64,000 bases of DNA. Source: Olivibacter domesticus (GTDB lineage Bacteria > Bacteroidota > Bacteroidia > Sphingobacteriales > Sphingobacteriaceae). The stretch covers positions 1-64,000 of the forward strand of contig NZ_FOAF01000010.1 in the NCBI RefSeq assembly GCF_900109575.1, written 5' to 3'. Position numbers and translations under genes: made by a program. A model generated the notes under the pieces. That model did not search any database. It saw only the letters and a program-made list of their open reading frames with translations, and was not told the origin of the DNA. Positions 1 to 64,000 of this stretch are shown piece after piece; the stretch's first letter is position 1, and every line of letters begins with the position of its first letter.

Positions 1-9
1 CCTTTTACT

Positions 10-43
10 GGGCCGTACAGCACTGCTGTGCGGCCCTTTTTTT
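10..43 (+). terminator. Rho-independent terminator of an upstream gene
   Basis: A GC-rich hairpin (arms about 10-20 and 26-36, one G-U pair) is followed by seven T residues. It reads best on the plus strand and would end a transcript entering from outside the window. No part of that upstream gene is visible here. Confidence 0.75.
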
Positions 44-510
44 GTTATAACCGGTGCGGAACACCTTCCCTTCTTCTGTAAAAATATCCCTGCACATATG
101 CTTTCCCGGCCGCTACTGGATAATCTGTGCTATCTTAAATAAGTGAGGAGATCCCGACGGGGATGTGCACGCAGAGAGCGGTCCCGGCACTAAAACAAAA
201 GGGAGTGGTGGAACAGGGAAGGGAAAGATGCTGCTGTCTTAATCTTCTTTAAAGAAATCGGTCAGGGAAGCCAGGTATACCCCGTCCCAGCCTTCAGCAA
301 TACCGGCATATTCTTCCTCGGGTATATTGCTATGAATTAGTTCGAAAGAAGACATACTCCTTATATAGAAAAATATTCTATTTAAAATATCATTTAAAGC
401 TATCTTGAGTTCTTTCTTGCACTAGAATGGTTATACGATTTAAAGCTGGTTTCTCGACGATCTTTTATAGCTAACTAGCATATCGTAATATAATTAACTT
501 TTCTGATATA
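44..510. other. Intergenic stretch, mostly unassigned
   Basis: Apart from one possible 38-codon gene on the minus strand, I recognise nothing here. The first half (about 50-240) looks richer in G and C than the surrounding AT-rich intergenic DNA; the second half is AT-rich. No tRNA-like fold, transposase fragment or convincing reading frame was found by eye. Confidence 0.4.
239..355 (-). CDS. Possible 38-residue acidic small protein
   Basis: An unbroken frame of 38 codons runs from ATG to TAA. The product starts MSSFELIHSNIPEEEYAGIA and ends DFFKED; it is strongly acidic, with no signal peptide, membrane segment or known motif. An AGGAG stretch stands immediately upstream of the ATG, which is unusual in this window but spaced only one or two bases from the start. 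It lies alone in a gap, on the same strand as the following pseudouridine synthase but downstream of that gene's terminator. I do not recognise it. It may be a real small gene or a chance frame. Confidence 0.3.
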   Translation of the reverse strand: MSSFELIHSNIPEEEYAGIAEGWDGVYLASLTDFFKED

Positions 511-548
511 AAAATGCCCCCAATAGCATTTACTTTTGGAGGCATTTT
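511..548 (-). terminator. Terminator of the pseudouridine synthase gene
   Basis: Arms 511-523 and 536-548 pair over 13 positions; on the minus-strand transcript the single imperfect position is a U-G wobble, on the plus strand it is a C-A mismatch, so it works best for the minus strand. It lies about 30 bases beyond the stop codon of the pseudouridine synthase gene and ends in a T-rich tract. Confidence 0.75.
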
Positions 549-580
549 TTTTAATGTAATTTATTTAATAATGTTTGCTT

Positions 581-1984
581 CTATTTGATGAAATGTTTTA
601 ATTGAACAATTTCCTTCTCTTCTAAATACCTCCAACGGCCTCTAGGAAGATCCTTTTTAGTTAGATTAGCATATATAACACGATCAAGTTTTACTACATC
701 ATATCCTAGTGATTCAAATATACGACGTACAATCCTATTCTTTCCACTATGTATCTGTATACCTATTTCACGTTTACTTGCTCCTTGTACATAGGTAACT
801 TCATCGGGCTTAATGAATCCGTCCTCTAATTCTAAGCCATAAGATATTTTATTTAGATCTCCTTGAGTTAAGTTTTTATTTAACTCAATTTGATAAATTT
901 TCATTATGCTGTTTCTGGGATGAGAGAGTTTCTCTGCCAGGTTGCCATCATTAGTAAGGAGTAAAAGGCCCGTTGTATTGCGATCTAGGCGACCTACTGG
1001 ATAAATTCTTTCCTTTGATGCTTTCTCCACAAGATGCATGACAGTACGTCTTTCTTGAGGATCATCCGTGGTTGTGATATAATCTTTTGGTTTATTTAAT
1101 AATACATAAACCATTTTTTCTCGTTTAAGTTTCTCGCCATTATAACGAATTTCGTCCTTTGTGGTGTCCACTTTCACTCCAAGCTCTGTAACAACAATTC
1201 CGTTGACGGTAACAACACCCGCTTGAATGAGTTCATCAGCCTTACGACGAGAGCATATACCTGAATTAGCTATGTATCTATTTAAGCGTACTAAACCATT
1301 GTCTTCGCGTTCCTTAGAAAAACGTTGTGTGTTAGTTTTAAAACGATCGCCAGTCCCTTTTTTCTCGCTATCCTTCTCTTTCCAGCTCTTTGTTAATGGT
1401 CTGCCGTAGGGTTTGTCTGTATTGACACTGTCACTCCGTCTTTTTCGGTCAAATGATAGCCCCCCTTCTTGTGTCTTGTATTTATTAGGCCTGAAATCAG
1501 AGGGTTTATTTTCTTTATCGTTCCAGGTCTTCTTTGGCCTGTCAAAAGATCGTTCTCGCTCTTCGTTATTCCATCTCTTTTGACCGAATGACTTGTCGTC
1601 TTCTTTTCCTTGGTATTTGCTATTTTTAAAAGTAGGTTTTTTATTATCTCTTTCTTCCCAAACTCTTTTCGATCTATCGTATGGTTTATTTTCACCTTGA
1701 TTATTTCGACTTCTTTGGCCAAAAGCTTTACCGTCTTCCTTCGTTTGATACTTGTTATCTGTAGAATCGGATATTTCATTCCCTTTATTGGTCCAACTTT
1801 TCTTCCCGAATTTATTGTAGGGTTTGTCTTGATCTACATTATTATCCCGTCTTTTATGACCGAACGCCGTGCCTTCTTTTTTGTCAAATTTTTGATTTTT
1901 TTTATCAAAACTTTTAGCCGAAAACGACTGTTTTGACTTGCCGGATTTGTCGTCTCGACTGTTCCTTTTGTTGCTAAATGGCAT
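581..1984 (-). CDS. rluB: RluB/RsuA-family rRNA pseudouridine synthase with repeated basic N-terminus
   Basis: Converts a uridine in rRNA to pseudouridine. The C-terminal half is a standard RsuA/RluB enzyme: an S4 RNA-binding domain (about residues 231-280, VRLNRYIANSGICSRRKADE) then the catalytic domain with the family signature GRLDRNTTGLLLLTNDG, whose aspartate is the catalytic residue. At 467 residues it is about twice the usual length because of a roughly 225-residue charged, aromatic-spotted N-terminus. That region is built of four tandem units of 45-46 residues starting near residues 32, 78, 123 and 168, each with a K[FY]..[KQ]E.G..F[GD].[KR] opening and a W in the second half. It is presumably disordered and RNA-binding (inference). 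Such extensions are common in Bacteroidota RluB. It forms its own transcription unit. The exact rRNA target cannot be read from sequence. Confidence 0.88.
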   Translation of the reverse strand: MPFSNKRNSRDDKSGKSKQSFSAKSFDKKNQKFDKKEGTAFGHKRRDNNVDQDKPYNKFGKKSWTNKGNEISDSTDNKYQTKEDGKAFGQRSRNNQGENKPYDRSKRVWEERDNKKPTFKNSKYQGKEDDKSFGQKRWNNEERERSFDRPKKTWNDKENKPSDFRPNKYKTQEGGLSFDRKRRSDSVNTDKPYGRPLTKSWKEKDSEKKGTGDRFKTNTQRFSKEREDNGLVRLNRYIANSGICSRRKADELIQAGVVTVNGIVVTELGVKVDTTKDEIRYNGEKLKREKMVYVLLNKPKDYITTTDDPQERRTVMHLVEKASKERIYPVGRLDRNTTGLLLLTNDGNLAEKLSHPRNSIMKIYQIELNKNLTQGDLNKISYGLELEDGFIKPDEVTYVQGASKREIGIQIHSGKNRIVRRIFESLGYDVVKLDRVIYANLTKKDLPRGRWRYLEEKEIVQLKHFIK

Positions 1985-2195
1985 AATTTTTTTAGTGCGT
2001 AAATATTATGCAAAGTTACTTAAAATAATGTGTATTTAAGTATAAACGAAGTGAATTTTAACAAAAAATGAGACATATATATTACTAATAAAAATTGAAT
2101 TTTACAAGTGTCTTTTTGTAAGTGTTTGGAATGTAAGGAAATAATTTCTATATTTGCAATCGCTTTTTTGCATGACCAAAACAGAAAGGTAACGA

Positions 2196-2987
2196 ATGAT
2201 AAAAAAACACCTATGCATGTGCATGGTAGTTTTGGTAACTTTGGTTTTATCAAAGATGTTTTTATACAGTACTCCAATTGAGAGGAATATTAAAAATGCC
2301 ATTCCAACCAATGCACTAAGTGTTGACAATATTGCAAAGAAAAAGACAATATTTTCAACTTTAAATTTTGCCGATGAATATCTCCCAAGTGAGGATGAAA
2401 GTGTAAAGAAGAAGATTAGACGGTCATTAAAAGCGTATTCATTTGCAGGGCTTAAAACACACAAATTACATAAGAATGCTACCTCTTGGTTCCCGAAAAT
2501 TGAACCGATTCTAGAGCAGTATGGTATCCCGGATGATTTTAAATATTTGCCACTTGTAGAGAGTGGGTTAATAGAAGGTACTTCACATAGAGGCGCCTCG
2601 GGGATGTGGCAATTTATGCCTTCAACAGCTCGTGCTTTTGGATTAAAGGTCAACGGATCTATCGATGAGCGTCAAGATGTGATAAAGTCGACAATAGCCG
2701 CTTGTAAATACTTGAAAGTATTGTACAAAGATTTTGGTAACTGGACTTTAGTTGCCGCGGCCTATAATGTTGGCGGTGGAAGCTTAAGAAAAACTATCCG
2801 AAATCAAAAACAGGGCGATTATTATAAACTCAAGCTTAATAAGGAAACAGGAAATTACGTTTATAAACTTATTTCGACAAAAGAAATTATTGAAAATCCT
2901 AAGCAATATGGCTACAAACTTAAAAACGTTCCAGATCGTAAACTAGCATTAAAGAATGATGATACGGAAGAACTGAGTAGAATGTAG
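2196..2987 (+). CDS. Lytic transglycosylase (SLT domain, MltD-like)
   Basis: Cleaves the glycan strands of peptidoglycan. An N-terminal hydrophobic segment (about residues 5-25) serves as signal peptide or membrane anchor. The SLT domain follows from about residue 95: the catalytic glutamate in YLPLVESGL, then the family motif GASGMWQFMPSTAR and the later AAYNVGGG. There is no LysM repeat after the catalytic domain, so the protein (263 residues) is shorter than E. coli MltD. An AGAAAGG stretch lies 6-10 bases before the ATG. It stands alone between a minus-strand gene and uvrA. The enzyme class is clear; the physiological role is not. Confidence 0.85.
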   Translation: MIKKHLCMCMVVLVTLVLSKMFLYSTPIERNIKNAIPTNALSVDNIAKKKTIFSTLNFADEYLPSEDESVKKKIRRSLKAYSFAGLKTHKLHKNATSWFPKIEPILEQYGIPDDFKYLPLVESGLIEGTSHRGASGMWQFMPSTARAFGLKVNGSIDERQDVIKSTIAACKYLKVLYKDFGNWTLVAAAYNVGGGSLRKTIRNQKQGDYYKLKLNKETGNYVYKLISTKEIIENPKQYGYKLKNVPDRKLALKNDDTEELSRM

Positions 2988-3003
2988 TCATTTGGTAGCT
3001 TTG

Positions 3004-3056
3004 ATATTACAAATAACGGGGGCCGCATAGTATGCGGCCCCCGTTATTTGTAATAT
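3004..3056. terminator. Perfect 26-bp-arm palindrome after the transglycosylase gene
   Basis: Arms 3004-3029 and 3031-3056 are perfectly complementary around a single central base. The core contains GGGGGCCGCATA and its complement. It starts 17 bases past the transglycosylase stop codon, so termination is the simplest role, but there is no T-run right after the GC stem, only AT-rich continuation of the arms, and the length exceeds what a terminator needs. Confidence 0.6.
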
Positions 3057-3172
3057 AATGATTGCTTTGTTTTGACAACTAACAGCCATTATACCATAAA
3101 TATATGTAATTTTGTATATCCTTATTGGATGCAAATTTTACAACCAATATAGTCATTATTTCATTTGTGTAC

Positions 3173-6007
3173 ATGAAGAGCAGTAATACACCAGATTTAG
3201 GAGAGCAAAACGAACTTGAAGTATATGGAGCTAGGGTACATAACCTTAGAAATATAGATGTTATCATTCCAAGGAATGAATTGGTTGTTATAACTGGTTT
3301 AAGTGGAAGTGGAAAATCTTCTTTAGCATTTGATACCATTTATGCTGAAGGGCAAAGGCGTTACATGGAAACATTCAGTGCTTATAGCAGGCAGTTTATG
3401 GGCGGAATGGAACGCCCAGATGTAGATAAGATCGCGGGTTTGAGTCCGGTTATTGCAATTGAACAAAAAACAACTAGTAAAAATCCACGATCAACTGTTG
3501 GTACTATTACAGAGATTTACGATTTTATGCGCTTACTTTATGCACGTGTAGGAGAGGCCTTTTCCTACGTCAATGGTAAGAGAATGGAACGAATGTCGGA
3601 GGATCAAATAATAGACCGTATCATCATGCAGTTTGTAAACCAACCTATAAATATCTTAGCTCCTTTAATTAAAGGCCGTAAAGGACATTATAGAGAACTT
3701 TTTGAGCAGGTTCGAAAACAAGGATATGTCAAAGTAAGGGTAGACGGGGAGATTTTAGATCTGACACCTAAAATGCAGGTAGACCGCTATAAGATTCACG
3801 ATATTGAAGTGGTGATAGATCGTATATTGGTTTCAGATAAAGATAAGAAACGATTGCAGACTTCTGTACAGCAAGCAATGAAAGCTGCTAAAGGGATAAT
3901 AAAGATTAGTGACAAGGATAACAATGAATATTTTTTTAGTCGATATTTAATGGACCCGGAAAGTGGAATATCCTATGACGAACCTCAACCAAACACATTC
4001 TCCTTTAACTCGCCTTATGGAGCCTGCGAAAAGTGCGACGGTTTAGGCTATGTGTATGAAATAGATAAGAAGTCAGTTATACCGGATCCAACGCTAAGCG
4101 TGTTAAAAGGCGGATTGGCGCCATTAGGTGAATATAAAGATAATTGGACATTTCAACAATTAAAGGCTATTGCCAAAAAATACGATTTTTCCCTATCATC
4201 ACCTTTAGAAGCTCTTTCAGAAGAGCAGCTGGATATCTTACTTAATGGTGCACCCGACCTCATTACGGTTCCTGTTGCTTACAATAAGTGGAATGTGAAA
4301 GAGTATAAGATAACCTTTGATGGTTTATTTAAACTGCTAGAGGAACAATCCGAGAGAAAAGGCGATGATATGGAGCTATTCCGAGCCATGAAAACATGTC
4401 CAAGTTGTGGTGGTGCCAGATTAAAGAAAGAATCCTTACATTTTAAACTGGCGGACAGGAATATTTTTGATCTTTCTTCAATGGATATTGTAGCCCTGAC
4501 TGCTTGGTTCGAAAATCTGCAGGAAAAGCTAAACGAACGTCAGAATATTATAGCTGAAGAAATTCTTAAAGAAATTAGAAATCGTTTGAGCTTTTTACTT
4601 AATGTGGGTTTAGGGTACCTTACATTAGATAGAACAGCGAAAACGCTCTCCGGTGGCGAAGCACAGCGCATTAGGCTAGCCACACAAATTGGATCACAAT
4701 TAGTAAATGTATTGTATATTTTGGATGAACCCAGTATTGGCCTTCATCAACGAGATAATGAACGTTTAATTAATGCATTGAAACATTTGAGGGACATTGG
4801 CAACTCCGTCTTGGTAGTAGAACATGATAAAGACATGATTCTAGAAGCAGATTATGTAATAGACATGGGACCAGCGGCTGGGTTAAATGGCGGTACGATA
4901 GTGGCACATGGAACACCTTCTCAAATAAAAAAATCTCAAACATTGACTGCCGCCTATCTAAATGGTCAAAAGGAAATTGCTATTCCTAAAATCAGAAGAG
5001 ATGGAAATGGCTTAAAGTTAAAGCTAGACAAAGCAACGGGCAACAATCTGAAAAATGTTTCTGTTGAATTTCCATTGGGCAAGCTTATTACTGTTACGGG
5101 GGTATCTGGTAGTGGGAAGTCTACCTTAATCACGGAGACATTATATCCGATATTAAATCATCATTTTTTTAGAGCAAAGAAAACACCTATGCCTTATAGA
5201 AAGATGGAAGGATTAGAGCATATTGATAAGGTTATAGAAATTGATCAAACACCTATTGGCAGAACGCCTCGATCCAACCCTTCTACTTATACGGGAGTAT
5301 TTTCTGATATCAGAACGTTATACGTTCAATTACCTGAGGCTAAGATAAGAGGGTATAAGCCTGGAAGGTTTTCTTTTAATGTAAAAGGTGGTAGATGTGA
5401 AGTTTGTCAAGGAGCGGGTATGAAAGTAATTGAAATGAATTTTTTGCCCGATGTACAGGTGCCTTGCGAAGCATGTAATGGAAAACGATATAATAGAGAA
5501 ACGCTGGAAGTTAGATACAAGGGAAAGTCTATCAGTGATGTACTGGATATGAGTATAGATGAGGCAGTTCCCTTTTTTGAATCAATTCCAGCCATCTACA
5601 GAAAAATTAAAACCCTGCAAGACGTTGGTTTAGGGTATATTACGTTGGGGCAGTCGTCTGTCACACTGTCGGGTGGAGAAGCGCAACGAGTTAAATTAGC
5701 GACAGAGCTTTCGAAAAAAGATACTGGAAACACCTTTTATATTTTAGATGAGCCCACTACAGGCCTTCATTTTGAAGATGTACATGTTCTTTTAGGGGTA
5801 TTAAATAGACTGGTGGATAGAGGAAATACGGTGTTGGTAATAGAACATAATCTGGATGTCATTAAGGTTGCGGATTGGATTATCGACCTTGGACCTGAAG
5901 GTGGTGCAGCAGGTGGGCAGGTATTATTTAGCGGAACTCCGGAAGAGATGATAAAAACTAAGAAGGGGGAAACAGTTAGATTTTTGAAGGAAGAGTTAAG
6001 TGCATAG
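3173..6007 (+). CDS. uvrA: Excinuclease ABC subunit A
   Basis: Damage-recognition ATPase of nucleotide excision repair; loads UvrB at lesions. Two ABC modules are visible: Walker A GLSGSGKSS near residues 42-50 and VTGVSGSGKST in the second half, and two signature motifs LSGGEAQR. Zinc-binding cysteine pairs occur as CEKCDGLGY, CPSCGGAR and, in the second module, CEVCQGAG with CEACNGKRY. I chose the ATG at 3173 (MKSSNTPDLG) rather than an in-frame ATG at 3125, because it gives the usual family length of 944 residues and removes a 16-residue hydrophobic stretch not expected in UvrA. Its partner uvrC lies at 30.8-32.7 kb. It starts a three-gene plus-strand unit with the DUF59 and MgtC-like genes. 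Confidence 0.96.
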   Translation: MKSSNTPDLGEQNELEVYGARVHNLRNIDVIIPRNELVVITGLSGSGKSSLAFDTIYAEGQRRYMETFSAYSRQFMGGMERPDVDKIAGLSPVIAIEQKTTSKNPRSTVGTITEIYDFMRLLYARVGEAFSYVNGKRMERMSEDQIIDRIIMQFVNQPINILAPLIKGRKGHYRELFEQVRKQGYVKVRVDGEILDLTPKMQVDRYKIHDIEVVIDRILVSDKDKKRLQTSVQQAMKAAKGIIKISDKDNNEYFFSRYLMDPESGISYDEPQPNTFSFNSPYGACEKCDGLGYVYEIDKKSVIPDPTLSVLKGGLAPLGEYKDNWTFQQLKAIAKKYDFSLSSPLEALSEEQLDILLNGAPDLITVPVAYNKWNVKEYKITFDGLFKLLEEQSERKGDDMELFRAMKTCPSCGGARLKKESLHFKLADRNIFDLSSMDIVALTAWFENLQEKLNERQNIIAEEILKEIRNRLSFLLNVGLGYLTLDRTAKTLSGGEAQRIRLATQIGSQLVNVLYILDEPSIGLHQRDNERLINALKHLRDIGNSVLVVEHDKDMILEADYVIDMGPAAGLNGGTIVAHGTPSQIKKSQTLTAAYLNGQKEIAIPKIRRDGNGLKLKLDKATGNNLKNVSVEFPLGKLITVTGVSGSGKSTLITETLYPILNHHFFRAKKTPMPYRKMEGLEHIDKVIEIDQTPIGRTPRSNPSTYTGVFSDIRTLYVQLPEAKIRGYKPGRFSFNVKGGRCEVCQGAGMKVIEMNFLPDVQVPCEACNGKRYNRETLEVRYKGKSISDVLDMSIDEAVPFFESIPAIYRKIKTLQDVGLGYITLGQSSVTLSGGEAQRVKLATELSKKDTGNTFYILDEPTTGLHFEDVHVLLGVLNRLVDRGNTVLVIEHNLDVIKVADWIIDLGPEGGAAGGQVLFSGTPEEMIKTKKGETVRFLKEELSA

Positions 6008-6038
6008 CTATTGTTTGTTTAATCTAAAATAGAAGAAA

Positions 6039-6359
6039 ATGATCGTACTAGATAAATTAGGTATAGCAGATAAAATTAAAGAGAAATTGGAAACGGTTTT
6101 CGATCCGGAAATTCCTGTTAACATCTGTGAATTGGGGTTGATATATGAAATTATTACGAAAGAGGATGGTACTGCAAAAGTTATTATGACACTAACGGCC
6201 CCAGCGTGTCCTGTCGCGGGAGAGTTATTGGATGAAGTGCAACGAAAAGTAGCAGAAGTGGATGGTGTGAAAAATGCGCTAGTTGAATTAACATTTGACC
6301 CAAAATGGGATAAAAGCATGATGACCGATGAAGCGCGATTGGAATTGGGTTTTATGTAA
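6039..6359 (+). CDS. DUF59/MIP18-family Fe-S cluster assembly protein (SufT-like)
   Basis: A 106-residue single-domain protein of the MIP18/PaaD/SufT family, whose members help mature iron-sulfur proteins. Visible hallmarks are the DPEIPVNICELGLIY stretch near residue 25 and LTAPACPVAGEL, which carries the conserved cysteine. It begins 31 bases after uvrA and is followed almost directly by the MgtC-like gene, so the three are probably co-transcribed. In Bacteroidota such genes often sit in suf operons; no suf genes are present here, so the functional link is inference from family only. Confidence 0.82.
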   Translation: MIVLDKLGIADKIKEKLETVFDPEIPVNICELGLIYEIITKEDGTAKVIMTLTAPACPVAGELLDEVQRKVAEVDGVKNALVELTFDPKWDKSMMTDEARLELGFM

Positions 6360-6371
6360 TTGTCTTTAATT

Positions 6372-7043
6372 ATGCTTTCTCACAAAGAGATTGTTTTAAG
6401 ATTGATACTCGCAGCTATTCTGGGTGCGATAGTGGGGATAGAACGCGAGCGTAAAAATTGGACAGCGGGGATGCGTACGCATATGATGGTATGTTTAGGA
6501 TCTTCCTTAATGATGATGGTTTCTTCATTTGGTTTTGCGGATGTTTTAAATATGGACCACGTAACCTTAGATCCTTCTCGAATTGCAGCTCAAGTAGTAA
6601 GTGGAATAGGCTTTTTAGGTGCTGGGACAATCATATTGTTACGACAAGGTATTGTGCGTGGTTTAACTACAGCATCAGGTCTGTGGACAGTTGCGGGTGT
6701 GGGGTTGGCTTGTGGTGGTGGAATGTATTTTGCGGCGTCTATAACCACAGCTTTTGCATTGATTATTTTGTGGGCATTGCAGCCAATCGAAAAGAGATTT
6801 GTACAAAGATATACCCAGCGAACATTAAAATTGACTCTTGAAGATAAGGTAAATCCAATGTCCTTATTAGACGAATGGTTTAACATGGCAGAAATAAAAT
6901 TAGCTAATTTTAGCTATCATAAAGCTTCTAATGAAACGACAGTTGAATTGAAATTTGACGGCAAAGATGCCGATAATATTATGCAAGTATTGGAGAAGAT
7001 TAAAAACCACTCGGCTATTAAAGATATTTCTTGGAGTAAGTAG
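6372..7043 (+). CDS. MgtC/SapB-family inner-membrane protein
   Basis: Membrane protein of the MgtC/SapB/SrpB/YhiD family. The N-terminal domain has several transmembrane helices and the family signatures GIERERKNWTAGMRTHMMV and GIGFLGAGTII; the C-terminal 80 residues form a soluble ACT-like region. The family is tied to magnesium limitation, acid tolerance and virulence in other bacteria, but most environmental members are uncharacterised. The ATG at 6372 is preferred; a TTG at 6360 would add four residues. It is the last gene of the uvrA unit. Confidence 0.82.
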   Translation: MLSHKEIVLRLILAAILGAIVGIERERKNWTAGMRTHMMVCLGSSLMMMVSSFGFADVLNMDHVTLDPSRIAAQVVSGIGFLGAGTIILLRQGIVRGLTTASGLWTVAGVGLACGGGMYFAASITTAFALIILWALQPIEKRFVQRYTQRTLKLTLEDKVNPMSLLDEWFNMAEIKLANFSYHKASNETTVELKFDGKDADNIMQVLEKIKNHSAIKDISWSK

Positions 7044-7069
7044 TAAATAAATCACGAAATAATATTCAA

Positions 7070-8347
7070 TTAATTATTACCATCAACATCAACCTTCGAA
7101 GAATTTTTACTATTGGCCTCCAAGGCTTCCAAGGTTTTTACTGGTTGTTTATCTTTAGCATACAAGCCTCCACCGAATATTCCATGCCAAATATTTCTGG
7201 ATTCTTTTGTCAGTATAGGGGCTATAATAGCTAAAATTAAAACATATACAACAACAAAAGATTGGATAATAGGATTTAATCCGCCGGCCTTACCTATATT
7301 TGCCATGATGATAGAGAATTCTCCGCGTGCTGATAATGTAAATCCTATATCAAAAGATGTTTTTTTCTTTAAACCTGCAAATCTCGAAGCAAAATAACCA
7401 GAAGCAAGATTTCCTATAATAGTTACTAATGCCGCAATAGCGCCCCACATTATTGCTCCGCTGAGTGAAAAGGGGTCAATAGAAAGACCAAAACTGAAGA
7501 AGAACATTGCTCCGAAATAATCTTTATAAGGTGAAACTATTTGCTCAATTCGTTTAATATATTGCGAATCTGCTAAGACTAAGCCGGCCATTAAAGCACC
7601 AATCGCCTCCGCAACGTGAATAGTTTCCGAAAATCCAGCCACCAGAAATAATAAGCCAAAAATGATTAATATGAAGATTTCAGAAGATTTTACACTTAAT
7701 ATTTTGTCGATAAAAGGAACTAGTTTTCTTCCTAAAATTAGAAATATGAGTATAAAACCTAAAGCCAGGAGAGAAGTACCTGCTACCGTCCAAAAGGAGC
7801 CTCCACCAGTTAGTACTAAACCTGACAAGAAAGAAATATGCATGGCGATAAATAAATCATCAAACATAATCATGCCCATAATTACTTCTGTTTCCGGATT
7901 AGCCGTTCTTTTTAAATCAGTTAAGACTTTTGCAACAATAGCTGTGGAAGAGCTGGTCATAATCCCGCAAAGAATCATCATTTCCGCAAAAGGCAGATTC
8001 ATAAGCCACCCTATAAGTAAGCCTGAAACAAAATTTAATATGACGTAAATAGAGCCACCAGATACAATAGATTTACCTGATTTGATGAGGCGCCCGACTG
8101 AAAACTCCAAACCAAGATAGAAAAGTAGAAAGAGCACACCTAGTCTGCCCATGAAATCTATAAAGGGTTTGCTTTCAGTGAATTGTAAGTCTATTATCCC
8201 TATTTGTGGTGCATGATCCCCCAGCGCCATACCAATTAGAATAAAAAAAGGTATAACAGAAAAACGGAGTTTATTGGCTATTATCCCTACTAAAGCAACG
8301 AGTCCAACAGCAATTCCGATTTCTAAAATGAGGGTTTCTGTATGCAT
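7070..8347 (-). CDS. khtU: CPA2-family cation:proton antiporter, KhtU-like
   Basis: Probable K+(cation)/H+ antiporter in the inner membrane. The 425 residues are almost all hydrophobic segments, with the CPA2/KefB features GALMAGLVLADS and SARGEFSIIMANIG. There is no C-terminal RCK/TrkA-N domain, which fits the B. subtilis KhtU type rather than KefB. The gene upstream encodes a KhtT-like TrkA-C subunit, 31 bases away on the same strand; this pairing is the main support for the KhtU call. Substrate (potassium versus sodium or other ions) is inference from the family. Confidence 0.82.
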   Translation of the reverse strand: MHTETLILEIGIAVGLVALVGIIANKLRFSVIPFFILIGMALGDHAPQIGIIDLQFTESKPFIDFMGRLGVLFLLFYLGLEFSVGRLIKSGKSIVSGGSIYVILNFVSGLLIGWLMNLPFAEMMILCGIMTSSSTAIVAKVLTDLKRTANPETEVIMGMIMFDDLFIAMHISFLSGLVLTGGGSFWTVAGTSLLALGFILIFLILGRKLVPFIDKILSVKSSEIFILIIFGLLFLVAGFSETIHVAEAIGALMAGLVLADSQYIKRIEQIVSPYKDYFGAMFFFSFGLSIDPFSLSGAIMWGAIAALVTIIGNLASGYFASRFAGLKKKTSFDIGFTLSARGEFSIIMANIGKAGGLNPIIQSFVVVYVLILAIIAPILTKESRNIWHGIFGGGLYAKDKQPVKTLEALEANSKNSSKVDVDGNN

Positions 8348-8378
8348 ATATTCACATTGGTTTTAAGTTTAGCTTTAC

Positions 8379-8873
8379 TTAAACAGTTTGATAACTCCTT
8401 AATAGTTCTTTAAGCGATTTTATATTGCTGCGTTTACCGGCAACTACCAGTGTTGTGCCAGGTGTGATGAGGTATTCAGGGCCTGGATTGATGACACTAT
8501 CGTCGTCTTTAATAGCTGCAATGATAGAAGCACCTGTCTTTTGTCTTACACCTAGTTGACCGATTGTTTGCTGGTTGATAACAGTTTTGTCTTCCACTTT
8601 GTACCATTCGATAACTAAATCATTAACGGCAAGTTCCATAGTTTCCAAGGCCTTTGGCTTATAGGATAGACCGCCAATGATACCAGCTATTTGGCGCGAT
8701 TCTTCGTCGTTTAAGGTCATCACACATTTCGATTCATTTTCCTCTTCATCTAAACGGTACAATTCACGGTTACCGTCATCATGGATGACCACTACCATAT
8801 TGTCACCAGCACCAGTTTCAATTTGGTATTTTTTACCTATACCAGGTAAATCACTTTCCCTAACGATAGACAT
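8379..8873 (-). CDS. khtT: TrkA-C regulatory subunit of the antiporter, KhtT-like
   Basis: Cytoplasmic regulator of the adjacent antiporter. The sequence closely follows what I recall of B. subtilis KhtT: a start with ESDLPGIGKKYQIET, then VVVIHDDGNRELYR, EESRQIAGIIGGLSYKPKAL and NDLVIEWYKVE, followed by a C-terminal RCK_C/TrkA-C fold of about 75 residues ending in TTLVVAGKRSNIKSL. In B. subtilis the RCK_C domain senses cyclic di-AMP and pH; whether that holds here is inference. It is the promoter-proximal gene of khtT-khtU and is divergent from the metE remnant. Confidence 0.86.
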   Translation of the reverse strand: MSIVRESDLPGIGKKYQIETGAGDNMVVVIHDDGNRELYRLDEEENESKCVMTLNDEESRQIAGIIGGLSYKPKALETMELAVNDLVIEWYKVEDKTVINQQTIGQLGVRQKTGASIIAAIKDDDSVINPGPEYLITPGTTLVVAGKRSNIKSLKELLRSYQTV

Positions 8874-9008
8874 TTTAATCCTGATTTAATTTATAAATAG
8901 GCATTTGCCTTATATTTTTGAACTTTTTATGACGTAGAAGTATTTGCCCGATAAGTTTTTGGTGCATTAACTAACTTAATTAGTTAATGAAATACTTTTA
9001 CAAATGAA

Positions 9009-9039
9009 TTGCAAAGTTACTAAAATTATCTTAGGTTTG
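9009..9039 (+). promoter_or_regulatory. Bacteroidota-type promoter of the former metE gene
   Basis: A TTG at 9009-9011 and TAGGTTTG at 9032-9039 are 20 bases apart, matching the -33/-7 (TTG ... TAnnTTTG) promoter of Bacteroidota. Transcription would begin just downstream and run into the cobalamin riboswitch fragment. Confidence 0.55.
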
Positions 9040-9069
9040 GGGTCACTTGTTAATAACAATTACTCAGAT

Positions 9070-9150
9070 TGAGCGCATAAAGGTTTCTCTTAACGAGAAT
9101 TAATAAGGAACCGTGTGTAAATCACGGGCTGTCGCGCAACTGTAAACATT
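9070..9150 (+). promoter_or_regulatory. Truncated cobalamin riboswitch
   Basis: The run contains an AAAGGTT stretch, AAGGAA, a CCGTG-TGTAAAT-CACGG stem-loop and CTGTCGCGCAACTGTAA, the most conserved core of B12 riboswitches (usual form GGTGAAAATCC...CCCGCAACTGTAA). The 3' half, with the second conserved block (GCCAGGAGACC type) and the expression platform, is absent: the sequence switches directly into MetE coding sequence at about 9151. B12 riboswitches upstream of metE shut it off when cobalamin is available to MetH. The remaining piece should not form a complete aptamer. Confidence 0.75.
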
Positions 9151-9390
9151 TTCCTATCATATCCGAATGACATTGGTCCTGGCGTATATGATATACATTC
9201 TCCGCGTGTTCCAAGCAAGGACGAAATGGTCAACTTAATTGAAAAAGCCAAATCGGTACTTGATTACAAGCAATTATGGGTTAATCCAGATTGTGGTTTA
9301 AAAACGAGAGCATGGCTAGAAACAAAGGCGGCGTTGGAAGCCATGGTAGAAGCTGCCAAGGCATTAAGAGGGGTAGCAAAGCCGGTTTAA
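9151..9390 (+). pseudogene. metE: 3' remnant of cobalamin-independent methionine synthase
   Basis: Seventy-nine codons plus TAA encode the exact C-terminal end of Met[20 protein letters not shown], then [14 protein letters not shown], with the histidine of the IHSPR motif and the zinc-ligand cysteine of NPDCGLKTR. About 690 upstream residues are missing. No ATG precedes it in frame (the frame closes at a TAA at 9118-9120), so no functional enzyme is possible. Riboswitch upstream and terminator downstream show that this is the native metE locus with one internal deletion, not a random insertion. The surviving frame has no internal stop, which suggests a recent event. Confidence 0.88.
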
Positions 9391-9416
9391 GAACTAATTT
9401 GTCTAACATTTGTTAC

Positions 9417-9450
9417 AAGGGTGAGGTGCATTTGCACCTTGCCCTTTTTC
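9417..9450 (+). terminator. Terminator of the metE remnant
   Basis: Arms 9417-9430 and 9433-9446 form a long stem closed by two bases and followed by a T-rich run (TTTTTCTTTTT). It lies 27 bases after the MetE stop and 16 bases before the start of nnr. Confidence 0.75.
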
Positions 9451-9465
9451 TTTTTAACTTTCATC

Positions 9466-10965
9466 ATGAGAAACATAATGACCGTAAGCCAAACACGGGA
9501 GGCAGATCGTTTTACAATAGCAAATGAACCCGTTTCGACTATTGATTTGATGGAAAGAGCATCACAAGCCTTTGTGCAAAAGTTTATCTCTTTATTTTCT
9601 GATCAGCGCATAAGTGTTTTGATCTGCTGTGGACCGGGGAATAACGGTGGGGATGGCTTAGCTATAAGTCGACTACTTTATGAGTACGGTTATTCCAATA
9701 TAAGGGTTTGGATAGCTGACTTCAACGGAAGTAGAACTGATGATTTTAAGGTAAATTTTCAACGACTGTCGGAAATCCCGATTCATGTGAATGAATTAGC
9801 TAATACGGATAATTTCGAGGCTATTGAAGCAGCTATTGTCATCGATGCACTTTTAGGATCTGGGCTTAATAAACCGTTAGAAGGTGCTCTATTGAATCTT
9901 GTGAGACATATAAATGCTTCTGGTAAACAAGTAATATCTGTTGATATTCCTTCGGGTATGCCTGCAGACGGAAATATCATGGTAGAAACGGAATCCATCT
10001 TTGCAAGAGACGTAATTAGTTTTCAAAGGCCGAAGCTGAGCTTTTTTTTTCCTGAGTCCGCAAAATCTTTAAGGTATTTCCATACGGTTGATATTGGCTT
10101 GGACGAAACGTATATATCAGCACTTAAAACTGACTTTTTTGAAATTACCGAAGATGATATTAGGTCAGCGCTTATAAAAAGGAGCCCATTTAATCATAAA
10201 GGTACTTTTGGACATTGCCTAATATTCGCAGGAAATATTAACACCATGGGAGCTGCGTTGTTAAGTGCTGAGGCAAGTTTATATACCGGCTCCGGTTTAA
10301 CATCACTTTGTATACCTCCTAGCGGTTTGAGTGCTTTAAATACAAGACTACCAGAAGCTATGGCATTAGAAAGGGAGCAATTACCTAGCATACGGAATTT
10401 AGAAAAATATGCTGCGTTAGCTGTAGGTCCGGGTTTAGGTGTAGGAGAAGATGAAAAAAAATATCTGAGATTATTACTTAATAGTAAGATTACCTCGACG
10501 GTAATAGATGCTGATGCATTGAACATACTTGCTCAAGAGGGAGAACTATTTGAGCAATTAAAACCGGGAACAATTATTACTCCACATATGAAAGAGTTTG
10601 ATCGGTTGTTTGGAAGCAGTAAAAACTGGTGGGAAAGAACGGCAAAAGCAAGAGAAAATGCCGTGAAGAGGCAGATTATTATTGTTCTTAAAAATAGATA
10701 TACATTTATAGCCATGCCAAATGGAAAAGTTATCATTAATCCGACAGGTAATCCTGGGATGGCAAGTGGTGGTATGGGGGACGTGTTGTGTGGAATGATA
10801 GGATCTTTATTAGCTCAAGGTTATGCAGCTGAAGAAGCAGCTATGCTTGCTTGCTTTTTACATGGCAAAGCGGGCGATTTATTGGCAGAAGAAGGGATGG
10901 CTGTGATTCCTCCTACTATGCTAATACAGAAAATCCCCAAAGTGATCGGGGATTTTACGTTATAA
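9466..10965 (+). CDS. nnr: Bifunctional NAD(P)H-hydrate epimerase / ADP-dependent dehydratase
   Basis: Repairs damaged NAD(P)H: the N-terminal YjeF_N domain epimerises NAD(P)HX and the C-terminal ribokinase-like domain dehydrates the S form using ADP. The first domain (to about residue 210) shows CCGPGNNGGDGLAISRLL and IDALLGSGLNKPL; the second shows FNHKGTFGHCLIFAGN, AVGPGLGVG, VIDADALN and the nucleotide-binding GNPGMASGGMGDVLCGMI. The fused layout is typical of bacteria. I take the ATG at 9466; another ATG at 9478 is four codons on. A strong terminator sits just before it, so its own promoter must overlap that hairpin or it depends on read-through. Its last codons also encode a hairpin. 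Confidence 0.93.
   Translation: MRNIMTVSQTREADRFTIANEPVSTIDLMERASQAFVQKFISLFSDQRISVLICCGPGNNGGDGLAISRLLYEYGYSNIRVWIADFNGSRTDDFKVNFQRLSEIPIHVNELANTDNFEAIEAAIVIDALLGSGLNKPLEGALLNLVRHINASGKQVISVDIPSGMPADGNIMVETESIFARDVISFQRPKLSFFFPESAKSLRYFHTVDIGLDETYISALKTDFFEITEDDIRSALIKRSPFNHKGTFGHCLIFAGNINTMGAALLSAEASLYTGSGLTSLCIPPSGLSALNTRLPEAMALEREQLPSIRNLEKYAALAVGPGLGVGEDEKKYLRLLLNSKITSTVIDADALNILAQEGELFEQLKPGTIITPHMKEFDRLFGSSKNWWERTAKARENAVKRQIIIVLKNRYTFIAMPNGKVIINPTGNPGMASGGMGDVLCGMIGSLLAQGYAAEEAAMLACFLHGKAGDLLAEEGMAVIPPTMLIQKIPKVIGDFTL
10930..10956. terminator. Hairpin inside the last codons of nnr
   Basis: Nine-base perfect arms (AAAATCCCC at 10930-10938 and GGGGATTTT at 10948-10956) lie entirely within the coding end of nnr. 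Both flanks are A- or T-rich, so it can act for nnr on the plus strand and for the convergent lipA gene on the minus strand. Confidence 0.55.
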
Positions 10966-10989
10966 TATTTTAAATCAGATTGTTTTCAC

Positions 10990-11871
10990 TTATTGCATAT
11001 CAAAAAGATGCTTTTCTGCGTGATATGATGACCGCACTAATGGGCCACTTTCAACATATTTAAAACCCATGTTTAAGCCTATTTGTTGATAATGCTTAAA
11101 TTGTTCAGGTGTAATCCATTCAACTACAGGGTGATGGGCCTTAGTGGGCTGTAAATATTGACCGAGTGTAAGAATATGAACGCCTACATTATAAAGGTCT
11201 TGCATTGCTTCAATGACATCTGCCTCCGTCTCACCGAAGCCAAGCATGATGCCCGATTTCGTTCTAAGTCCGGCCGCCGATATTCTACGCAAACACTCCA
11301 AGCTTCTGTCATATTTAGCTTGTATACGCACTTCTTTAGTAAGCCTTCTTACCGTTTCTAAATTATGTGAAACCACTTCTGGTTTAACGGCTAATACGCG
11401 ATCTAGGTTCTCCCAATTGCCTTTAAAATCAGGAATAAGGGTCTCAAGCGTTGTTTCCGGACTCTCTTTCCGAATGGCATTTATTGTTTCTGCCCATATT
11501 GTAGAACCACCATCTTTCAGATCATCTCTATCCACAGAGGTAATAACACAATGTTTTACTTGCATGAGCTTCACAGATGTAGCAACACGCATCGGCTCGT
11601 CTACTTCTACAGCTTTTGGCCTACCCGTTGCAACAGCACAAAAAGAACACGATCGCGTGCAGATATTACCAAGAATCATGAAAGTGGCAGTTCCCGCTCC
11701 CCAGCACTCACCCATATTTGGGCAATTCCCGCTCTCACAGATAGTATGAAGTTTATGTTCATCAACTAAACCCCGAACATGTTTATATTCTTTGCCAACA
11801 GGTAACTTAACACGTAACCAATCGGGTTTGCGTTGCATTTGATTAGCAGGAATAACAGGTAATTCAATCAT
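10990..11871 (-). CDS. lipA: Lipoyl synthase
   Basis: Radical SAM enzyme that inserts two sulfurs into protein-bound octanoyl chains. Both iron-sulfur sites are visible: the auxiliary-cluster cysteines in [12 protein letters not shown] and the radical SAM CxxxCxxC in CTRSCSFC; the conserved RSSYHAE serine that ligates the auxiliary cluster is near the C-terminus. The 293 residues match the family length. It stands alone, convergent with nnr and divergent from osmC; no lipB is next to it. Confidence 0.96.
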
Positions 11872-12054
11872 AATACAAACTTAGATAAAATTGTGTTGAT
11901 CTGCAATGCTGTAGCGCTTCCCAACGATCTTAAAAAATCGCGGATTAACGAAAATTGTGTTCCAATTTCTTAATTTAGCCGAAAAGAAGGACTTCTTTGT
12001 TTTTTAGACAGCGAATTTGAAGAGCACTTATTACACTTTTATTATAATTCATAT

Positions 12055-12468
12055 ATGACTACCATTGAAACCCACTACTTGGGCGATTTACGTACGGAGG
12101 CGAAACATATCCAGTCTCAAACAAGAATAATTACAGATGCACCTTTGGACAATCAAGGGAAGGGGGAAGCCTTTTCACCAACAGACTTATTGGCAAGCTC
12201 TCTAACGAGTTGTATGCTTACCATTATGGGGATTTCAGCTAACGCACATCATATTATTTTAGAAGGTGTTCGCGTTGACACAACGAAGATCATGCAATCT
12301 AACCCGCGTAAAATTGCAGAAATCCACGTGCAGTTCTATTTTCCAAAGGGAACAGCTTATACAGACCAAGAAAAGAGGCTGTTACAAACGGCAGCAGAAA
12401 CTTGTCCAGTATATTTAAGCCTACATCCCGATATTAAAAAAGTAATTGTTTTTAACTGGTCATCCTAG
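12055..12468 (+). CDS. OsmC-family peroxiredoxin-like protein
   Basis: A 137-residue OsmC/Ohr-superfamily protein. Two conserved cysteines expected in redox-active members are present in SSLTSCMLTIMGI and AAETCPVYLSL, and the family FSPTDLLASSL loop precedes the first. The closest relatives by these motifs are YhfA/OsmC-like proteins that reduce organic hydroperoxides. Its 3' end overlaps that of the convergent bacilliredoxin gene by 17 bases. Confidence 0.82.
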   Translation: MTTIETHYLGDLRTEAKHIQSQTRIITDAPLDNQGKGEAFSPTDLLASSLTSCMLTIMGISANAHHIILEGVRVDTTKIMQSNPRKIAEIHVQFYFPKGTAYTDQEKRLLQTAAETCPVYLSLHPDIKKVIVFNWSS

Positions 12469-12784
12469 TGACCACCTTGGCTACTTCGATTTCGTTATGT
12501 GATTCATGATAAACGCATGCTGATCCTTTTATTAGTAATACTTGAGGAGATTCATGTCGTATTTGCCATTTATCCGCAATCTTATTGGATATTTCCCGAT
12601 GCTTAATTAAGTCTAACAGGTAAACAGGTGTATCTCGAGGAATTAAGGTTGATTCAAATTCAAACTGCTTTTTTGCCATGCTACTTACAGGACAACGAGT
12701 GCTGTGTTTAAATATTACGGTATAATCAATCGAATTGGAAATAGATTCCAAGTCTTCAAGGGTTTTAAGTTCTAACCACTTCAT
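12452..12784 (-). CDS. ytxJ: YtxJ-type monothiol bacilliredoxin
   Basis: A 110-residue thioredoxin-fold protein of the DUF2847/YtxJ family, thought to remove bacillithiol from proteins. The active site is TRCPVSSMAK, a single cysteine followed by P-V-S, as in monothiol bacilliredoxins. The conserved cis-proline segment is HESPQVLLI. It implies that this bacterium makes bacillithiol, which is known in many Bacteroidota. It follows the secreted-protein gene by 7 bases, and its 3' end overlaps osmC antisense. Confidence 0.83.
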   Translation of the reverse strand: MKWLELKTLEDLESISNSIDYTVIFKHSTRCPVSSMAKKQFEFESTLIPRDTPVYLLDLIKHREISNKIADKWQIRHESPQVLLIKGSACVYHESHNEIEVAKVVTRMTS

Positions 12785-12791
12785 TCTAAAA

Positions 12792-13547
12792 CTACGGTTT
12801 AATAAATTTATCTTCTTCTACATTAATAAGTGCTGAAACTATGGGGTAGTTTATTGTTGTCCCTGTTTTCTGATCCACTAAAGCAGTTGCGAGCATAAGG
12901 CCACCTCCGACATCCTTGAAGCCTGATGTTAAAAAATTATACAGGATGTTCCCATCATCAGATAATGCTTGCCACTGATAAACGCGACCTGTATTCGTAT
13001 CTATAAACAGTTTTGAGGAATACTCCCCATATTTTTTGTTCCTTAATTGAATTTCTACCACATAATAGCGTGCATTTCCTATAAGTTCTTGGTCTCTTAA
13101 AACCAATTGCGATGGATCAGCAAGATTTTTTGATGGAAATAGCCAGAAGGAATCACTATAAAAAGAGTTAATAATGGGTTCTAATAATGTCTTTGCAGAG
13201 TCTCGGTCTGTAATAGCTTTGTTATTTACAAATATTTTTCCTTCTCTGCTCTCCGTGTTAAAAAGTGCTAGCACCTTTCCTTGCAAACCGTTTGTTCCTT
13301 CAAATCTGCAATTACCATTGACTCTATCCCAAATATAGGAATGTTCTCCTGGAATTATTTGATGTATGCCTGTCTTACAACTAAACATAAAGTAACGAGC
13401 TTCATCCCAGCTTTGTTTTCCGCCTATACCTTGCCAAATTAAGCTCACCACCTCAGCTTTATCTTGAGAGAACACTGGATTAGTAAAAAGAGTGGAAAAT
13501 AAAAAGAAGAGTAAATAACTAGATTTTTTTATATTTTGGATAAACAT
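12792..13547 (-). CDS. Secreted protein of unknown function
   Basis: A 251-residue protein with a clear N-terminal signal peptide ending near VFSQD. The rest is rich in beta-strand-forming residues, without cysteine pairs or membrane segments. Spacing of short strands and phrases such as GNARYYVVEIQL and KLFIDTNTGRVYQWQA resemble the LolA-like lipoprotein-carrier fold common in Bacteroidota periplasmic proteins, but that is an impression, not a match. It probably shares a transcript with ytxJ (7-base gap) and follows ribH and the small lipoprotein gene. Confidence 0.7.
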   Translation of the reverse strand: MFIQNIKKSSYLLFFLFSTLFTNPVFSQDKAEVVSLIWQGIGGKQSWDEARYFMFSCKTGIHQIIPGEHSYIWDRVNGNCRFEGTNGLQGKVLALFNTESREGKIFVNNKAITDRDSAKTLLEPIINSFYSDSFWLFPSKNLADPSQLVLRDQELIGNARYYVVEIQLRNKKYGEYSSKLFIDTNTGRVYQWQALSDDGNILYNFLTSGFKDVGGGLMLATALVDQKTGTTINYPIVSALINVEEDKFIKP

Positions 13548-13702
13548 TTTTCTTGTTATTAAATACGCTTAATTCTTCATATTGTATATCGCGTTATGAT
13601 TAATGTAGCGACATGATTGAATGTTAAGTTTTAACGCGCTACAGGAAAACAACTAATACAATTAATTGTTTTTTATGTCAGTCTTTAAAATTTCGGATTT
13701 AG

Positions 13703-13822
13703 CTATCGGAGCCTCTTAGCTTTTGGATAAGAGTTGTACGCAGGGCAGGTTTTCCGTGAGCAACTTTGAAGCAGAAATAAACTTATAATTGCTGCTATAA
13801 AATATATTGACAAATTTTTCAT
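13703..13822 (-). CDS. Small (39-residue) predicted lipoprotein
   Basis: A frame of 39 codons starts MKNLSIYFIAAIISLFLLQS followed by cysteine 21 and SRKTCPAYNSYPKAKRLR. The layout is that of a type II signal peptide: two-residue positive start with lysine, 16 hydrophobic residues, then a lipobox ending in QSC. The mature peptide would have only 19 residues with a second cysteine in CPAY. Very short lipoproteins of this type are common in Bacteroidota genomes and often unannotated. It lies between ribH and the secreted-protein gene on the same strand (gaps 137 and 155 bases), so it fills an otherwise empty 400-base interval. Function unknown. Confidence 0.62.
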   Translation of the reverse strand: MKNLSIYFIAAIISLFLLQSCSRKTCPAYNSYPKAKRLR

Positions 13823-13959
13823 TAGCGTATAATTTGTTTTTAAGGACTGTGCCTTATTAACTTCATTCGTCTGTCTTACGCGGTCCTAAGAAAACATAAG
13901 GCAAAGTAAACATACCCTAAAAAACAGTAAATACCAAATTATATAATAACTAAACCTAG

Positions 13960-14454
13960 CTAAGCCTTTATACTATTGCTGATATGTGCCATTTGAATAG
14001 CCGTTACCGCGGCCTCTTCCCCCTTGTTGCCATGTTTGCCTCCAGCTCTTTCCAATGCTTGTTCAAGTGTATTGGTAGTCAATACACCAAAAATTACGGG
14101 CTTATTATATTTTAACGACACATTCGTTACTCCATTGGCTACTGCATCGCAGATGAATGTGAAGTGTGGTGTATCGCCTTGGATAACACAGCCTATGCAG
14201 ATAACAGCATCTATCTGTTTATTCCGTAAAACAATGTCTGCCCCAGAACTCAACTCATAACTTCCGGGAACTTGAACTACTTGGATATTCTCTTCTAAAG
14301 CTCCTTGTTTTAGAAGATAGTTATAGGCACCTTCAAGAAGGGGGGCTGTCACCTGGGCATTCCATTGAGCTACAACAATTGTAATATGTAAGTCAACAGC
14401 GGAGCCAACTGTGATATGGGAAAAATCAGAAAGATTTTTAAGATTAGTAGCCAT
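13960..14454 (-). CDS. ribH: 6,7-dimethyl-8-ribityllumazine synthase
   Basis: Penultimate step of riboflavin synthesis: condenses the pyrimidine ArP with 3,4-dihydroxy-2-butanone 4-phosphate. The 164-residue protein carries VQVPGSYELSSGADIVL, CIGCVIQGDTPHFTFICDAV (with the catalytic histidine of PHF) and PVIFGVLTTNTLEQALERAG. Length and motifs are standard. It lies 13 bases downstream of the TPR gene on the minus strand; no other rib genes are in the window and no FMN riboswitch precedes it. Confidence 0.95.
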   Translation of the reverse strand: MATNLKNLSDFSHITVGSAVDLHITIVVAQWNAQVTAPLLEGAYNYLLKQGALEENIQVVQVPGSYELSSGADIVLRNKQIDAVICIGCVIQGDTPHFTFICDAVANGVTNVSLKYNKPVIFGVLTTNTLEQALERAGGKHGNKGEEAAVTAIQMAHISNSIKA

Positions 14455-14467
14455 ATTTTAAGAGCGA

Positions 14468-15121
14468 TTAGCGTGCGTCTGTGCGCGCAATATATCCATC
14501 AATAATAGAGGCCTCATAGCTTTGAGGATAGTCTTTTTTGATTTTTTGATAATTTTCATTCGCTGATTTGTAATCATTCTGTGCTTCATAAACGAGCCCT
14601 AATTTTTTTAGAAATAGAGGGGCAGTAAATGAATTGTCACTTTTGCTGGCAGCTTTCTTATATTGATCTGCTGCTTTTTTGTAGTCTTTTAATTCAGAAT
14701 AAGCATCTCCTAACAATCCGATCACTAAAGGGTCTATAACCGGACTTCCAGTGTCACTGTATTTAGATAATGCATCAACTGCTTCTTGAAATTTGCCTTG
14801 ACGTAAATAAAGTCCTCCTAAATAAGCATTTGCTATATTAGCTGATTTGGTATTGGAGTATTCCTGCGCTATTTCTTTGAACCCAGGATAAGATCCATCT
14901 CCATCAACTGCACGTTTTTGAAGAGAATCAATCATAATATATTCTTCTGCCTTAAACATTTCATTTGAGGCTCTTTCTGCTCTTGGGGCGAGATAGAAGC
15001 GTTGGTATCCAACGTATAATAAAATTAAAACTACGATACCTATTGCAATAAATGCAAGGCTTTTTTGATTGTCGCGGATGAAACTACCTGTTCCGCTGCT
15101 TTTAGTGTTATTAACGCTCAC
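14468..15121 (-). CDS. TPR-repeat membrane-anchored protein
   Basis: A 217-residue protein with one transmembrane helix (about residues 23-42, SLAFIAIGIVVLILLYVGYQ) and a periplasmic tail of TPR-like helices (NAYLGGLYLRQGKFQEAVDA, LGDAYSELKDYKKAADQYKK, LGLVYEAQNDYKSANENYQK). The architecture recalls the YfgM/Tol-Pal-type TPR proteins. A gene of this kind next to ribH and recF is common in Bacteroidota. Partner and role unknown. Confidence 0.78.
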   Translation of the reverse strand: MSVNNTKSSGTGSFIRDNQKSLAFIAIGIVVLILLYVGYQRFYLAPRAERASNEMFKAEEYIMIDSLQKRAVDGDGSYPGFKEIAQEYSNTKSANIANAYLGGLYLRQGKFQEAVDALSKYSDTGSPVIDPLVIGLLGDAYSELKDYKKAADQYKKAASKSDNSFTAPLFLKKLGLVYEAQNDYKSANENYQKIKKDYPQSYEASIIDGYIARTDAR

Positions 15122-15240
15122 GTTACCTTTTGGTTAATTTGAATTTTCCAGTTTTTATTTAAGATTGCAAAAATACAGTTTTAATGTTTACATACAAGAG
15201 AGAAAGGTAAAAGATTTATGTAATAGTTATAAGTTGATTT

Positions 15241-15412
15241 TAGTTATTTAGTTGTGAATTGCGAGTTGTCAGTTGTGAGTCTGCCGACAGCGTGATGAAT
15301 CATCCTGCTCAATATGACAGGCTGTCAGAACATCTTTGCTCTTGCAGTTGTCGCTGCAACCACTTAACTACTTCACCATTTAACTACTTAACTATAGATG
15401 TCAATCTATATC
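15241..15412. repeat. Mosaic of short intergenic repeats upstream of recF
   Basis: The 330-base gap between the TPR gene and recF is filled with repeated words: TTGTGA/TTGCGAG/TTGTCAG/TTGTGAG at 15250-15280, a palindromic TGACAGGCTGTCA near 15325-15337, and ACTTAACTACTTCACCATTTAACTACTTAACTA at its end (given here in pieces: TTAACTACTT occurs twice). The first block resembles, in opposite orientation, sequence at 52705-52744. These look like degenerate dispersed repeats, not a gene. Confidence 0.5.
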
Positions 15413-15437
15413 TCTTCGAATAGCGGAAAGCTTTCTT

Positions 15438-15445
15438 TACCTTTG
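15438..15445 (+). promoter_or_regulatory. Putative -7 box of recF
   Basis: TACCTTTG fits the TAnnTTTG element of Bacteroidota promoters and ends only 6 bases before the recF ATG, so the transcript would start at or next to the start codon. No clear TTG -33 element is visible at the proper distance. Confidence 0.35.
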
Positions 15446-15451
15446 TGATCT

Positions 15452-16579
15452 ATGTGGGTTAAAGAATTGACAGTTATAAATTTCAAAAATTATGATGAAG
15501 CATCCATCTCTTTTGATTCGGGTGTTAACGCATTTACGGGCGATAATGGTGCTGGAAAAACAAATATATTAGATGCCTTGCATTACCTGTCATTATGTAA
15601 GAGCTATTTTAACCCTGTTGATTCCCAGCAAATAAAGCACGGCGCTGAATTTTTTATGGTGCAAGGTGTTTTTGAAAAAAATAATCAGGATGATCTTCTT
15701 GCCTGTGGCTTAAAACGAAATCAAAAAAAACAATTCAAGAAGAATAAGAAAGATTATCAGCGATTAGCAGATCATATTGGTGCTTATCCTTTAGTTATGA
15801 TTTCTCCAAATGACTCCGTAATTGTGACAGATGGAAGTGAAGAAAGGCGCCGATTTGTTGATAACGTCATTTCACAAACAGACAATCATTATCTTGATGA
15901 TCTTATTTCATATAATAAATGTCTGCAAAGTAGAAATAGCCTACTAAAGCAATATGGGCATAGTAGTAAATTGGATGATGATCTTTTGAATATATATAAT
16001 GAACAACTTGTAACGATCGGGGAAAAAATATTTGAAAAACGGAAAGTTTTCATGAAGAAATTTGTTGAAATATTTAATCAACATTATCAGTATTTAACCG
16101 ATGATAAGGAATTTGTGACCTTAACTTATGAGTCCCAATTATTAAATAACAGTTTTATTCAACTTTTGAAAGACTCCCTAGCAAAGGACAAGATACTTGA
16201 AAGAACAACTGTAGGTATACATAAAGATGATCTGCTTTTTTCTATCCATGACATGCCTTTAAAAAAATTTGGTTCGCAGGGGCAGCAAAAATCCTTTTTA
16301 ATCGCATTGAAATTAGCGCAATATAGTTTCCTGTCTTTAGAAAAAGGGTTTAAACCTTTGCTTTTATTAGATGATATTTTTGATAAATTAGATGATAAGC
16401 GAACTACTAAGTTAATGCAGATGGTTTCCAGAGAGGATTTTGGCCAAATTTTTATTACCGACACTAATTTGCAGCGTGTTGAAAACACTTTTAAAAGTAT
16501 TCAGATAGATGTACGTATCTTTGAAGTTTCAAACGGAGAAATAATATCACCACTGATGTATCATGGGCAGGACAAATGA
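15452..16579 (+). CDS. recF: DNA replication and repair protein RecF
   Basis: SMC-like ATPase that helps load RecA at gaps. The Walker A is FTGDNGAGKTNILDALHYLS near residue 30; the signature FGSQGQQKSFLIALKLAQ and Walker B PLLLLDDIFDKLD follow in the last third. The 375 residues match the family length. It overlaps the DciA-like gene by 17 bases, indicating translational coupling. In Bacteroidota recF is usually not beside dnaA, in agreement with its setting here. Confidence 0.94.
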   Translation: MWVKELTVINFKNYDEASISFDSGVNAFTGDNGAGKTNILDALHYLSLCKSYFNPVDSQQIKHGAEFFMVQGVFEKNNQDDLLACGLKRNQKKQFKKNKKDYQRLADHIGAYPLVMISPNDSVIVTDGSEERRRFVDNVISQTDNHYLDDLISYNKCLQSRNSLLKQYGHSSKLDDDLLNIYNEQLVTIGEKIFEKRKVFMKKFVEIFNQHYQYLTDDKEFVTLTYESQLLNNSFIQLLKDSLAKDKILERTTVGIHKDDLLFSIHDMPLKKFGSQGQQKSFLIALKLAQYSFLSLEKGFKPLLLLDDIFDKLDDKRTTKLMQMVSREDFGQIFITDTNLQRVENTFKSIQIDVRIFEVSNGEIISPLMYHGQDK

Positions 16580-16853
16580 TAAAACATTAAAGGAAGCCAT
16601 TAATCAATATTTGGATGCTTTAAAGTTACGACGTAAATTTGATGAAACGGCATTGTTAGCCGCCTGGCCAGAATTAATGGGGCAGGCAATTTCCAATCGA
16701 ACGAAGCAACTATTTATAAGGGATAAAAAATTATTTGTTCGTGTTGAATCGGCCGTTATTAAAAATGAACTATTACTAATGAGAACACAGATTATTGGGA
16801 AAATGAATGAATTTGTAGGTCGCGTTGTAATAGAAGATATTGTAATATTATAA
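16563..16853 (+). CDS. DUF721 / DciA-like protein
   Basis: A 96-residue protein of the DUF721 family, to which DciA, the widespread bacterial loader of the replicative helicase, belongs. Recognisable parts are LAAWPELMGQAISNRTKQLFI and KLFVRVESAVIKNELLLM. It starts inside recF, an arrangement also found near recF in other phyla, supporting a role in replication. Only the core domain is present. It ends three bases before the stop of the convergent aroK. Confidence 0.82.
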   Translation: MGRTNDKTLKEAINQYLDALKLRRKFDETALLAAWPELMGQAISNRTKQLFIRDKKLFVRVESAVIKNELLLMRTQIIGKMNEFVGRVVIEDIVIL

Positions 16854-16856
16854 ATG

Positions 16857-17369
16857 CTATAGTCCTAACGTCAATACAAGCTGCTGTAAATCTAAATCAA
16901 TAACATTGACGTGGTGATGTGCCTTTGCATAAAACGGGTGTCTATACATCATTTTATCGTTTATGAAAGTCAATATTTCATCTTCATTTAAGTGCTGTAT
17001 CAATGGTCTTTTACTTTTTTTGCTATTTGCCAATCTCTTAGCCAATGCTTTTGGCGGTATTTGCAGGTAGATGGTAATGCCATTTTGATTCATCCATTCC
17101 ATGTTGTCAAAAAAACATGGAGCTCCTCCCCCCGTTGCAATTACAGCAGGAGCTATTTTGTGCAAATTCTGGAGAATCTCTTTTTCCTTCTGTCGGAAAT
17201 TTTCTTCACCGTGCGTACCAAAATATTCCGAGATTGAAATACCTTCTTGCGTTACAAATAGATCATCTAAGTCAATAAAATTACTGTTAAGCAAATCAGC
17301 TAATTTCTTTCCATTGGTAGTTTTCCCTACACCCATAAATCCTATCAAAAAAATATGTCTAGTTAACAT
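16857..17369 (-). CDS. aroK: Shikimate kinase
   Basis: Phosphorylates shikimate at O3 in chorismate synthesis. The P-loop is FMGVGKTTNGKKLA near residue 12, followed by FIDLDDLF (substrate-binding aspartates), EENFRQKEKE, ATGGGAPCF and the lid-domain RPLI. Length of 170 residues is normal. It is the last gene of a minus-strand series after DUF1599 and DoxX-like genes. Confidence 0.94.
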   Translation of the reverse strand: MLTRHIFLIGFMGVGKTTNGKKLADLLNSNFIDLDDLFVTQEGISISEYFGTHGEENFRQKEKEILQNLHKIAPAVIATGGGAPCFFDNMEWMNQNGITIYLQIPPKALAKRLANSKKSKRPLIQHLNEDEILTFINDKMMYRHPFYAKAHHHVNVIDLDLQQLVLTLGL

Positions 17370-17393
17370 GTTTGTCTTACTTTATGGATAGTT

Positions 17394-18578
17394 TTAGTCT
17401 AATTGGTTGAAATAATCGCGGGCAAGCACTTCAAATTTAGGGAAGGTGTGGTAGTGCCATTTATTTATAACAGTTCCGTTTTTTAACAGCAAAATACCTG
17501 GGTTTGCCCTTACCATGCTTTTTAGAGGAACAGCATCTGTGTAAAATACTTCTGCGTATAAAGTCATTTGGTTATTTATTTCTTCAACAGTTTGTGCTGC
17601 ACTTGCTGTAAGCAATACCACACGAATATTATATTCTTCCGTTGCCTGCTTCGCGATATTATTTAACTTCTCTAAAGCAGTTATATTTGTGCTGTTCAGG
17701 TCGTAAGCTACAAAGATCAAATTGAAATAAGGATTTTCTATTATTTCTTTTGTCTGTTCAACTCCTTGTGCATCAGTTATATGTAGGTCTTTGATAGGGG
17801 CGTTGTAGCCTGCCTTAACAAGCCTGCTTTCAGGATCTCCTACAATTTCCATCTGCTCATCTTTCCACAGTTCCTTTGCTAGATACTCTTTATCTGTTAC
17901 TTTTTCTGATTTCCCGGTCTTTTTATTTTTTAATGTGTAAGTAATCTCATATTCGTCTAAAGGAGCCCCTTTTGGAACATGCATCAAAGAGGGGAGGTTA
18001 TTACCTATTTTATATGGAAGAAAATCAACGAAAGGAGAGAAGTTATAGGTATAGATACCAATTCCCAAACTTAGCACGATAGTAGCAGCAAGGGTTAGTA
18101 TTTGGTTAATCTCATTAGTGAAAAGCGGATATATGTCCTTTCTGTAAAAGAATATAACGCCGATTAAAAGAAGTAAGAAAACATCTTTACTGAAGGATTG
18201 CCAGGGTGTAAGCGGAATGGCGTCACCGAAACAACCACAAGAAGTAACAACGTTGAAAAAAGCAGAATAAAAAGTTAAAAAGGTGAAAAATACAATAAGT
18301 ATCAGAAGCCCCGCTGCCACCTTCCTGCCATATAGACCGAGTAATAGAAGGATTCCGAGTACTATCTCCAAGCTACATAATATTACAGCGATTGCAACAG
18401 CATAGTTATGGAGGAAAGGTAGATGAAATACATCAAAATACTCCTGTAGCTTATACCCAAAGCCCATCGGGTCATTAGCTTTTATAAGGCCAGAAAAAAT
18501 AAAAAGAATACCCACAAAAATGCGAGCGATATGCAACAAATAATTCCTCTTATCAGATTTTAACTTGTCTATTTGCAT
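17394..18578 (-). CDS. DoxX/MauE-like membrane protein with thioredoxin-like C-terminus
   Basis: A Bacteroidota family (BT_3928-like). The N-terminal 180 residues hold about four to five transmembrane helices with DoxX/MauE features, including FIFSGLIKANDPMGFGYKL and the cysteine pair SCGCFGD. The C-terminal half is soluble, with a thioredoxin-like layout (ENPYFNLIFVAYDL, NPGILLLKNGTVINKWHYHT) but lacks a CxxC active site. A role in redox or electron transfer at the membrane is inference. It is 2 bases from the DUF1599 gene and 24 from aroK. Confidence 0.78.
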   Translation of the reverse strand: MQIDKLKSDKRNYLLHIARIFVGILFIFSGLIKANDPMGFGYKLQEYFDVFHLPFLHNYAVAIAVILCSLEIVLGILLLLGLYGRKVAAGLLILIVFFTFLTFYSAFFNVVTSCGCFGDAIPLTPWQSFSKDVFLLLLIGVIFFYRKDIYPLFTNEINQILTLAATIVLSLGIGIYTYNFSPFVDFLPYKIGNNLPSLMHVPKGAPLDEYEITYTLKNKKTGKSEKVTDKEYLAKELWKDEQMEIVGDPESRLVKAGYNAPIKDLHITDAQGVEQTKEIIENPYFNLIFVAYDLNSTNITALEKLNNIAKQATEEYNIRVVLLTASAAQTVEEINNQMTLYAEVFYTDAVPLKSMVRANPGILLLKNGTVINKWHYHTFPKFEVLARDYFNQLD

Positions 18579-18580
18579 AA

Positions 18581-19144
18581 TTAACTGTTTTCAGCTTCTT
18601 CACTAATAGGGTAGGTCAATTTAATGAGCGCGAATACTGCATAGTTTAGCATATCTTGATAATTTGCCTTTACTCCTTCAGATGCCAACGTTTTGCCGCT
18701 ATTATCTTCTATCTGTTTTACTCTAAAAATTTTCATCAATATGAGATCCGTTAAAGAATTTATACGCAAATCTCTCCATGCCTCTCCATAGTCATGATTT
18801 TTTGAAAGCATCAGCTCTTTTGTTTCTTTAACATATTGGTCATATAAAGCCTTTACGGTATTAATCGGTAAGTTTTCACTGGCATCTGCGGGTAGCTCAA
18901 GTTGAATCATTGCAATGATACAGTAGTTGATGATTCCAATATATTCGGAAGGGATATCATCTGCTACTAGCGAAATTTTATTTTCCTCAATTGTTCTTAT
19001 ACGTTGGGCTTTAATGAAAATTTGATCAGTGATAGATGGTAAACGCATAATGCGCCATGCTGTGCCATAATCAGCTGCCTTTTTTAAAAATAGATTTTGA
19101 CATTGCGTAATAATTGTATCGTATTCTTCAGCGGTATTTATCAT
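18581..19144 (-). CDS. DUF1599 protein with internal duplication
   Basis: Nucleotide-modification-associated DUF1599 family, function unknown. The domain occurs twice: LFLKKAADYGTAWRIMRLPS ... QRIRTIEE and LMLSKNHDYGEAWRDLRINS ... FRVKQIED, about 95 residues apart. I place the start at 19144 because GGAG stands 6 bases before that ATG; in-frame ATGs at 19165 and 19177 are alternatives. It diverges from folP, a neighbour also seen in other Bacteroidota, hinting at a link to folate or nucleotide metabolism (inference). Confidence 0.78.
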   Translation of the reverse strand: MINTAEEYDTIITQCQNLFLKKAADYGTAWRIMRLPSITDQIFIKAQRIRTIEENKISLVADDIPSEYIGIINYCIIAMIQLELPADASENLPINTVKALYDQYVKETKELMLSKNHDYGEAWRDLRINSLTDLILMKIFRVKQIEDNSGKTLASEGVKANYQDMLNYAVFALIKLTYPISEEAENS

Positions 19145-19348
19145 ATTTTCTCCATTTGTCTTCATAGTTATGGGCAAGAGCTAGTGCAAACCTAATATAA
19201 AATTTTCCTATTTCGAATTATTTATACAGTTGAAAGTTAAAAAACATGGTATTTATGTAAATTGCATGATAAAGGCATTTTTTCTAAGTTTGTGAGGAAA
19301 ATAACATTGATTTTAAGCTCTCATCCCTAAGGGGGTATAATTTTGACT

Positions 19349-20191
19349 ATGTTGCAAAATATAAAAGGTGACCTGTTGGGTTTTGATATGCCTAAGATAA
19401 TGGGTATTTTGAATGTCACTCCCGACTCTTTCTACGATGGAGGAAAGTATTCGGAGATAAAAGGAGCGCTTAAGCAGGTGGGCACAATGATGGAAGAAGG
19501 TGCAGATATCATTGATATAGGTGGGTATTCATCTAGGCCTGGGGCGGCAGAAGTGAGTGCTCAAGAAGAATTAGATCGGCTTTTGCCGCTGATAGAACAA
19601 ATAGCTGGCAATTTTCCTGAAGCTGTCATTTCAGTAGACACATTCAGGGCTCGGGTGGCGGAGGAAGCCATTCGATCTGGAGCGCATATAATTAATGACA
19701 TTGGAGGTGGTAATCTCGATGAGCAAATGTTTGCCACGGTGGCGAAATTAAAAGTCCCGTACATCTTGATGCATAGTCGTGGAACACCAAAAACGATGCA
19801 GCGGCAAACGGATTACAGGGATTTGATTAAAGAAATTTTAGTTGATTTAATAGAAAAGGTTACGCTTTTAAGAGCATTAGATGTAAAAGACATTATTATT
19901 GATCCGGGATTTGGCTTTGCTAAAACGTTGGATCAAAATTATGAATTATTAAATAGAATTGAAGAATTGAAAATTTTGGGCTTACCTATTTTGGGAGCGC
20001 TTTCCAGGAAATCAATGATTTATAAATTCTTAGGAAATTCGCCTATGGAGGCACTTAATGGTACAACTGTTTTAAATACACTACTGCTAACGAAAGGCGT
20101 AAATATTATACGTGTACACGATGTGAAAGCAGCCAATGAAGTGAGGAAATTAGTGCAAAAAACAACAATGATTGAATTTAGTAATATATGA
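19349..20191 (+). CDS. folP: Dihydropteroate synthase
   Basis: Joins p-aminobenzoate to dihydropterin pyrophosphate in folate synthesis; sulfonamide target. Signatures visible: IMGILNVTPDSFYDGG, DIGGYSSRPGA, IINDIGGG, YILMHSRGTP, IIIDPGFGFAKT and GALSRKSMI. The ATG at 19349 is preferred; a TTG at 19343 would add two residues. A GGGGG stretch lies 12 bases upstream. Its stop overlaps the start of the next gene by four bases (ATGA). In many Bacteroidota folP is followed by the diadenylate cyclase gene, which is not here. Confidence 0.94.
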   Translation: MLQNIKGDLLGFDMPKIMGILNVTPDSFYDGGKYSEIKGALKQVGTMMEEGADIIDIGGYSSRPGAAEVSAQEELDRLLPLIEQIAGNFPEAVISVDTFRARVAEEAIRSGAHIINDIGGGNLDEQMFATVAKLKVPYILMHSRGTPKTMQRQTDYRDLIKEILVDLIEKVTLLRALDVKDIIIDPGFGFAKTLDQNYELLNRIEELKILGLPILGALSRKSMIYKFLGNSPMEALNGTTVLNTLLLTKGVNIIRVHDVKAANEVRKLVQKTTMIEFSNI

Positions 20192-21207
20192 AAATTTATT
20201 TGCTTAGTTTGTTCTTATTATATCTAGCGTCACCTTTAAAAGCACAGGATTTTACATTAGTGAAATTGCAGACAGAAGGAGAAGTGAGCTTCAGGGGAAT
20301 GTCTCTACTAAACGATTCTGTCGCCTGGATTTCCGGAAACCATGGCAATATCGCTGTAACATCAGATGGGGGAGAAAATTGGAAATTAATTAAAGTGAAA
20401 GGTTATGAGACATTTGACTTTCGATCTATTGCTGCGTTTTCAGAGAAAAGGGCAATTATTGTAAACGCTGGAAGTCCGGCTGTTGTTCTTCTCACCGTGG
20501 ATGGCGGTGAATCTTGGCAGAAAGTACATAGTTATGATATAAAAGAAATTTTTTACGATGGAATAAGTTTTTGGGATGATAAGAACGGAATTATATTTGG
20601 AGATCCAATAGGAGGTAAACTCCAATTACTTGTTACCGAAGATGGAGGTGAAAACTGGCACGACTTAAGTGACCAAGCAAATGTTCAGCTGAAAGGTGGG
20701 GAGGCGGGTTTTGCGGCAAGTGGCACCAGTATACGAACAGAAGGAGATGGGCTTGTATGGATTGGGACCGGCGGAACACAGGCGCGTCTTTTATTTTCCT
20801 ATAACTATGGACAGACCTGGAATGGCTACAAGGTTCCTATTGAACAGGGGGAAGCATCTCAGGGAGTTTTTTCTATTGCTATTAATTCCGAAAAGCAATT
20901 GATAGCAGTTGGAGGGGATTATAAAAATTTTAAAAACAATAATAATGTAATCCATCTTTCCGGAAATGGAACAAATTGGACAGTGCCTAAAACACGACTT
21001 TCAGGGTTTAAATCATGTGTTGAATATATTACCAACAATACAGTGATAGCTACGGGAACGTCGGGCACCGACATTTCGCTTGATGGCGGGCAAACTTGGA
21101 AAGCGCTCGCAGAAAAGGGCTTTAATGTTGTAAGGGCTTCAGAAACAGGTAAACTGGTGCTCTTTGCAGGTGAAAAAGGGGAAATCTACAGGTTGCTTAA
21201 AAAGTAA
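20188..21207 (+). CDS. Secreted BNR/Ycf48-like beta-propeller protein
   Basis: Signal peptide (cleavage after LKAQ) followed by a propeller of BNR/Asp-box repeats: TSDGGENWKLIK, TVDGGESWQKV, TEDGGENWHDL, NYGQTWNGY and SLDGGQTWKAL. The layout matches Ycf48-like proteins that Bacteroidota carry widely; those are periplasmic or secreted and of unknown function, despite the photosystem assembly role in cyanobacteria. Coupled translationally to folP by a 4-base overlap. Automatic annotation as oxidoreductase would not be supported. Confidence 0.8.
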   Translation: MKIYLLSLFLLYLASPLKAQDFTLVKLQTEGEVSFRGMSLLNDSVAWISGNHGNIAVTSDGGENWKLIKVKGYETFDFRSIAAFSEKRAIIVNAGSPAVVLLTVDGGESWQKVHSYDIKEIFYDGISFWDDKNGIIFGDPIGGKLQLLVTEDGGENWHDLSDQANVQLKGGEAGFAASGTSIRTEGDGLVWIGTGGTQARLLFSYNYGQTWNGYKVPIEQGEASQGVFSIAINSEKQLIAVGGDYKNFKNNNNVIHLSGNGTNWTVPKTRLSGFKSCVEYITNNTVIATGTSGTDISLDGGQTWKALAEKGFNVVRASETGKLVLFAGEKGEIYRLLKK

Positions 21208-21212
21208 GTAAA

Positions 21213-22355
21213 CTATCGCTTGGCGTTAACGAGTGCATTTATTACTATTAATATGCTGGCACCAAGACATACGAAAGACCAGCCGCCTAAGTGGAATAGA
21301 AGAATGCCAATTGCTGAGCCGATGGCTCCTCCGATGAATGTGGATGTCATGAAAACGGTATTAAAACGATTTCTAGCTTCTGGTTTTAACGAATAAATAA
21401 GCGTTTGATTACTGATTTGTAAAGCCTGATGGCCTATATCAATTAATATAATGCCGATAATTAATAAAAAAATGCTGCTGCCGGTAAAGTAAAAACCAAT
21501 ATATCCTAGTAATTGTAGGAATAATCCTACTAATGAAATTTTCTTTACTACCGCAAGACTTCCACTACTATTCTTTCCCACAAGGGGTGCAGCAAGCGCT
21601 CCCGAGGCACCAATGATACCGAATAAGCCAATCTGTACCGTATTATATTCAAAGGGGGGAGATGACAAGAAAAGTACCATTGTTACCCAAAAGGCGCTTA
21701 TAGTAGCAAATGATAACGCATTACTTAAAGAAGCCATTCTTAGTTGCGGAAAGCTTTTTATATAATGAAGAACGGAAAACATTAAATCTTTATAACTGCC
21801 TTTGTAAGAGGGTTTGCTTTCCGGAAAAATACGCTGTATCATTAACACTATAATAAAACATATGGTAGCCGCTGTAAAATACATTTGTCTCCAACCAAAT
21901 GCATAACCTATATAACCGCTCAATGATCTGGAAGAAACAATCCCGATCAGTAAACCACCCATAACTATCCCAATTACATTACCTCTTCTTTCATCAGAAG
22001 CCAGTCCTGCTGCTAAAGGAATAATCAACTGCGGAACGATGGAGAAAAGCCCTATTAAAAAACACAATATTTGCATAAGTAAGAACGACTTGGTAAAAGC
22101 AGCACCTAATAACGCAACTACCGAAATGGTTGTTGTAATAATAATTTGCTGTCTCTTTTCTAAAAGATCTCCCAAGGGAACAAAGAGCAGTAGCCCGGCG
22201 GCATAACCCAGCTGTGTAATATAGGTTATGCTACCGGCTTCCGTTTCGCTGATGGAAAAATCACGGGCTATAAGCGGAAGAAGAGGTTGACAGTAATACA
22301 AATTAGCTACGATCAGGCCGCAGCACGCGGCCATAAACAGCGTAAGGTGTTTCAT
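21213..22355 (-). CDS. MFS transporter
   Basis: A 380-residue permease with 11-12 predicted transmembrane segments. The major facilitator loop motif is recognisable as PLGDLLEKRQQIIITT after helix 2. The sequence begins MKHLTLFMAACCGLIVANLYYCQPLLPLIARDF in two pieces (start MKHLTLFMAA; then LYYCQPLLPLIA), a form typical of the YgaY/drug-efflux type MFS. Substrate unknown. It is convergent with the propeller gene, with a 5-base gap. Confidence 0.82.
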   Translation of the reverse strand: MKHLTLFMAACCGLIVANLYYCQPLLPLIARDFSISETEAGSITYITQLGYAAGLLLFVPLGDLLEKRQQIIITTTISVVALLGAAFTKSFLLMQILCFLIGLFSIVPQLIIPLAAGLASDERRGNVIGIVMGGLLIGIVSSRSLSGYIGYAFGWRQMYFTAATICFIIVLMIQRIFPESKPSYKGSYKDLMFSVLHYIKSFPQLRMASLSNALSFATISAFWVTMVLFLSSPPFEYNTVQIGLFGIIGASGALAAPLVGKNSSGSLAVVKKISLVGLFLQLLGYIGFYFTGSSIFLLIIGIILIDIGHQALQISNQTLIYSLKPEARNRFNTVFMTSTFIGGAIGSAIGILLFHLGGWSFVCLGASILIVINALVNAKR

Positions 22356-22412
22356 AAGATTGGTATAAATAGCTCTGTCAATCTAGCGCTGAAAAAGACT
22401 GAAAAATGATCA

Positions 22413-23534
22413 TTATTTTATAAATGTTCTAAAATCCTGACCATCTTCGATTTTTAGCAACACCTCATAAATTAAGCTGATTACATTATCAACATCTTCT
22501 TTGTGGATCATTTCAACAGTGGTATGCATATAACGTAGTGGTAGAGATATCAATGCAGAAGGAACGCCTCCATTTGAATAAGCAAAAGCGTCTGTATCTG
22601 TTCCTGTAATACGAGATGAAGCTTGTCTTTGAAAAGGTATTTCTCTTTCAGTTGCAGTTTCTATTAATAATCTATTTAGATTTATCTGAACAGAGGGTGC
22701 ATAAGATATAACCGGACCTTTTCCGCAAGCAAGATCACCTTGTGTAATTTTATTTATCATTGGTGTCTGTGTGTCATGTGTAACATCTGTTACAATAGCT
22801 ACATTTGGCTTTATCTTTTGTGTAATCATTTCTGCCCCGCGCAAGCCAACCTCTTCTTGTACTGCATTAACAATATACAAACCGAAAGGAAGTTCTTTTT
22901 TGTTTTCTTTTAATAATCGCGCAACTTCTGCAATCATGAAGCCTCCAGCCCTATTGTCCAATGCTCTTCCCACATAATACCTATTATTAAGCATCATAAA
23001 TTCGTCTTCATAGGTGATAACGGATCCTACATGTATACCAAGCTCTTCCACCTCCTCTTTGCTGGTACATCCACAATCCAGAAAAATATTTTTCAAGGTA
23101 GGAGCTTCCTCTTTTTCACCACTTCTGGTATGGATTGCCGGCCAGCCAAAAACAGCTTTTACAACGCCTTTGTCTCCATGAATATTTACGCGTTTAGAGG
23201 GGGCGATTTGATGATCAGAACCACCATTTCTAATAACATAGAGCAAACCATCATTAGTGATATAATTCACAAACCATGATATCTCATCTGAATGAGCTTC
23301 TATAACTACTTTATAAGATGCTTTGGGATTGATTACACCTACAGCAGTTCCATAATTATCAATAAATGTTTCATCTACATAAGGTTTAATATAATCCAGC
23401 CAGAGGCGTTGTCCTTCCCATTCGTAGCCGGTTGGTGAAGCATTGTTAATGTATTTTTCAAAAAAATTTAAGCCTTTTTTCAAAACAATAGGCGTATGTT
23501 TCTTTTCTACAGTAGTCGTTTTTGTTTTTGCCAT
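22413..23534 (-). CDS. M42-family metallopeptidase (glutamyl aminopeptidase / endoglucanase-like)
   Basis: Cytosolic aminopeptidase of the TET type with two metal ions. Metal-binding and catalytic regions are present: VIEAHSDEISWFV, YVGRALDNRAGG, VNAVQEEVGLRGA, IVTDVTHDTQTP and LPLRYMHTTVEMIH. The ATG at 23534 (MAKTKTTTVEKK) is preferred over one 60 bases upstream, whose extra residues are unlike the family. Single gene unit. Confidence 0.88.
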   Translation of the reverse strand: MAKTKTTTVEKKHTPIVLKKGLNFFEKYINNASPTGYEWEGQRLWLDYIKPYVDETFIDNYGTAVGVINPKASYKVVIEAHSDEISWFVNYITNDGLLYVIRNGGSDHQIAPSKRVNIHGDKGVVKAVFGWPAIHTRSGEKEEAPTLKNIFLDCGCTSKEEVEELGIHVGSVITYEDEFMMLNNRYYVGRALDNRAGGFMIAEVARLLKENKKELPFGLYIVNAVQEEVGLRGAEMITQKIKPNVAIVTDVTHDTQTPMINKITQGDLACGKGPVISYAPSVQINLNRLLIETATEREIPFQRQASSRITGTDTDAFAYSNGGVPSALISLPLRYMHTTVEMIHKEDVDNVISLIYEVLLKIEDGQDFRTFIK

Positions 23535-23806
23535 AATAATATCTATGCTTTTCTGCTTTATGCAAGGGATACATAAAAACATTTGAGTAAGCAAAAGTAC
23601 AAAAAAAACTTACGAAGATTTAAGATACGCACTAAGTAGTTTAATGTTGAGAATGTAATTTGTTGGAGAGGCTGGCAAATAGGATATGGTGGGTTATTAA
23701 ATGTTGAAAAACTAAAGACTGAAAATAAGTATTAACTTTGGTAGTTGTCTGGATCGGCCAACATTTAAAAAAGCTTTGTAACTTTACCCACAAAAGAATC
23801 CTTTAT

Positions 23807-24772
23807 ATGACAAGCAATGTTAATATTCCTCGATTAGATTTATTAGATTTTGTTGAGGGAACACCAGCGCAGAGAGAGCAATTTTCTAATGATATAGGAA
23901 AAGCATTCACGGAGACCGGTTTCGTAACCATCACTAACCATGGAATGGATAAAGCCTTAATAGAAGAACTTTACGCAACTGTTCAGCAATTTTTTGCGTT
24001 ACCTGTGGAAAAAAAGAGTGCGTATGAAGTGCCCGGCTTGGCGGGCCAAAGAGGCTACACTTCTAAAGGGAAAGAAAAAGCAAAAGATGCCCACACACCC
24101 GATTTAAAAGAATTTTGGCAAAGAGGGCAAACGGTTATAGGGGATGATGAACTTGAAAAATCTTATCCGGAAAATGTAAAGGTACAGGAGCTGCCAAGAT
24201 TTGATGCGGTGACGGGGGAAGTTTATCGGCGCTTGGAAATAGCCGGTAGATCCTTACTTAAAGCAATTTCGTTATATCTGGGGCTTGATGAAGATTATTT
24301 TGAAGATAAGGTAAAAAACGGCAATTCAATATTACGTGCTATTCACTATTTTCCCATTGAAAATCCTGAAGCGATTTCTCCCGATGCAGTGCGTGCTGGT
24401 GCGCACGAAGATATAAATCTTATTACGTTGTTAATTGGGGCAAGTGCTGACGGATTGGAAGTGCTGACACGAAGCGGCGATTGGTTCCCGGTTAAGGCTT
24501 ACGGCGAAGATATTGTGGTAAATGTAGGAGACATGTTACAGCGTCTTACCAATAACAAGCTAAAGTCAACCACCCATCGAGTAGTTAATCCTCCAAGAGA
24601 ATTGATGAAGACTTCGCGTTATTCGGTGCCGTTTTTCTTACATCCAAAAGCAGATATGAATTTAGCTGCGTTAGAAAGCTGTGTAGACGAAATACATCCT
24701 AAAATATATCCTGATTGCACGGCCGGTGAATACTTAGATGAACGGCTACGAGAAATAGGGTTAAAGATGTAG
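23807..24772 (+). CDS. 2OG-Fe(II) oxygenase, isopenicillin N synthase-like family
   Basis: Non-haem iron oxygenase. Iron ligands are seen in GAHEDINLITLL (HxD) and in TTHRVVNPP (distal H), with the 2-oxoglutarate-binding RYS in TSRYSVPFFL. Family length of about 320 residues is obtained from the ATG at 23807 (MTSNVNIPRL); an upstream in-frame non-ATG extension is rejected. The broad family includes ethylene-forming, gibberellin and antibiotic enzymes, and the actual substrate cannot be told. A shared bidirectional terminator separates it from gabD. Confidence 0.85.
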   Translation: MTSNVNIPRLDLLDFVEGTPAQREQFSNDIGKAFTETGFVTITNHGMDKALIEELYATVQQFFALPVEKKSAYEVPGLAGQRGYTSKGKEKAKDAHTPDLKEFWQRGQTVIGDDELEKSYPENVKVQELPRFDAVTGEVYRRLEIAGRSLLKAISLYLGLDEDYFEDKVKNGNSILRAIHYFPIENPEAISPDAVRAGAHEDINLITLLIGASADGLEVLTRSGDWFPVKAYGEDIVVNVGDMLQRLTNNKLKSTTHRVVNPPRELMKTSRYSVPFFLHPKADMNLAALESCVDEIHPKIYPDCTAGEYLDERLREIGLKM

Positions 24773-24776
24773 CAGA

Positions 24777-24836
24777 AGAGATAAGAGGTATTGGAATTTA
24801 TCGTTTCATCCTTAGCACAATACCTCTTATCTTTTT
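24777..24836. terminator. Bidirectional terminator between oxygenase and gabD
   Basis: Perfect 15-base arms at 24779-24793 and 24818-24832 flank a 24-base loop, with T-runs on both strands. It serves the oxygenase gene (plus) and gabD (minus), whose stop codon is within three bases of the stem. Confidence 0.8.
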
Positions 24837-26274
24837 ACCCTAGTCCAAAACAGAGGTACTTTACCTCCACATACTCATCAATGCCATATTTGGATCCTTC
24901 GCGACCTAAGCCGGATTGTTTAATGCCACCGAAAGGCGCAACAGCCGTAGATATCGCTCCTTCGTTAATACCCACCATACCTGATTCTAGCAGTTCAGCC
25001 ACCCGCCAGCAACGTTTTATGTTTTCGCTGTAGAAGTAAGCCGCGAGTCCATATTCTGTATCATTGGCCATATTGATGCCCTCTGCTTCTGTATTGAACC
25101 TGAATAATGCTACTACTGGTCCAAATGTTTCTTCCTTCGCTATTTTTGCATTTAAAGGCACATCAATTAAAACGGTAGGTTCGTAGAATAAACCGTCAAG
25201 TGATTTTGCCCCAGTGGTTGCCTTCGCTCCCTTCCCGATGGCGTCATCTACATGTTCAATCACCTTCTCCAGCCCCTCCTTATTAATAAGAGGCCCCACT
25301 TTTACATCTTTTTTTAAGCCATTACCGATCTTAAGTTTAGACACTGCTTGGGTAATTTTTTCGGCAAAAGCATCATATATCTTATCCTGTACTAAAAATC
25401 TGTTAACAGCAACACAGGTCTGTCCGGAATTTCTGAATTTTGAGGCAATAGCACCTTCAACGGCTGCTTCGATATCTGCGTCATCAAATACGAGAAATGG
25501 TGCATTGCCACCGAGTTCAAGTGAGATTTTTTTTACGGTTGAAGAAGCGTTTGCCATTAATACTTTACCCACGGCGGTTGATCCGGTAAAGGAGAGTTTG
25601 CGTACTTTCTCGTTTGTACTTAATAACTCACCAATTCCTTTAGAATCTTTAGAAGTAATGACATTGAAAACACCGTCCGGTAAGCCTGCTTCCTTCGCTA
25701 AGTGGGCGATGGCAATTGCCGTTAAAGGAGTTTGAGAGGCAGGTTTTAAGACTACGGTACAACCTGCTGCTAAGGCCGGCGCAACTTTACGGGTTACCAT
25801 TGCTAAAGGAAAATTCCATGGAGTAATCGCGGCAACTACCCCTACAGCCTGTTTCATGGTGACAATTTGTTTTCCTTTATTTGGCGCGATAATTTGATCA
25901 CCATACATCCGAAAGGCTTCTTCCGCAAACCAGGTAATAAAAGAGCCACCATATTCCACCTCTATTTTGCTTTCATTTAATGGCTTTCCGGATTCCATCG
26001 TCATTATTTCTGCAATTTCCGTGCTATGTTTAACGATGAGGTTATACCATTTTCTCAGTATTTCACTTCTTTCAAGTACATCTTTAGAACGCCAAGTCGA
26101 CCATGCGCCATTCGCAACGTTTATTGCCTTTTCTGCTTCTTTTACACTGAGGTCTGTTACGGCGATGACACATTCTCCTGTTGCCGGATTAATAACATCG
26201 AAAGTCTTTCTGCCCTTTACCTCTTTTCCATTAATGAAAGCAGTGCCTTTAATCAATTTGTTTTTTGTTTTCAT
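24835..26274 (-). CDS. gabD: NAD(P)-dependent succinate-semialdehyde dehydrogenase
   Basis: Aldehyde dehydrogenase superfamily, 479 residues. Visible: GVVAAITPWNFPLAMVTRK, LSFTGSTAVGK, the catalytic glutamate in SLELGGNAPFLVFDDAD and catalytic cysteine in RNSGQTCVAVNRF. These motif variants are those of the GabD subgroup, which oxidises succinic semialdehyde to succinate. No gabT is nearby, so substrate assignment rests on the motifs. Confidence 0.85.
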   Translation of the reverse strand: MKTKNKLIKGTAFINGKEVKGRKTFDVINPATGECVIAVTDLSVKEAEKAINVANGAWSTWRSKDVLERSEILRKWYNLIVKHSTEIAEIMTMESGKPLNESKIEVEYGGSFITWFAEEAFRMYGDQIIAPNKGKQIVTMKQAVGVVAAITPWNFPLAMVTRKVAPALAAGCTVVLKPASQTPLTAIAIAHLAKEAGLPDGVFNVITSKDSKGIGELLSTNEKVRKLSFTGSTAVGKVLMANASSTVKKISLELGGNAPFLVFDDADIEAAVEGAIASKFRNSGQTCVAVNRFLVQDKIYDAFAEKITQAVSKLKIGNGLKKDVKVGPLINKEGLEKVIEHVDDAIGKGAKATTGAKSLDGLFYEPTVLIDVPLNAKIAKEETFGPVVALFRFNTEAEGINMANDTEYGLAAYFYSENIKRCWRVAELLESGMVGINEGAISTAVAPFGGIKQSGLGREGSKYGIDEYVEVKYLCFGLG

Positions 26275-26487
26275 CCGTGATAAAATTAAATTTCTCCATG
26301 TCGATGTGCATGTACCACCGACTGATCGTTGCCTGTGTATTTCTTATATGTCTGATTCCTTTTTGTAAGGCAACATAAAAAGTAACAGTTGTACAATCGT
26401 ATGGTTTTCGAATTCAAATTAACAAAAACACCTGTATATGGTATTACAGATAATAAAACTTTGCGAAAATTATAGAACTAAAGTCCT

Positions 26488-26495
26488 TATCTTTG
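26488..26495 (+). promoter_or_regulatory. Putative -7 box for the DUF4271-hemD unit
   Basis: TATCTTTG matches TAnnTTTG and lies 51 bases before the start codon. A TTG at 26461-26463 is 24 bases upstream, slightly more than the usual 19-21. Confidence 0.4.
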
Positions 26496-26546
26496 TATCC
26501 GTTTAAGCAAAAGCATGGAATTGCATTTTGATAGCTGTAAAGGTAA

Positions 26547-27590
26547 ATGCTGAAATTACGATTGATTTCTATAATAGTATTACTCATGGCGTTTTGCCAT
26601 GCATTTGCTGTCCAAGATAGTTCTACCAATAAGTCGCAGGATAGCACCTATCGTCCGCAAAAGAAAATATCTTCTTCCTTGTCGTTGAAACGTTTGGTTC
26701 AAGATTCCGCACGATTTGCCAGAGCACTGGAGAAACAGCGAATAAAGGACTCTTTAGAGCGGAGAGAAGATTCCTTAGCAGCCGTTCGAGATTCTTTGAT
26801 GCTGCAATATATAAAACCCCTTTCTGATAAGCGGAAAAATTATTTTTTGGACAGCTTAAAAAAGGTTTATATCATACGTGATGCTAATTCGTTAAACTGG
26901 GGAAAGGATATCATTTATGCGAGCACAAAAAAATTAGGAACAGCAAAGGTGTATCGTGAACCGTGGATTTTGATAGCTGTATTTTCTCTTGTGTTATTTT
27001 TGGCGCTTATTCGAATTTCTTTTATAAAAGATTTGCAGGCGATAGCAACATCCTTTTATAGTAATCGCGTTTTATTGCAGATAAGTAAAGAAGATAATTT
27101 AATCACTTCGTGGCCCTTTGTGTTTTTATATTTGCTTTTTGGATTTACGACCGGATTATTTCTCTACTTATATGTTAGTTACTATCACTTTAGGACGGGA
27201 TATAATAATGTAGGTCTGTTCTTTACAATTTCTGGCATTGTATTGATTTTGTTTGTGCTAAAAATCGTTATTACAAGAGGAATAGGCTTTGTTTTTGGTG
27301 TTCAAAGGCTCGTAAGAGATTATATATCTATATTATATTTAAGTTATTTTAATGCTGCTCTAATTTTTATTCCTTTACTTTTGGTGCTAAGTTTAGTGCC
27401 AGCTTCCCTTATAAATGCTTGGATTATAATTTCTTGTGTGTTTGTTCTGTTAGTGTTTGCGATGCAGTTCATAAGGGCTTCAGGTACTGTGTTAAAAAGC
27501 TATCAATTTTCAAAGTTTTATTTATTTATTTATCTTTGCACCCTCGAAGTTGGTCCAATACTTATTTTGATTAAGTTGTTAGGCATTTAA
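26547..27590 (+). CDS. DUF4271 integral membrane protein
   Basis: Signal-like N-terminus (cleavage after CHAFAVQ), a charged, heptad-rich region of about 90 residues (KRLVQDSARFARALEKQRIK), then about seven to eight transmembrane helices from residue 140. The family is Bacteroidota-specific and usually stands directly upstream of hemD, as here (20-base gap). Function is unknown; the conserved place suggests a role tied to haem synthesis or only co-transcription. Confidence 0.75.
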   Translation: MLKLRLISIIVLLMAFCHAFAVQDSSTNKSQDSTYRPQKKISSSLSLKRLVQDSARFARALEKQRIKDSLERREDSLAAVRDSLMLQYIKPLSDKRKNYFLDSLKKVYIIRDANSLNWGKDIIYASTKKLGTAKVYREPWILIAVFSLVLFLALIRISFIKDLQAIATSFYSNRVLLQISKEDNLITSWPFVFLYLLFGFTTGLFLYLYVSYYHFRTGYNNVGLFFTISGIVLILFVLKIVITRGIGFVFGVQRLVRDYISILYLSYFNAALIFIPLLLVLSLVPASLINAWIIISCVFVLLVFAMQFIRASGTVLKSYQFSKFYLFIYLCTLEVGPILILIKLLGI

Positions 27591-27610
27591 CCGAACTAAA
27601 ATAAACACAC

Positions 27611-28375
27611 GTGGCAGCAGAAGACAGAGAAAAAAAAGTAAAAAGTATCTTAGTAACTTTACCAAGACCTGAAAACGATAAATCACCTTACTTTGCTTTA
27701 GCAAATAAATACAATCTAAAAATAGATTTTAGAGCATTTATTCACGTTGAAGGTGTTCCGGCAAGGGATTTTAGAAAAGAAAAGATTAACCTGGCAGATT
27801 TTACAGCAGTAATCTTTACTAGTAGAAATGCGGCAGACCATTTTTTTAGAATATGCGAAGAAATGCGTTATGAGGTCCCTGCCGATTTGAAGTATTTTTG
27901 TTTATCAGAAACCATAGCATTGTATTTGCAGAAATACATTCAATACAGGAAGCGTAAAATCTTCTTTGGAAAGCAAACGGCTCAAGATTTAGAAGAGGTA
28001 TTAAAGAAGCATGCGAAAGAAAAATTTCTTTACCCATGCTCTGATGTTGCCAGTGAAGAGACGCAAAATTGGTTGCAGGAAAATGGATATAACTTTACGC
28101 CGGCTGTTTTATTTAGGACGGTGGTAAGTGACCTTACTGATCTGGCCGATGTTTTTTATGATCTAATCGTCTTCTTTAGTCCGTCAAGCATACAATCGTT
28201 GTATGAAAATTTCCCGGATTTTAAGCAAAATGATACACGTATTGCTGCTTTTGGGCCAACCACACACCAAGCGATTGCAGATCGTAATTTAACTTTAGAT
28301 ATCGCTGCGCCTACACCAGAATCTCCCAGTATGACCATGGCTGTTGAACAGTATATTAAGAAAGTTAATAAGTAG
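27611..28375 (+). CDS. hemD: Uroporphyrinogen-III synthase
   Basis: Closes and rearranges hydroxymethylbilane to uroporphyrinogen III. HemD proteins diverge strongly; here the two-domain layout is recognisable by TAVIFTSRNAADHFF, FLYPCSDVASEE and YDLIVFFSPSSIQSL with FGPTTHQAI. The start codon is GTG, preceded by ACTAAAATAAACACAC without a ribosome-binding site. It is the second gene of the DUF4271 unit and is followed by a strong terminator. Confidence 0.85.
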   Translation: MAAEDREKKVKSILVTLPRPENDKSPYFALANKYNLKIDFRAFIHVEGVPARDFRKEKINLADFTAVIFTSRNAADHFFRICEEMRYEVPADLKYFCLSETIALYLQKYIQYRKRKIFFGKQTAQDLEEVLKKHAKEKFLYPCSDVASEETQNWLQENGYNFTPAVLFRTVVSDLTDLADVFYDLIVFFSPSSIQSLYENFPDFKQNDTRIAAFGPTTHQAIADRNLTLDIAAPTPESPSMTMAVEQYIKKVNK

Positions 28376-28403
28376 TAAAACGCAAATAATATTAATTTTT
28401 GTG

Positions 28404-28436
28404 TCCAGAACTTCTAAAAGGTTCTGGATTTTTTTT
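28404..28436 (+). terminator. Terminator after hemD
   Basis: Arms 28404-28413 and 28419-28428 pair over ten positions (one G-U) with a five-base loop and are followed by eight T residues. A textbook intrinsic terminator 28 bases after the hemD stop. Confidence 0.88.
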
Positions 28437-28598
28437 GCTCAAATGGTACAAAAAACCAAAAATAAAATATAAATAATGAACAAAATGAACAAAGTATCAC
28501 CTCTTAAGTCAATTTATATTTGTTAGGAGACCGCTAAGTTTGAAATGTCATATTTTGTTAAAATATGTGGTTGGTTTTGAGGTTGTTATCAATTAAAT

Positions 28599-29897
28599 AT
28601 GAGGAAAATTTACTACTGTTACTTCGTTTTAGTGTCGTTAGTGCTTGTTTTAGGATGTGGGAATCGAAAAGCAGGCGGCGAACTTACAGGGGTTAGGTTA
28701 AAAGGAATAAAAGCAAACAAGGCGCCCAAAGGTATGGTTCTCATTCCTGCCGGTTCATTTATAGCTGGGTTATCTGATGAAGACATTACCAGTGCCCAAA
28801 TTGCGCAAAACAGGCAATTTACGCAATCTGCATTTTTTATGGATGAAACAGAAATCTCCAATAGTCAATATAGACAGTTTGTTAATTGGGTACGTGATTC
28901 AATTGCAATCACGCAATACTTAAATGATCCCTCTTTTTTTGTACAAAATGCTGAAGGAGATAATGGTGGGCAACGATTTATAGATTGGTCTAAAGTAGGA
29001 GATGGCACTGGCGTATGGGGCAAAAAGAATGATAATAAAGACGCATTAAACCAAATGTATTATCAGGGAGATGACCGTATATTCGGTAGAGATGAGTTGG
29101 ATGTCCGATTACTTAAATATCACTATGAAATCTATAACCATCGAATGGCTGCCGCTAACAAAAATAACAAATCGATGCGGAGATCTGATTTCATCATTCG
29201 TGATACGATAGGTATTTATCCCGATACATTAGTATGGTTAGCTGATTTCTCCTATGCTCAAAATGAGCCACTCGTTGAGGGGTATTTTTCTCATCCGGCT
29301 TTTCAAGACTATCCCGTAGTAGGAGTTAACTGGCGCCAAGCAAGAGCCTTTGCTGTTTGGCGCACCCGGTTATACGAGAATTATGCTCAAAAGGTAGGAC
29401 TACCACGTTTATCTAGATTATCCTATGAACTACCTTCGGAGCATCAGTGGGAATATGCCGCAAGAGGCGGATTGAACGGAGCCCCTTATCCTTGGGGAGG
29501 GCCGACCATTCGAAATGCAAAGGGATGTTTAATGGCAAATTTTAAACCAGGACGAGGTAATTATGCAGACGATGGTGGAGCGTATACTGTTCCCGTTCAT
29601 TCATATTTTCCGAATGATTATGGTTTATACAATATGGCCGGTAATGTAGCGGAATGGACAGCGTCCTCTTTTGAAGAATCCTCTTCTTCATTTGTACACG
29701 ATATGAACCCAACGTATTCTTATGAAGCAAAAGCAAACGATGCTGAAATATTGAAACGTAAAGTAGTTCGAGGAGGCTCGTGGAAAGATATAGGCTATTT
29801 TTTACAAAACTCCACGCGCACTTATGAATATCAGGATACTGCTAAGTCATATATCGGTTTTAGATGTGTAACCTCTTATGCAGGACGTGATTTATAG
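28599..29897 (+). CDS. gldK: GldK-like lipoprotein (FGE-sulfatase fold)
   Basis: Outer-membrane lipoprotein related to the GldK ring component of the type IX secretion system. The lipobox ends at cysteine 20 (LVLVLGCGN). The FGE/SUMF1-like domain starts near residue 45 (MVLIPAGSFIAGLSDED, FFMDETEISNSQYRQFV) and ends with LYNMAGNVAEWTASS, VVRGGSWKDIGYFL and YIGFRC. In T9SS bacteria the order is gldK-gldL-gldM-gldN; here gldN follows one base later and gldL and gldM are missing. GldJ is the nearest paralogue; the SDED and DETE spacing and gldN linkage favour GldK. Either a remnant system or a derived use is possible. Confidence 0.8.
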   Translation: MRKIYYCYFVLVSLVLVLGCGNRKAGGELTGVRLKGIKANKAPKGMVLIPAGSFIAGLSDEDITSAQIAQNRQFTQSAFFMDETEISNSQYRQFVNWVRDSIAITQYLNDPSFFVQNAEGDNGGQRFIDWSKVGDGTGVWGKKNDNKDALNQMYYQGDDRIFGRDELDVRLLKYHYEIYNHRMAAANKNNKSMRRSDFIIRDTIGIYPDTLVWLADFSYAQNEPLVEGYFSHPAFQDYPVVGVNWRQARAFAVWRTRLYENYAQKVGLPRLSRLSYELPSEHQWEYAARGGLNGAPYPWGGPTIRNAKGCLMANFKPGRGNYADDGGAYTVPVHSYFPNDYGLYNMAGNVAEWTASSFEESSSSFVHDMNPTYSYEAKANDAEILKRKVVRGGSWKDIGYFLQNSTRTYEYQDTAKSYIGFRCVTSYAGRDL

Positions 29898-29898
29898 A

Positions 29899-30774
29899 AT
29901 GATAGAAATGAAGAGATTGTTTTTTATTTTGGCTTGTATGGCGTTTGTATGTAAAACATATGGGCAGCAGGAAAATCTATCGAATAGTGTTACACCCATT
30001 CAAGATGGTCCACCGGTAGATGGTTATTATGAGAAGTCTGATATAGAAAATCGCAAGGTAATTCCTTATTCGCATATTAGAAGTGTGGATGTGATGTATA
30101 GCAAACGTGTTTGGCGAGAAATCGATTTGAGAGATAGGTTAAATGCAAGTTTCGCCTCTCCAAAATCCAGATTAATAGATATTCTCATGAAGGCGATAAT
30201 GGCAGGAGAATTAACAGCGTATGACCCTATTCCAACGAAAGAAGATCCAAATGGAGATAGCTTTAAAACACCTTTAGATCCATCAAAATTAATGAGTAAT
30301 ATTGCTGATAGTGTGTTTGTGCCGGAGTTTGATAATGAAGGTAATCAAATAGGCGGACAGTTTCAATCTGGTGAATTCAATACGGATAGTATCTTTAAAT
30401 TTAGAATTAAGGAAGATTGGATTTTCGACAAACAACGTTCGGTATTTGAACCGCGCATTATTGGAATCGCACCATTAATTCCTATTAAGGCGGCAGATGT
30501 GTATTTAGATCCCCAACCAGCTTTTTGGGTTTATTTTCCTGAAGCCCGCCACATCCTTGTTAATAAGGAAGTTGTTAATAGAAACAATGATGCAACAGGT
30601 TTGAGCTACGACGATGTTTTTATAAAGAGAATTTTTTCGAGCTATGTAGTAAAACAATCAAATCCAGAGGATTTACGTATTAAAGATTATAAAGAAGGGG
30701 TGGATAGGTTATACGAATCTGAAAAGATTAAACAGACGTTACTAAACTATGAACACGATTTGTGGAGTTATTAG
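29899..30774 (+). CDS. gldN: GldN-like periplasmic protein
   Basis: Periplasmic partner of GldK in the type IX secretion ring. Signal peptide MKRLFFILACMAFVCKTYGQ (start of mature part at Q). Family features: YSKRVWREIDLRDRLNASFA near residue 65, GELTAYDP, FRIKEDWIFDKQRSVFEPRI and IIGIAPL. An ATG at 29908 is equally good and gives the shortest signal peptide; 29899 is two bases after the gldK stop. The C-terminal part (SNPEDLRIKDYKEGVDRLYE) is conserved too. Co-transcribed with gldK. See the finding about missing gldL and gldM. Confidence 0.82.
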   Translation: MIEMKRLFFILACMAFVCKTYGQQENLSNSVTPIQDGPPVDGYYEKSDIENRKVIPYSHIRSVDVMYSKRVWREIDLRDRLNASFASPKSRLIDILMKAIMAGELTAYDPIPTKEDPNGDSFKTPLDPSKLMSNIADSVFVPEFDNEGNQIGGQFQSGEFNTDSIFKFRIKEDWIFDKQRSVFEPRIIGIAPLIPIKAADVYLDPQPAFWVYFPEARHILVNKEVVNRNNDATGLSYDDVFIKRIFSSYVVKQSNPEDLRIKDYKEGVDRLYESEKIKQTLLNYEHDLWSY

Positions 30775-30815
30775 TTGTTAGTTCTTCGTTATTCATAGTT
30801 GGTTCTTCGTTAGCA
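30771..30815. repeat. Short direct repeat between gldN and uvrC
   Basis: AGTTCTTCGTTA and GGTTCTTCGTTA occur 21 bases apart in the 47-base gap between two convergent genes. Similar short words mark other gaps of this window. No terminator-type stem is evident. Confidence 0.35.
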
Positions 30816-30821
30816 GAAAAA

Positions 30822-32651
30822 TTATTTGGGTTCTATTTGATTTTCTGCTACGTGTTCATTGAAGTATTCTAACACGGCATCTGCTTGTTTTGTGCTGATT
30901 ATCTGCATCAATTGCTCTTTAGAGGCTTCTTTTATTTTCTTGACAGATTTAAAGGTCAGCAATAGTTTTTCAGCGCTTGTTTTACCAATGCCGGCAATCT
31001 GTTCGAGCTCTGTTTGAAATGTCTTTCTGCTTCGCTGGTTTCTATGGAAAGTAATTCCAAAGCGGTGCGCTTCATCACGAAGGTGTTGGATAACTTTCAG
31101 TGTTTCAGATCTTTTGTCTAAGTAAAGTGGGTACTGATCCCCCGGATAATAAAGCTCCTCTAATCGTTTGGCAATCCCTATAACGGTTACCTTCCTATCG
31201 ATCCCTAATTTTTTTAAACTCTTTAATGCCGAAGATAATTGACCTTTACCACCATCTATGATAATCAGTTGTGGTAATGATTTTTCTTCCTCTAACATTC
31301 GTTTATATCGGCGATAAACGGCTTCCTCCATCGTAGCGAAATCATTAGGTCCTTCCACCGTTTTAACATTAAAGTGTCGATAATCTTTTTTAGATGGTTT
31401 TGCATCTTTGAATACAACAATTGCCGATACAGGATATTTACCCTGAAAATTAGAATTATCAAAGCATTCAATATGTTTTGGTAATACATTCAATCGCAGG
31501 TCATCCTTCATTTTATTAAGAAGCCTTTCCGTTTTGATCTCCGGATTCAATTTTTCGTACTGGTCGAGACGTTCCCGCTTAAAGAAACTTACATTTTTAT
31601 AGGAAAGGTCTAATAATTTTTTTTTATCGCCTAACTGCGGAATGGTTTGTTTGAAATTTGGACTTTCTACATCTAACGCAAACGGTACAATGATTTCATT
31701 TGAAGTACTATTAAAACGCGTTCTAAGTTCTTGGACAGCTAAGCTCAACAATTCCTGATCACTTTCATCAAGACGTTTTTTTAACTCGATTGTTTGCGTC
31801 TGTATGACCGTTCCATTCATTACCTTCAAGAAGTTTACAAATGCGTAGCCCTCCTCAGAAGCAATATTGAATATGTCAACGTCGTTTATTGTATTGCTAA
31901 CGATGGTTGACTTGCTTTGGTAATTACTCAGTAAGTCCAGTTTTTGTTTAAGTGCGTGTGCGCCTTCAAAATCTAGATGAGCTATTGCCGAATCAAGATT
32001 TGCCTTTAATTGCTTGAATACGATACCCGTTTTTCCATTAAGAATATCTTTTATGTTATCGATATTGGCATTATAATCATGTTCATGTTGAAAAGCTTGA
32101 CAAGGCCCCTTGCAATTTCCTATTTGATATTCAAGGCAAACTCTGAATTTTCCCTGTTCAATATTTGTTGGAGTTAAGGGAAGATTACAAGTTCGCAAAG
32201 GAAATAATTCTTTTATAACACCTAGGATGGCATGCATCATCCCCACAGATGCATAAGGGCCAAAATATTTTGATCCGTCTTTTATGATTTTTCGCGTCCA
32301 GAATATTCGTGGAAAACGTTCGTTTTTAATAACTATCCAAGGATAAGTCTTATCATCCTTGAGTAGCACATTATATCGAGGTTGATGTTTTTTTATAAGA
32401 CTATTTTCAAGTAGCCAGGCATCGGTTTCGGTATCAACAATAGTAAAAGTAATTTTGTTGATTTTCCGTACCAGTACCCTAGTTTTAGCATTATGTAAAT
32501 ACTCATCCTTTAGAAAATAGGAGCTTACACGGTTCTTTAAGTCTTTTGCCTTACCGATATATATAAGTATTCCCTGTTTATCATAGTACTGATAAACACC
32601 GGGCCTGTGCGGTATTTTTTTTAATGCTTCCCGATAATCAAAAATATCCAT
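30822..32651 (-). CDS. uvrC: Excinuclease ABC subunit C
   Basis: Makes both incisions in nucleotide excision repair. The GIY-YIG nuclease is at the N-terminus (HRPGVYQYYDKQGILIYIG, KDLKNRVSSYF), the cysteine cluster that may bind an Fe-S cluster follows (CNL ... CLEYQIGNCKGPCQ), then a UVR-like segment (AHLDFEGAHALKQKL), the RNase H-like endonuclease domain (IECFDNSN, LIIIDGGKGQL, RDEAHRFGITFHR) and a C-terminal helix-hairpin-helix (QIAGIGKTSAEKLLL). 609 residues is the normal length. Two bases separate it from the PBP gene. Confidence 0.95.
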   Translation of the reverse strand: MDIFDYREALKKIPHRPGVYQYYDKQGILIYIGKAKDLKNRVSSYFLKDEYLHNAKTRVLVRKINKITFTIVDTETDAWLLENSLIKKHQPRYNVLLKDDKTYPWIVIKNERFPRIFWTRKIIKDGSKYFGPYASVGMMHAILGVIKELFPLRTCNLPLTPTNIEQGKFRVCLEYQIGNCKGPCQAFQHEHDYNANIDNIKDILNGKTGIVFKQLKANLDSAIAHLDFEGAHALKQKLDLLSNYQSKSTIVSNTINDVDIFNIASEEGYAFVNFLKVMNGTVIQTQTIELKKRLDESDQELLSLAVQELRTRFNSTSNEIIVPFALDVESPNFKQTIPQLGDKKKLLDLSYKNVSFFKRERLDQYEKLNPEIKTERLLNKMKDDLRLNVLPKHIECFDNSNFQGKYPVSAIVVFKDAKPSKKDYRHFNVKTVEGPNDFATMEEAVYRRYKRMLEEEKSLPQLIIIDGGKGQLSSALKSLKKLGIDRKVTVIGIAKRLEELYYPGDQYPLYLDKRSETLKVIQHLRDEAHRFGITFHRNQRSRKTFQTELEQIAGIGKTSAEKLLLTFKSVKKIKEASKEQLMQIISTKQADAVLEYFNEHVAENQIEPK

Positions 32652-32653
32652 GC

Positions 32654-34894
32654 TTAAAAATCCAATCGATCATCTATCTTCCGCTCATCTTCTGAAGGAT
32701 AATCATATTGATATTTGCTACAATCCAATTCGCGTTGCAAACCTCCCGGCGGGAGTTCAAAATCTCCCTGCGAATATTTCAACTCTTTATCGGCGTACAC
32801 CTTCTGCATGAAGAGTGCAAACATGGGGAGCGCTGCATTAGCTCCTTGCCCAAGTGCGGTTGTACTAAAGTGAATTGCTCTTTCCTCGGCACCTGTCCAT
32901 ACACCACTCACTAATTGTGGCGTAACTCCAATAAACCAAGCATCCGAGTTACTTTGAGAAGTACCGGTTTTACCACCGATTGGATTCATTAATTTATATT
33001 TCCAACGAACACGCTGACCGGAGCCTTTTTCTACTACACCCTTTAACATATCAACCATCACATAGGCAGATTGATCATTCATGACCACTTTCACTTTTTT
33101 TGTATGTTCATAAATTAAGGCACCGTTTTTATCCTCAATGCGTAACAGGTAGATAGGCTGTGTCCACACCCCATGATTCACAAAGGTAGAGTAAGCCCCA
33201 ACCATATCATACACGGAAGCATCAAAGGTTCCTAAAGCGATTGATGGGTAAGCAGGAACATCCGTCGTTATGCCCATATTCTTAATCAGATTGGCAACAT
33301 TTTGCGCTCCAACTCGTTGAATTACATCTGCAGTGGCCCAGTTCTGTGAATGCGCTAATGCAGTTTTTAAGGTAATAGGGCCTGCAACCGTACTTTCACT
33401 TTTAGGAGCCCATCCGTCTACATTGATAGGGGCATTAGGTACTTTAAAACAAGGAGAATAACCGTTATCAATAGCAACTGCGTAGGTGAAAGGTTTTGCG
33501 GTGGAGCCAGGCTGTCGCGCCCCCATTTTAACCTGATCGTATTTATAATGCGTAAAGTTAATACCTCCTACCCATGCCTTCACATAGCCGGTTTGAGGCT
33601 CCATAGACATCATAGCATTCCTAAGCATAAGTTTATTGTACTTGATGGAATCCATAGGTGTCATTGTTGTATCTAATTCACCTTTCCAACTGAATATACT
33701 CATCTTGGTGGGGCTGTTAAAATTCTTCTTAATTTCCTCATCAGACTGGTCTGCGTTTTTTAGCCAACGGTAGCGATCAGATTGTTTCACCGCCCTATCC
33801 AGCAGTACCTCTAAACCCTTGAAAGGATCTCTTCCTTTATACTGGTTATTGAAGGTCACCTGTAATTCTTTCATCATTGTTTTTTGCGCCTCTTCGGCGT
33901 ATAACTGCATTCTAGAATCAATGGTGGTATAAATCTTCAATCCATCTCTATCTAAGTCATACGGTGTTCCATCTGCCTTTGTGATAGAAAGTTGGTTGAA
34001 AATGTTTTTGATGTCGGTTTTCAAAACAGCTCTTAAATAAGGCGCTATCCCATCACCATAAACGTTTGGTCTGAAAGTAAGCCCTAATGGTTTTTCCTTA
34101 AAAGAAGCAGCTTCGGCTGCCGTCAGAAAGCCTGATTTGCGCATATTGTCTAATACGGTATTTCGTCTGTTGATGGAATTCTTAGGATAACGGATAGGGG
34201 AGTAGATACCAGGGCCTTTTAACATACCTACTAAAACAGCCGCTTGTCCTGGGTTGAGTTCGCCGGGCGTAGTATTAAAATAAGTTCTTGCGGCCGATTT
34301 GATACCATAGGTGTTATAGGCACCAAAGTCTACCGTATTCAAGTACATAGTAAGTATTTCCTCTTTGGTGTAGTTTTGCTCTAGGCGAACTGCAATGATC
34401 CATTCTTGCAATTTTTGGATGAATCTTTTAGAAAACGATCTTGCTCGACCTTCTTCTTGGAAAAGGTTTAAAGCTAACTGCTGCGTGATTGTACTAGCGC
34501 CTTGCTTTTTTCCTATTAAATTATAAAATATAATGGTAAATGTACGCTTAAAATCAATGCCGGAATGTGAGTTGAATCGGATATCTTCTGTTGCAATAAG
34601 CGCTTTTATTAAAGCGGGTGATAATTCCTTATAGGTAACATTTGATCTGTTTTGAATATAATAAGTACCTAACACAGCACCATCAGCGGAAATTATTTCA
34701 GAAGAAAGATTACTTTTCGGATTCTCTAAATCTCTGAAGGAAGGTAGTTCTCCAAATAATCCAAGCCCAATACTTATTAAAAATAGAAAGCCTAAAATAA
34801 TAAGCCCAACAAAAAATTTCCAAAAGGAAAGGGTGTAGCGCTTTATATCTTCGTTCGTTAGCTTGTTGTTTTGTTTTTTGGTATTACGTTGCAT
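32654..34894 (-). CDS. Class A penicillin-binding protein (PBP1A-type)
   Basis: Bifunctional peptidoglycan synthase in the inner membrane. After a cytoplasmic lead and one transmembrane helix (about residues 30-50) comes the glycosyltransferase domain GT51 with ATEDIRFNSHSGID (catalytic glutamate), GASTITQQLALNLF and TMYLNTVDFG. The transpeptidase domain has the active serine in GSTAKPFTY (SxxK), SQN and KTGTSQSNSDAW. 746 residues. It sits between sprE-like and uvrC genes; such gene order recurs in Bacteroidota. Confidence 0.93.
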   Translation of the reverse strand: MQRNTKKQNNKLTNEDIKRYTLSFWKFFVGLIILGFLFLISIGLGLFGELPSFRDLENPKSNLSSEIISADGAVLGTYYIQNRSNVTYKELSPALIKALIATEDIRFNSHSGIDFKRTFTIIFYNLIGKKQGASTITQQLALNLFQEEGRARSFSKRFIQKLQEWIIAVRLEQNYTKEEILTMYLNTVDFGAYNTYGIKSAARTYFNTTPGELNPGQAAVLVGMLKGPGIYSPIRYPKNSINRRNTVLDNMRKSGFLTAAEAASFKEKPLGLTFRPNVYGDGIAPYLRAVLKTDIKNIFNQLSITKADGTPYDLDRDGLKIYTTIDSRMQLYAEEAQKTMMKELQVTFNNQYKGRDPFKGLEVLLDRAVKQSDRYRWLKNADQSDEEIKKNFNSPTKMSIFSWKGELDTTMTPMDSIKYNKLMLRNAMMSMEPQTGYVKAWVGGINFTHYKYDQVKMGARQPGSTAKPFTYAVAIDNGYSPCFKVPNAPINVDGWAPKSESTVAGPITLKTALAHSQNWATADVIQRVGAQNVANLIKNMGITTDVPAYPSIALGTFDASVYDMVGAYSTFVNHGVWTQPIYLLRIEDKNGALIYEHTKKVKVVMNDQSAYVMVDMLKGVVEKGSGQRVRWKYKLMNPIGGKTGTSQSNSDAWFIGVTPQLVSGVWTGAEERAIHFSTTALGQGANAALPMFALFMQKVYADKELKYSQGDFELPPGGLQRELDCSKYQYDYPSEDERKIDDRLDF

Positions 34895-34909
34895 TTTTAT
34901 TCTTATGAC

Positions 34910-37744
34910 TTAGAGTTGCTCTTTGTATTTGATAAGGTAGTCGCTAACTTTATCAAAATCAGTAATTTCCTCTAAATATTTTTCAGTTATAATAAAGGGT
35001 TGATAATTTTCAGCCGGTATTTTCATGATCGTCTTTAGCTGCGGTGTAATTCTATCAAGGTAGATTTTGGCGTCTTCATAAGAGAAAAATTTTCCTATGT
35101 AAATCAACTGCAGCTCATCATCGACCTTTTTAAGTTGATGTGTGAGATTTTTATCTAAGTATTGACCTCTGTTAAATTGGCCAATGCCGTATCTTGAGGG
35201 ACTTAAATTTACCTTTGCATTATCCACATTAATAACAAAGTAATAGATAGCAGAGTCTGGTAAGAGTTCTAGGTCCCTAAAACTGTTAATCTGTTGGCCT
35301 TGTTTATAGGATGCAATTTTGACTTTGCCTTGCAAATTGACTGTACTATTAAATGGTGTTACTTGTATGTTTTGCTGATTGCTCAAATTTCCTGCCAAAG
35401 ACCTCCGGGGCGGCGGCGGTGTTTCCGCGCGATTAAATGTAAGCTCCGGCCATTTGGTTAAAACCGGTTCATCTACAAATTGCTCTCTACCGTCTTCAAT
35501 ATCCATTATTGCAATTTTTCTGTCCTGCAAAGATACTCTATTAGAATCAATATAGCTTAGGTGTTGCGTTAGTAAAGGCGAAATAAGCTTATTATCAGCG
35601 TAATCACTTTGAATTTTTTTCAATTCTTGCTCAAAGCTTTGTAAAGAGCTAGTCCTTCCTATAGCCAATGCTTTTAAATAAGCCATTTGTGCAGCAATAT
35701 CAAGGTGGTTGTCTTTACCGAATACGATATTCAAACTGTCGGCAATTGCTATGACTTGCTCATAATCTTTATCAGCATACATATTATATGCGTCAATATA
35801 GATATTATTGAGCGTCTGTGATTCTTCTCCCAATTTGCTTAAATAGTTGGGGTCGTTTATAATTTTGGAATAGATCGATTCCGGTGAAGTGGTCAGCAGT
35901 TGATTTTTATACATATTTTTTCGTTGGTCGCCTAACTCAGTATACAATCTATATAGGTTGTATAGCACAAAGTCTTTTTCTTCAATGGAAGGAAAACGTT
36001 CTAGCAAGCTTGTATATATTTTTGCTGTTGCTTCTTTGTCTTTTAGATTGTCACGATAAATTTCTGCTAATTTTAAATATGATGCTATGATTTTATTATT
36101 TGATTCCCTTAAAGCAATTTCGGTTAGCGGAACGGCCTTTACAAAATCTTCTTTTGTTACGATAGCAGCGGAATCAGGCTGGTTAGCCTTATCTTCAGAA
36201 TTGGCTAGCGGAATCTTTGTGTTATTTCCGGCTGCAAGAGAAGCTTGCTTGTTGCGGATTCGCCAGTTATCTTCCAATGATCTGTTGCCCCAACGTCTTT
36301 TGAATTCTGTAAGTCCATTACTAATAGCATTCGGGTTATTGAAATAAAAACGCTTATCTGTTGACTGCTTATTCGAAAAATTTGTTGCGTATTCAGGATT
36401 TGTTACCTCCTTTTGTTTGTTATTCTCTTTTTCTTTTTTAAGGGAGATAGCCACTTTTTCTTTACGTTCAAAAATACTGTCAATTGTTTCCAACCTTTCT
36501 TTTTCAGGGAGTTTAGCTAGATACTGCAGCTGGTCTTGTTCTGTAATAATGTTTAAGTGCTTAACGAGATCATCCAAGTTCGCTATCTTAGCCTGAATAA
36601 TAGTGTATTGGGGAAAACTAGCATCTATTAGGGTAGCTGTGCTGTCGTAATAGTGTTTTGAGGTGTCATATGTAGCTTTATCAAAATAGATATCGGCCAT
36701 TTTAAGGTACGTTGAAGCACGTTGAAAATTATTATTACTCGGCTCCCTGAGCGATAATTTATAATTTTTGATTGCCTCGTCTTCCTGATTGTGATTTAAA
36801 TACGATTCGCCGATTATATAATATATCTGATCTGTAAAACCTTTGTTCTTATCATCTTTAAGCATTCTTTTTAGCCTTGAAACGGTACCAACAAGAGAAG
36901 AATCACCATAGTCTTTCTGCATAAATACCTGATTCAGTTCCGCATTGAATGCCATTTCATAAGAGGCATTGCTTTTAACAACTTTATCAAAATGCTTATT
37001 AGCCATCAAATAATCTCCAGTATCGTATAAGAGTTGACCTAAGATGTAGTGCCAGCGCAATTTTTCTTTCTTGTTACTGCTCGTATTAATCGCCAGATCT
37101 AGCATTTGAATCGCCCCATCTTTTTTATTTACTTCTAGATAGTAACGCGCTTGGCTGGCATATGTTATGGCTGACGGGTGTTTATTATTCCCGGCGGCAA
37201 TAAATGCTGAGTCTAATACCTTTGAAGCTTGATCTAAATACCCTATTTGCATGAGTGATCGAGCCTTCCATGCAAGTGCAGGCTCTAACAGTTTTTGATT
37301 AGTAACGGTAATGGTATTGATCACATAAGAAAAAAATTCGGCTGCATTATAATAATTCCCTTTTTCATAATTGGCTTTGGCCATTAGAAAATAAGCATTG
37401 TTTATATATTTACTTTCACTTTTATCATTTATGATAGTAATTGATTTCTGGATAATGGAATCCATAAGTTTAGTGTTGCTTGCAATACTTGCTTCGTTTG
37501 GTTCAATAAATACAGGTAATGCATGCTGAAAATTAGGTTTTGTACTATTTATCCTGGTTTCTTCTGCCTCGTCAAGTAGCTTATTGGCATTATAAAGAAT
37601 GTTAAACTTTGTCGTTATATTCTGACCAAAATTAGTTTTCTCAGCTTTCTCTTTCTTAGTAAAACAACTAGAAATCAACACCGTAAAAAAAAACAAAAAT
37701 AAAAAAGAGAATCCGCTCGAATCTTTGAATAAAGGTTTTAACAT
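34910..37744 (-). CDS. sprE: SprE/PorW-like TPR lipoprotein
   Basis: A 944-residue outer-membrane or periplasmic lipoprotein with lipobox ending at cysteine 27 (LFFFTVLISSC). It begins with the N-terminal pattern of SprE/PorW (TTKFNILYNANKLLDEAEE; AYFLMAKANYEKGNYYNAAE) followed by many TPR units (QILYDTGD, IYYIIGESYLNHNQEDEAIK) and a long C-terminal region with SPOR-like sequence (IGKFFSYEDAKIYLDRI). SprE/PorW is needed for type IX secretion in F. johnsoniae and P. gingivalis. Start at 37744 (MLKPLFKDSS) is preferred over 37816 because only it gives a normal signal. Shares the minus-strand unit with PBP and uvrC. Confidence 0.75.
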   Translation of the reverse strand: MLKPLFKDSSGFSFLFLFFFTVLISSCFTKKEKAEKTNFGQNITTKFNILYNANKLLDEAEETRINSTKPNFQHALPVFIEPNEASIASNTKLMDSIIQKSITIINDKSESKYINNAYFLMAKANYEKGNYYNAAEFFSYVINTITVTNQKLLEPALAWKARSLMQIGYLDQASKVLDSAFIAAGNNKHPSAITYASQARYYLEVNKKDGAIQMLDLAINTSSNKKEKLRWHYILGQLLYDTGDYLMANKHFDKVVKSNASYEMAFNAELNQVFMQKDYGDSSLVGTVSRLKRMLKDDKNKGFTDQIYYIIGESYLNHNQEDEAIKNYKLSLREPSNNNFQRASTYLKMADIYFDKATYDTSKHYYDSTATLIDASFPQYTIIQAKIANLDDLVKHLNIITEQDQLQYLAKLPEKERLETIDSIFERKEKVAISLKKEKENNKQKEVTNPEYATNFSNKQSTDKRFYFNNPNAISNGLTEFKRRWGNRSLEDNWRIRNKQASLAAGNNTKIPLANSEDKANQPDSAAIVTKEDFVKAVPLTEIALRESNNKIIASYLKLAEIYRDNLKDKEATAKIYTSLLERFPSIEEKDFVLYNLYRLYTELGDQRKNMYKNQLLTTSPESIYSKIINDPNYLSKLGEESQTLNNIYIDAYNMYADKDYEQVIAIADSLNIVFGKDNHLDIAAQMAYLKALAIGRTSSLQSFEQELKKIQSDYADNKLISPLLTQHLSYIDSNRVSLQDRKIAIMDIEDGREQFVDEPVLTKWPELTFNRAETPPPPRRSLAGNLSNQQNIQVTPFNSTVNLQGKVKIASYKQGQQINSFRDLELLPDSAIYYFVINVDNAKVNLSPSRYGIGQFNRGQYLDKNLTHQLKKVDDELQLIYIGKFFSYEDAKIYLDRITPQLKTIMKIPAENYQPFIITEKYLEEITDFDKVSDYLIKYKEQL

Positions 37745-37818
37745 AAACCAATTGGTATTTGACTGGCCGTTTATAAGTTTTTGTTGACGATACATCGGTT
37801 TTAAAAATATGTACAAAG

Positions 37819-37980
37819 TTAAACCTCTTCAGGCTTAAAATATAAGAGCTCCCTAATTTGTTTACTAAGTTTTTCTCTTTTTCTTTTAAAAGAGTATATA
37901 AATGTTAATAATATAAATCTAAGCAGGTTCAAAAAAGGCGCCTTGATTCGCAGTTTAAGAACCAAATGGTTTATAAACAT
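37819..37980 (-). CDS. Possible 53-residue basic membrane-associated protein
   Basis: A frame of 53 codons starts MFINHLVLKLRIKAPFLNLL, continues with a hydrophobic run RFILLTFIYS and ends in a charged helix (FKRKREKLSKQIRELLYFKP then EEV). The one-helix-plus-amphipathic-tail layout is protein-like and it fills half of the 350-base gap between the sprE-like gene and atpZ, in the orientation of sprE. There is no ribosome-binding site and I know no family. It may be a genuine small gene or chance. Confidence 0.35.
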   Translation of the reverse strand: MFINHLVLKLRIKAPFLNLLRFILLTFIYSFKRKREKLSKQIRELLYFKPEEV

Positions 37981-38099
37981 AAATAAAATTTCTTCATTAT
38001 AAAGATTATTTTTGGTTAAATAAGTGGTTTCCCAAAAGCTGTTTTGCGTTTTTTTGTGATCTTCTAAACAAGCTGTAACTTTAACAAACTTTTAGGTAT

Positions 38100-38339
38100 A
38101 TGGCTAAACAAGATTTTGATAAAGAAAGTGCTCCCTTAAAAAAGGAGCGGAATGCCTATGTTTATTACACTGGATTAGGTTTTCAGATGATTGCCACCAT
38201 TGGCATTTTTGCATTTATAGGCTATAAGATAGATCTGGCTAAAAAGGGGGAAGTAGGTATTTACACTGCTATACTTTCCTTAATCGGCGTATGTGTAAGT
38301 TTGGTAGGGACGATCTGGTCTGTAATAAAAAAGAAATGA
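38100..38339 (+). CDS. atpZ: AtpZ/AtpI-type ATP synthase accessory protein
   Basis: A 79-residue protein with two transmembrane helices (GLGFQMIATIGIFAFIGYKI and YTAILSLIGVCVSLVGTIWS), the layout of the AtpZ/AtpI family that in other bacteria helps assemble the c-ring or handles magnesium or calcium. First gene of the ATP synthase cluster, in the position expected in Bacteroidota. No promoter was securely recognised. Confidence 0.78.
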   Translation: MAKQDFDKESAPLKKERNAYVYYTGLGFQMIATIGIFAFIGYKIDLAKKGEVGIYTAILSLIGVCVSLVGTIWSVIKKK

Positions 38340-38444
38340 GCTGTTTTTCTTGTGCAATATCAGCGTTGTGTTGATTTCGATTTTTGCCTCTAATTTTCCA
38401 CAATTCTAATGATTTGGCAGGTAAATATTATCTTCGTGCCAGCT

Positions 38445-38849
38445 ATGTTAAAAGAAGAAATGACAATAGCGCGATTTACAACCCTTTACGTCCTTTATGG
38501 CATATTATTAGCCTTGGTGGCTTGGGGGTTGGAGCGCTTGTTTGTAAAGCAAGAAATACTTACAGATATTTTTTGGATCTCTTTTATTTTTTTATTTACA
38601 CTAACCTATATTGCATACGTGGTGTCTTACGTAGGCGTGAAAAAAACACCCCAAACAGGAGTTTTTGCTATGATGGGGGGGGTTATTTTAAAGTTGCTTT
38701 TTGCTTTATCATTTGCATTGATTGTTATTATGAAACTTTCTGTAAACCAGCTAGTTTTTGCTTTAAATTATTTTTCTTTATATTTCTTATTTACACTCTT
38801 TGAAGTTATGTGTTTGTTACGTAACTTGCGCCACCAAAATAATAAGTAA
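38445..38849 (+). CDS. Four-helix membrane protein of the ATP synthase cluster
   Basis: About 134 residues with four hydrophobic helices, by position equivalent to ATP synthase subunit I. Helix 3 ends in GVKKTPQTGVFAMMGGVILK. No close motif allows a certain name. An ATG at 38460, or an upstream ATG at 38409, are other possible starts. It lies 14 bases before atpB, so it is surely co-transcribed. Confidence 0.68.
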   Translation: MLKEEMTIARFTTLYVLYGILLALVAWGLERLFVKQEILTDIFWISFIFLFTLTYIAYVVSYVGVKKTPQTGVFAMMGGVILKLLFALSFALIVIMKLSVNQLVFALNYFSLYFLFTLFEVMCLLRNLRHQNNK

Positions 38850-38863
38850 AAATCACGGAATAG

Positions 38864-40036
38864 ATGAAATTTAGCCACTTTTTGACTTCAAAAAAAATCG
38901 GAATTCTTGCGTTTCTTGCCGTTTTCTTCACTTTTTTGAATGTTAATGCCCAAAATCATGGTCAGGAGCATGCTACAGATTCAGCGGTAGTTGAACAGGT
39001 AGAAACCGGCCATCATGATAGCCATGAGGAAAAAAAATTCGACATCAATACGTTTATTTTTCACCATATTGGTGATTCGTATGAATTTCATTTCTGGGGG
39101 CATGGTGAAAACTGGACGGGCTTATATTTACCAGTAATTCTGTACACACCTAATGGTCTGGTTTGCTTCAGCTCTAAAGAATTTCATTTGAATGATGATG
39201 GAAGTGTAGTAGTAGAGAAAGCCGGCATGCGTTTCGCAAAAGCACACGGCAAGATTTACTATGCTGCTGAAGAGGCTGTTCATGGAAGCTATGTTCATCA
39301 TGAAAAAAATGATAAGGGCAAAGAAGTCGTAACGAATACGCGTCCACTAGATTTTTCTATTACTAAAAACGTGTTTACGATCTTCTTTTCGGTGGCCTTA
39401 TTACTCGTTATCTTCTTAACAGTTGCCAGCGGTTATAAAAAGCGCGAGGGGAAAGCACCTAAAGGTCTGCAGTCCGTTTTGGAGCCTATCATCATCTTTG
39501 TAAGAGATGATATCGCTAAGCCAAACTTAGGGCATAAATACGAAAGGTTCATGCCGTATTTATTAACGGTATTCTTCTTTATCTGGATAAATAATATGTT
39601 GGGATTGGTTCCTTTCTTTCCGGGAGGAGCAAACGTAACTGGGAATATTGCCATTACAATGGTACTGGCGGTATTTACACTGATTATTATCTTATTTAAT
39701 GGAAATAAATATTATTGGGGGCATATTTTTAATCCGCCGGTGCCTTGGTGGTTAAAACCTTTAATGATCCCCGTGGAGATTTTCGGTATTTTCACAAAAC
39801 CTTTTGCATTGATGATTCGTTTGTTTGCGAATATCACTGCCGGACACATTCTGGTGCTATCACTACTTTGTTTGGTGTTTATTTTTAGTTCATTGGCTGT
39901 AGCGCCTGTCTCTGTTTTCTTTGTGGTATTTATTGGCGCAATTGAATTATTAGTGGCCTTTATACAAGCTTTTATATTTACTATTTTATCTGCTCTTTTT
40001 ATAGGAATGGCGATAGAAGAGCATGCTGATCATTAA
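38864..40036 (+). CDS. atpB: ATP synthase F0 subunit a
   Basis: Proton channel subunit facing the c-ring. The conserved C-terminal domain shows ALMIRLFANITAGHILV (the essential arginine in RLFAN) and AFIQAFIFTILSALFIGMA. As usual for Bacteroidota the protein is long (390 residues): a cleavable signal peptide (LNVNAQ) and about 130 periplasmic residues rich in histidine precede the membrane part. There are probably five to six helices after residue 170. Confidence 0.95.
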   Translation: MKFSHFLTSKKIGILAFLAVFFTFLNVNAQNHGQEHATDSAVVEQVETGHHDSHEEKKFDINTFIFHHIGDSYEFHFWGHGENWTGLYLPVILYTPNGLVCFSSKEFHLNDDGSVVVEKAGMRFAKAHGKIYYAAEEAVHGSYVHHEKNDKGKEVVTNTRPLDFSITKNVFTIFFSVALLLVIFLTVASGYKKREGKAPKGLQSVLEPIIIFVRDDIAKPNLGHKYERFMPYLLTVFFFIWINNMLGLVPFFPGGANVTGNIAITMVLAVFTLIIILFNGNKYYWGHIFNPPVPWWLKPLMIPVEIFGIFTKPFALMIRLFANITAGHILVLSLLCLVFIFSSLAVAPVSVFFVVFIGAIELLVAFIQAFIFTILSALFIGMAIEEHADH

Positions 40037-40072
40037 GTATACATAAACATTATTGTTAAACTAAATATATAA

Positions 40073-40285
<213 letters not shown>

Positions 40286-40305
40286 AAAGAAGCATAAAAA
40301 CTATT

Positions 40306-40347
40306 AAAAGAACCTATTTCCGGGATTGCCGCCTATAGGTTCTTTTT
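40306..40347 (+). terminator. Hairpin between atpE and atpF
   Basis: Arms 40306-40317 and 40335-40346 pair over 12 bases, with a 17-base loop and T-run. It looks like an intrinsic terminator within the operon, 20 bases after atpE, and probably allows partial read-through so that subunit c is made in excess. Confidence 0.65.
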
Positions 40348-40404
40348 ATGGTGTTTACTGTAAAACATTTAGGATAACAAAAGAATTTTAATCAATACAT
40401 TAAT

Positions 40405-40899
40405 ATGGATTTACTTATTCCTGAAATTGGTTTAGTGTTTTGGCATACCATTTCATTTTTGCTCTTACTTTTCCTTTTAGCAAAATTTGCTTGGAAACCT
40501 GTCATGAAGGCTATCGGCGAGCGCGAGCGCTCAATAGAGAATGCTTTGGATGCCGCAGAAAAAGCAAAACAAGAAATGGCTCGTTTAACAAGCGAGAATG
40601 AGCAGCTTCTAAAAGAGGCAAGAGCGGAACGCGACCTAATTTTAAAAGAAGCAAAAGAAATTAAGGAACAATTATTGAAAGATGCGAAAGATCAAGCACA
40701 GGTGGAAGGTAACCGTATGATCGAGAAAGCGCGTATTGAAATCAATAATCAAAAAGCCATTGCAATGACTGACGTCAAAAATCAGGTTTCAAAACTTTCG
40801 TTAGAAATAGCCCGCAAAGTTTTGAATCAAGAACTTGCCGACAAAAGTAAACAAGAAGCTTTAGTTGGAACGCTATTAAAAGATATGAAATTAAACTAA
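40405..40899 (+). CDS. atpF: ATP synthase F0 subunit b
   Basis: Peripheral stalk subunit. N-terminal membrane helix (about residues 8-28, [20 protein letters not shown]) followed by [19 protein letters not shown] and a long charged coiled coil to the end (164 residues). Typical of atpF. Spacing 27 bases to atpH. Confidence 0.94.
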
Positions 40900-40925
40900 T
40901 CAGCTTTTAAGCTAATTTAGAAGAT

Positions 40926-41462
40926 ATGTCAGAATTTAAGGTTGCATCACGGTACGCTAAAGCTCTTTTAGATCTATCAATTGAACAGCATTCAACGGAT
41001 CAGGTTAAGCAAAATATAGAGCAATTTATAGCAGTGCTGAAAGGTAATGCACAATTACAAGCTGTTTTAAAGAACCCTATAATTAACCAAGATAAAAAGA
41101 ATAATATTCTTTCTATTTTATTTAAAGATAAATTCGATAAAACTGTAATTGGCTTCTTTAATATAATGGTGAATAAGGGACGTGCAGATATCTTATTTGG
41201 TACGGCCCAGGAATTTATCAGCGTTTACAATGAATATAAGGGGATTGTTCATGCAAAAGTTGTTTCAGCAGTAGCATTATCTGACGAAAATCTCCATGCA
41301 TTGAAGCAATTAATAAAAACGTCCACTGGGCATGAAGTGCTATTAGAAAATACGGTAGATCCTGAATTGATAGGTGGTTTCGTTGTAACTGTTGGCGATA
41401 GGCAAGTAGACGTGAGTTTATTAGGCAGATTAAACAAATTAGATCGTGCTTTCCATGCTTAA
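40926..41462 (+). CDS. atpH: ATP synthase F1 subunit delta
   Basis: Links F1 to the peripheral stalk. N-terminal VASRYAKALLDLSIEQ and C-terminal DPELIGGFVVTVGDRQVDVSL are classical OSCP/delta signatures. 178 residues. Lies between atpF and atpA. Confidence 0.94.
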   Translation: MSEFKVASRYAKALLDLSIEQHSTDQVKQNIEQFIAVLKGNAQLQAVLKNPIINQDKKNNILSILFKDKFDKTVIGFFNIMVNKGRADILFGTAQEFISVYNEYKGIVHAKVVSAVALSDENLHALKQLIKTSTGHEVLLENTVDPELIGGFVVTVGDRQVDVSLLGRLNKLDRAFHA

Positions 41463-41515
41463 TCTGCAAAAAGCAAGATAACATATTATTAAAATATTAA
41501 AACGAAGATAAAACA

Positions 41516-43090
41516 ATGGTAGAGGTAAGACCAGACGAGGTATCGGCAATCTTAAGGGAGCAATTGTCGAACTTTAAATCAGAAGCCGAGCTTGAAGAAG
41601 TAGGTACTGTACTCCAGGTGGGTGACGGTATTGCGCGCGTTTATGGCTTAACCAAGGTTCAATCAGGAGAGCTGGTTGAATTTGATAATGGATTGCAGGG
41701 AATTGTATTAAACCTTGAGGAAGATAATGTCGGTATTGTATTATTAGGCCCATCTGATGAGATTAAAGAGGGAGACACTATAAAACGTACTGATAAAATT
41801 GCCTCTATCAATGTAGGTGAAGGTATGTTAGGTCGGGTTGTTAATACATTAGGACAACCTATCGATGGCAAAGGACCAATAACTGGCAAAACATATGAAA
41901 TGCCTATAGAGCGTAAGGCTCCTGGTGTTATTTATCGTCAGCCGGTAAACGAACCATTACAAACAGGTATCAAGGCAATCGATGCAATGATTCCTATTGG
42001 CCGTGGTCAACGTGAATTAGTTATTGGTGATCGCCAAGTTGGTAAAACTGCTGTATGTATTGATACTATCATTAATCAAAAGGAGTTTTATGATGCCGGA
42101 CAGCCTGTTTTCTGTATTTACGTAGCGATCGGTCAGAAGAATTCTACTATTGCAGGGATCGTTCGAACATTAGAAGAAAAAGGTGCTTTAGCTTATACTG
42201 TAATCGTTTGTGCATCTGCTGCGGATCCTGCTCCAATGCAATTTTATGCTCCGATGGCTGGCGCTGCTATAGGCGAGTTTTTCCGCGACACCGGTCGTCC
42301 TGCACTAATTGTTTATGATGACTTGTCTAAACAAGCTGTCGCATATCGTGAGGTATCTTTATTATTGCGTCGTCCGCCAGGGCGTGAAGCATATCCAGGT
42401 GATGTTTTCTATCTTCATAGCCGTTTATTAGAGCGTGCCGCTAAGATAAATGCATCGGATGAGATTGCCCATGGTATGAATGACCTTCCCGCATCTATTA
42501 AGGATATCGTTAAGGGTGGTGGCTCATTAACAGCCTTGCCTATCATTGAAACGCAGGCTGGTGACGTGTCTGCTTATATTCCAACAAATGTAATTTCTAT
42601 TACAGATGGCCAGATTTTCCTTGAGTCGAATTTATTTAATGCGGGTGTGAGGCCGGCAATTAATGTGGGTATCTCTGTATCGAGGGTAGGAGGTAGCGCG
42701 CAGATTAAATCGATGAAGAAAGTGGCTGGTACATTAAAGTTGGATCAGGCACAATATCGTGAATTGGAAGCTTTTGCAAAATTTGGTTCTGATTTAGATG
42801 CAGCGACGAAAGGTGTACTTGACAAAGGCGTACGTAACGTTGAAATTTTAAAACAAGGACAATTTGCTCCGGTAGCGGTTGAAAAACAGGTGGCAATTAT
42901 TTATGCAGGGGTAAAGGGATTATTTAGAAGTGTTCCTGTAAACAAAGTGAAAGAGTTCGAAGCTAATTATTTACAACAGTTAGAGCTACGTCATCCTGAG
43001 GTCTTAAGAGATCTAAAAGCAGGTAAATTCACTGACGATATTACCGCGGTGCTAGATAAAGTAGCTAAAGAAATAGCTGCGAGTTATTAA
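41516..43090 (+). CDS. atpA: ATP synthase F1 subunit alpha
   Basis: Non-catalytic nucleotide-binding subunit of F1. Walker [11 protein letters not shown], then [34 protein letters not shown] with the arginine finger region later in [19 protein letters not shown]. 524 residues is the usual size. The catalytic beta subunit gene (atpD) and atpC are not in the window. Confidence 0.97.
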
Positions 43091-43095
43091 TTTTT

Positions 43096-43185
43096 GGTAT
43101 CAAGATATAAGTATCAAGATGAAAGACTAAAGTATGGAGATTTGAAATATAGTCTCGGTACTTGTTACCTGATACTTGCTACTAT
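43096..43185. repeat. Repeat-built gap between atpA and atpG
   Basis: GTATCAAGAT occurs twice (near 43097 and 43111) and the inverse words TACTTG and GATACTTGCTAC occur near 43158-43180, so the gap folds into an imperfect hairpin. The same words (AAGTATCAAGTAGCAAG) are found inverted in the gap upstream of rsmI at 53429-53466. It breaks up an otherwise tightly packed operon. Confidence 0.5.
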
Positions 43186-43191
43186 ATAAAT

Positions 43192-44082
43192 ATGGCTAAT
43201 TTAAAAGAAGTAAGAAATCGTATAACATCTGTATCCTCTACTCAGCAGATTACACGTGCCATGAAGATGGTTTCGGCTGCAAAGCTAAAACGGGCGACGA
43301 ATGCAATCGTTCAATTGCGGCCGTATGCAGAAAAGCTAAAAGAGATATTGGCTAATTTATCTGCTTCTGTAGAAGGAGGAGCGTCTCCTTACACGATAGA
43401 ACGTAAGCCGCGCAAAATTTTACTTATAGTAGTAACTTCTAATAGAGGTTTAGCGGGTGCTTTTAATGCAAATGTTATCAAGGCTACTAACCTTTTAATT
43501 TCTGAAAAATATAGCGAACAGCATAAGAAGGGTAACGTAAAAATAATTGCTATAGGGAAAAAGGGGCAAGATTATTATAAGAAGAGAAAATATGAAGTGC
43601 TCGGTAATCATTCAGAGTTATTTGCGAAATTAAATTTTGAGAATGCGTCTGAAATTACAGAATTTGTTATGAAAGGCTTTTTGGATGGGGAGTATGACAA
43701 GGTTGAAGTACTTTATAATCAATTCAAAAATGCTGCCGTTCAGTTCTTAAAGGTAGAACAGCTTCTTCCCTTGTCTCCTTTGGAGAACGAATCGAAGAAA
43801 GAGGAAGCACAACTGGCTATTGACTACATTCTGGAGCCTTCAAAAGAAGAAATTATCGAAGAGTTAATTCCTAAGTCAATAAAGATTCAGTTATATAAGG
43901 CCATTCTTGATTCGCATGCTTCAGAACATGGGGCGCGTATGACAGCTATGGACAAGGCCACGGATAATGCTGGTGAATTGTTAAAGGCACTGAAACTGTC
44001 TTACAATCAGGCACGGCAAGCTGCTATTACAACAGAGCTTACAGAAATTGTAAGCGGTGCTGCAGCATTGTCTAATGGATAG
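43192..44082 (+). CDS. atpG: ATP synthase F1 subunit gamma
   Basis: Central rotating shaft. Begins MANLKEVRNRITSVSSTQQI and RAMKMVSAAKLKRA, ends with ASEHGARMTAMDKATDNA and SYNQARQAAITTELTEIVSG, both strong family signatures. The ATG at 43192 gives the canonical start; an upstream in-frame start at 43162 would add ten odd residues from the repeat region. Last gene of the cluster, followed by a terminator. Confidence 0.96.
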   Translation: MANLKEVRNRITSVSSTQQITRAMKMVSAAKLKRATNAIVQLRPYAEKLKEILANLSASVEGGASPYTIERKPRKILLIVVTSNRGLAGAFNANVIKATNLLISEKYSEQHKKGNVKIIAIGKKGQDYYKKRKYEVLGNHSELFAKLNFENASEITEFVMKGFLDGEYDKVEVLYNQFKNAAVQFLKVEQLLPLSPLENESKKEEAQLAIDYILEPSKEEIIEELIPKSIKIQLYKAILDSHASEHGARMTAMDKATDNAGELLKALKLSYNQARQAAITTELTEIVSGAAALSNG

Positions 44083-44103
44083 TATTTTAGTATAAAATAA
44101 GAG

Positions 44104-44129
44104 GGCCTTCGTAAACACGAAGGCCTTTT
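44104..44129 (+). terminator. Terminator of the ATP synthase operon
   Basis: Nine-base perfect arms 44104-44112 and 44117-44125, a four-base loop and four T residues, 21 bases after the atpG stop. Confidence 0.85.
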
Positions 44130-44150
44130 GCATTTAATATCATTATCATA

Positions 44151-44915
44151 ATGAGAGTTTTTTCTTTTTTGCTTGTCTTTTTTATATTGACTTTTGCAAG
44201 TGGGCAAGAGCATGCACGCGATAATACCAATGCCGTATTGTGGCAGCAACGGTCTGGTGAATACCGTGCTTTGTGTTTTCAAGCTTACAATTATGCACGT
44301 GTAAGCTTAGATAAACAGATGAAAAGAAGAACTAAGAAACCTAAGTGTATTATTGTAGACATAGACGAAACAGTATTAGATAATTCCCCTCAAAGCGGGA
44401 AATTACTGTTAATGGGAAAAAGCTTTGATTTGGCAGAATGGAAACAATGGACTGCTTTAGAGGGCGCAGATACCGTGCCAGGAGCATGTTCTTTTTTGAA
44501 ATATGCTGCATCCAAAAAGGTAGAGGTATTTTATGTAAGCAATAGGGATCAAAGTGAGCTCATACCTACCATGAATAATTTGAATCGTTTTGGCTTTCCC
44601 TATGTTGATACAACGCATATGCTTTTTAGAGATGATACCTCTAATAAACAACATAGACGGGATCTGATAGCGGAAACACATCACATTATCATGCTTGTAG
44701 GAGATAATTTGAGTGATTTCTCAACAGTTTTCTATCAAGATGATAAAGATGTAAAAATAGAGGTTGATAAACTGGCTACCTTGTTTGGAACAGTGTATAT
44801 TATGTTGCCAAATCCAATGTACGGCGATTGGGAGCAATCGTTATATGAGAAAAAAAAGAATCTCACCGAAAATGAGAAGGCCGAAATTAGAAAAGAAAAA
44901 ATAATTGCATATTAA
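44151..44915 (+). CDS. HAD-type acid phosphatase, 5'-nucleotidase e(P4) family
   Basis: Exported class C acid phosphatase. Signal peptide of about 18 residues ending TFASGQ without a lipobox cysteine, so unlike H. influenzae e(P4) it should not be lipidated. HAD catalytic aspartates in IIVDIDETVLDNSP; motif II VFYVSNRD; motif IV near LVGDNLSDFS. W and E-rich C-terminus (MYGDWEQSLYE) is characteristic of the family. Likely releases phosphate from nucleotides in the periplasm. Confidence 0.88.
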   Translation: MRVFSFLLVFFILTFASGQEHARDNTNAVLWQQRSGEYRALCFQAYNYARVSLDKQMKRRTKKPKCIIVDIDETVLDNSPQSGKLLLMGKSFDLAEWKQWTALEGADTVPGACSFLKYAASKKVEVFYVSNRDQSELIPTMNNLNRFGFPYVDTTHMLFRDDTSNKQHRRDLIAETHHIIMLVGDNLSDFSTVFYQDDKDVKIEVDKLATLFGTVYIMLPNPMYGDWEQSLYEKKKNLTENEKAEIRKEKIIAY

Positions 44916-44965
44916 TATTTTTGTTCTTCGATAATAAGTTTATTTTTGTACACAAACAAATTACT

Positions 44966-45184
44966 ATGGCAAATTCAACAGAGCAAAGACCTCACGTTAG
45001 TACAGACAATAACGCCAATCAAACGCATTATTATGTAACTTTACTTATCGCTATAGCTTTTGGCTTGGCAGGTACCTTTTTTCGTTTTATTCAAGACTCA
45101 TTTCTATTTACTTCTATCTCGAATATATTATTGATTATCGGCAGCTTTATTGCTTTCCGTACTGTATTCAAGATTATGAAATAA
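44966..45184 (+). CDS. Small two-helix membrane protein, unknown
   Basis: 72 residues: a polar lead (MANSTEQRPHVSTDNNANQT), then two hydrophobic helices, one near YYVTLLIAIAFGLAGTFFRF and one near FTSISNILLIIGSFIAF. The ATG at 44966 is preferred to an upstream one because the earlier codons overlap a TTTTTGTAC stretch resembling a -7 promoter box (TATTTTTG at 44941-44948). No family recognised. Followed by a strong terminator. Confidence 0.65.
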   Translation: MANSTEQRPHVSTDNNANQTHYYVTLLIAIAFGLAGTFFRFIQDSFLFTSISNILLIIGSFIAFRTVFKIMK

Positions 45185-45208
45185 GTGAAAGAAAAATATT
45201 TTATAGGC

Positions 45209-45236
45209 AGCGTGGAGATTCTCCACGCTTTTTTTG
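45209..45236 (+). terminator. Terminator after the small membrane protein gene
   Basis: Perfect nine-base arms (45209-45217, 45221-45229) with a three-base loop and a run of seven or more T residues. Confidence 0.88.
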
Positions 45237-45241
45237 TTTAA

Positions 45242-45369
45242 AACCTAAATCCGATTACTGTTTTCGATTCAGAACGCTTTGAAATGGTTAGGTTTAAAGC
45301 AAAGGACGAAAGAATAGTGGGCTTTGTTATTGAATTTCCGCACTGATAAAGATAAATCGAATTCAGGTT
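45242..45369 (+). mobile_element. MITE-like element, short (internally deleted) copy
   Basis: A 128-base segment bounded by AACCTAAATCC at the left and GAATTCAGGTT at the right, which are (imperfect) inverted repeats. Its left 75 bases match the minus strand of 59262-59355 (shared words TTCAGAACGCTTTGAAATGG and GCAAAGGACGA), and its right 45 bases match the other end of that element (GGCTTTG.TATTGAATTTC and AATCGAATTCAGGTT). The middle, about 140 bases, is missing. It encodes no protein. Confidence 0.72.
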
Positions 45370-45468
45370 TAAAGACAATTAAACTATTGTTGATCGGCGC
45401 TGTCAAAGTATATAGAAGCTACTAAAACTCTTTGCAGTTTCGGTTTGTTATGCAAAAAATATAAAACG

Positions 45469-46128
45469 ATGAAAGTAAGAATGATAGTTGTAATGCTACT
45501 CTTAATGGGGTATGGATTGCAAAGTTTTTGCGTAGAGCAAGATAGTGTACAATATATCCAAAAGCTAGAAATAAGTAAAAAGAAGAAAAAGACATTTTCA
45601 GTTAGACAGCAAGATTCTACTTTGGTTTTAAAAATAGATACATTGATATTAAATGATAAAGCTACTTTAGAGTTTTTTGGTAAAAAAAAGGTGGATTTAC
45701 AAGTCAAATATGCGGAGATACCAAAACAGGCTTATATCGTTGGAACTGACAGCAAAAATAACGGCAGTGAAATAAATATAACTATTCACTTTGGCAAATT
45801 GGGATCATTATATGTATTAGCTGGAGGGCGTGATGCTAATAATGGTTCGCGCACATTTCCAAATGGCAATGGTGGTAATGTCACACTACATTACGATAAA
45901 AGGGGTATTGTCCCTCAACAAGAGAAGAAGGATCAGCCGGGGTATTTGCGTATTGATACGAAGGCTGGTGGTTATCGTGTAAATCCACAATCAGATTTAT
46001 ATAATATTTACAGCCAGATAGGCATGGGAATTCGATCCGGTGGCGGACGTCTGGGGGGAGTTCCTCAAGGTCAAATATATTCGGGATCTCCTGGAAAAGA
46101 CGGTAAAAGCGAAGTTGTTGGATATTAA
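45469..46128 (+). CDS. Secreted glycine-rich protein, unknown
   Basis: 219 residues from the ATG at 45469 (MKVRMIVVMLLLMGYGLQSF, a signal peptide). A charged segment (EISKKKKKTFSVRQ) is followed by beta-rich sequence and a tail very rich in glycine, asparagine and serine (GGRDANNGSRTFPNGNGGN; GIRSGGGRLGGVPQGQ; GSPGKDGKSEVVGY). The tail looks like a surface-exposed or collagen-like low-complexity region, but there are no regular G-X-Y repeats. I know no family. It lies between a MITE-like element and convergent gldB. Confidence 0.6.
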   Translation: MKVRMIVVMLLLMGYGLQSFCVEQDSVQYIQKLEISKKKKKTFSVRQQDSTLVLKIDTLILNDKATLEFFGKKKVDLQVKYAEIPKQAYIVGTDSKNNGSEINITIHFGKLGSLYVLAGGRDANNGSRTFPNGNGGNVTLHYDKRGIVPQQEKKDQPGYLRIDTKAGGYRVNPQSDLYNIYSQIGMGIRSGGGRLGGVPQGQIYSGSPGKDGKSEVVGY

Positions 46129-46142
46129 TTTAAAAGCCATTG

Positions 46143-47183
46143 TCATTTTAATCCCTTATATTTTGAATCTTTCAGCAGTTGCTGGGCATCTGTCATGTGC
46201 AGCAGCTGATCAAGCTGAACTGACGGATGGTTCTCCATATATTTTTTAACTATCTGCCATCCTAAAAATATACCTAGCTTGGGTGCAGATTCGTGTTGGT
46301 TTCCAAGATCGGGAGTAAAAGGTGCATCTCCTAAATGTTTTTGGATTCTTTGATAGTCGGTATCAAATAGTAAATCTTCTTCTAGAAACCAAGCCCATAT
46401 ATCAGGCTGATAATTCGTAGCCCATGTCATTTGCTCTTTCGAGTAACCAATTTTTAAGCTATCCGGTAGTTTAGGCATTGTACGATCCATGAGGTACATG
46501 ATTTTTCCGTTATAAATCATATACGATAATAAGTCTGGTTTCTTGAAAGTTGGTTCAGTATATAAAGTCTCTCTTAAATAAGTTTCTACTGTGCGAGGAA
46601 CGATATTCTCAGGGGTAAACCTTCTTGAAATATAATAAGGAATACTCTTTATCAAGGCCGGATAGAATTTTGATTTTTTTCCTAAAAACATATCTAAACC
46701 AATCCCTATATATTCGTTGTTAAGCGGTGTTTGAACAGTGAAGCCAGAGAAAAAGGATATAAACCGAGGTATTTCAGCCTTAGGGAAATAATATTTCACA
46801 TGCTTAAAGGCCATGCTTAATGCTTTCTCATATGGTGTTAAATCAGGATAAGTTTGAAGTGTGCTCTTTTTTAATTCGACAAAATCACGATTCTGTAATA
46901 TTTGCTGGTAATTTTTGAAAAGTACTGCTGTGTCTTGTACATTGCCTGCCTGAAGTATTTTGGAGGTAAAATCGCTATAAAATTGGCCGTATTTTTTTTG
47001 CCATAAATGGTGTTTGGGTGGGATGTTAGCTAAAGTTAAACTGTCTAGAGCCTTGTCAAAACGTTCTATTTTAATTTGTAGATGAATGGCACTTAGATCT
47101 GGATCCTTTTGGCGACAGGAGACTAAACTAATAATCAAAAAAAAGAGGTAGATTTGTGCGTTTTTAGTTGTATATGGAGCCAT
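46143..47183 (-). CDS. gldB: GldB-like lipoprotein
   Basis: A lipoprotein of 346 residues with lipobox ending at cysteine 23 (FFLIISLVSCRQ). The family signatures of the gliding protein GldB are visible: IERFDKALDSL, YGQFYSDF, YYFPKAEIPRFISFFSGF, YIGIGLDMFLG, and QHESAPKLGIFLGWQIVKKY. GldB is required for gliding in F. johnsoniae and present in many non-gliding Bacteroidota. In Flavobacterium it stands next to gldC and nadE; here nadE is near but a beta-barrel gene takes the place of gldC. Divergent from that gene. Confidence 0.82.
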   Translation of the reverse strand: MAPYTTKNAQIYLFFLIISLVSCRQKDPDLSAIHLQIKIERFDKALDSLTLANIPPKHHLWQKKYGQFYSDFTSKILQAGNVQDTAVLFKNYQQILQNRDFVELKKSTLQTYPDLTPYEKALSMAFKHVKYYFPKAEIPRFISFFSGFTVQTPLNNEYIGIGLDMFLGKKSKFYPALIKSIPYYISRRFTPENIVPRTVETYLRETLYTEPTFKKPDLLSYMIYNGKIMYLMDRTMPKLPDSLKIGYSKEQMTWATNYQPDIWAWFLEEDLLFDTDYQRIQKHLGDAPFTPDLGNQHESAPKLGIFLGWQIVKKYMENHPSVQLDQLLHMTDAQQLLKDSKYKGLK

Positions 47184-47310
47184 GCTAAATGTTATAATAC
47201 TTGCGAAAGTAATGATTTAAACACTAGATATAAATTACCCGTTCTAGAAAAAGAACAAAATTGAGTCCCGCTATTAACAAAAGACAAAGCGCTCAAGAAC
47301 ATATAAAAAA

Positions 47311-47994
47311 ATGACTATGCCATTTAAAAATTTATCTTTATTTATCAGTATTCTTTCCTTTCTTTCTATTTCCGCAAAAGCTCAGGATTATAATAGTTCT
47401 ACTTATGATAACAAAAGAGTTAGTATGGGAATTGCGATTTCTCCTAATTTGAGTTGGTTAAGGTATGGCGACTTTGATGTAAAGTCCAGTTCAGCTAAAG
47501 TTGGTTATAATTATGGATTAATAGCTGATTTCGCTTTTTCTGAGAATTACTATTTCTCAAGTGGTTTATTCATCGATAATTTGAGATCACAATCTCAAAC
47601 ATATCATTCGCAAGCCGATGGAAGCACAAATACGTTGACGAATAATTACCGGCTTCAATATGCAGAGATTCCATTTGGCATAAAGCTAAAAAGTACACAG
47701 CGTTATTATAGGAGTTATTATGGTCAGTTCGGGTTTACAATGGGAGTTAAATTAAGTGCTAAGCAGGAGATATTAAACGAGAATAGAGTAGTTGTACAGG
47801 AATCAAACAACATGAAGGGAGATGCAAATCTCCTAAGATTAGGGCTTCAAATTGGAGGGGGTGTTGAATGGCTATTGGATCATAACTTGCGATTAATGAC
47901 CGGGCTTAGTTTTAATAACGGTTTTACCCGTGTCATCAAACATGGAAGTGCAAATAATTCTTATGTAGCCTTTAACTTTGGCATTTTGTTTTAA
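47311..47994 (+). CDS. Outer-membrane beta-barrel protein (PorT-like)
   Basis: 227 residues: signal peptide ending ISAKAQD, then an eight-stranded-barrel pattern with alternating aromatic and polar residues (VSMGIAISPNLSWLRYG, YNYGLIADFAFSENYYFSSG, LRLGLQIGGGVEWLL) and terminal F (NFGILF), the usual outer-membrane end. It resembles the PorT/porin-like family of Bacteroidota. PorT itself is a T9SS factor, but many paralogues exist and identity is unproven. It precedes nadE by 25 bases. Confidence 0.72.
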   Translation: MTMPFKNLSLFISILSFLSISAKAQDYNSSTYDNKRVSMGIAISPNLSWLRYGDFDVKSSSAKVGYNYGLIADFAFSENYYFSSGLFIDNLRSQSQTYHSQADGSTNTLTNNYRLQYAEIPFGIKLKSTQRYYRSYYGQFGFTMGVKLSAKQEILNENRVVVQESNNMKGDANLLRLGLQIGGGVEWLLDHNLRLMTGLSFNNGFTRVIKHGSANNSYVAFNFGILF

Positions 47995-48019
47995 CTACAA
48001 GAAAATTTAGAAATATAAT

Positions 48020-49663
48020 ATGGTTATAGCTATTGTACAGCTAAATTATCACATCGGTAATTTCGAAGAAAACACGAAAAAAATTCTAGATAATTTAAAT
48101 AAAGCAAAAAATAGGGGTGCAGACTTAGTTGTATTCCCTGAAATTACAGTAGGGGGTTATCTTGCCAAAGATTTGTTTAGATATAAATCATTTTTAGATG
48201 CTTGTGACGCAAGTATTAACGAAATAGCTATAGCATGTGAAGGGATTGCTTGTATCATTGGCGCGCCTGTAAGAACACAGTTAACGCGTGCGAAGGCTCT
48301 ATATAATTCAGCTCTTTTTCTAGCTGATGGAAAGGTACAGGAGGTTGTACATAAAACGCTGTTGCCCGACTACGATGTATTTGATGAATATCGTTATTTT
48401 GAGCCAAATGATGTGTTCAAATGTATAGATTATAGGGGTGTTAAGATTGCGCTGACTATTTGTGAAGATTTATGGAATGAAAATTTTCCTTCTCTCTATA
48501 AAGAAGATCCAATGGCTAAATTATTCCAGGATGCGCCAGATGTGATGATAAATATTGCAGCTTCTCCCTTTTCAGAGACACATTTCAACACTCGGCAAGC
48601 GGTTATGACCTCTCATATACGCAAATATAAGTTACCCGCGTTTTATGTGAATACATTCGGTGCTCATACTGACATTATTTTTGACGGACGATCACTGGTA
48701 TACAATAAAGATGCTAAAATTGTGGATGTTTTAAAGGGTTTTGAAGAGGATCTGCGTTTATATGAGGTAACAGATAAAGAAATTACTTCAGTGGAAGTTA
48801 CTACCTCGTATGAGGAATTATCAAATATAGCGAATATTCACCAAGCGCTTGTTTTGGGAATAAGGGACTTTTTTCAGAAATCAGGATTCAAGAAAGCAAT
48901 TTTAGGGCTTTCGGGTGGCATTGACTCCGCGGTAGTAGCGGCTTTAGCGTGTGAAGCATTGGGATCGGCAAATGTGATGGGGGTATTGATGCCTTCTGTT
49001 TACTCGTCCGAGCATTCATTGAAGGATGCCTTAGATTTGGTGAAAAACACAGGCTGTGAGCACGAAATTATTGCTATTAAAGAGGCTACAGAGGCGTTAG
49101 ACAGCATGCTTGCCCCTGCGTTTAAGGGTAAAGAAAGTGATATCACAGAAGAAAACATTCAGGCAAGGGTGCGATCAATTATCCTAATGGCTATATCGAA
49201 TAAGCATGGCTATATATTACTAAATACCTCTAATAAAAGCGAAGCGGCGGTAGGGTATGGTACGCTTTATGGTGATATGGCGGGCGCCTTGGGCGTAATC
49301 GGCGATGTTTTCAAAACGAAAGTTTATGAATTAGCAAGATTTATTAATCGTAATGGTGTTATTATACCCGAAAATACCATTACCAAGGCACCATCTGCAG
49401 AATTACGCCCCGACCAAAAGGATTCTGACTCACTGCCTGAGTATGACATATTAGATGCAATCTTAGATCTTTATATTGAGCAGGAGTGGAGCGCAGCAGA
49501 AATCATATCGAAAGGCTATGAAAAGGAACTAGTATTTAGCGTGATTAAACTAGTTAATGGAGCTGAGTTTAAACGGTTCCAGTCTCCGCCAATATTACGC
49601 ATTACACGGAAAGCTTTTGGTGCAGGAAGGTCAATGCCTCTCGTTGCGAAGTACCCCTTTTAA
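48020..49663 (+). CDS. nadE: Glutamine-dependent NAD+ synthetase
   Basis: Last step of NAD synthesis, using glutamine as ammonia source. The N-terminal nitrilase-like glutaminase has its catalytic residues in VVFPEITVGGY (Glu), HKTLLPDYDVFDEYRYF (Lys) and ALTICEDLWNE (Cys). The C-terminal synthetase domain has the PP-loop LGLSGGIDSAVVAAL, then NTSNKSEAAVGYGTLYGD and PSAELRPDQKD. 547 residues is right for the fused form. Confidence 0.95.
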   Translation: MVIAIVQLNYHIGNFEENTKKILDNLNKAKNRGADLVVFPEITVGGYLAKDLFRYKSFLDACDASINEIAIACEGIACIIGAPVRTQLTRAKALYNSALFLADGKVQEVVHKTLLPDYDVFDEYRYFEPNDVFKCIDYRGVKIALTICEDLWNENFPSLYKEDPMAKLFQDAPDVMINIAASPFSETHFNTRQAVMTSHIRKYKLPAFYVNTFGAHTDIIFDGRSLVYNKDAKIVDVLKGFEEDLRLYEVTDKEITSVEVTTSYEELSNIANIHQALVLGIRDFFQKSGFKKAILGLSGGIDSAVVAALACEALGSANVMGVLMPSVYSSEHSLKDALDLVKNTGCEHEIIAIKEATEALDSMLAPAFKGKESDITEENIQARVRSIILMAISNKHGYILLNTSNKSEAAVGYGTLYGDMAGALGVIGDVFKTKVYELARFINRNGVIIPENTITKAPSAELRPDQKDSDSLPEYDILDAILDLYIEQEWSAAEIISKGYEKELVFSVIKLVNGAEFKRFQSPPILRITRKAFGAGRSMPLVAKYPF

Positions 49664-49767
49664 CGCTTATAACTGTTAAATAATGTTACAACAGATTAAA
49701 TTTTTCTAATATGTAGCATATTGGCACTAAATTCGTTAAATTTATATCATAATTGGGAGGTAAAAAT

Positions 49768-50322
49768 ATGAAAACGAAATGGTTGTTTATGGCATTTGCC
49801 ATTGTCATTGTAGCTGCCTGTTCACCATATAGATATTATAATGCGCAGAGTAAAAACAGTGATTTTTCTAATTACAGAACCTATGCTTGGTTGCCTGGAT
49901 TAGATTCACTGTCTAAGTCGTATTATAATAATGCTATCGCAGAGGAAAATATATATGAAACAGCAGACGCCGCATTAAAAGCGAAGGGATTGACTTATGA
50001 TAAATCAAATCCTGACTTGTTGTTTCGATATAAGGCGATCGTGAATAATACCAGTAGAACAGTCTATGCGCCAACTTGGGGTGGCTGGGGCTGGGGATGG
50101 GGTTGGAATCCTTATTGGGGAATGGGTATGGGAGGTGCTGTTGGTAGAGAGCGTTATCGTGCCGGCCATATCATAATTGAAGCAATTGATGCCAAAACTA
50201 ATAAGGTTGTTTGGCAAGCAAGAGGAAGCGGTGAAGTAAGAAATCCAGAAAAAGCTGTGAACGATCTACCTGTGGTTGTTCAGAATATTATGAAGCAATA
50301 CCCTATAATGGCACAAAAATAG
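49768..50322 (+). CDS. DUF4136 lipoprotein
   Basis: 184 residues with a lipobox ending at cysteine 18 (AIVIVAACSPYRYY). Short domain DUF4136: NSDFSNYRTYAWLPGLD, then ENIYETADAALKAKGLTYDK and a glycine/tryptophan-rich loop (WGGWGWGWGWNPYWGMGMGG) before RAGHIIIEAIDAKTNKVVWQ. Start at 49768 has a strong GGGAGG 7 bases upstream. Exported; function unknown. Confidence 0.85.
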   Translation: MKTKWLFMAFAIVIVAACSPYRYYNAQSKNSDFSNYRTYAWLPGLDSLSKSYYNNAIAEENIYETADAALKAKGLTYDKSNPDLLFRYKAIVNNTSRTVYAPTWGGWGWGWGWNPYWGMGMGGAVGRERYRAGHIIIEAIDAKTNKVVWQARGSGEVRNPEKAVNDLPVVVQNIMKQYPIMAQK

Positions 50323-50350
50323 TTTGAATTTAAGTGATAATCAGTAAGTA

Positions 50351-50382
50351 AAAGGGCGCTAGCACATTGCAGGGCCCTTTTT
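50351..50382 (+). terminator. Terminator after the DUF4136 gene
   Basis: AAAGGGC at 50351-50357 pairs with GCCCTTT at 50374-50380, extended by T residues; loop of 16 bases containing a weak inner stem. Overlaps the stop region of the convergent lnt gene. Confidence 0.65.
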
Positions 50383-52011
50383 CTATGCAATATGAGTTTT
50401 TGGCTTCAATAATGTACCAATTAGCAAGACACAATAAATTATTGCACCAAAACACCCGGCATAAGCTAAGTAATCTCCCGTATTTGTGTAAAAGGTGATG
50501 CTATCATTTAAATTAATGTCAGTTTTTAATGCGGCAGGTTTCCACCACTCGCTTTGTCTCACGATGTCGCCACGTTGGTTAATAAAAGCAGAGATACCGG
50601 TATTGGCTGATCGGACTACCCAACGGCGTGTTTCAATTGCTCTGAGCTTTGCATAATCAAGATGTTGACTTTTACCGGAAGTGTTTCCCCACCAGCCATC
50701 ATTTGTAACTATAGCAATAAACTGAGCACCTTCTCTAACGTATTTAGATACATAGTCACCCCATATAGATTCGTAACATATTACAGGGGCCGCTCCGATA
50801 CCACTCTGTGCATAAAATACGGATGGTTCTTCCTGTTTTCCATAACTACCTGTGCTTCCACCAAAAGCGGCGAATAGTGGTTTCAAGAAAGACAGTGAAG
50901 CGAAGGGAAGCTGCTCTACTCCAGGAACTAATTTAGACTTGTGATAAAATTGAACGCGTGAAGAGTTATCAATGAGAACTGCTGCATTAAATACGTCGTA
51001 GTATTTCTCGACATCTATAAATTTACGCGCCGAAGGGCTCTCTAATGAATCATATATAACCATCGATTCAATGCCCGATAGTACGTTTCCATTTTTGTAA
51101 TCTTTTAAAAAGTCTCGGATCTGTAAATAACTGTTATTACTTCTTATTTCTTCTTCGTTCACTCCTGGAGGTCTTTCCGGTATTGCGGATTCCGGCCAAA
51201 TGAAGAATTCTGTATTGGTTTGTGCGGTCGAACGCGATAGTTGAATTAAGTTTTCTACCTGTTGTGTTACCGGCATACTCCATTTTGCATAAGGATCTAT
51301 ATTGGGTTGCACAACTACGATGTTAGAAGGATTTTCATTCTCTTCATAACTAAAATATTGGAAAAGTGAAATACCGGAAGGGATTACGAGCAATGCAACA
51401 AATGCAAACACGTGCTGCCGCCTAACGGAGCGGTCTTTGTAAATAATTTGTTTACAAATTATCAAGAATAATGCGATATTACAGAGCCAAATCCACACCG
51501 TTCCTCCATAGACACCCGTGTATTCATACCATTGAATTAATTGATGGGTACTAGCAAAGCCGTTTCCCAACGTCATCCATGGAAAAGCAAGGTCCCAACT
51601 TTGATGGATGTATTCATAAGCCATCCAAAAGCATACCAAGCCTATTAAACTAGCTATGGTACTGTACCGCTTTCTTAATTGATAATAGAGCCTAAAGACT
51701 ATTGCAATGAGTAGGGCCGCTAGCGCAAAAGGTATGAGGGAAATAAATATAGCAATATAGGAAGGCATGACGGCACTTATTGCGTTATATACCCAATAGA
51801 TGGATGCCGTATTCCAGAGTAAGCCGGTTAACCCGGCTAACAAAAAAACTTTTCGACCCTTTTTTTTTATGGATGACAAAAGAATATTTTCTATACAGAG
51901 TAACAACGGTACGAAAGCGATCAGCAATATCGGACCTGTATAGGGGATGGGGGGCCATGCTATCCATAATAAGATAGCGCTTAGTAACGACAATTTAAGA
52001 TTGTTTCTCAC
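50383..52011 (-). CDS. lnt: Apolipoprotein N-acyltransferase
   Basis: Adds the third acyl chain to lipoproteins in the inner membrane. Eight or so hydrophobic helices at the N-terminus, then a nitrilase-like domain with catalytic Glu in FFIWPESAIPE, Lys in YHKSKLVPGVEQLP and Cys in PVICYESIWGDY. 542 residues. Fits with the abundance of predicted lipoproteins in this window. Immediately follows the PH-SHOCT gene (one base between). Confidence 0.94.
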   Translation of the reverse strand: MRNNLKLSLLSAILLWIAWPPIPYTGPILLIAFVPLLLCIENILLSSIKKKGRKVFLLAGLTGLLWNTASIYWVYNAISAVMPSYIAIFISLIPFALAALLIAIVFRLYYQLRKRYSTIASLIGLVCFWMAYEYIHQSWDLAFPWMTLGNGFASTHQLIQWYEYTGVYGGTVWIWLCNIALFLIICKQIIYKDRSVRRQHVFAFVALLVIPSGISLFQYFSYEENENPSNIVVVQPNIDPYAKWSMPVTQQVENLIQLSRSTAQTNTEFFIWPESAIPERPPGVNEEEIRSNNSYLQIRDFLKDYKNGNVLSGIESMVIYDSLESPSARKFIDVEKYYDVFNAAVLIDNSSRVQFYHKSKLVPGVEQLPFASLSFLKPLFAAFGGSTGSYGKQEEPSVFYAQSGIGAAPVICYESIWGDYVSKYVREGAQFIAIVTNDGWWGNTSGKSQHLDYAKLRAIETRRWVVRSANTGISAFINQRGDIVRQSEWWKPAALKTDINLNDSITFYTNTGDYLAYAGCFGAIIYCVLLIGTLLKPKTHIA

Positions 52012-52012
52012 T

Positions 52013-52654
52013 TTACAATTGCGATAGGATTTCGTTCTTCTTGTTTTCGTATTCAGATTGTGTTATGAGCTGCTTTTCAAACAAGATTTTAAGTTTTTTG
52101 AGCTTCACAGTTACTTCATCTTCTGGTTCTGACGAAGGTTTTAAAATCGGTTCTTCCTCTGGCTTAAGTGGACGCTCGTCTATATGCCGTTCGTCGTGTA
52201 GAGGCTTAAGCATCACAGGTGGGGTGCTTGCCTTTTTCAGCTCTAAATCTCTCAGTCGAAGCTCTTCTTGTTTTTTTTCTAGTGCTTCACTGGCCAATTG
52301 GTAAAGTTTACGTGCTTGTACTTTCGGTATATACTCTACTGTCAGATTTTCACCGCTCTGAGGAATTACAGTAAATTTCGCTCCAAAAAATTCTTCCTTA
52401 AAGGACACATCTTTAATGTCTTGCCAAGTGAAAATTTCGAAATTAGTTGTCAGCCCTAGTTTGGTAGCTTCACATAAAAAAATGCGCTTATTGGTAATTA
52501 CCAAACAATCAGGAAATAAGGTGACAGCAGGTTTCTTTTGTACGGCAATGTAAGTAATTGCCTCACCCGAAGTGAGCATATCTTTTAACTTTCCCACCAA
52601 CTTTTCAACCACTTTAGGATCTTGCTCTTCGTTTAAATATTGTTCGATATACAT
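52013..52654 (-). CDS. PH-domain and SHOCT-domain protein
   Basis: 213 residues from the ATG at 52654 (MYIEQYLNEEQDP). The N-terminal 110 residues form a bacterial PH-like domain (LVITNKRIFLCEATKLGL, FEIFTWQDIKDVSFKEEFFG), followed by an acidic/proline linker and a C-terminal SHOCT motif (LKKLKILFEKQLITQSEYENKK in two parts: KLKILFEKQLIT; QSEYENKKNEILSQL). SHOCT ends oligomerise or regulate in other proteins. No known role. Co-transcribed with lnt. Confidence 0.78.
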   Translation of the reverse strand: MYIEQYLNEEQDPKVVEKLVGKLKDMLTSGEAITYIAVQKKPAVTLFPDCLVITNKRIFLCEATKLGLTTNFEIFTWQDIKDVSFKEEFFGAKFTVIPQSGENLTVEYIPKVQARKLYQLASEALEKKQEELRLRDLELKKASTPPVMLKPLHDERHIDERPLKPEEEPILKPSSEPEDEVTVKLKKLKILFEKQLITQSEYENKKNEILSQL

Positions 52655-52704
52655 TTTCAAGTAAAAATTCAAAAGTAAAAAATAAAGCTGTTTCTACTCC
52701 TTGT

Positions 52705-52744
52705 ACCACTCATAACTCGCATCCGGCAACTCACAACTATCCAA
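52705..52744. repeat. Degenerate intergenic repeat before the PH-SHOCT gene
   Basis: The reverse complement reads TAGTTGTGAGTTGCCGGATG then CGAGTTATGAG, closely similar to TAGTTGTGAATTGCGAGTTG in 15248-15281 on the plus strand. It sits in the gap between rsmI and the PH-SHOCT gene. Confidence 0.45.
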
Positions 52745-52751
52745 GGCTAAT

Positions 52752-53417
52752 TTACGATTTTCCCTGCACACAAATTACAAACTCTCCTTTTATTAGATTG
52801 TTTTTAAAATGTTCGATAACATCTAAGACACTGCCCCGTATAGTTTCTTCATATATTTTACTTATTTCACGAGATATTGAAACTTGTCTTTCTGCTCCTA
52901 AATATATGCTAAACTCTTCCAATGTTTTGATTAACCGATGTGGTGATTCATAGAATATCATCGTTCTATTTTCGTTAGATAACGATTTTAATTTAGTCTG
53001 GCGTCCTTTTTTAACAGGTAAAAAGCCTTCAAACACAAAGCTATCTGTGGGTAGACCTGAGTTTACCAAGGCTGGGACAAAGGCTGTGGGGCCTGGGAGG
53101 CAACTAACTTCGAGGTGCTGTCTTATCGCTTCTCGAACCAACAAGAAACCCGGGTCTGAAATTGCCGGTGTACCGGCGTCAGATATTAATGCCACTGTTT
53201 TGCCTTCTTTTAGAAAGCGAATTATTTCGTGGAGGGCTTTATGCTCATTATGTTGATGGTGCGCATACACTTTCTTATCTATACCGAAATGCTTCAGCAA
53301 GGGTGCGCTTGTACGTGTATCTTCAGCGAGAATAATATCCGCTTCTTTCAGAACACGTATAGCCCTGAAAGTAATATCTTCTAGATTGCCTACGGGTGTT
53401 GGAACGAGGTAAAGCAT
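52752..53417 (-). CDS. rsmI: 16S rRNA 2'-O-methyltransferase (C1402)
   Basis: RsmI methylates the 2'-O of C1402 in 16S rRNA. MLYLVPTPVGNLEDITFRAI at the start, ILAEDTRTSAPLLKHF, ALISDAGTPAISDPGFLLV and CLPGPTAFVPALVNSGL are all typical tetrapyrrole-methylase-fold signatures of this family. Start at 53417 rather than an upstream ATG at 53459, because the extra codons lie in repeat sequence. Confidence 0.95.
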   Translation of the reverse strand: MLYLVPTPVGNLEDITFRAIRVLKEADIILAEDTRTSAPLLKHFGIDKKVYAHHQHNEHKALHEIIRFLKEGKTVALISDAGTPAISDPGFLLVREAIRQHLEVSCLPGPTAFVPALVNSGLPTDSFVFEGFLPVKKGRQTKLKSLSNENRTMIFYESPHRLIKTLEEFSIYLGAERQVSISREISKIYEETIRGSVLDVIEHFKNNLIKGEFVICVQGKS

Positions 53418-53428
53418 TTGTGTGTTAT

Positions 53429-53466
53429 TAAGTAGCAAGACATAAGTATCAAGTAGCAAGATATTT
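53429..53466. repeat. Short tandem words upstream of rsmI
   Basis: AAGTAGCAAGA occurs twice (near 53430 and 53451) around AAGTATC. The same vocabulary, in part inverted, occurs between atpA and atpG (43096-43185). Confidence 0.45.
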
Positions 53467-53519
53467 GTGATTTGCTTTTGATGACTTTTTAATTTTTAAG
53501 TTTTACTTTCTAATTTTAA

Positions 53520-53527
53520 TATCTTTG
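53520..53527 (+). promoter_or_regulatory. Putative -7 box of serS
   Basis: TATCTTTG matches the TAnnTTTG element and lies 18 bases before the serS ATG, leaving a short 5' leader. No T-box-like leader can fit. Confidence 0.4.
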
Positions 53528-53545
53528 TTGCAAAAATAAAAATAT

Positions 53546-54817
53546 ATGTTGCAAATTAGTTATATCCGCGAAAACAGGGATAAAGTTATAGAGCGCTTAG
53601 CTGTGCGTAACTTTACACAGATTGAATTGGTTGATGAAATTATTGGTCTTGATGAACAAATAAGATCTACCAAATCTGCATCTGAGTCCATTTCTGCGGA
53701 GGCCAATGCTGCAGCAAAACAGATAGGCGATTTAATGAGGCAGGGTAAACGTGAGGAAGCCGAAGAGATTAAGGCCAGGTCTGGCGAATACAAAGAAGAG
53801 GTAAAGTTGTTGCTCGAGAAATTAGGAGGACTGGAAGAAGAATTTTTTCAGAAGATTGTACAGCTTCCTAACCTCCCGTACAAAGATGTCCCAGCAGGTA
53901 GGACGGCTGATGATAATCAGGTTGTATTAGAACACGGGCATAAACTGATGCTTCCGGATGATGCGTTGCCTCATTGGGAATTAGCAGCCAAGTATGATAT
54001 CATTGATTTCGAATTAGGTGTAAAAGTAAGCGGTGCAGGTTTTCCTGTATATAAAGGTAAAGGCGCACGACTCCAGCGAGCGCTTATTAACTTTTTTTTA
54101 GATCAGGCAACCGATAATGGTTACCGAGAAGTACAGGTTCCTATTTTAATTAATGGAGAGTCAGGTTTTGGTACAGGACAGTTACCTGATAAAGAAGGGC
54201 AGATGTATTATGTAGGAGCGGATGATCTCTATTTGATACCTACAGCTGAAGTGCCGGTTACGAATATGTACCGGGGAGAAATTTTAAAGGAAGAAGATTT
54301 TCCTATTAAAAACACCGCATACACACCATGCTTTAGACGAGAGGCGGGTTCTTATGGTGCTCACGTACGCGGATTAAATAGGTTGCATCAGTTTGATAAA
54401 GTTGAGCTTGTTCAAATTGTTCATCCAGATAACTCCTATGAGGTGCTCGAAGAGATGAGTACTTATGTACAATCGTTGCTTCAGAAATTAAAACTACCTT
54501 ATCGCGTACTACGTTTATGTGGAGGAGATATGGGTTTTACATCAGCAATGACTTACGATATGGAGGTTTGGAGTGGTGCTCAAAAACGTTGGTTGGAAGT
54601 TTCTTCCGTATCTAATTTTGAAACTTACCAAAGTAACCGCTTAAAGACGCGCTTTAAAGGGATGGATGGCAAGATGCATTTAGTACACACATTAAATGGA
54701 AGCGCCTTGGCACTTCCGCGTATAGTAGCGTGCATTTTAGAAGAGAATCAAGCAGAAAATGGAATTAAAGTGCCTGAGGTACTAGTACCCTATACAGGCT
54801 TTGAGTGGATTGATTAA
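53546..54817 (+). CDS. serS: Seryl-tRNA synthetase
   Basis: Class II synthetase, charges tRNA-Ser. N-terminal coiled-coil arm (residues about 30-100), motif 2 CFRREAGSYGAHVRGLNRLH and motif 3 NGSALALPRIVACILEENQ, with the serine-specific TAEVPVTN. 423 residues. Single gene, convergent with the FAD oxidoreductase. Confidence 0.97.
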   Translation: MLQISYIRENRDKVIERLAVRNFTQIELVDEIIGLDEQIRSTKSASESISAEANAAAKQIGDLMRQGKREEAEEIKARSGEYKEEVKLLLEKLGGLEEEFFQKIVQLPNLPYKDVPAGRTADDNQVVLEHGHKLMLPDDALPHWELAAKYDIIDFELGVKVSGAGFPVYKGKGARLQRALINFFLDQATDNGYREVQVPILINGESGFGTGQLPDKEGQMYYVGADDLYLIPTAEVPVTNMYRGEILKEEDFPIKNTAYTPCFRREAGSYGAHVRGLNRLHQFDKVELVQIVHPDNSYEVLEEMSTYVQSLLQKLKLPYRVLRLCGGDMGFTSAMTYDMEVWSGAQKRWLEVSSVSNFETYQSNRLKTRFKGMDGKMHLVHTLNGSALALPRIVACILEENQAENGIKVPEVLVPYTGFEWID

Positions 54818-54830
54818 TTGCAGATTTAAG

Positions 54831-54862
54831 TTATACGTTTTAAGAGTACTTAGAACGTATAA
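54831..54862. terminator. Bidirectional hairpin between serS and FAD oxidoreductase
   Basis: Arms 54831-54844 and 54849-54862 match at 13 of 14 positions around a four-base loop (TTATACGTT...AACGTATAA). AT-rich and without a clear T-run, so a weak terminator or one more dispersed repeat. A related word ATAACGTATAA is at about 62368. Confidence 0.5.
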
Positions 54863-54880
54863 CCTATCACCTAGACTTTA

Positions 54881-56086
54881 TTATCTGTCAAAACTAAAAA
54901 CACTTTCTCGTGGATCTTTTTTTCCTTTGATCTTATTACATATAATTTGTGCGGCGATCATACTGAAAGTAATACCATTGCCGCCGTACCCCAGCGCAAA
55001 AAACATATTCTTTTTATCTTTATACTCACCTATATAAGGTAACCCATCATGGGTTGAACTAAAAGTACCACACCAAGAGAAATCGGTAATCATTGGAATA
55101 TGTTTGAATAGTTTGTGGAATTTGCGTTCTAATGCCTTCGTTTTCTGTAGCAGCTTCGCATCTCTTAATTTAGCATTTTTATAGGGAATGTCTTCCCCAC
55201 CCATCATAATCCGGTTGTCTGCAGTTGTGCGCATGTAAAAGTATGGGTGACGGGTTTCCCAGATTAGGCAACGTTCAGGCCATAGCTGCTCCGGACGCAT
55301 AGGTTCTGAAACTAATGCATAGGTAGAAAGTAGGTCCATAATTTTTTTTGGTAGAAATCTGCCTGCCTCAAATCCTGCAGCGATTATCACATATTTACAT
55401 GTTATGGTTTGCCCTTTAAGCGTTTGGAGTACAAATTGCGATCTTTCCCGTTTATATCCTATAATTTCGGTATATGGGTACACTTTGAGATCATGCTTTT
55501 TCTGATGGTGCTGTATTAAACCTACTGCAGCTTTGTAACAGTCTATCTGAGCCGAAGTGTCATTCCAAAGTGCTCCCAAACGATCAATTTGATATTTGTT
55601 CTGAAGATCAATAGATTCTAGAAAATCAACTGGAAGCTTGCTTTCCTTTCGTATTTGGTATTCATCTTTTAACTTACGGAGGCCTGCTCTATTACTTGCT
55701 AGCAATAATGTTGGAACCCTTACGAATTCTGCGTCTATCTGCGCTTTATTGAATAATGCTTCTAGGTCATTAATCGATTTTAAACTAGCGCGGTAGGCAA
55801 CAGTTGCATTTTTATTTCCTATTTCGTTTGAAAGTTTATATAATGACACATCAATTTCGTATTGTAGCTGAGCAGTACTTGCTACTGTACTACCTCCTGC
55901 TATAGCACGCTTGTCGACCATTGTGCAGGTTATTCCAGCTTCACAAAGCTCATGTGCTACTAATGCCCCTGTAATACCCGTTCCAATGATGGTAACATCG
56001 GTTGATATGTTTTCTTGAAGAGGATGAGCTCCTTGATAAAGTGAGTTTTTGATTGCCCAATAGGGTGACCCTGAATGCAAATCCAT
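54881..56086 (-). CDS. FAD-dependent oxidoreductase (DAO family)
   Basis: 401 residues. N-terminal FAD-binding GTGITGALVAHELCEAG preceded by VTIIG, then AGGSTVASTAQLQYEIDV. The C-terminal half carries IMMGGEDIPYKNA and SSTHDGLPYIGEY, ending in FALGYGGNGITFS, typical of glycine-oxidase/DadA-like enzymes of the DAO family. Those oxidise amine or hydroxy substrates, but no specific one can be assigned. No adjacent dehydrogenase partner. Confidence 0.83.
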   Translation of the reverse strand: MDLHSGSPYWAIKNSLYQGAHPLQENISTDVTIIGTGITGALVAHELCEAGITCTMVDKRAIAGGSTVASTAQLQYEIDVSLYKLSNEIGNKNATVAYRASLKSINDLEALFNKAQIDAEFVRVPTLLLASNRAGLRKLKDEYQIRKESKLPVDFLESIDLQNKYQIDRLGALWNDTSAQIDCYKAAVGLIQHHQKKHDLKVYPYTEIIGYKRERSQFVLQTLKGQTITCKYVIIAAGFEAGRFLPKKIMDLLSTYALVSEPMRPEQLWPERCLIWETRHPYFYMRTTADNRIMMGGEDIPYKNAKLRDAKLLQKTKALERKFHKLFKHIPMITDFSWCGTFSSTHDGLPYIGEYKDKKNMFFALGYGGNGITFSMIAAQIICNKIKGKKDPRESVFSFDR

Positions 56087-56192
56087 GAATTATTCTTTTA
56101 TTGTAGTCATGGATAATAACTTAATTAAAATTAGAATGTTTGTTGATCCAATATATTTTTCTTAACTTAAACCTATAAAGTTGGAGGTTTTT

Positions 56193-56903
56193 ATGTCAAG
56201 ACTAAATGCCGATTGGTTTATCGAAATTCCTTTAGATTTTGAGTACAAAAAATATCAGTTATTGGGATATTTAACAGATATTAACCATCATTTTAATAAC
56301 ACAAGGCTTTATCCCAATCTAAACGATTTAGTTTTTCATTACAATAATCTTCAAAAATTTAAAAAAGATAAAACTACGCTGCAAGATTCTTTTCCGGTAC
56401 GTCTCACTAATGCTGATACCGAAGCGGTAAAGTTGACATATGAGAAGCTCATTCATGATGATGCGATGATGGTAGAGATTGAGCATATCATTGCTTTTGC
56501 TTTAAATAAATTGGGCAATGCCGTGAAAGAAGGAAAAGAAATATACGATTTTGTTGAAAGCCGTCTTACAATAGAAGCAATTGGTATGATGCCGTTAAAC
56601 CCCTATAGCGGTTACATGCTGCTCCGAAATGGGAACCAAAAAGGAACATTGGTATATCAATATCAAGTAACGCTTTTTGAAGGTAAAGATGATAAGTATC
56701 GTGGCGTGCATACTGATTTTGTAACCAGCTATGATAGTCATTTTATTTTCGGAACTCCAGAATCAATCAGGAAAGATCTTATCCATCAGCGGAGGTCTCT
56801 CCCTAATCCTGCTGTATATCAGGTAGAGAGTGATATAACATTTCCTCTTGATCAAACCCTTTTACCGATGGCCAAACGCACCTTAATGAAAGAAATAGCG
56901 TAG
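56193..56903 (+). CDS. Conserved hypothetical protein
   Basis: 236 residues from the ATG at 56193 (MSRLNADWFIEIPLDFEYKK). It has no signal peptide or membrane helix; composition is mixed alpha/beta and soluble, with VEIEHIIAFALNKLGNAVKE and a later GTLVYQYQVTLFEG strand pair. The start is well placed after GGAGG (56183-56187). I do not know its family with certainty; similar proteins of unknown role occur in Bacteroidota as I recall. Single gene between FAD oxidoreductase and M49 peptidase. Confidence 0.65.
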   Translation: MSRLNADWFIEIPLDFEYKKYQLLGYLTDINHHFNNTRLYPNLNDLVFHYNNLQKFKKDKTTLQDSFPVRLTNADTEAVKLTYEKLIHDDAMMVEIEHIIAFALNKLGNAVKEGKEIYDFVESRLTIEAIGMMPLNPYSGYMLLRNGNQKGTLVYQYQVTLFEGKDDKYRGVHTDFVTSYDSHFIFGTPESIRKDLIHQRRSLPNPAVYQVESDITFPLDQTLLPMAKRTLMKEIA

Positions 56904-57014
56904 TTAAAATTACCTGTTGTTTATCCGCAAAATATTTAAGGGCTTAAACTACTTGTTAGCGCGTCCTATCAAAAATAATTACCTTTACGACCTAATATTA
57001 CTAACCGATCTATT

Positions 57015-59069
57015 ATGAATAAAAAAAATGGAATGATCTTATTCTCAGGTGTACTGTTTTTATGTGCCATCTGCTCCTGTACATCACCGGATAATCAATC
57101 AAAGCAAACAGAGACTTTTAAGGTATCAGTTGATTCTTTTGCAGATCTGGAGGTTTTACGCTATGAGGTTTCGGGCTGGAACCAATTAAGTTTAGAACAA
57201 AAGACATTAGCGTATTATCTTTATCAGGCAGCACTCTCAGGACGCGATATAATTTACGATCAACGAGGTAAATACAATTTGCTTATTCGGAAGACATTAG
57301 AGACGATATGGAATAATCCAAAAATTACCCAATCGGGGTCAGATTGGGATAAGTTTAAAGTCTATTGCGGTCAATTTTGGTTCAGTAATGGTAATTATCA
57401 CCATTATTCAAACGACAAATTCATTCCCGAATGTTCTTTTGAATATTTTACAAGTTTAATAGAAGCCTGTGATGAAAAGGCCTTACCCTTAGAAAGAGGA
57501 GAAACTGTAGCATCTTTTCTTAAGCGAATGAAACAGGCTGTTTTCGATCAATCATTTGAACCGAAAATGGTGAACCTCAGGGAAGGTATAGACCACGTGG
57601 CTCATTCATCTAATAATTTTTACGAAGGGGTAACCCAGCAAGAAGTGGAACGTTTTTATAACACTTTTTCGCACACAGAGCAGGAGCCAGAATGGGGTCT
57701 AAATAGTAAGGTAATAAAAGAAGCAGGAAAACTCAAGGAGCACGTTTGGAAAGTTGGGGGAATGTATAGCGCTGCCATTGAGAAAATGGTATTCTGGATC
57801 GAAAAGGCCGTTCCATTTGCAGAAAATGAGCAGCAGAAGAAAGCCTTATCCCTGCTGGTTGAATATTATAAAACAGGTGATCTTAAGAATTGGGACGAAT
57901 ATAACAAAGCATGGGTGCAAGATACTGCCTCTACTATCGATTTTGCAAACGGATTTATAGAGGTGTATAATGATGCGATTGGGATTAAAGGGAGCTATGA
58001 GGCGGTGCTTTCTTTGAAAGATTTTGAGACTACAAAACGTATAAAAGCCATTGCTGATCAAGCACAATGGTTTGAAGATAATGCTCCTTTAATGCCCGAC
58101 CATAAAAAGAAAAGTGTCAAAGGCATTAGCGCGAAAGCAATAACAGCAATAGTAGAAGCTGGAGATGCCGCCCCTAGTACTCCAATAGGCATTAATTTAC
58201 CCAATTCCGATTGGCTACGAAAGGAATACGGTTCTAAATCTGTTTCGTTGAGTAATATTATTCACGCATATAATGAAAGCAGCGCAACCAGCGGCTTTTT
58301 AGATGAATTTATGAACGACAAAGAGAAATTAGAACGGATGAAGAAATATGGAAATTTAGGAAGTGATCTTCATACAGATATGCACGAATGTATCGGGCAT
58401 GCTTCTGGACAAATCAATAAGGGCGTAGCTACGCCTGATAAAACCTTAAAGAGCTATGCCTCCTGTTTAGAAGAGGCACGTGCCGACTTAGTTGCGCTGT
58501 ATTATATTCTAGATCCGAAACTTGTTGAAATAGGGGTAATGCCTTCTGTCGAAGTTGGAAAAGCTGCCTATGATAGCTATATGATGAATGGGTTAATGAC
58601 ACAGTTAACGCGCTTGAAGTTAGGTGATGATATCGAAGAGGCGCATATGAGAAACCGTGCGCTTAATGCCTATTGGGTTTATCAGCAGGGCAAAAAGGAT
58701 AATGTTGTTGAATTTGTTAAAGCGAATGATAAAACCTATGTGCAGATAAATAACTATGAAAAGCTCCGTGTTTTGTTCGGTAGTTTATTGAAAGAAATAC
58801 AAAGGATCAAATCTGAGGGCGATTACAATGCAGGTAAAAATCTTGTAGAAACATATGGCGTAAAAGTTGACCAGGTATTGCATAAGGAAGTACTAGATCG
58901 TTATGCCAAACTCAATTTAAAGCCGTATAAAGGTTTTGTTCAACCTAAATTGGTGGCAGTTGAAAAGAATGGAGAGATTACCGATGTAAAAGTTGAATAT
59001 CCAAATTCCTTTTATGAACAAATGTTAGATTATGGAAGAGATTATTCTTATTTACCTGTTATGAACTAA
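57015..59069 (+). CDS. M49-type dipeptidyl peptidase III-like lipoprotein
   Basis: Zinc peptidase of the DPP III family (684 residues). The M49 zinc motif HExxGH is present as HECIGH in DMHECIGHASGQINKG, and the third ligand region as CLEEARADLVALYYI. Unlike cytosolic DPP III it has a signal peptide with lipobox-like end (FLCAICSCTS), so it is likely an exported lipoprotein, as in several Bacteroidota. Probably cuts dipeptides from small peptides in the periplasm. Followed by the MITE-like element. Confidence 0.85.
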   Translation: MNKKNGMILFSGVLFLCAICSCTSPDNQSKQTETFKVSVDSFADLEVLRYEVSGWNQLSLEQKTLAYYLYQAALSGRDIIYDQRGKYNLLIRKTLETIWNNPKITQSGSDWDKFKVYCGQFWFSNGNYHHYSNDKFIPECSFEYFTSLIEACDEKALPLERGETVASFLKRMKQAVFDQSFEPKMVNLREGIDHVAHSSNNFYEGVTQQEVERFYNTFSHTEQEPEWGLNSKVIKEAGKLKEHVWKVGGMYSAAIEKMVFWIEKAVPFAENEQQKKALSLLVEYYKTGDLKNWDEYNKAWVQDTASTIDFANGFIEVYNDAIGIKGSYEAVLSLKDFETTKRIKAIADQAQWFEDNAPLMPDHKKKSVKGISAKAITAIVEAGDAAPSTPIGINLPNSDWLRKEYGSKSVSLSNIIHAYNESSATSGFLDEFMNDKEKLERMKKYGNLGSDLHTDMHECIGHASGQINKGVATPDKTLKSYASCLEEARADLVALYYILDPKLVEIGVMPSVEVGKAAYDSYMMNGLMTQLTRLKLGDDIEEAHMRNRALNAYWVYQQGKKDNVVEFVKANDKTYVQINNYEKLRVLFGSLLKEIQRIKSEGDYNAGKNLVETYGVKVDQVLHKEVLDRYAKLNLKPYKGFVQPKLVAVEKNGEITDVKVEYPNSFYEQMLDYGRDYSYLPVMN

Positions 59070-59088
59070 ATAGCAATACCAGGTTATT

Positions 59089-59355
59089 AACCTGAATTCG
59101 ATTATTCTTTATGTGTTCAGAAATTCAATAGCAAAGCCAGGTAAGGCACCTTTGCGTAGGCCTATCGGGATAAGACAAGCGAAGGTAACGCAGCCTGGAG
59201 AAGCTATTGGATTAGCTTTTCCCATTTTTTCACTTTGAAACGGCCATCTTCTTCCTGAAAACTCCTCGAAATAGCCCGCTATTCCGTCGTCCTTTGCAGT
59301 TGAATCTAACCATTTCAAAGCGTTCTGAACCGAAAATAATAATAGAATTCAGGTT
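59089..59355 (-). mobile_element. MITE-like element, long copy
   Basis: A 267-base segment with terminal inverted repeats AACCTGAATTC (59089-59099) and GAATTCAGGTT (59345-59355), extending with mismatches to about 20 bases (AACCTGAATTC.ATTATT). Flanks TTATT and ATTATT could be a target duplication. A short frame inside (about MKWLDSTAKDDGIAGYFEEF, then SPGCVTFACLIPIGLRKG) is not a gene; such translated intergenic repeats appear in many Sphingobacteriaceae as I recall. Both ends recur in the short copy at 45242-45369 in inverted orientation. Confidence 0.75.
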
Positions 59356-59361
59356 ATTATT

Positions 59362-59369
59362 TATCTTTG
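59362..59369 (+). promoter_or_regulatory. Putative -7 box of the HAD phosphatase gene
   Basis: TATCTTTG ends 4 bases before the ATG, which predicts a leaderless or nearly leaderless transcript. The -33 region would lie in the right end of the MITE-like element. Confidence 0.35.
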
Positions 59370-59373
59370 CTGT

Positions 59374-60030
59374 ATGAATGAATATGCAGTGATTTTTGAT
59401 ATGGATGGCGTTATTTGCCATACCAATCCGTTCCATGCTGAGGCCTTTAGACAGTTTTTTGATAAAAGATCAGTTCCTTATACCGAACAGGAATTTGTTG
59501 ATCATATGTATGGTAAACACAATAGTTATATTATGCAGTACTTTCTAAAACGTGAGTTAAATGAGGCAGAGATAAAAGTGTTGGAAGAAGAAAAAGAAGG
59601 CCTATTTAGAACAATTTATGCTGATCATATCGAGCCTATTACTGGTTACCTAAGATTCTTATATGATTTAAAAGAAGCGGGATTTAAAACGGGGATAGCG
59701 ACCTCGGCACCAAGCGCTAACTTATTCTTAATTGTAGATAAGTTAGGCTTTGTTTCGAAAATGGAATCTGTTTTAAGCAGTGAAGATGTGGAATTTCATA
59801 AACCAAATCCGGAAGTTTATCTAAAGTCTGCGCAGAATCTGGGCGTTTTACCGGCCCATTGTGTGGTGTTTGAAGATTCCTTTTCGGGCGTATCTGCGGC
59901 GCTTAACGCAGGAATGAAGGTAGTAGGGGTATTGTCATCTCATACGAAGGAAGAATTACCCCCATGTAACTATTACATAAAAGATTACAATGATATGAGT
60001 GTTGAAATAGTGAAACAACTGATTCGCTAG
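59374..60030 (+). CDS. HAD-superfamily phosphatase (phosphoglucomutase-like)
   Basis: 218 residues. Motif I VIFDMDGVICHTNPFHAEAF, cap domain with YGKHNSYIMQYFLKR, motif II GIATSAPSANLFL, motif III KPNPEVYLKSAQNLGV, motif IV VFEDSFSGVSAALNAGM. The layout fits beta-phosphoglucomutase or sugar-phosphate phosphatases of subfamily IA/IB. Substrate unknown. The terminator directly follows its stop codon. Confidence 0.87.
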   Translation: MNEYAVIFDMDGVICHTNPFHAEAFRQFFDKRSVPYTEQEFVDHMYGKHNSYIMQYFLKRELNEAEIKVLEEEKEGLFRTIYADHIEPITGYLRFLYDLKEAGFKTGIATSAPSANLFLIVDKLGFVSKMESVLSSEDVEFHKPNPEVYLKSAQNLGVLPAHCVVFEDSFSGVSAALNAGMKVVGVLSSHTKEELPPCNYYIKDYNDMSVEIVKQLIR

Positions 60031-60060
60031 GAGACTTAACAAAGTTAAGTCTCCTCTTTC
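60030..60060. terminator. Bidirectional terminator shared with the LOG gene end
   Basis: Perfect 11-base arms GGAGACTTAAC (60030-60040) and GTTAAGTCTCC (60044-60054) with a three-base loop. The stem begins on the last base of the HAD stop codon and contains the stop codon and last two codons of the LOG-type gene on the other strand. Confidence 0.75.
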
Positions 60061-60626
60061 TGGATCCACTTGCCGACGCTAGGAGCTGTATAGTCTTTCA
60101 TTTGCTTCAGTAAGTCGTCAATATTTTCATCAATTAATAACATATCCCGATTAATTTCTTTTAAGAAACCGCTGGCAACCATTTGGTCGATTAGTAATTT
60201 TAAGTGATTATAGAATCCATTTGTATTCAACAAGCCAATAGGTTTCTTATGTAGGCCTAGCTGTGCCCAGGTAATAATTTCAAAGAGTTCTTCCATTGTA
60301 CCAAAGCCTCCGGGCAATGCAATGAAACCGTCAGATAAATCATGCATCAGTGTTTTACGCTGATGCATTGTTTCGACAACATGCAATTTAGTAATCCCGT
60401 GATGAGCTAGTTCCTTTTTTAATAGAAAATCAGGGATAACACCTATTACCTCCCCATTTTTGTTTAGGGCACCGTCGGCTACGGCTCCCATTAGGCCAAC
60501 TTTCGCACCACCATAAATTAATTGAATATCATTGCCTGCTAATGTTTCACCTAATAAACTTGCTTGCTCAAAGTAGATGTTTTCAGTTCCTATACTTGAG
60601 CCACAAAAGACTGTAATACGTTTCAT
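60045..60626 (-). CDS. LOG-family protein (TIGR00730, cytokinin riboside phosphoribohydrolase-like)
   Basis: 193 residues of the Rossmann-fold LOG family. Signatures: ITVFCGSSIGTENIYFEQA, LIYGGAKVGLMGAVADGAL and the catalytic PGGFGTMEELFEIITWAQLG. LOG enzymes hydrolyse nucleoside 5'-monophosphates, releasing base and ribose phosphate; in bacteria the role is often purine recycling or stress. Follows the M3 peptidase gene on the minus strand by 11 bases. Confidence 0.87.
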   Translation of the reverse strand: MKRITVFCGSSIGTENIYFEQASLLGETLAGNDIQLIYGGAKVGLMGAVADGALNKNGEVIGVIPDFLLKKELAHHGITKLHVVETMHQRKTLMHDLSDGFIALPGGFGTMEELFEIITWAQLGLHKKPIGLLNTNGFYNHLKLLIDQMVASGFLKEINRDMLLIDENIDDLLKQMKDYTAPSVGKWIQKEET

Positions 60627-60637
60627 TTAAAAAAAAA

Positions 60638-62347
60638 TTATTGATAAAGTTCAAGTTCTTGTTTCACGAAGTTAATAAGTTCTTTTACATAGGGTTGACT
60701 GAAATTAAACTCAATTCCAGCCGTTTTGTATATTTCAGGAATTGTTTTTGTATAACCAAGTTTGAGGGCCTCCATATATTGCTTTAATCCTTTTTGGGGA
60801 TTTTCCTTGTAATTTTTCCATACCGCTATTGCGCCTAATTGGGCCATCCCATATTCAATATAGTAAAATGGTACTTCGAAAATATGCAATTGTTTCTGCC
60901 ATAAGTAAGTTTTAGCTTCCTCTAAATCGGTCCAGTCGGCAAAATTATGGCCAAATTGATCAAAAATTTGATTCCAAGCCTCGGCGCGCTGTTCTTCTGT
61001 ATGTGCTGGATTGGTGTATACCCAATGTTGAAATTGATCTACTACTGCTACCCAAGGAAGCGTTTTTAACACATCTTCAAGTTGCTCTTTTTTTGCTCTC
61101 GCTAACTCTTCTTCATTATCAAAGAATACCCCCCATTGATCCATCGAAATTAGCTCCATACTCATGGATGCAAGCTCAGCAACCTCACTGGTAAGATGTT
61201 TAAAATCGTTAAGTTCCAGGTGTGCTGATAAAAAGGTATGTAAAGCGTGTCCTCCCTCATGTACCATTGTGGTCAAGTCACGGAAGGTGCTGGCTGCATT
61301 CATGAAGATAAAGGGCGCACCACTTTCAGCCAACGGATAATTATAACCACCTGGTGCCTTTCCTTTTCTGCTTTCTACATCAAAAAGCTGATTTGCTTGC
61401 ATCAGTGCTATATACTTACCAATACTGGGGTTCAAACGGTTGAAGCATAGAATGGTTTTTTCAATAAGATCTTGGCCATTATGAAATGGTTTAAGTGCAG
61501 GTTTACCTGTTATATCTACTTCAAGATCCCAAGGCATCAGTTTATCCAGATTGAGCGTTTTCTGTCGTCCTTGCATTTTTTCTTGCAGCAATGGCACGAC
61601 CTCTTTCTCGATAGCTGCATGAAAAGCATAACAATCCTGAGCCGTATAATCAAATCGCCCCATGGCTTGAAACATATAGTCTCTAAAATTTTCAAACCCA
61701 GCATTCAATGCTACTTGATGACGTAACTGAAGTAATGAATTAAACAATGAATTTAGTTCATTTTTATTCTGTAAACGTCTTTCGGTAATTTTGTGCCAAA
61801 CACTTGCTCTCTTTTGTCTATCAAGATCTTTCAAGAAAACCGCTGCTTGTGGTAGCGTATATTGCTGGTTTTCGAAAGTTATCTCCATAGCCCCAGTGAT
61901 AGATTGGTATTTCTGCTGTTCTACCTGTATTTCAGTTAGTAAAGGAACATTGTCTTCTCTAAAAATTTCCAGTGCTTTATTTATAGACCTTAGATAGACA
62001 AAATATTTTTCCTGATCTAATGCCACCGTATACGCAGAACCGATAAGTTTTTTATTAAGCTCATTATTAATGGGGGCTATTTTAGGCTCGATTTCGGTAG
62101 CAAAATATTGGAAATCTTGCAATAGTGCTTCGTTGGCTGTATCGCATGTCATTCGGATGTACCGCCAGGCAAAGTCTTCCTCTAGCACCGCCTCCAGTTC
62201 GCTTCGATCTTGCATCCATTGTGTTAGTTCTGCTACTGAATTTATGGAACGATTCTGCAACTCCAGAAATAGGGGCTTTAAATTCTCCCATGTTATGGTA
62301 AGGTTCTGTGGTACGAAACGACGGACTGCTTTATTTAATGTATGCAT
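60638..62347 (-). CDS. M3-family oligoendopeptidase
   Basis: Zinc metallopeptidase of 569 residues. HExxH is in TTMVHEGGHALHTFLS, followed by the third-ligand glutamate in HLTSEVAELASMSMELIS. The N-terminal helical domain is typical of PepF/oligoendopeptidase F. No signal peptide, so cytosolic; digests short peptides. Starts 11 bases upstream of the LOG gene and may be co-transcribed with it. Confidence 0.9.
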   Translation of the reverse strand: MHTLNKAVRRFVPQNLTITWENLKPLFLELQNRSINSVAELTQWMQDRSELEAVLEEDFAWRYIRMTCDTANEALLQDFQYFATEIEPKIAPINNELNKKLIGSAYTVALDQEKYFVYLRSINKALEIFREDNVPLLTEIQVEQQKYQSITGAMEITFENQQYTLPQAAVFLKDLDRQKRASVWHKITERRLQNKNELNSLFNSLLQLRHQVALNAGFENFRDYMFQAMGRFDYTAQDCYAFHAAIEKEVVPLLQEKMQGRQKTLNLDKLMPWDLEVDITGKPALKPFHNGQDLIEKTILCFNRLNPSIGKYIALMQANQLFDVESRKGKAPGGYNYPLAESGAPFIFMNAASTFRDLTTMVHEGGHALHTFLSAHLELNDFKHLTSEVAELASMSMELISMDQWGVFFDNEEELARAKKEQLEDVLKTLPWVAVVDQFQHWVYTNPAHTEEQRAEAWNQIFDQFGHNFADWTDLEEAKTYLWQKQLHIFEVPFYYIEYGMAQLGAIAVWKNYKENPQKGLKQYMEALKLGYTKTIPEIYKTAGIEFNFSQPYVKELINFVKQELELYQ

Positions 62348-62699
62348 AGACTTTTTTTAACTTATGTATAACGTATAAAAAGAGAAGGACATTACCCGTT
62401 TATTATCAAAAATCACTCCCATGTAATCGGGATAACCATATTTCACCTTGTGGATATAGGCCGTCTAACCGGAGCTTTAGAGATTCTCTGAAGCTTTTAT
62501 GGTAAAATGTTTACATAATGAACGTGTTTTCCTAATTTCCGCTGAGCGTGATGTCACTTGTTTGTCAGCGCATACTGCTACAGATGAAGGGGGCATTTTA
62601 CAATAATTTTCGTAAATCTGCAAGAGATATTCTTCATCGATGCCCCGAGCAACTTAAACAGGCTCTAAACCCATTGCGCTTTGGTTGGAGATTATAGCA
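62348..62699. other. 350-base gap without a recognisable gene
   Basis: It holds two short frames only: 62584-62697 (+, 37 codons) and a similar one on the other strand near 62490-62610. Neither has supporting motif or ribosome-binding site. The left edge has ATAACGTATAA, a word also found in the serS hairpin. I see no riboswitch, RNA gene or element ends. Confidence 0.4.
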
Positions 62700-63554
62700 C
62701 TATCCAAAAAAGTAAATATCCAAAAGAAAAAATGCGGCAAAAATCACAGAAGCAACCCCATTGGTAGTCATAAATGCCCGGTTAACCCTCCGAAGATCGG
62801 TAGGACTTACAATCAAGTGCTGGTAAACCAAAAGGCAGCAATAAAAAATCACTCCTATTATATAGAACCAGCTAAGGTGCATGTAAAACATGGGAATAAT
62901 GATACAAATAGCAGATAAGATATGTAATGCTTCTGATATTCTAAGAGCACCTTTTTTTCCGAAGTAGGCCGGTATCGAGTTAAGGTTATTTGCCCGGTCA
63001 AATTCTTCGTCTTGTAATGCATAGATAATGTCAAAGCCACTTACCCAAAACAATACAGAAAAAGTGTACATCACAGGAACAATATTAAAACTACCTGTAA
63101 CTACAAGATAAGCTCCCAAAGGCGCCAGTCCCAACCCTAATCCAAGAACTAAATGGCAAAGAGGGGTTATACGTTTGGTGTAGCTATAAAACAACACTAC
63201 AAAAAGCGCAACAGGAGATAGGTAAAAACATATTGGATTGATGAAATAAGTTGCTGCGATAAAAATTATGCAGTTTATGAAGGTAAAGAGTAATGCTTTT
63301 TGCGCACTTATCCGACCTGCAGGAATATCGCGCATAGCCGTACGTGGATTCCGTGCGTCAATATCCCGGTCGAGATATCGATTAAATGCCATTGCCGAAT
63401 TACGAGCAGTAACCATGCAGATCAGCATGAGTACCAACAGTATCCAATTGAAGGGATTGTCGGTCGTATGCACTGCTAAGAAAAAACCTATAAACGCAAA
63501 AGGCATAGCGAAAATGCTATGTGCAAAAAGAACCAAAGAGAGGTATTTCTTCAT
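62700..63554 (-). CDS. UbiA-type prenyltransferase
   Basis: Membrane enzyme of 284 residues with about eight helices. Both aspartate-rich motifs are visible: NRYLDRDIDARNPRT near residue 60 and DEEFDRANN near residue 185. The sequence fits the 4-hydroxybenzoate polyprenyltransferase (UbiA/MqnP) group; as Bacteroidota use menaquinone, MqnP of the futalosine route or a related acceptor is more likely than ubiquinone synthesis (inference). Seven bases separate it from engB upstream. Confidence 0.85.
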   Translation of the reverse strand: MKKYLSLVLFAHSIFAMPFAFIGFFLAVHTTDNPFNWILLVLMLICMVTARNSAMAFNRYLDRDIDARNPRTAMRDIPAGRISAQKALLFTFINCIIFIAATYFINPICFYLSPVALFVVLFYSYTKRITPLCHLVLGLGLGLAPLGAYLVVTGSFNIVPVMYTFSVLFWVSGFDIIYALQDEEFDRANNLNSIPAYFGKKGALRISEALHILSAICIIIPMFYMHLSWFYIIGVIFYCCLLVYQHLIVSPTDLRRVNRAFMTTNGVASVIFAAFFLLDIYFFG

Positions 63555-63561
63555 CTATATA

Positions 63562-64000
63562 TTAATGCTCTATAGTAAATTTTAGATTTACATCATTTAT
63601 TAATGTTAGCACATCATCGCAACCTAAACGGTTTTCTGCTGATGTAAGATAATGCGCAGGTATTTCTTCAAACCATTGTGCCAGGGCCTTGTGAAAAAGC
63701 ACAATATTTTGATCAGATTTTAGATGTGATTGTTTGTCTGCTTTGGTAAATATAAGGATAAAAGGAATACCTTTATCACCAAGCATATAACAGAAGTCCA
63801 AATCAATTTTTTGCGGTTTCAGGCGGCTATCTATTAATACGAATACGCACTGGAGGTTTTCTCTCGAAAAGAGATATTTTTTAATAAATTTTCCCCATTC
63901 TGCCCGATTATCTCTTGAGGTTTTAGCGTAGCCGTAACCCGGTAAATCTACTAGATACCAGTCTTTATTAATCAGAAAGTGATTGATTAGCTGCGTTTTG
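63562..64000 (-). CDS. engB: GTP-binding protein EngB/YsxC, 5' part beyond window
   Basis: Ribosome assembly GTPase. The visible C-terminal 145 residues contain the G3 motif in WYLVDLPGYGYAKTSRDNRA, SRENLQCVFVLIDSRL, G4 in ILIFTKADKQ and G5 in LTSAENRLG. The N-terminal P-loop lies past the window edge, so the gene is cut by the window, not damaged. Upstream of a UbiA-type gene on the same strand. Confidence 0.92.
   Translation of the reverse strand, partial: KTQLINHFLINKDWYLVDLPGYGYAKTSRDNRAEWGKFIKKYLFSRENLQCVFVLIDSRLKPQKIDLDFCYMLGDKGIPFILIFTKADKQSHLKSDQNIVLFHKALAQWFEEIPAHYLTSAENRLGCDDVLTLINDVNLKFTIEH

Follow-up and report, generated by a model that had tools for sequence, protein, structure and literature searches.

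A metE deletion scar behind half a cobalamin riboswitch in Olivibacter domesticus, and a second metE relic in front of mesXD in the same genome

The metE scar and its intact counterparts

The window, the whole stretch of 64,000 nucleotides that was analyzed, comprises positions 1 to 64,000 of contig NZ_FOAF01000010.1 of Olivibacter domesticus (GCF_900109575.1), read on the forward strand. Positions 9009–9450 contain a deletion scar of metE, the gene for B12-independent methionine synthase, as confirmed by comparison with congeners, and all parts of the scar lie on the plus strand. It begins with a promoter-like block (9009–9034), in which TTG at 9009 sits 18 bases upstream of a −7-like element, TATCTTAG, at 9027, which we take to be the Bacteroidota-type −7 element. 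In a four-congener alignment, this stretch is kept upstream of the intact metE genes, clearly in three genomes and more weakly in G002. Sigma-70-like sites near the scar (three found, 1.6 expected) are uninformative.

The 5′ half of a cobalamin riboswitch follows at 9064–9154, with the conserved core GCGCAACTGTAA at 9134–9145, and stops before the B12 box and the closing strands. The Rfam scan of the whole window at the gathering score calls no riboswitch. A focused scan of the scar gives RF00174 at 30.0 bits (E = 8.7e-6) against a gathering score of 31.5, and the 3′ half of that alignment is spurious, being spread over metE coding sequence. Three patterns, allowing at most one substitution, find no B12-box-like motif on the plus strand between 8800 and 9700. 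The scar thus has neither the gathering score nor the 3′ B12 box of an RF00174 member, and B12 sensing by the half aptamer is not to be expected.

Beyond the deletion junction at 9155–9159, the last 76 codons of metE and the stop codon occupy 9160–9390 as a single open frame up to TAA. An open frame to the stop had been read from the sequence alone and is there, with 76 MetE-homologous codons rather than the 79 given. The translated tail matches positions 681–752 of 754 in TIGR01371, the MetE family (E = 8.4e-33), and only positions 256–323 of 324 in PF01717, which is short of a full C-terminal Meth_synt_2 domain. No metE start codon stands at the tail, the earliest in-frame ATG being at 9226. 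Judging from these features, a methionine synthase enzyme would not be produced from the scar. An intrinsic-terminator-like hairpin of 13 pairs, followed by a T-run, closes the locus at 9417–9446; a scan of 8950–9480 finds two terminator-like sites where 0.4 are expected. A match to the L20 leader at 9373–9456 (E = 0.043, 22.9 bits, where the gathering score is 58.7) was dismissed as this terminator hairpin.

The locus was compared with four other genomes of the genus (G001–G004). All four carry an intact metE (open frames of 775–795 codons, 773–776 amino acids from ATG) preceded by a full B12 riboswitch (82.7–98.4 bits). In each, the scar and the intact gene share their neighborhood, with an antiporter-like gene and a TrkA-C protein on one side and an NAD(P)HX epimerase/dehydratase on the other, so that the remnant is a metE pseudogene at the ancestral locus. 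The flanks of the scar are colinear with the congeners by blastn. The half riboswitch aligns closely with those of the congeners. Homology in the leader stops at 9154 for G001, G003, and G004 and at 9145 for G002, and the blocks resume at 9160. Window positions 9154 and 9160 correspond to positions 3255 and 5623 of the G004 locus, and the 2367 bases of G004 without a counterpart here extend from the 3′ part of the riboswitch through about metE codon 698. The alignments fit one deletion, and the scar is found in only this one of the five Olivibacter genomes compared. The remnant shares its place, leader, and C-terminal sequence with the congener MetE genes (TIGR01371 or PF08267 plus PF01717, under RF00174), but its start, N-domain, and riboswitch 3′ half are gone, along with most of the catalytic domain.

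These comparisons bear out most of the structural part of the sequence-only reading. The promoter-like block, the first half of the riboswitch, the MetE C-terminus, and the terminator-like hairpin lie there as it described. A single internal deletion agrees with the intact metE at the same place in all four congeners, none of which has the short form that would have spoken against it. The loss of the riboswitch 3′ half and of much of metE also holds, though the estimate of about 690 codons becomes about 698 when measured against G004.

The tail shows a pN/pS of 0.107–0.151, as compared with 0.026–0.127 among the intact genes, over 68 codons with synonymous sites near saturation. Over the same 68 codons, it has four changes at otherwise invariant sites as compared with zero to two. 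No clear relaxation is seen in the tail, which may reflect a recent deletion or a sample of 68 codons that is too small to tell.

Methionine synthases elsewhere in the genome

The MetE N-domain (PF08267) has no match in the O. domesticus genome, leaving no protein to be assigned to MetE, and a search with PF01717 returns MesD and two metE tails only. No other intact metE is therefore present. The genome does contain metH as an ORF of 1294 amino acids, beside an ORF that is presumably MetF-like. For B12 itself, neither the CobS nor the CbiC model finds a match, and contig C10 encodes a BtuB-like TonB receptor (113.8 bits, under the family's curated cut-off of 599.7). The receptor gene lies in a likely B12 uptake operon (C10, L008 4658–8975) composed, as predicted from its sequence, of a B12 riboswitch, a protein without a Pfam match, the receptor, and a DUF5074 protein. 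The lack of CobS and CbiC matches, together with this receptor downstream of a riboswitch, suggests that B12 is probably imported.

Contig C13 carries mesX and mesD, adjacent and full length. MesX scores 599.7 bits over positions 2–322 of the 323 in its model, and MesD reaches 673.6 bits, above the curated cut-off of 392 for a methionine synthase equivalog; the pair has the gene content of the MesX/MesD system, namely PF08908 and a core synthase without the folate-binding N-domain. A full cobalamin riboswitch (99.5 bits), the third of this genome, lies upstream of mesX. MesX/MesD has been reported to synthesize methionine without cobalamin or methyl-folate and to need oxygen (Price et al. 2021, PMC7857596). 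Since the genome holds intact mesXD and such activity has been reported, B12-independent methionine synthesis has probably not been lost in the strain, with the activity of MesXD taken from the literature. This outcome goes against the sequence-only reading, which had concluded that the pathway was lost. C13 resembles the system of Price et al. (PMC7857596) in carrying both genes adjacent and full length; it differs, as far as that article describes its system, in that a full B12 riboswitch precedes them and a metE relic lies in between. The word "riboswitch" does not occur in the main text of PMC7857596.

The unit on C13 (L007 6275–8889) consists of the B12 riboswitch, a 41-codon metE relic, mesX, and mesD. 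A divergent Lrp/AsnC regulator lies upstream (L007 9026–9514), and the gene downstream is, we assume, symporter-like. The relic is an ORF between the riboswitch and mesX (L007 8535–8410, minus strand) in which the metE start is joined in frame to the tail. Its leader and first codons match the metE start of G212 and relatives, and the rest matches their last codons, with the two blast blocks overlapping by 8 bases at the join. About 2.16 kb is missing in frame relative to metE of G212. Among 251 genomes of the family searched, 149 of which gave a match, the closest intact MetE is that of G212 at 90%, whereas identity to the window tail is 71%. By this difference, the relic belongs to another metE lineage, and its origin as a copy of the window tail is rejected.

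That C13 belongs to this genome is indicated by RuvB: the only full-length RuvB of the genome is encoded on C13 and is 97, 97, 95, and 92% identical to those of the four congeners, by which C13 is rejected as a contaminant contig. Tetranucleotide profiles were also compared with a host mean built from seven 20-kb pieces of C2, C10, and C16 and from the window. Those seven pieces correlate with the mean at 0.754–0.876, and 10 of the 11 pieces of C13 at 0.693–0.806. The 14-kb piece around mesXD gives 0.631, within reach of short loci from other genomes (0.349–0.650). This lower profile fits acquired DNA; short pieces generally score low, and the profiles are weaker evidence than RuvB.

mesX, metE, and the riboswitch across the family

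In the survey of 251 genomes of the host's family, mesX occurs in 13 genomes; the four congeners all lack it. A cobalamin riboswitch is found by Rfam at 10 of the 12 other mesX loci, at only 38.7 bits in L035, and none is found on the fetched loci L024 and L028. In 7 of these 12 loci (L027 and L029–L034), the aligned leader runs directly into mesX. By pattern, a metE tail is found at none of the 12, and the metE relic is kept only at the O. domesticus locus among the 13. A general association of mesX with a short MetE tail was rejected, as the tail pattern occurs at none of 92 loci (L024–L115), several of which have little upstream DNA. Outside these family loci, none of 11 mesX loci selected from 80 (eight Bacteroidota, including a Sphingobacterium, and three gammaproteobacteria) has a B12 riboswitch, which indicates that such wiring of mesX is not general. 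The Acinetobacter baumannii mesX locus L105 has no Rfam riboswitch. In two A. baumannii strains, B12 reportedly represses DUF1852 genes about 2^8-fold (PMC12892962), and another B12 control may act there.

Of the 13 mesX genomes, 3 (G165, G178, and G199) have a match to the metE N-domain, as compared with 144 of the 238 others (Fisher p = 0.0096, with kinship ignored). The figure of 144 is 148 matches less the three mesX genomes and G059, whose match is a C-terminal pseudogene; it includes G032 and G043, which have N-terminal pieces only, and at least one genome counted as lacking metE, G035, has its gene cut by a contig end, with the tail there. metH is present in 183 of the 251 genomes, including 11 of the 13 with mesX (not G136 and G165). 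In G136 (L024), which has mesX, neither the MetE N-domain nor the MetH activation domain finds a match, so that MesXD may be the only methionine synthase of this genome; the mesX locus has no riboswitch at the gathering score. Reduced metE genes occur elsewhere in the family: G032 (L176) and G043 (L177) retain N-terminal parts only, G059 (L152) a frameshifted C-terminal part, and G197 (L153) about 52 degenerate C-terminal residues.

A tree of the region from Lrp to the leader was built from the C13 locus, the 10 riboswitch-bearing mesX loci, and 7 metE loci. It splits the mesX loci, with C13, from the metE loci (100/100) and pairs C13 with the riboswitch–mesX locus of G145 (97/96). The same pair recurs in the mesXD tree of 22 loci (99/96). 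There, C13 and G145 group with loci of the Sphingobacterium and Flavobacteriaceae type, apart from the type found in the other riboswitch-bearing cassettes of the family, whereas in the leader tree C13 nests among cassettes of that other mesXD type. This discordance shows that leader and mesXD have recombined. The metE relic on C13 is in keeping with a riboswitch that originally served metE, but it could also be a later insertion rather than ancestral.

Displacement of metE and its alternatives

The best explanation, to which we give a probability of roughly 80%, is that the window holds a dead metE scar from a deletion of about 2.37 kb, that the loss was tolerated, and that metE has been displaced by MesXD. 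This single deletion took out the metE start and about 698 codons together with the 3′ half of the riboswitch; what remains is the promoter-like block, half of the aptamer, 76 metE codons, and the terminator. Two other methionine synthases in the genome, MetH with imported B12 and MesX/MesD, would have made the loss of metE tolerable. We infer that mesXD came to sit behind a riboswitch–metE unit and took over its B12 control, and that both metE copies would have been deleted afterwards, presumably in that order.

Ordinary loss of metE with reliance on MetH and imported B12, MesXD being incidental, is the alternative that fares best, though we consider it distinctly the less probable account. 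It shares with the displacement reading the scar and not the displacement. The four other family genomes in which metE has decayed (G032, G043, G059, and G197) all have metH, and three of them lack mesX, in line with such a loss, as are the missing CobS and CbiC matches and the BtuB-like receptor downstream of another B12 riboswitch in O. domesticus. Known metE pseudogenes and losses in B12-using organisms likewise combine loss of metE with retention of MetH. They differ from the present case, in which there are two separate collapses in two metE lineages and the genome also has MesXD. Contrary to an incidental role, mesXD is missing from the four congeners, which keep metE, and occurs in the one genome that lost it, and the second metE relic lies directly in front of mesX.

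An assembly artefact, in which an intact metE has collapsed, was the alternative named in the sequence-only reading and is very improbable. The assembly has 23 contigs and a stated contamination of 4.17%, which leave some room for error, but the missing MetE N-domain is on no contig, completeness is given as 100%, and the flanks keep the gene order of the congeners. Such an error would also have had to strike two metE loci of separate lineages. We give still less credence to a functional small RNA or short protein from 9035–9450, the former having been proposed earlier as a stable RNA with an aptamer fragment: a promoter-like element and a terminator remain and the open frame shows no measurable relaxation, but the metE part has no in-frame ATG, GTG, or TTG before 9226, the 3′ half of the riboswitch is gone, the fold of the truncated leader is no more stable than those of shuffled sequences (z = −0.72, 44 of 200 shuffles as good), and none of the four congeners has the short form.

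Within the displacement reading, a more specific version of events is rather doubtful: C13 might be the fossil of a regulatory takeover in which metE was excised in frame and the 41-codon ORF is still translated, coupling the riboswitch to mesX. The window scar would then be the second step, the native metE being lost once MesXD was under B12 control.

The scar in the window is ordinary in kind; the new variant is the riboswitch–mesXD unit, with its metE fossil. Among papers mostly available without subscription, none was found to link DUF1852 to the term "cobalamin riboswitch", or MesX to both riboswitch and methionine. In PMC12478193, an article on methionine synthesis, "core methionine synthase" and "riboswitch" occur once each. 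If displacement by MesXD is true, the replacement of a core enzyme would have been caught in the act, and the absence of metE need not mean that a strain depends on B12. The poorly known MesX/MesD system would be wired by a riboswitch to B12 in much of the host family (10 of the 12 other mesX loci). MesD is reported to be insensitive to nitrous oxide (PMC13059711), and this wiring would be relevant to B12 exchange and to nitrous oxide tolerance.
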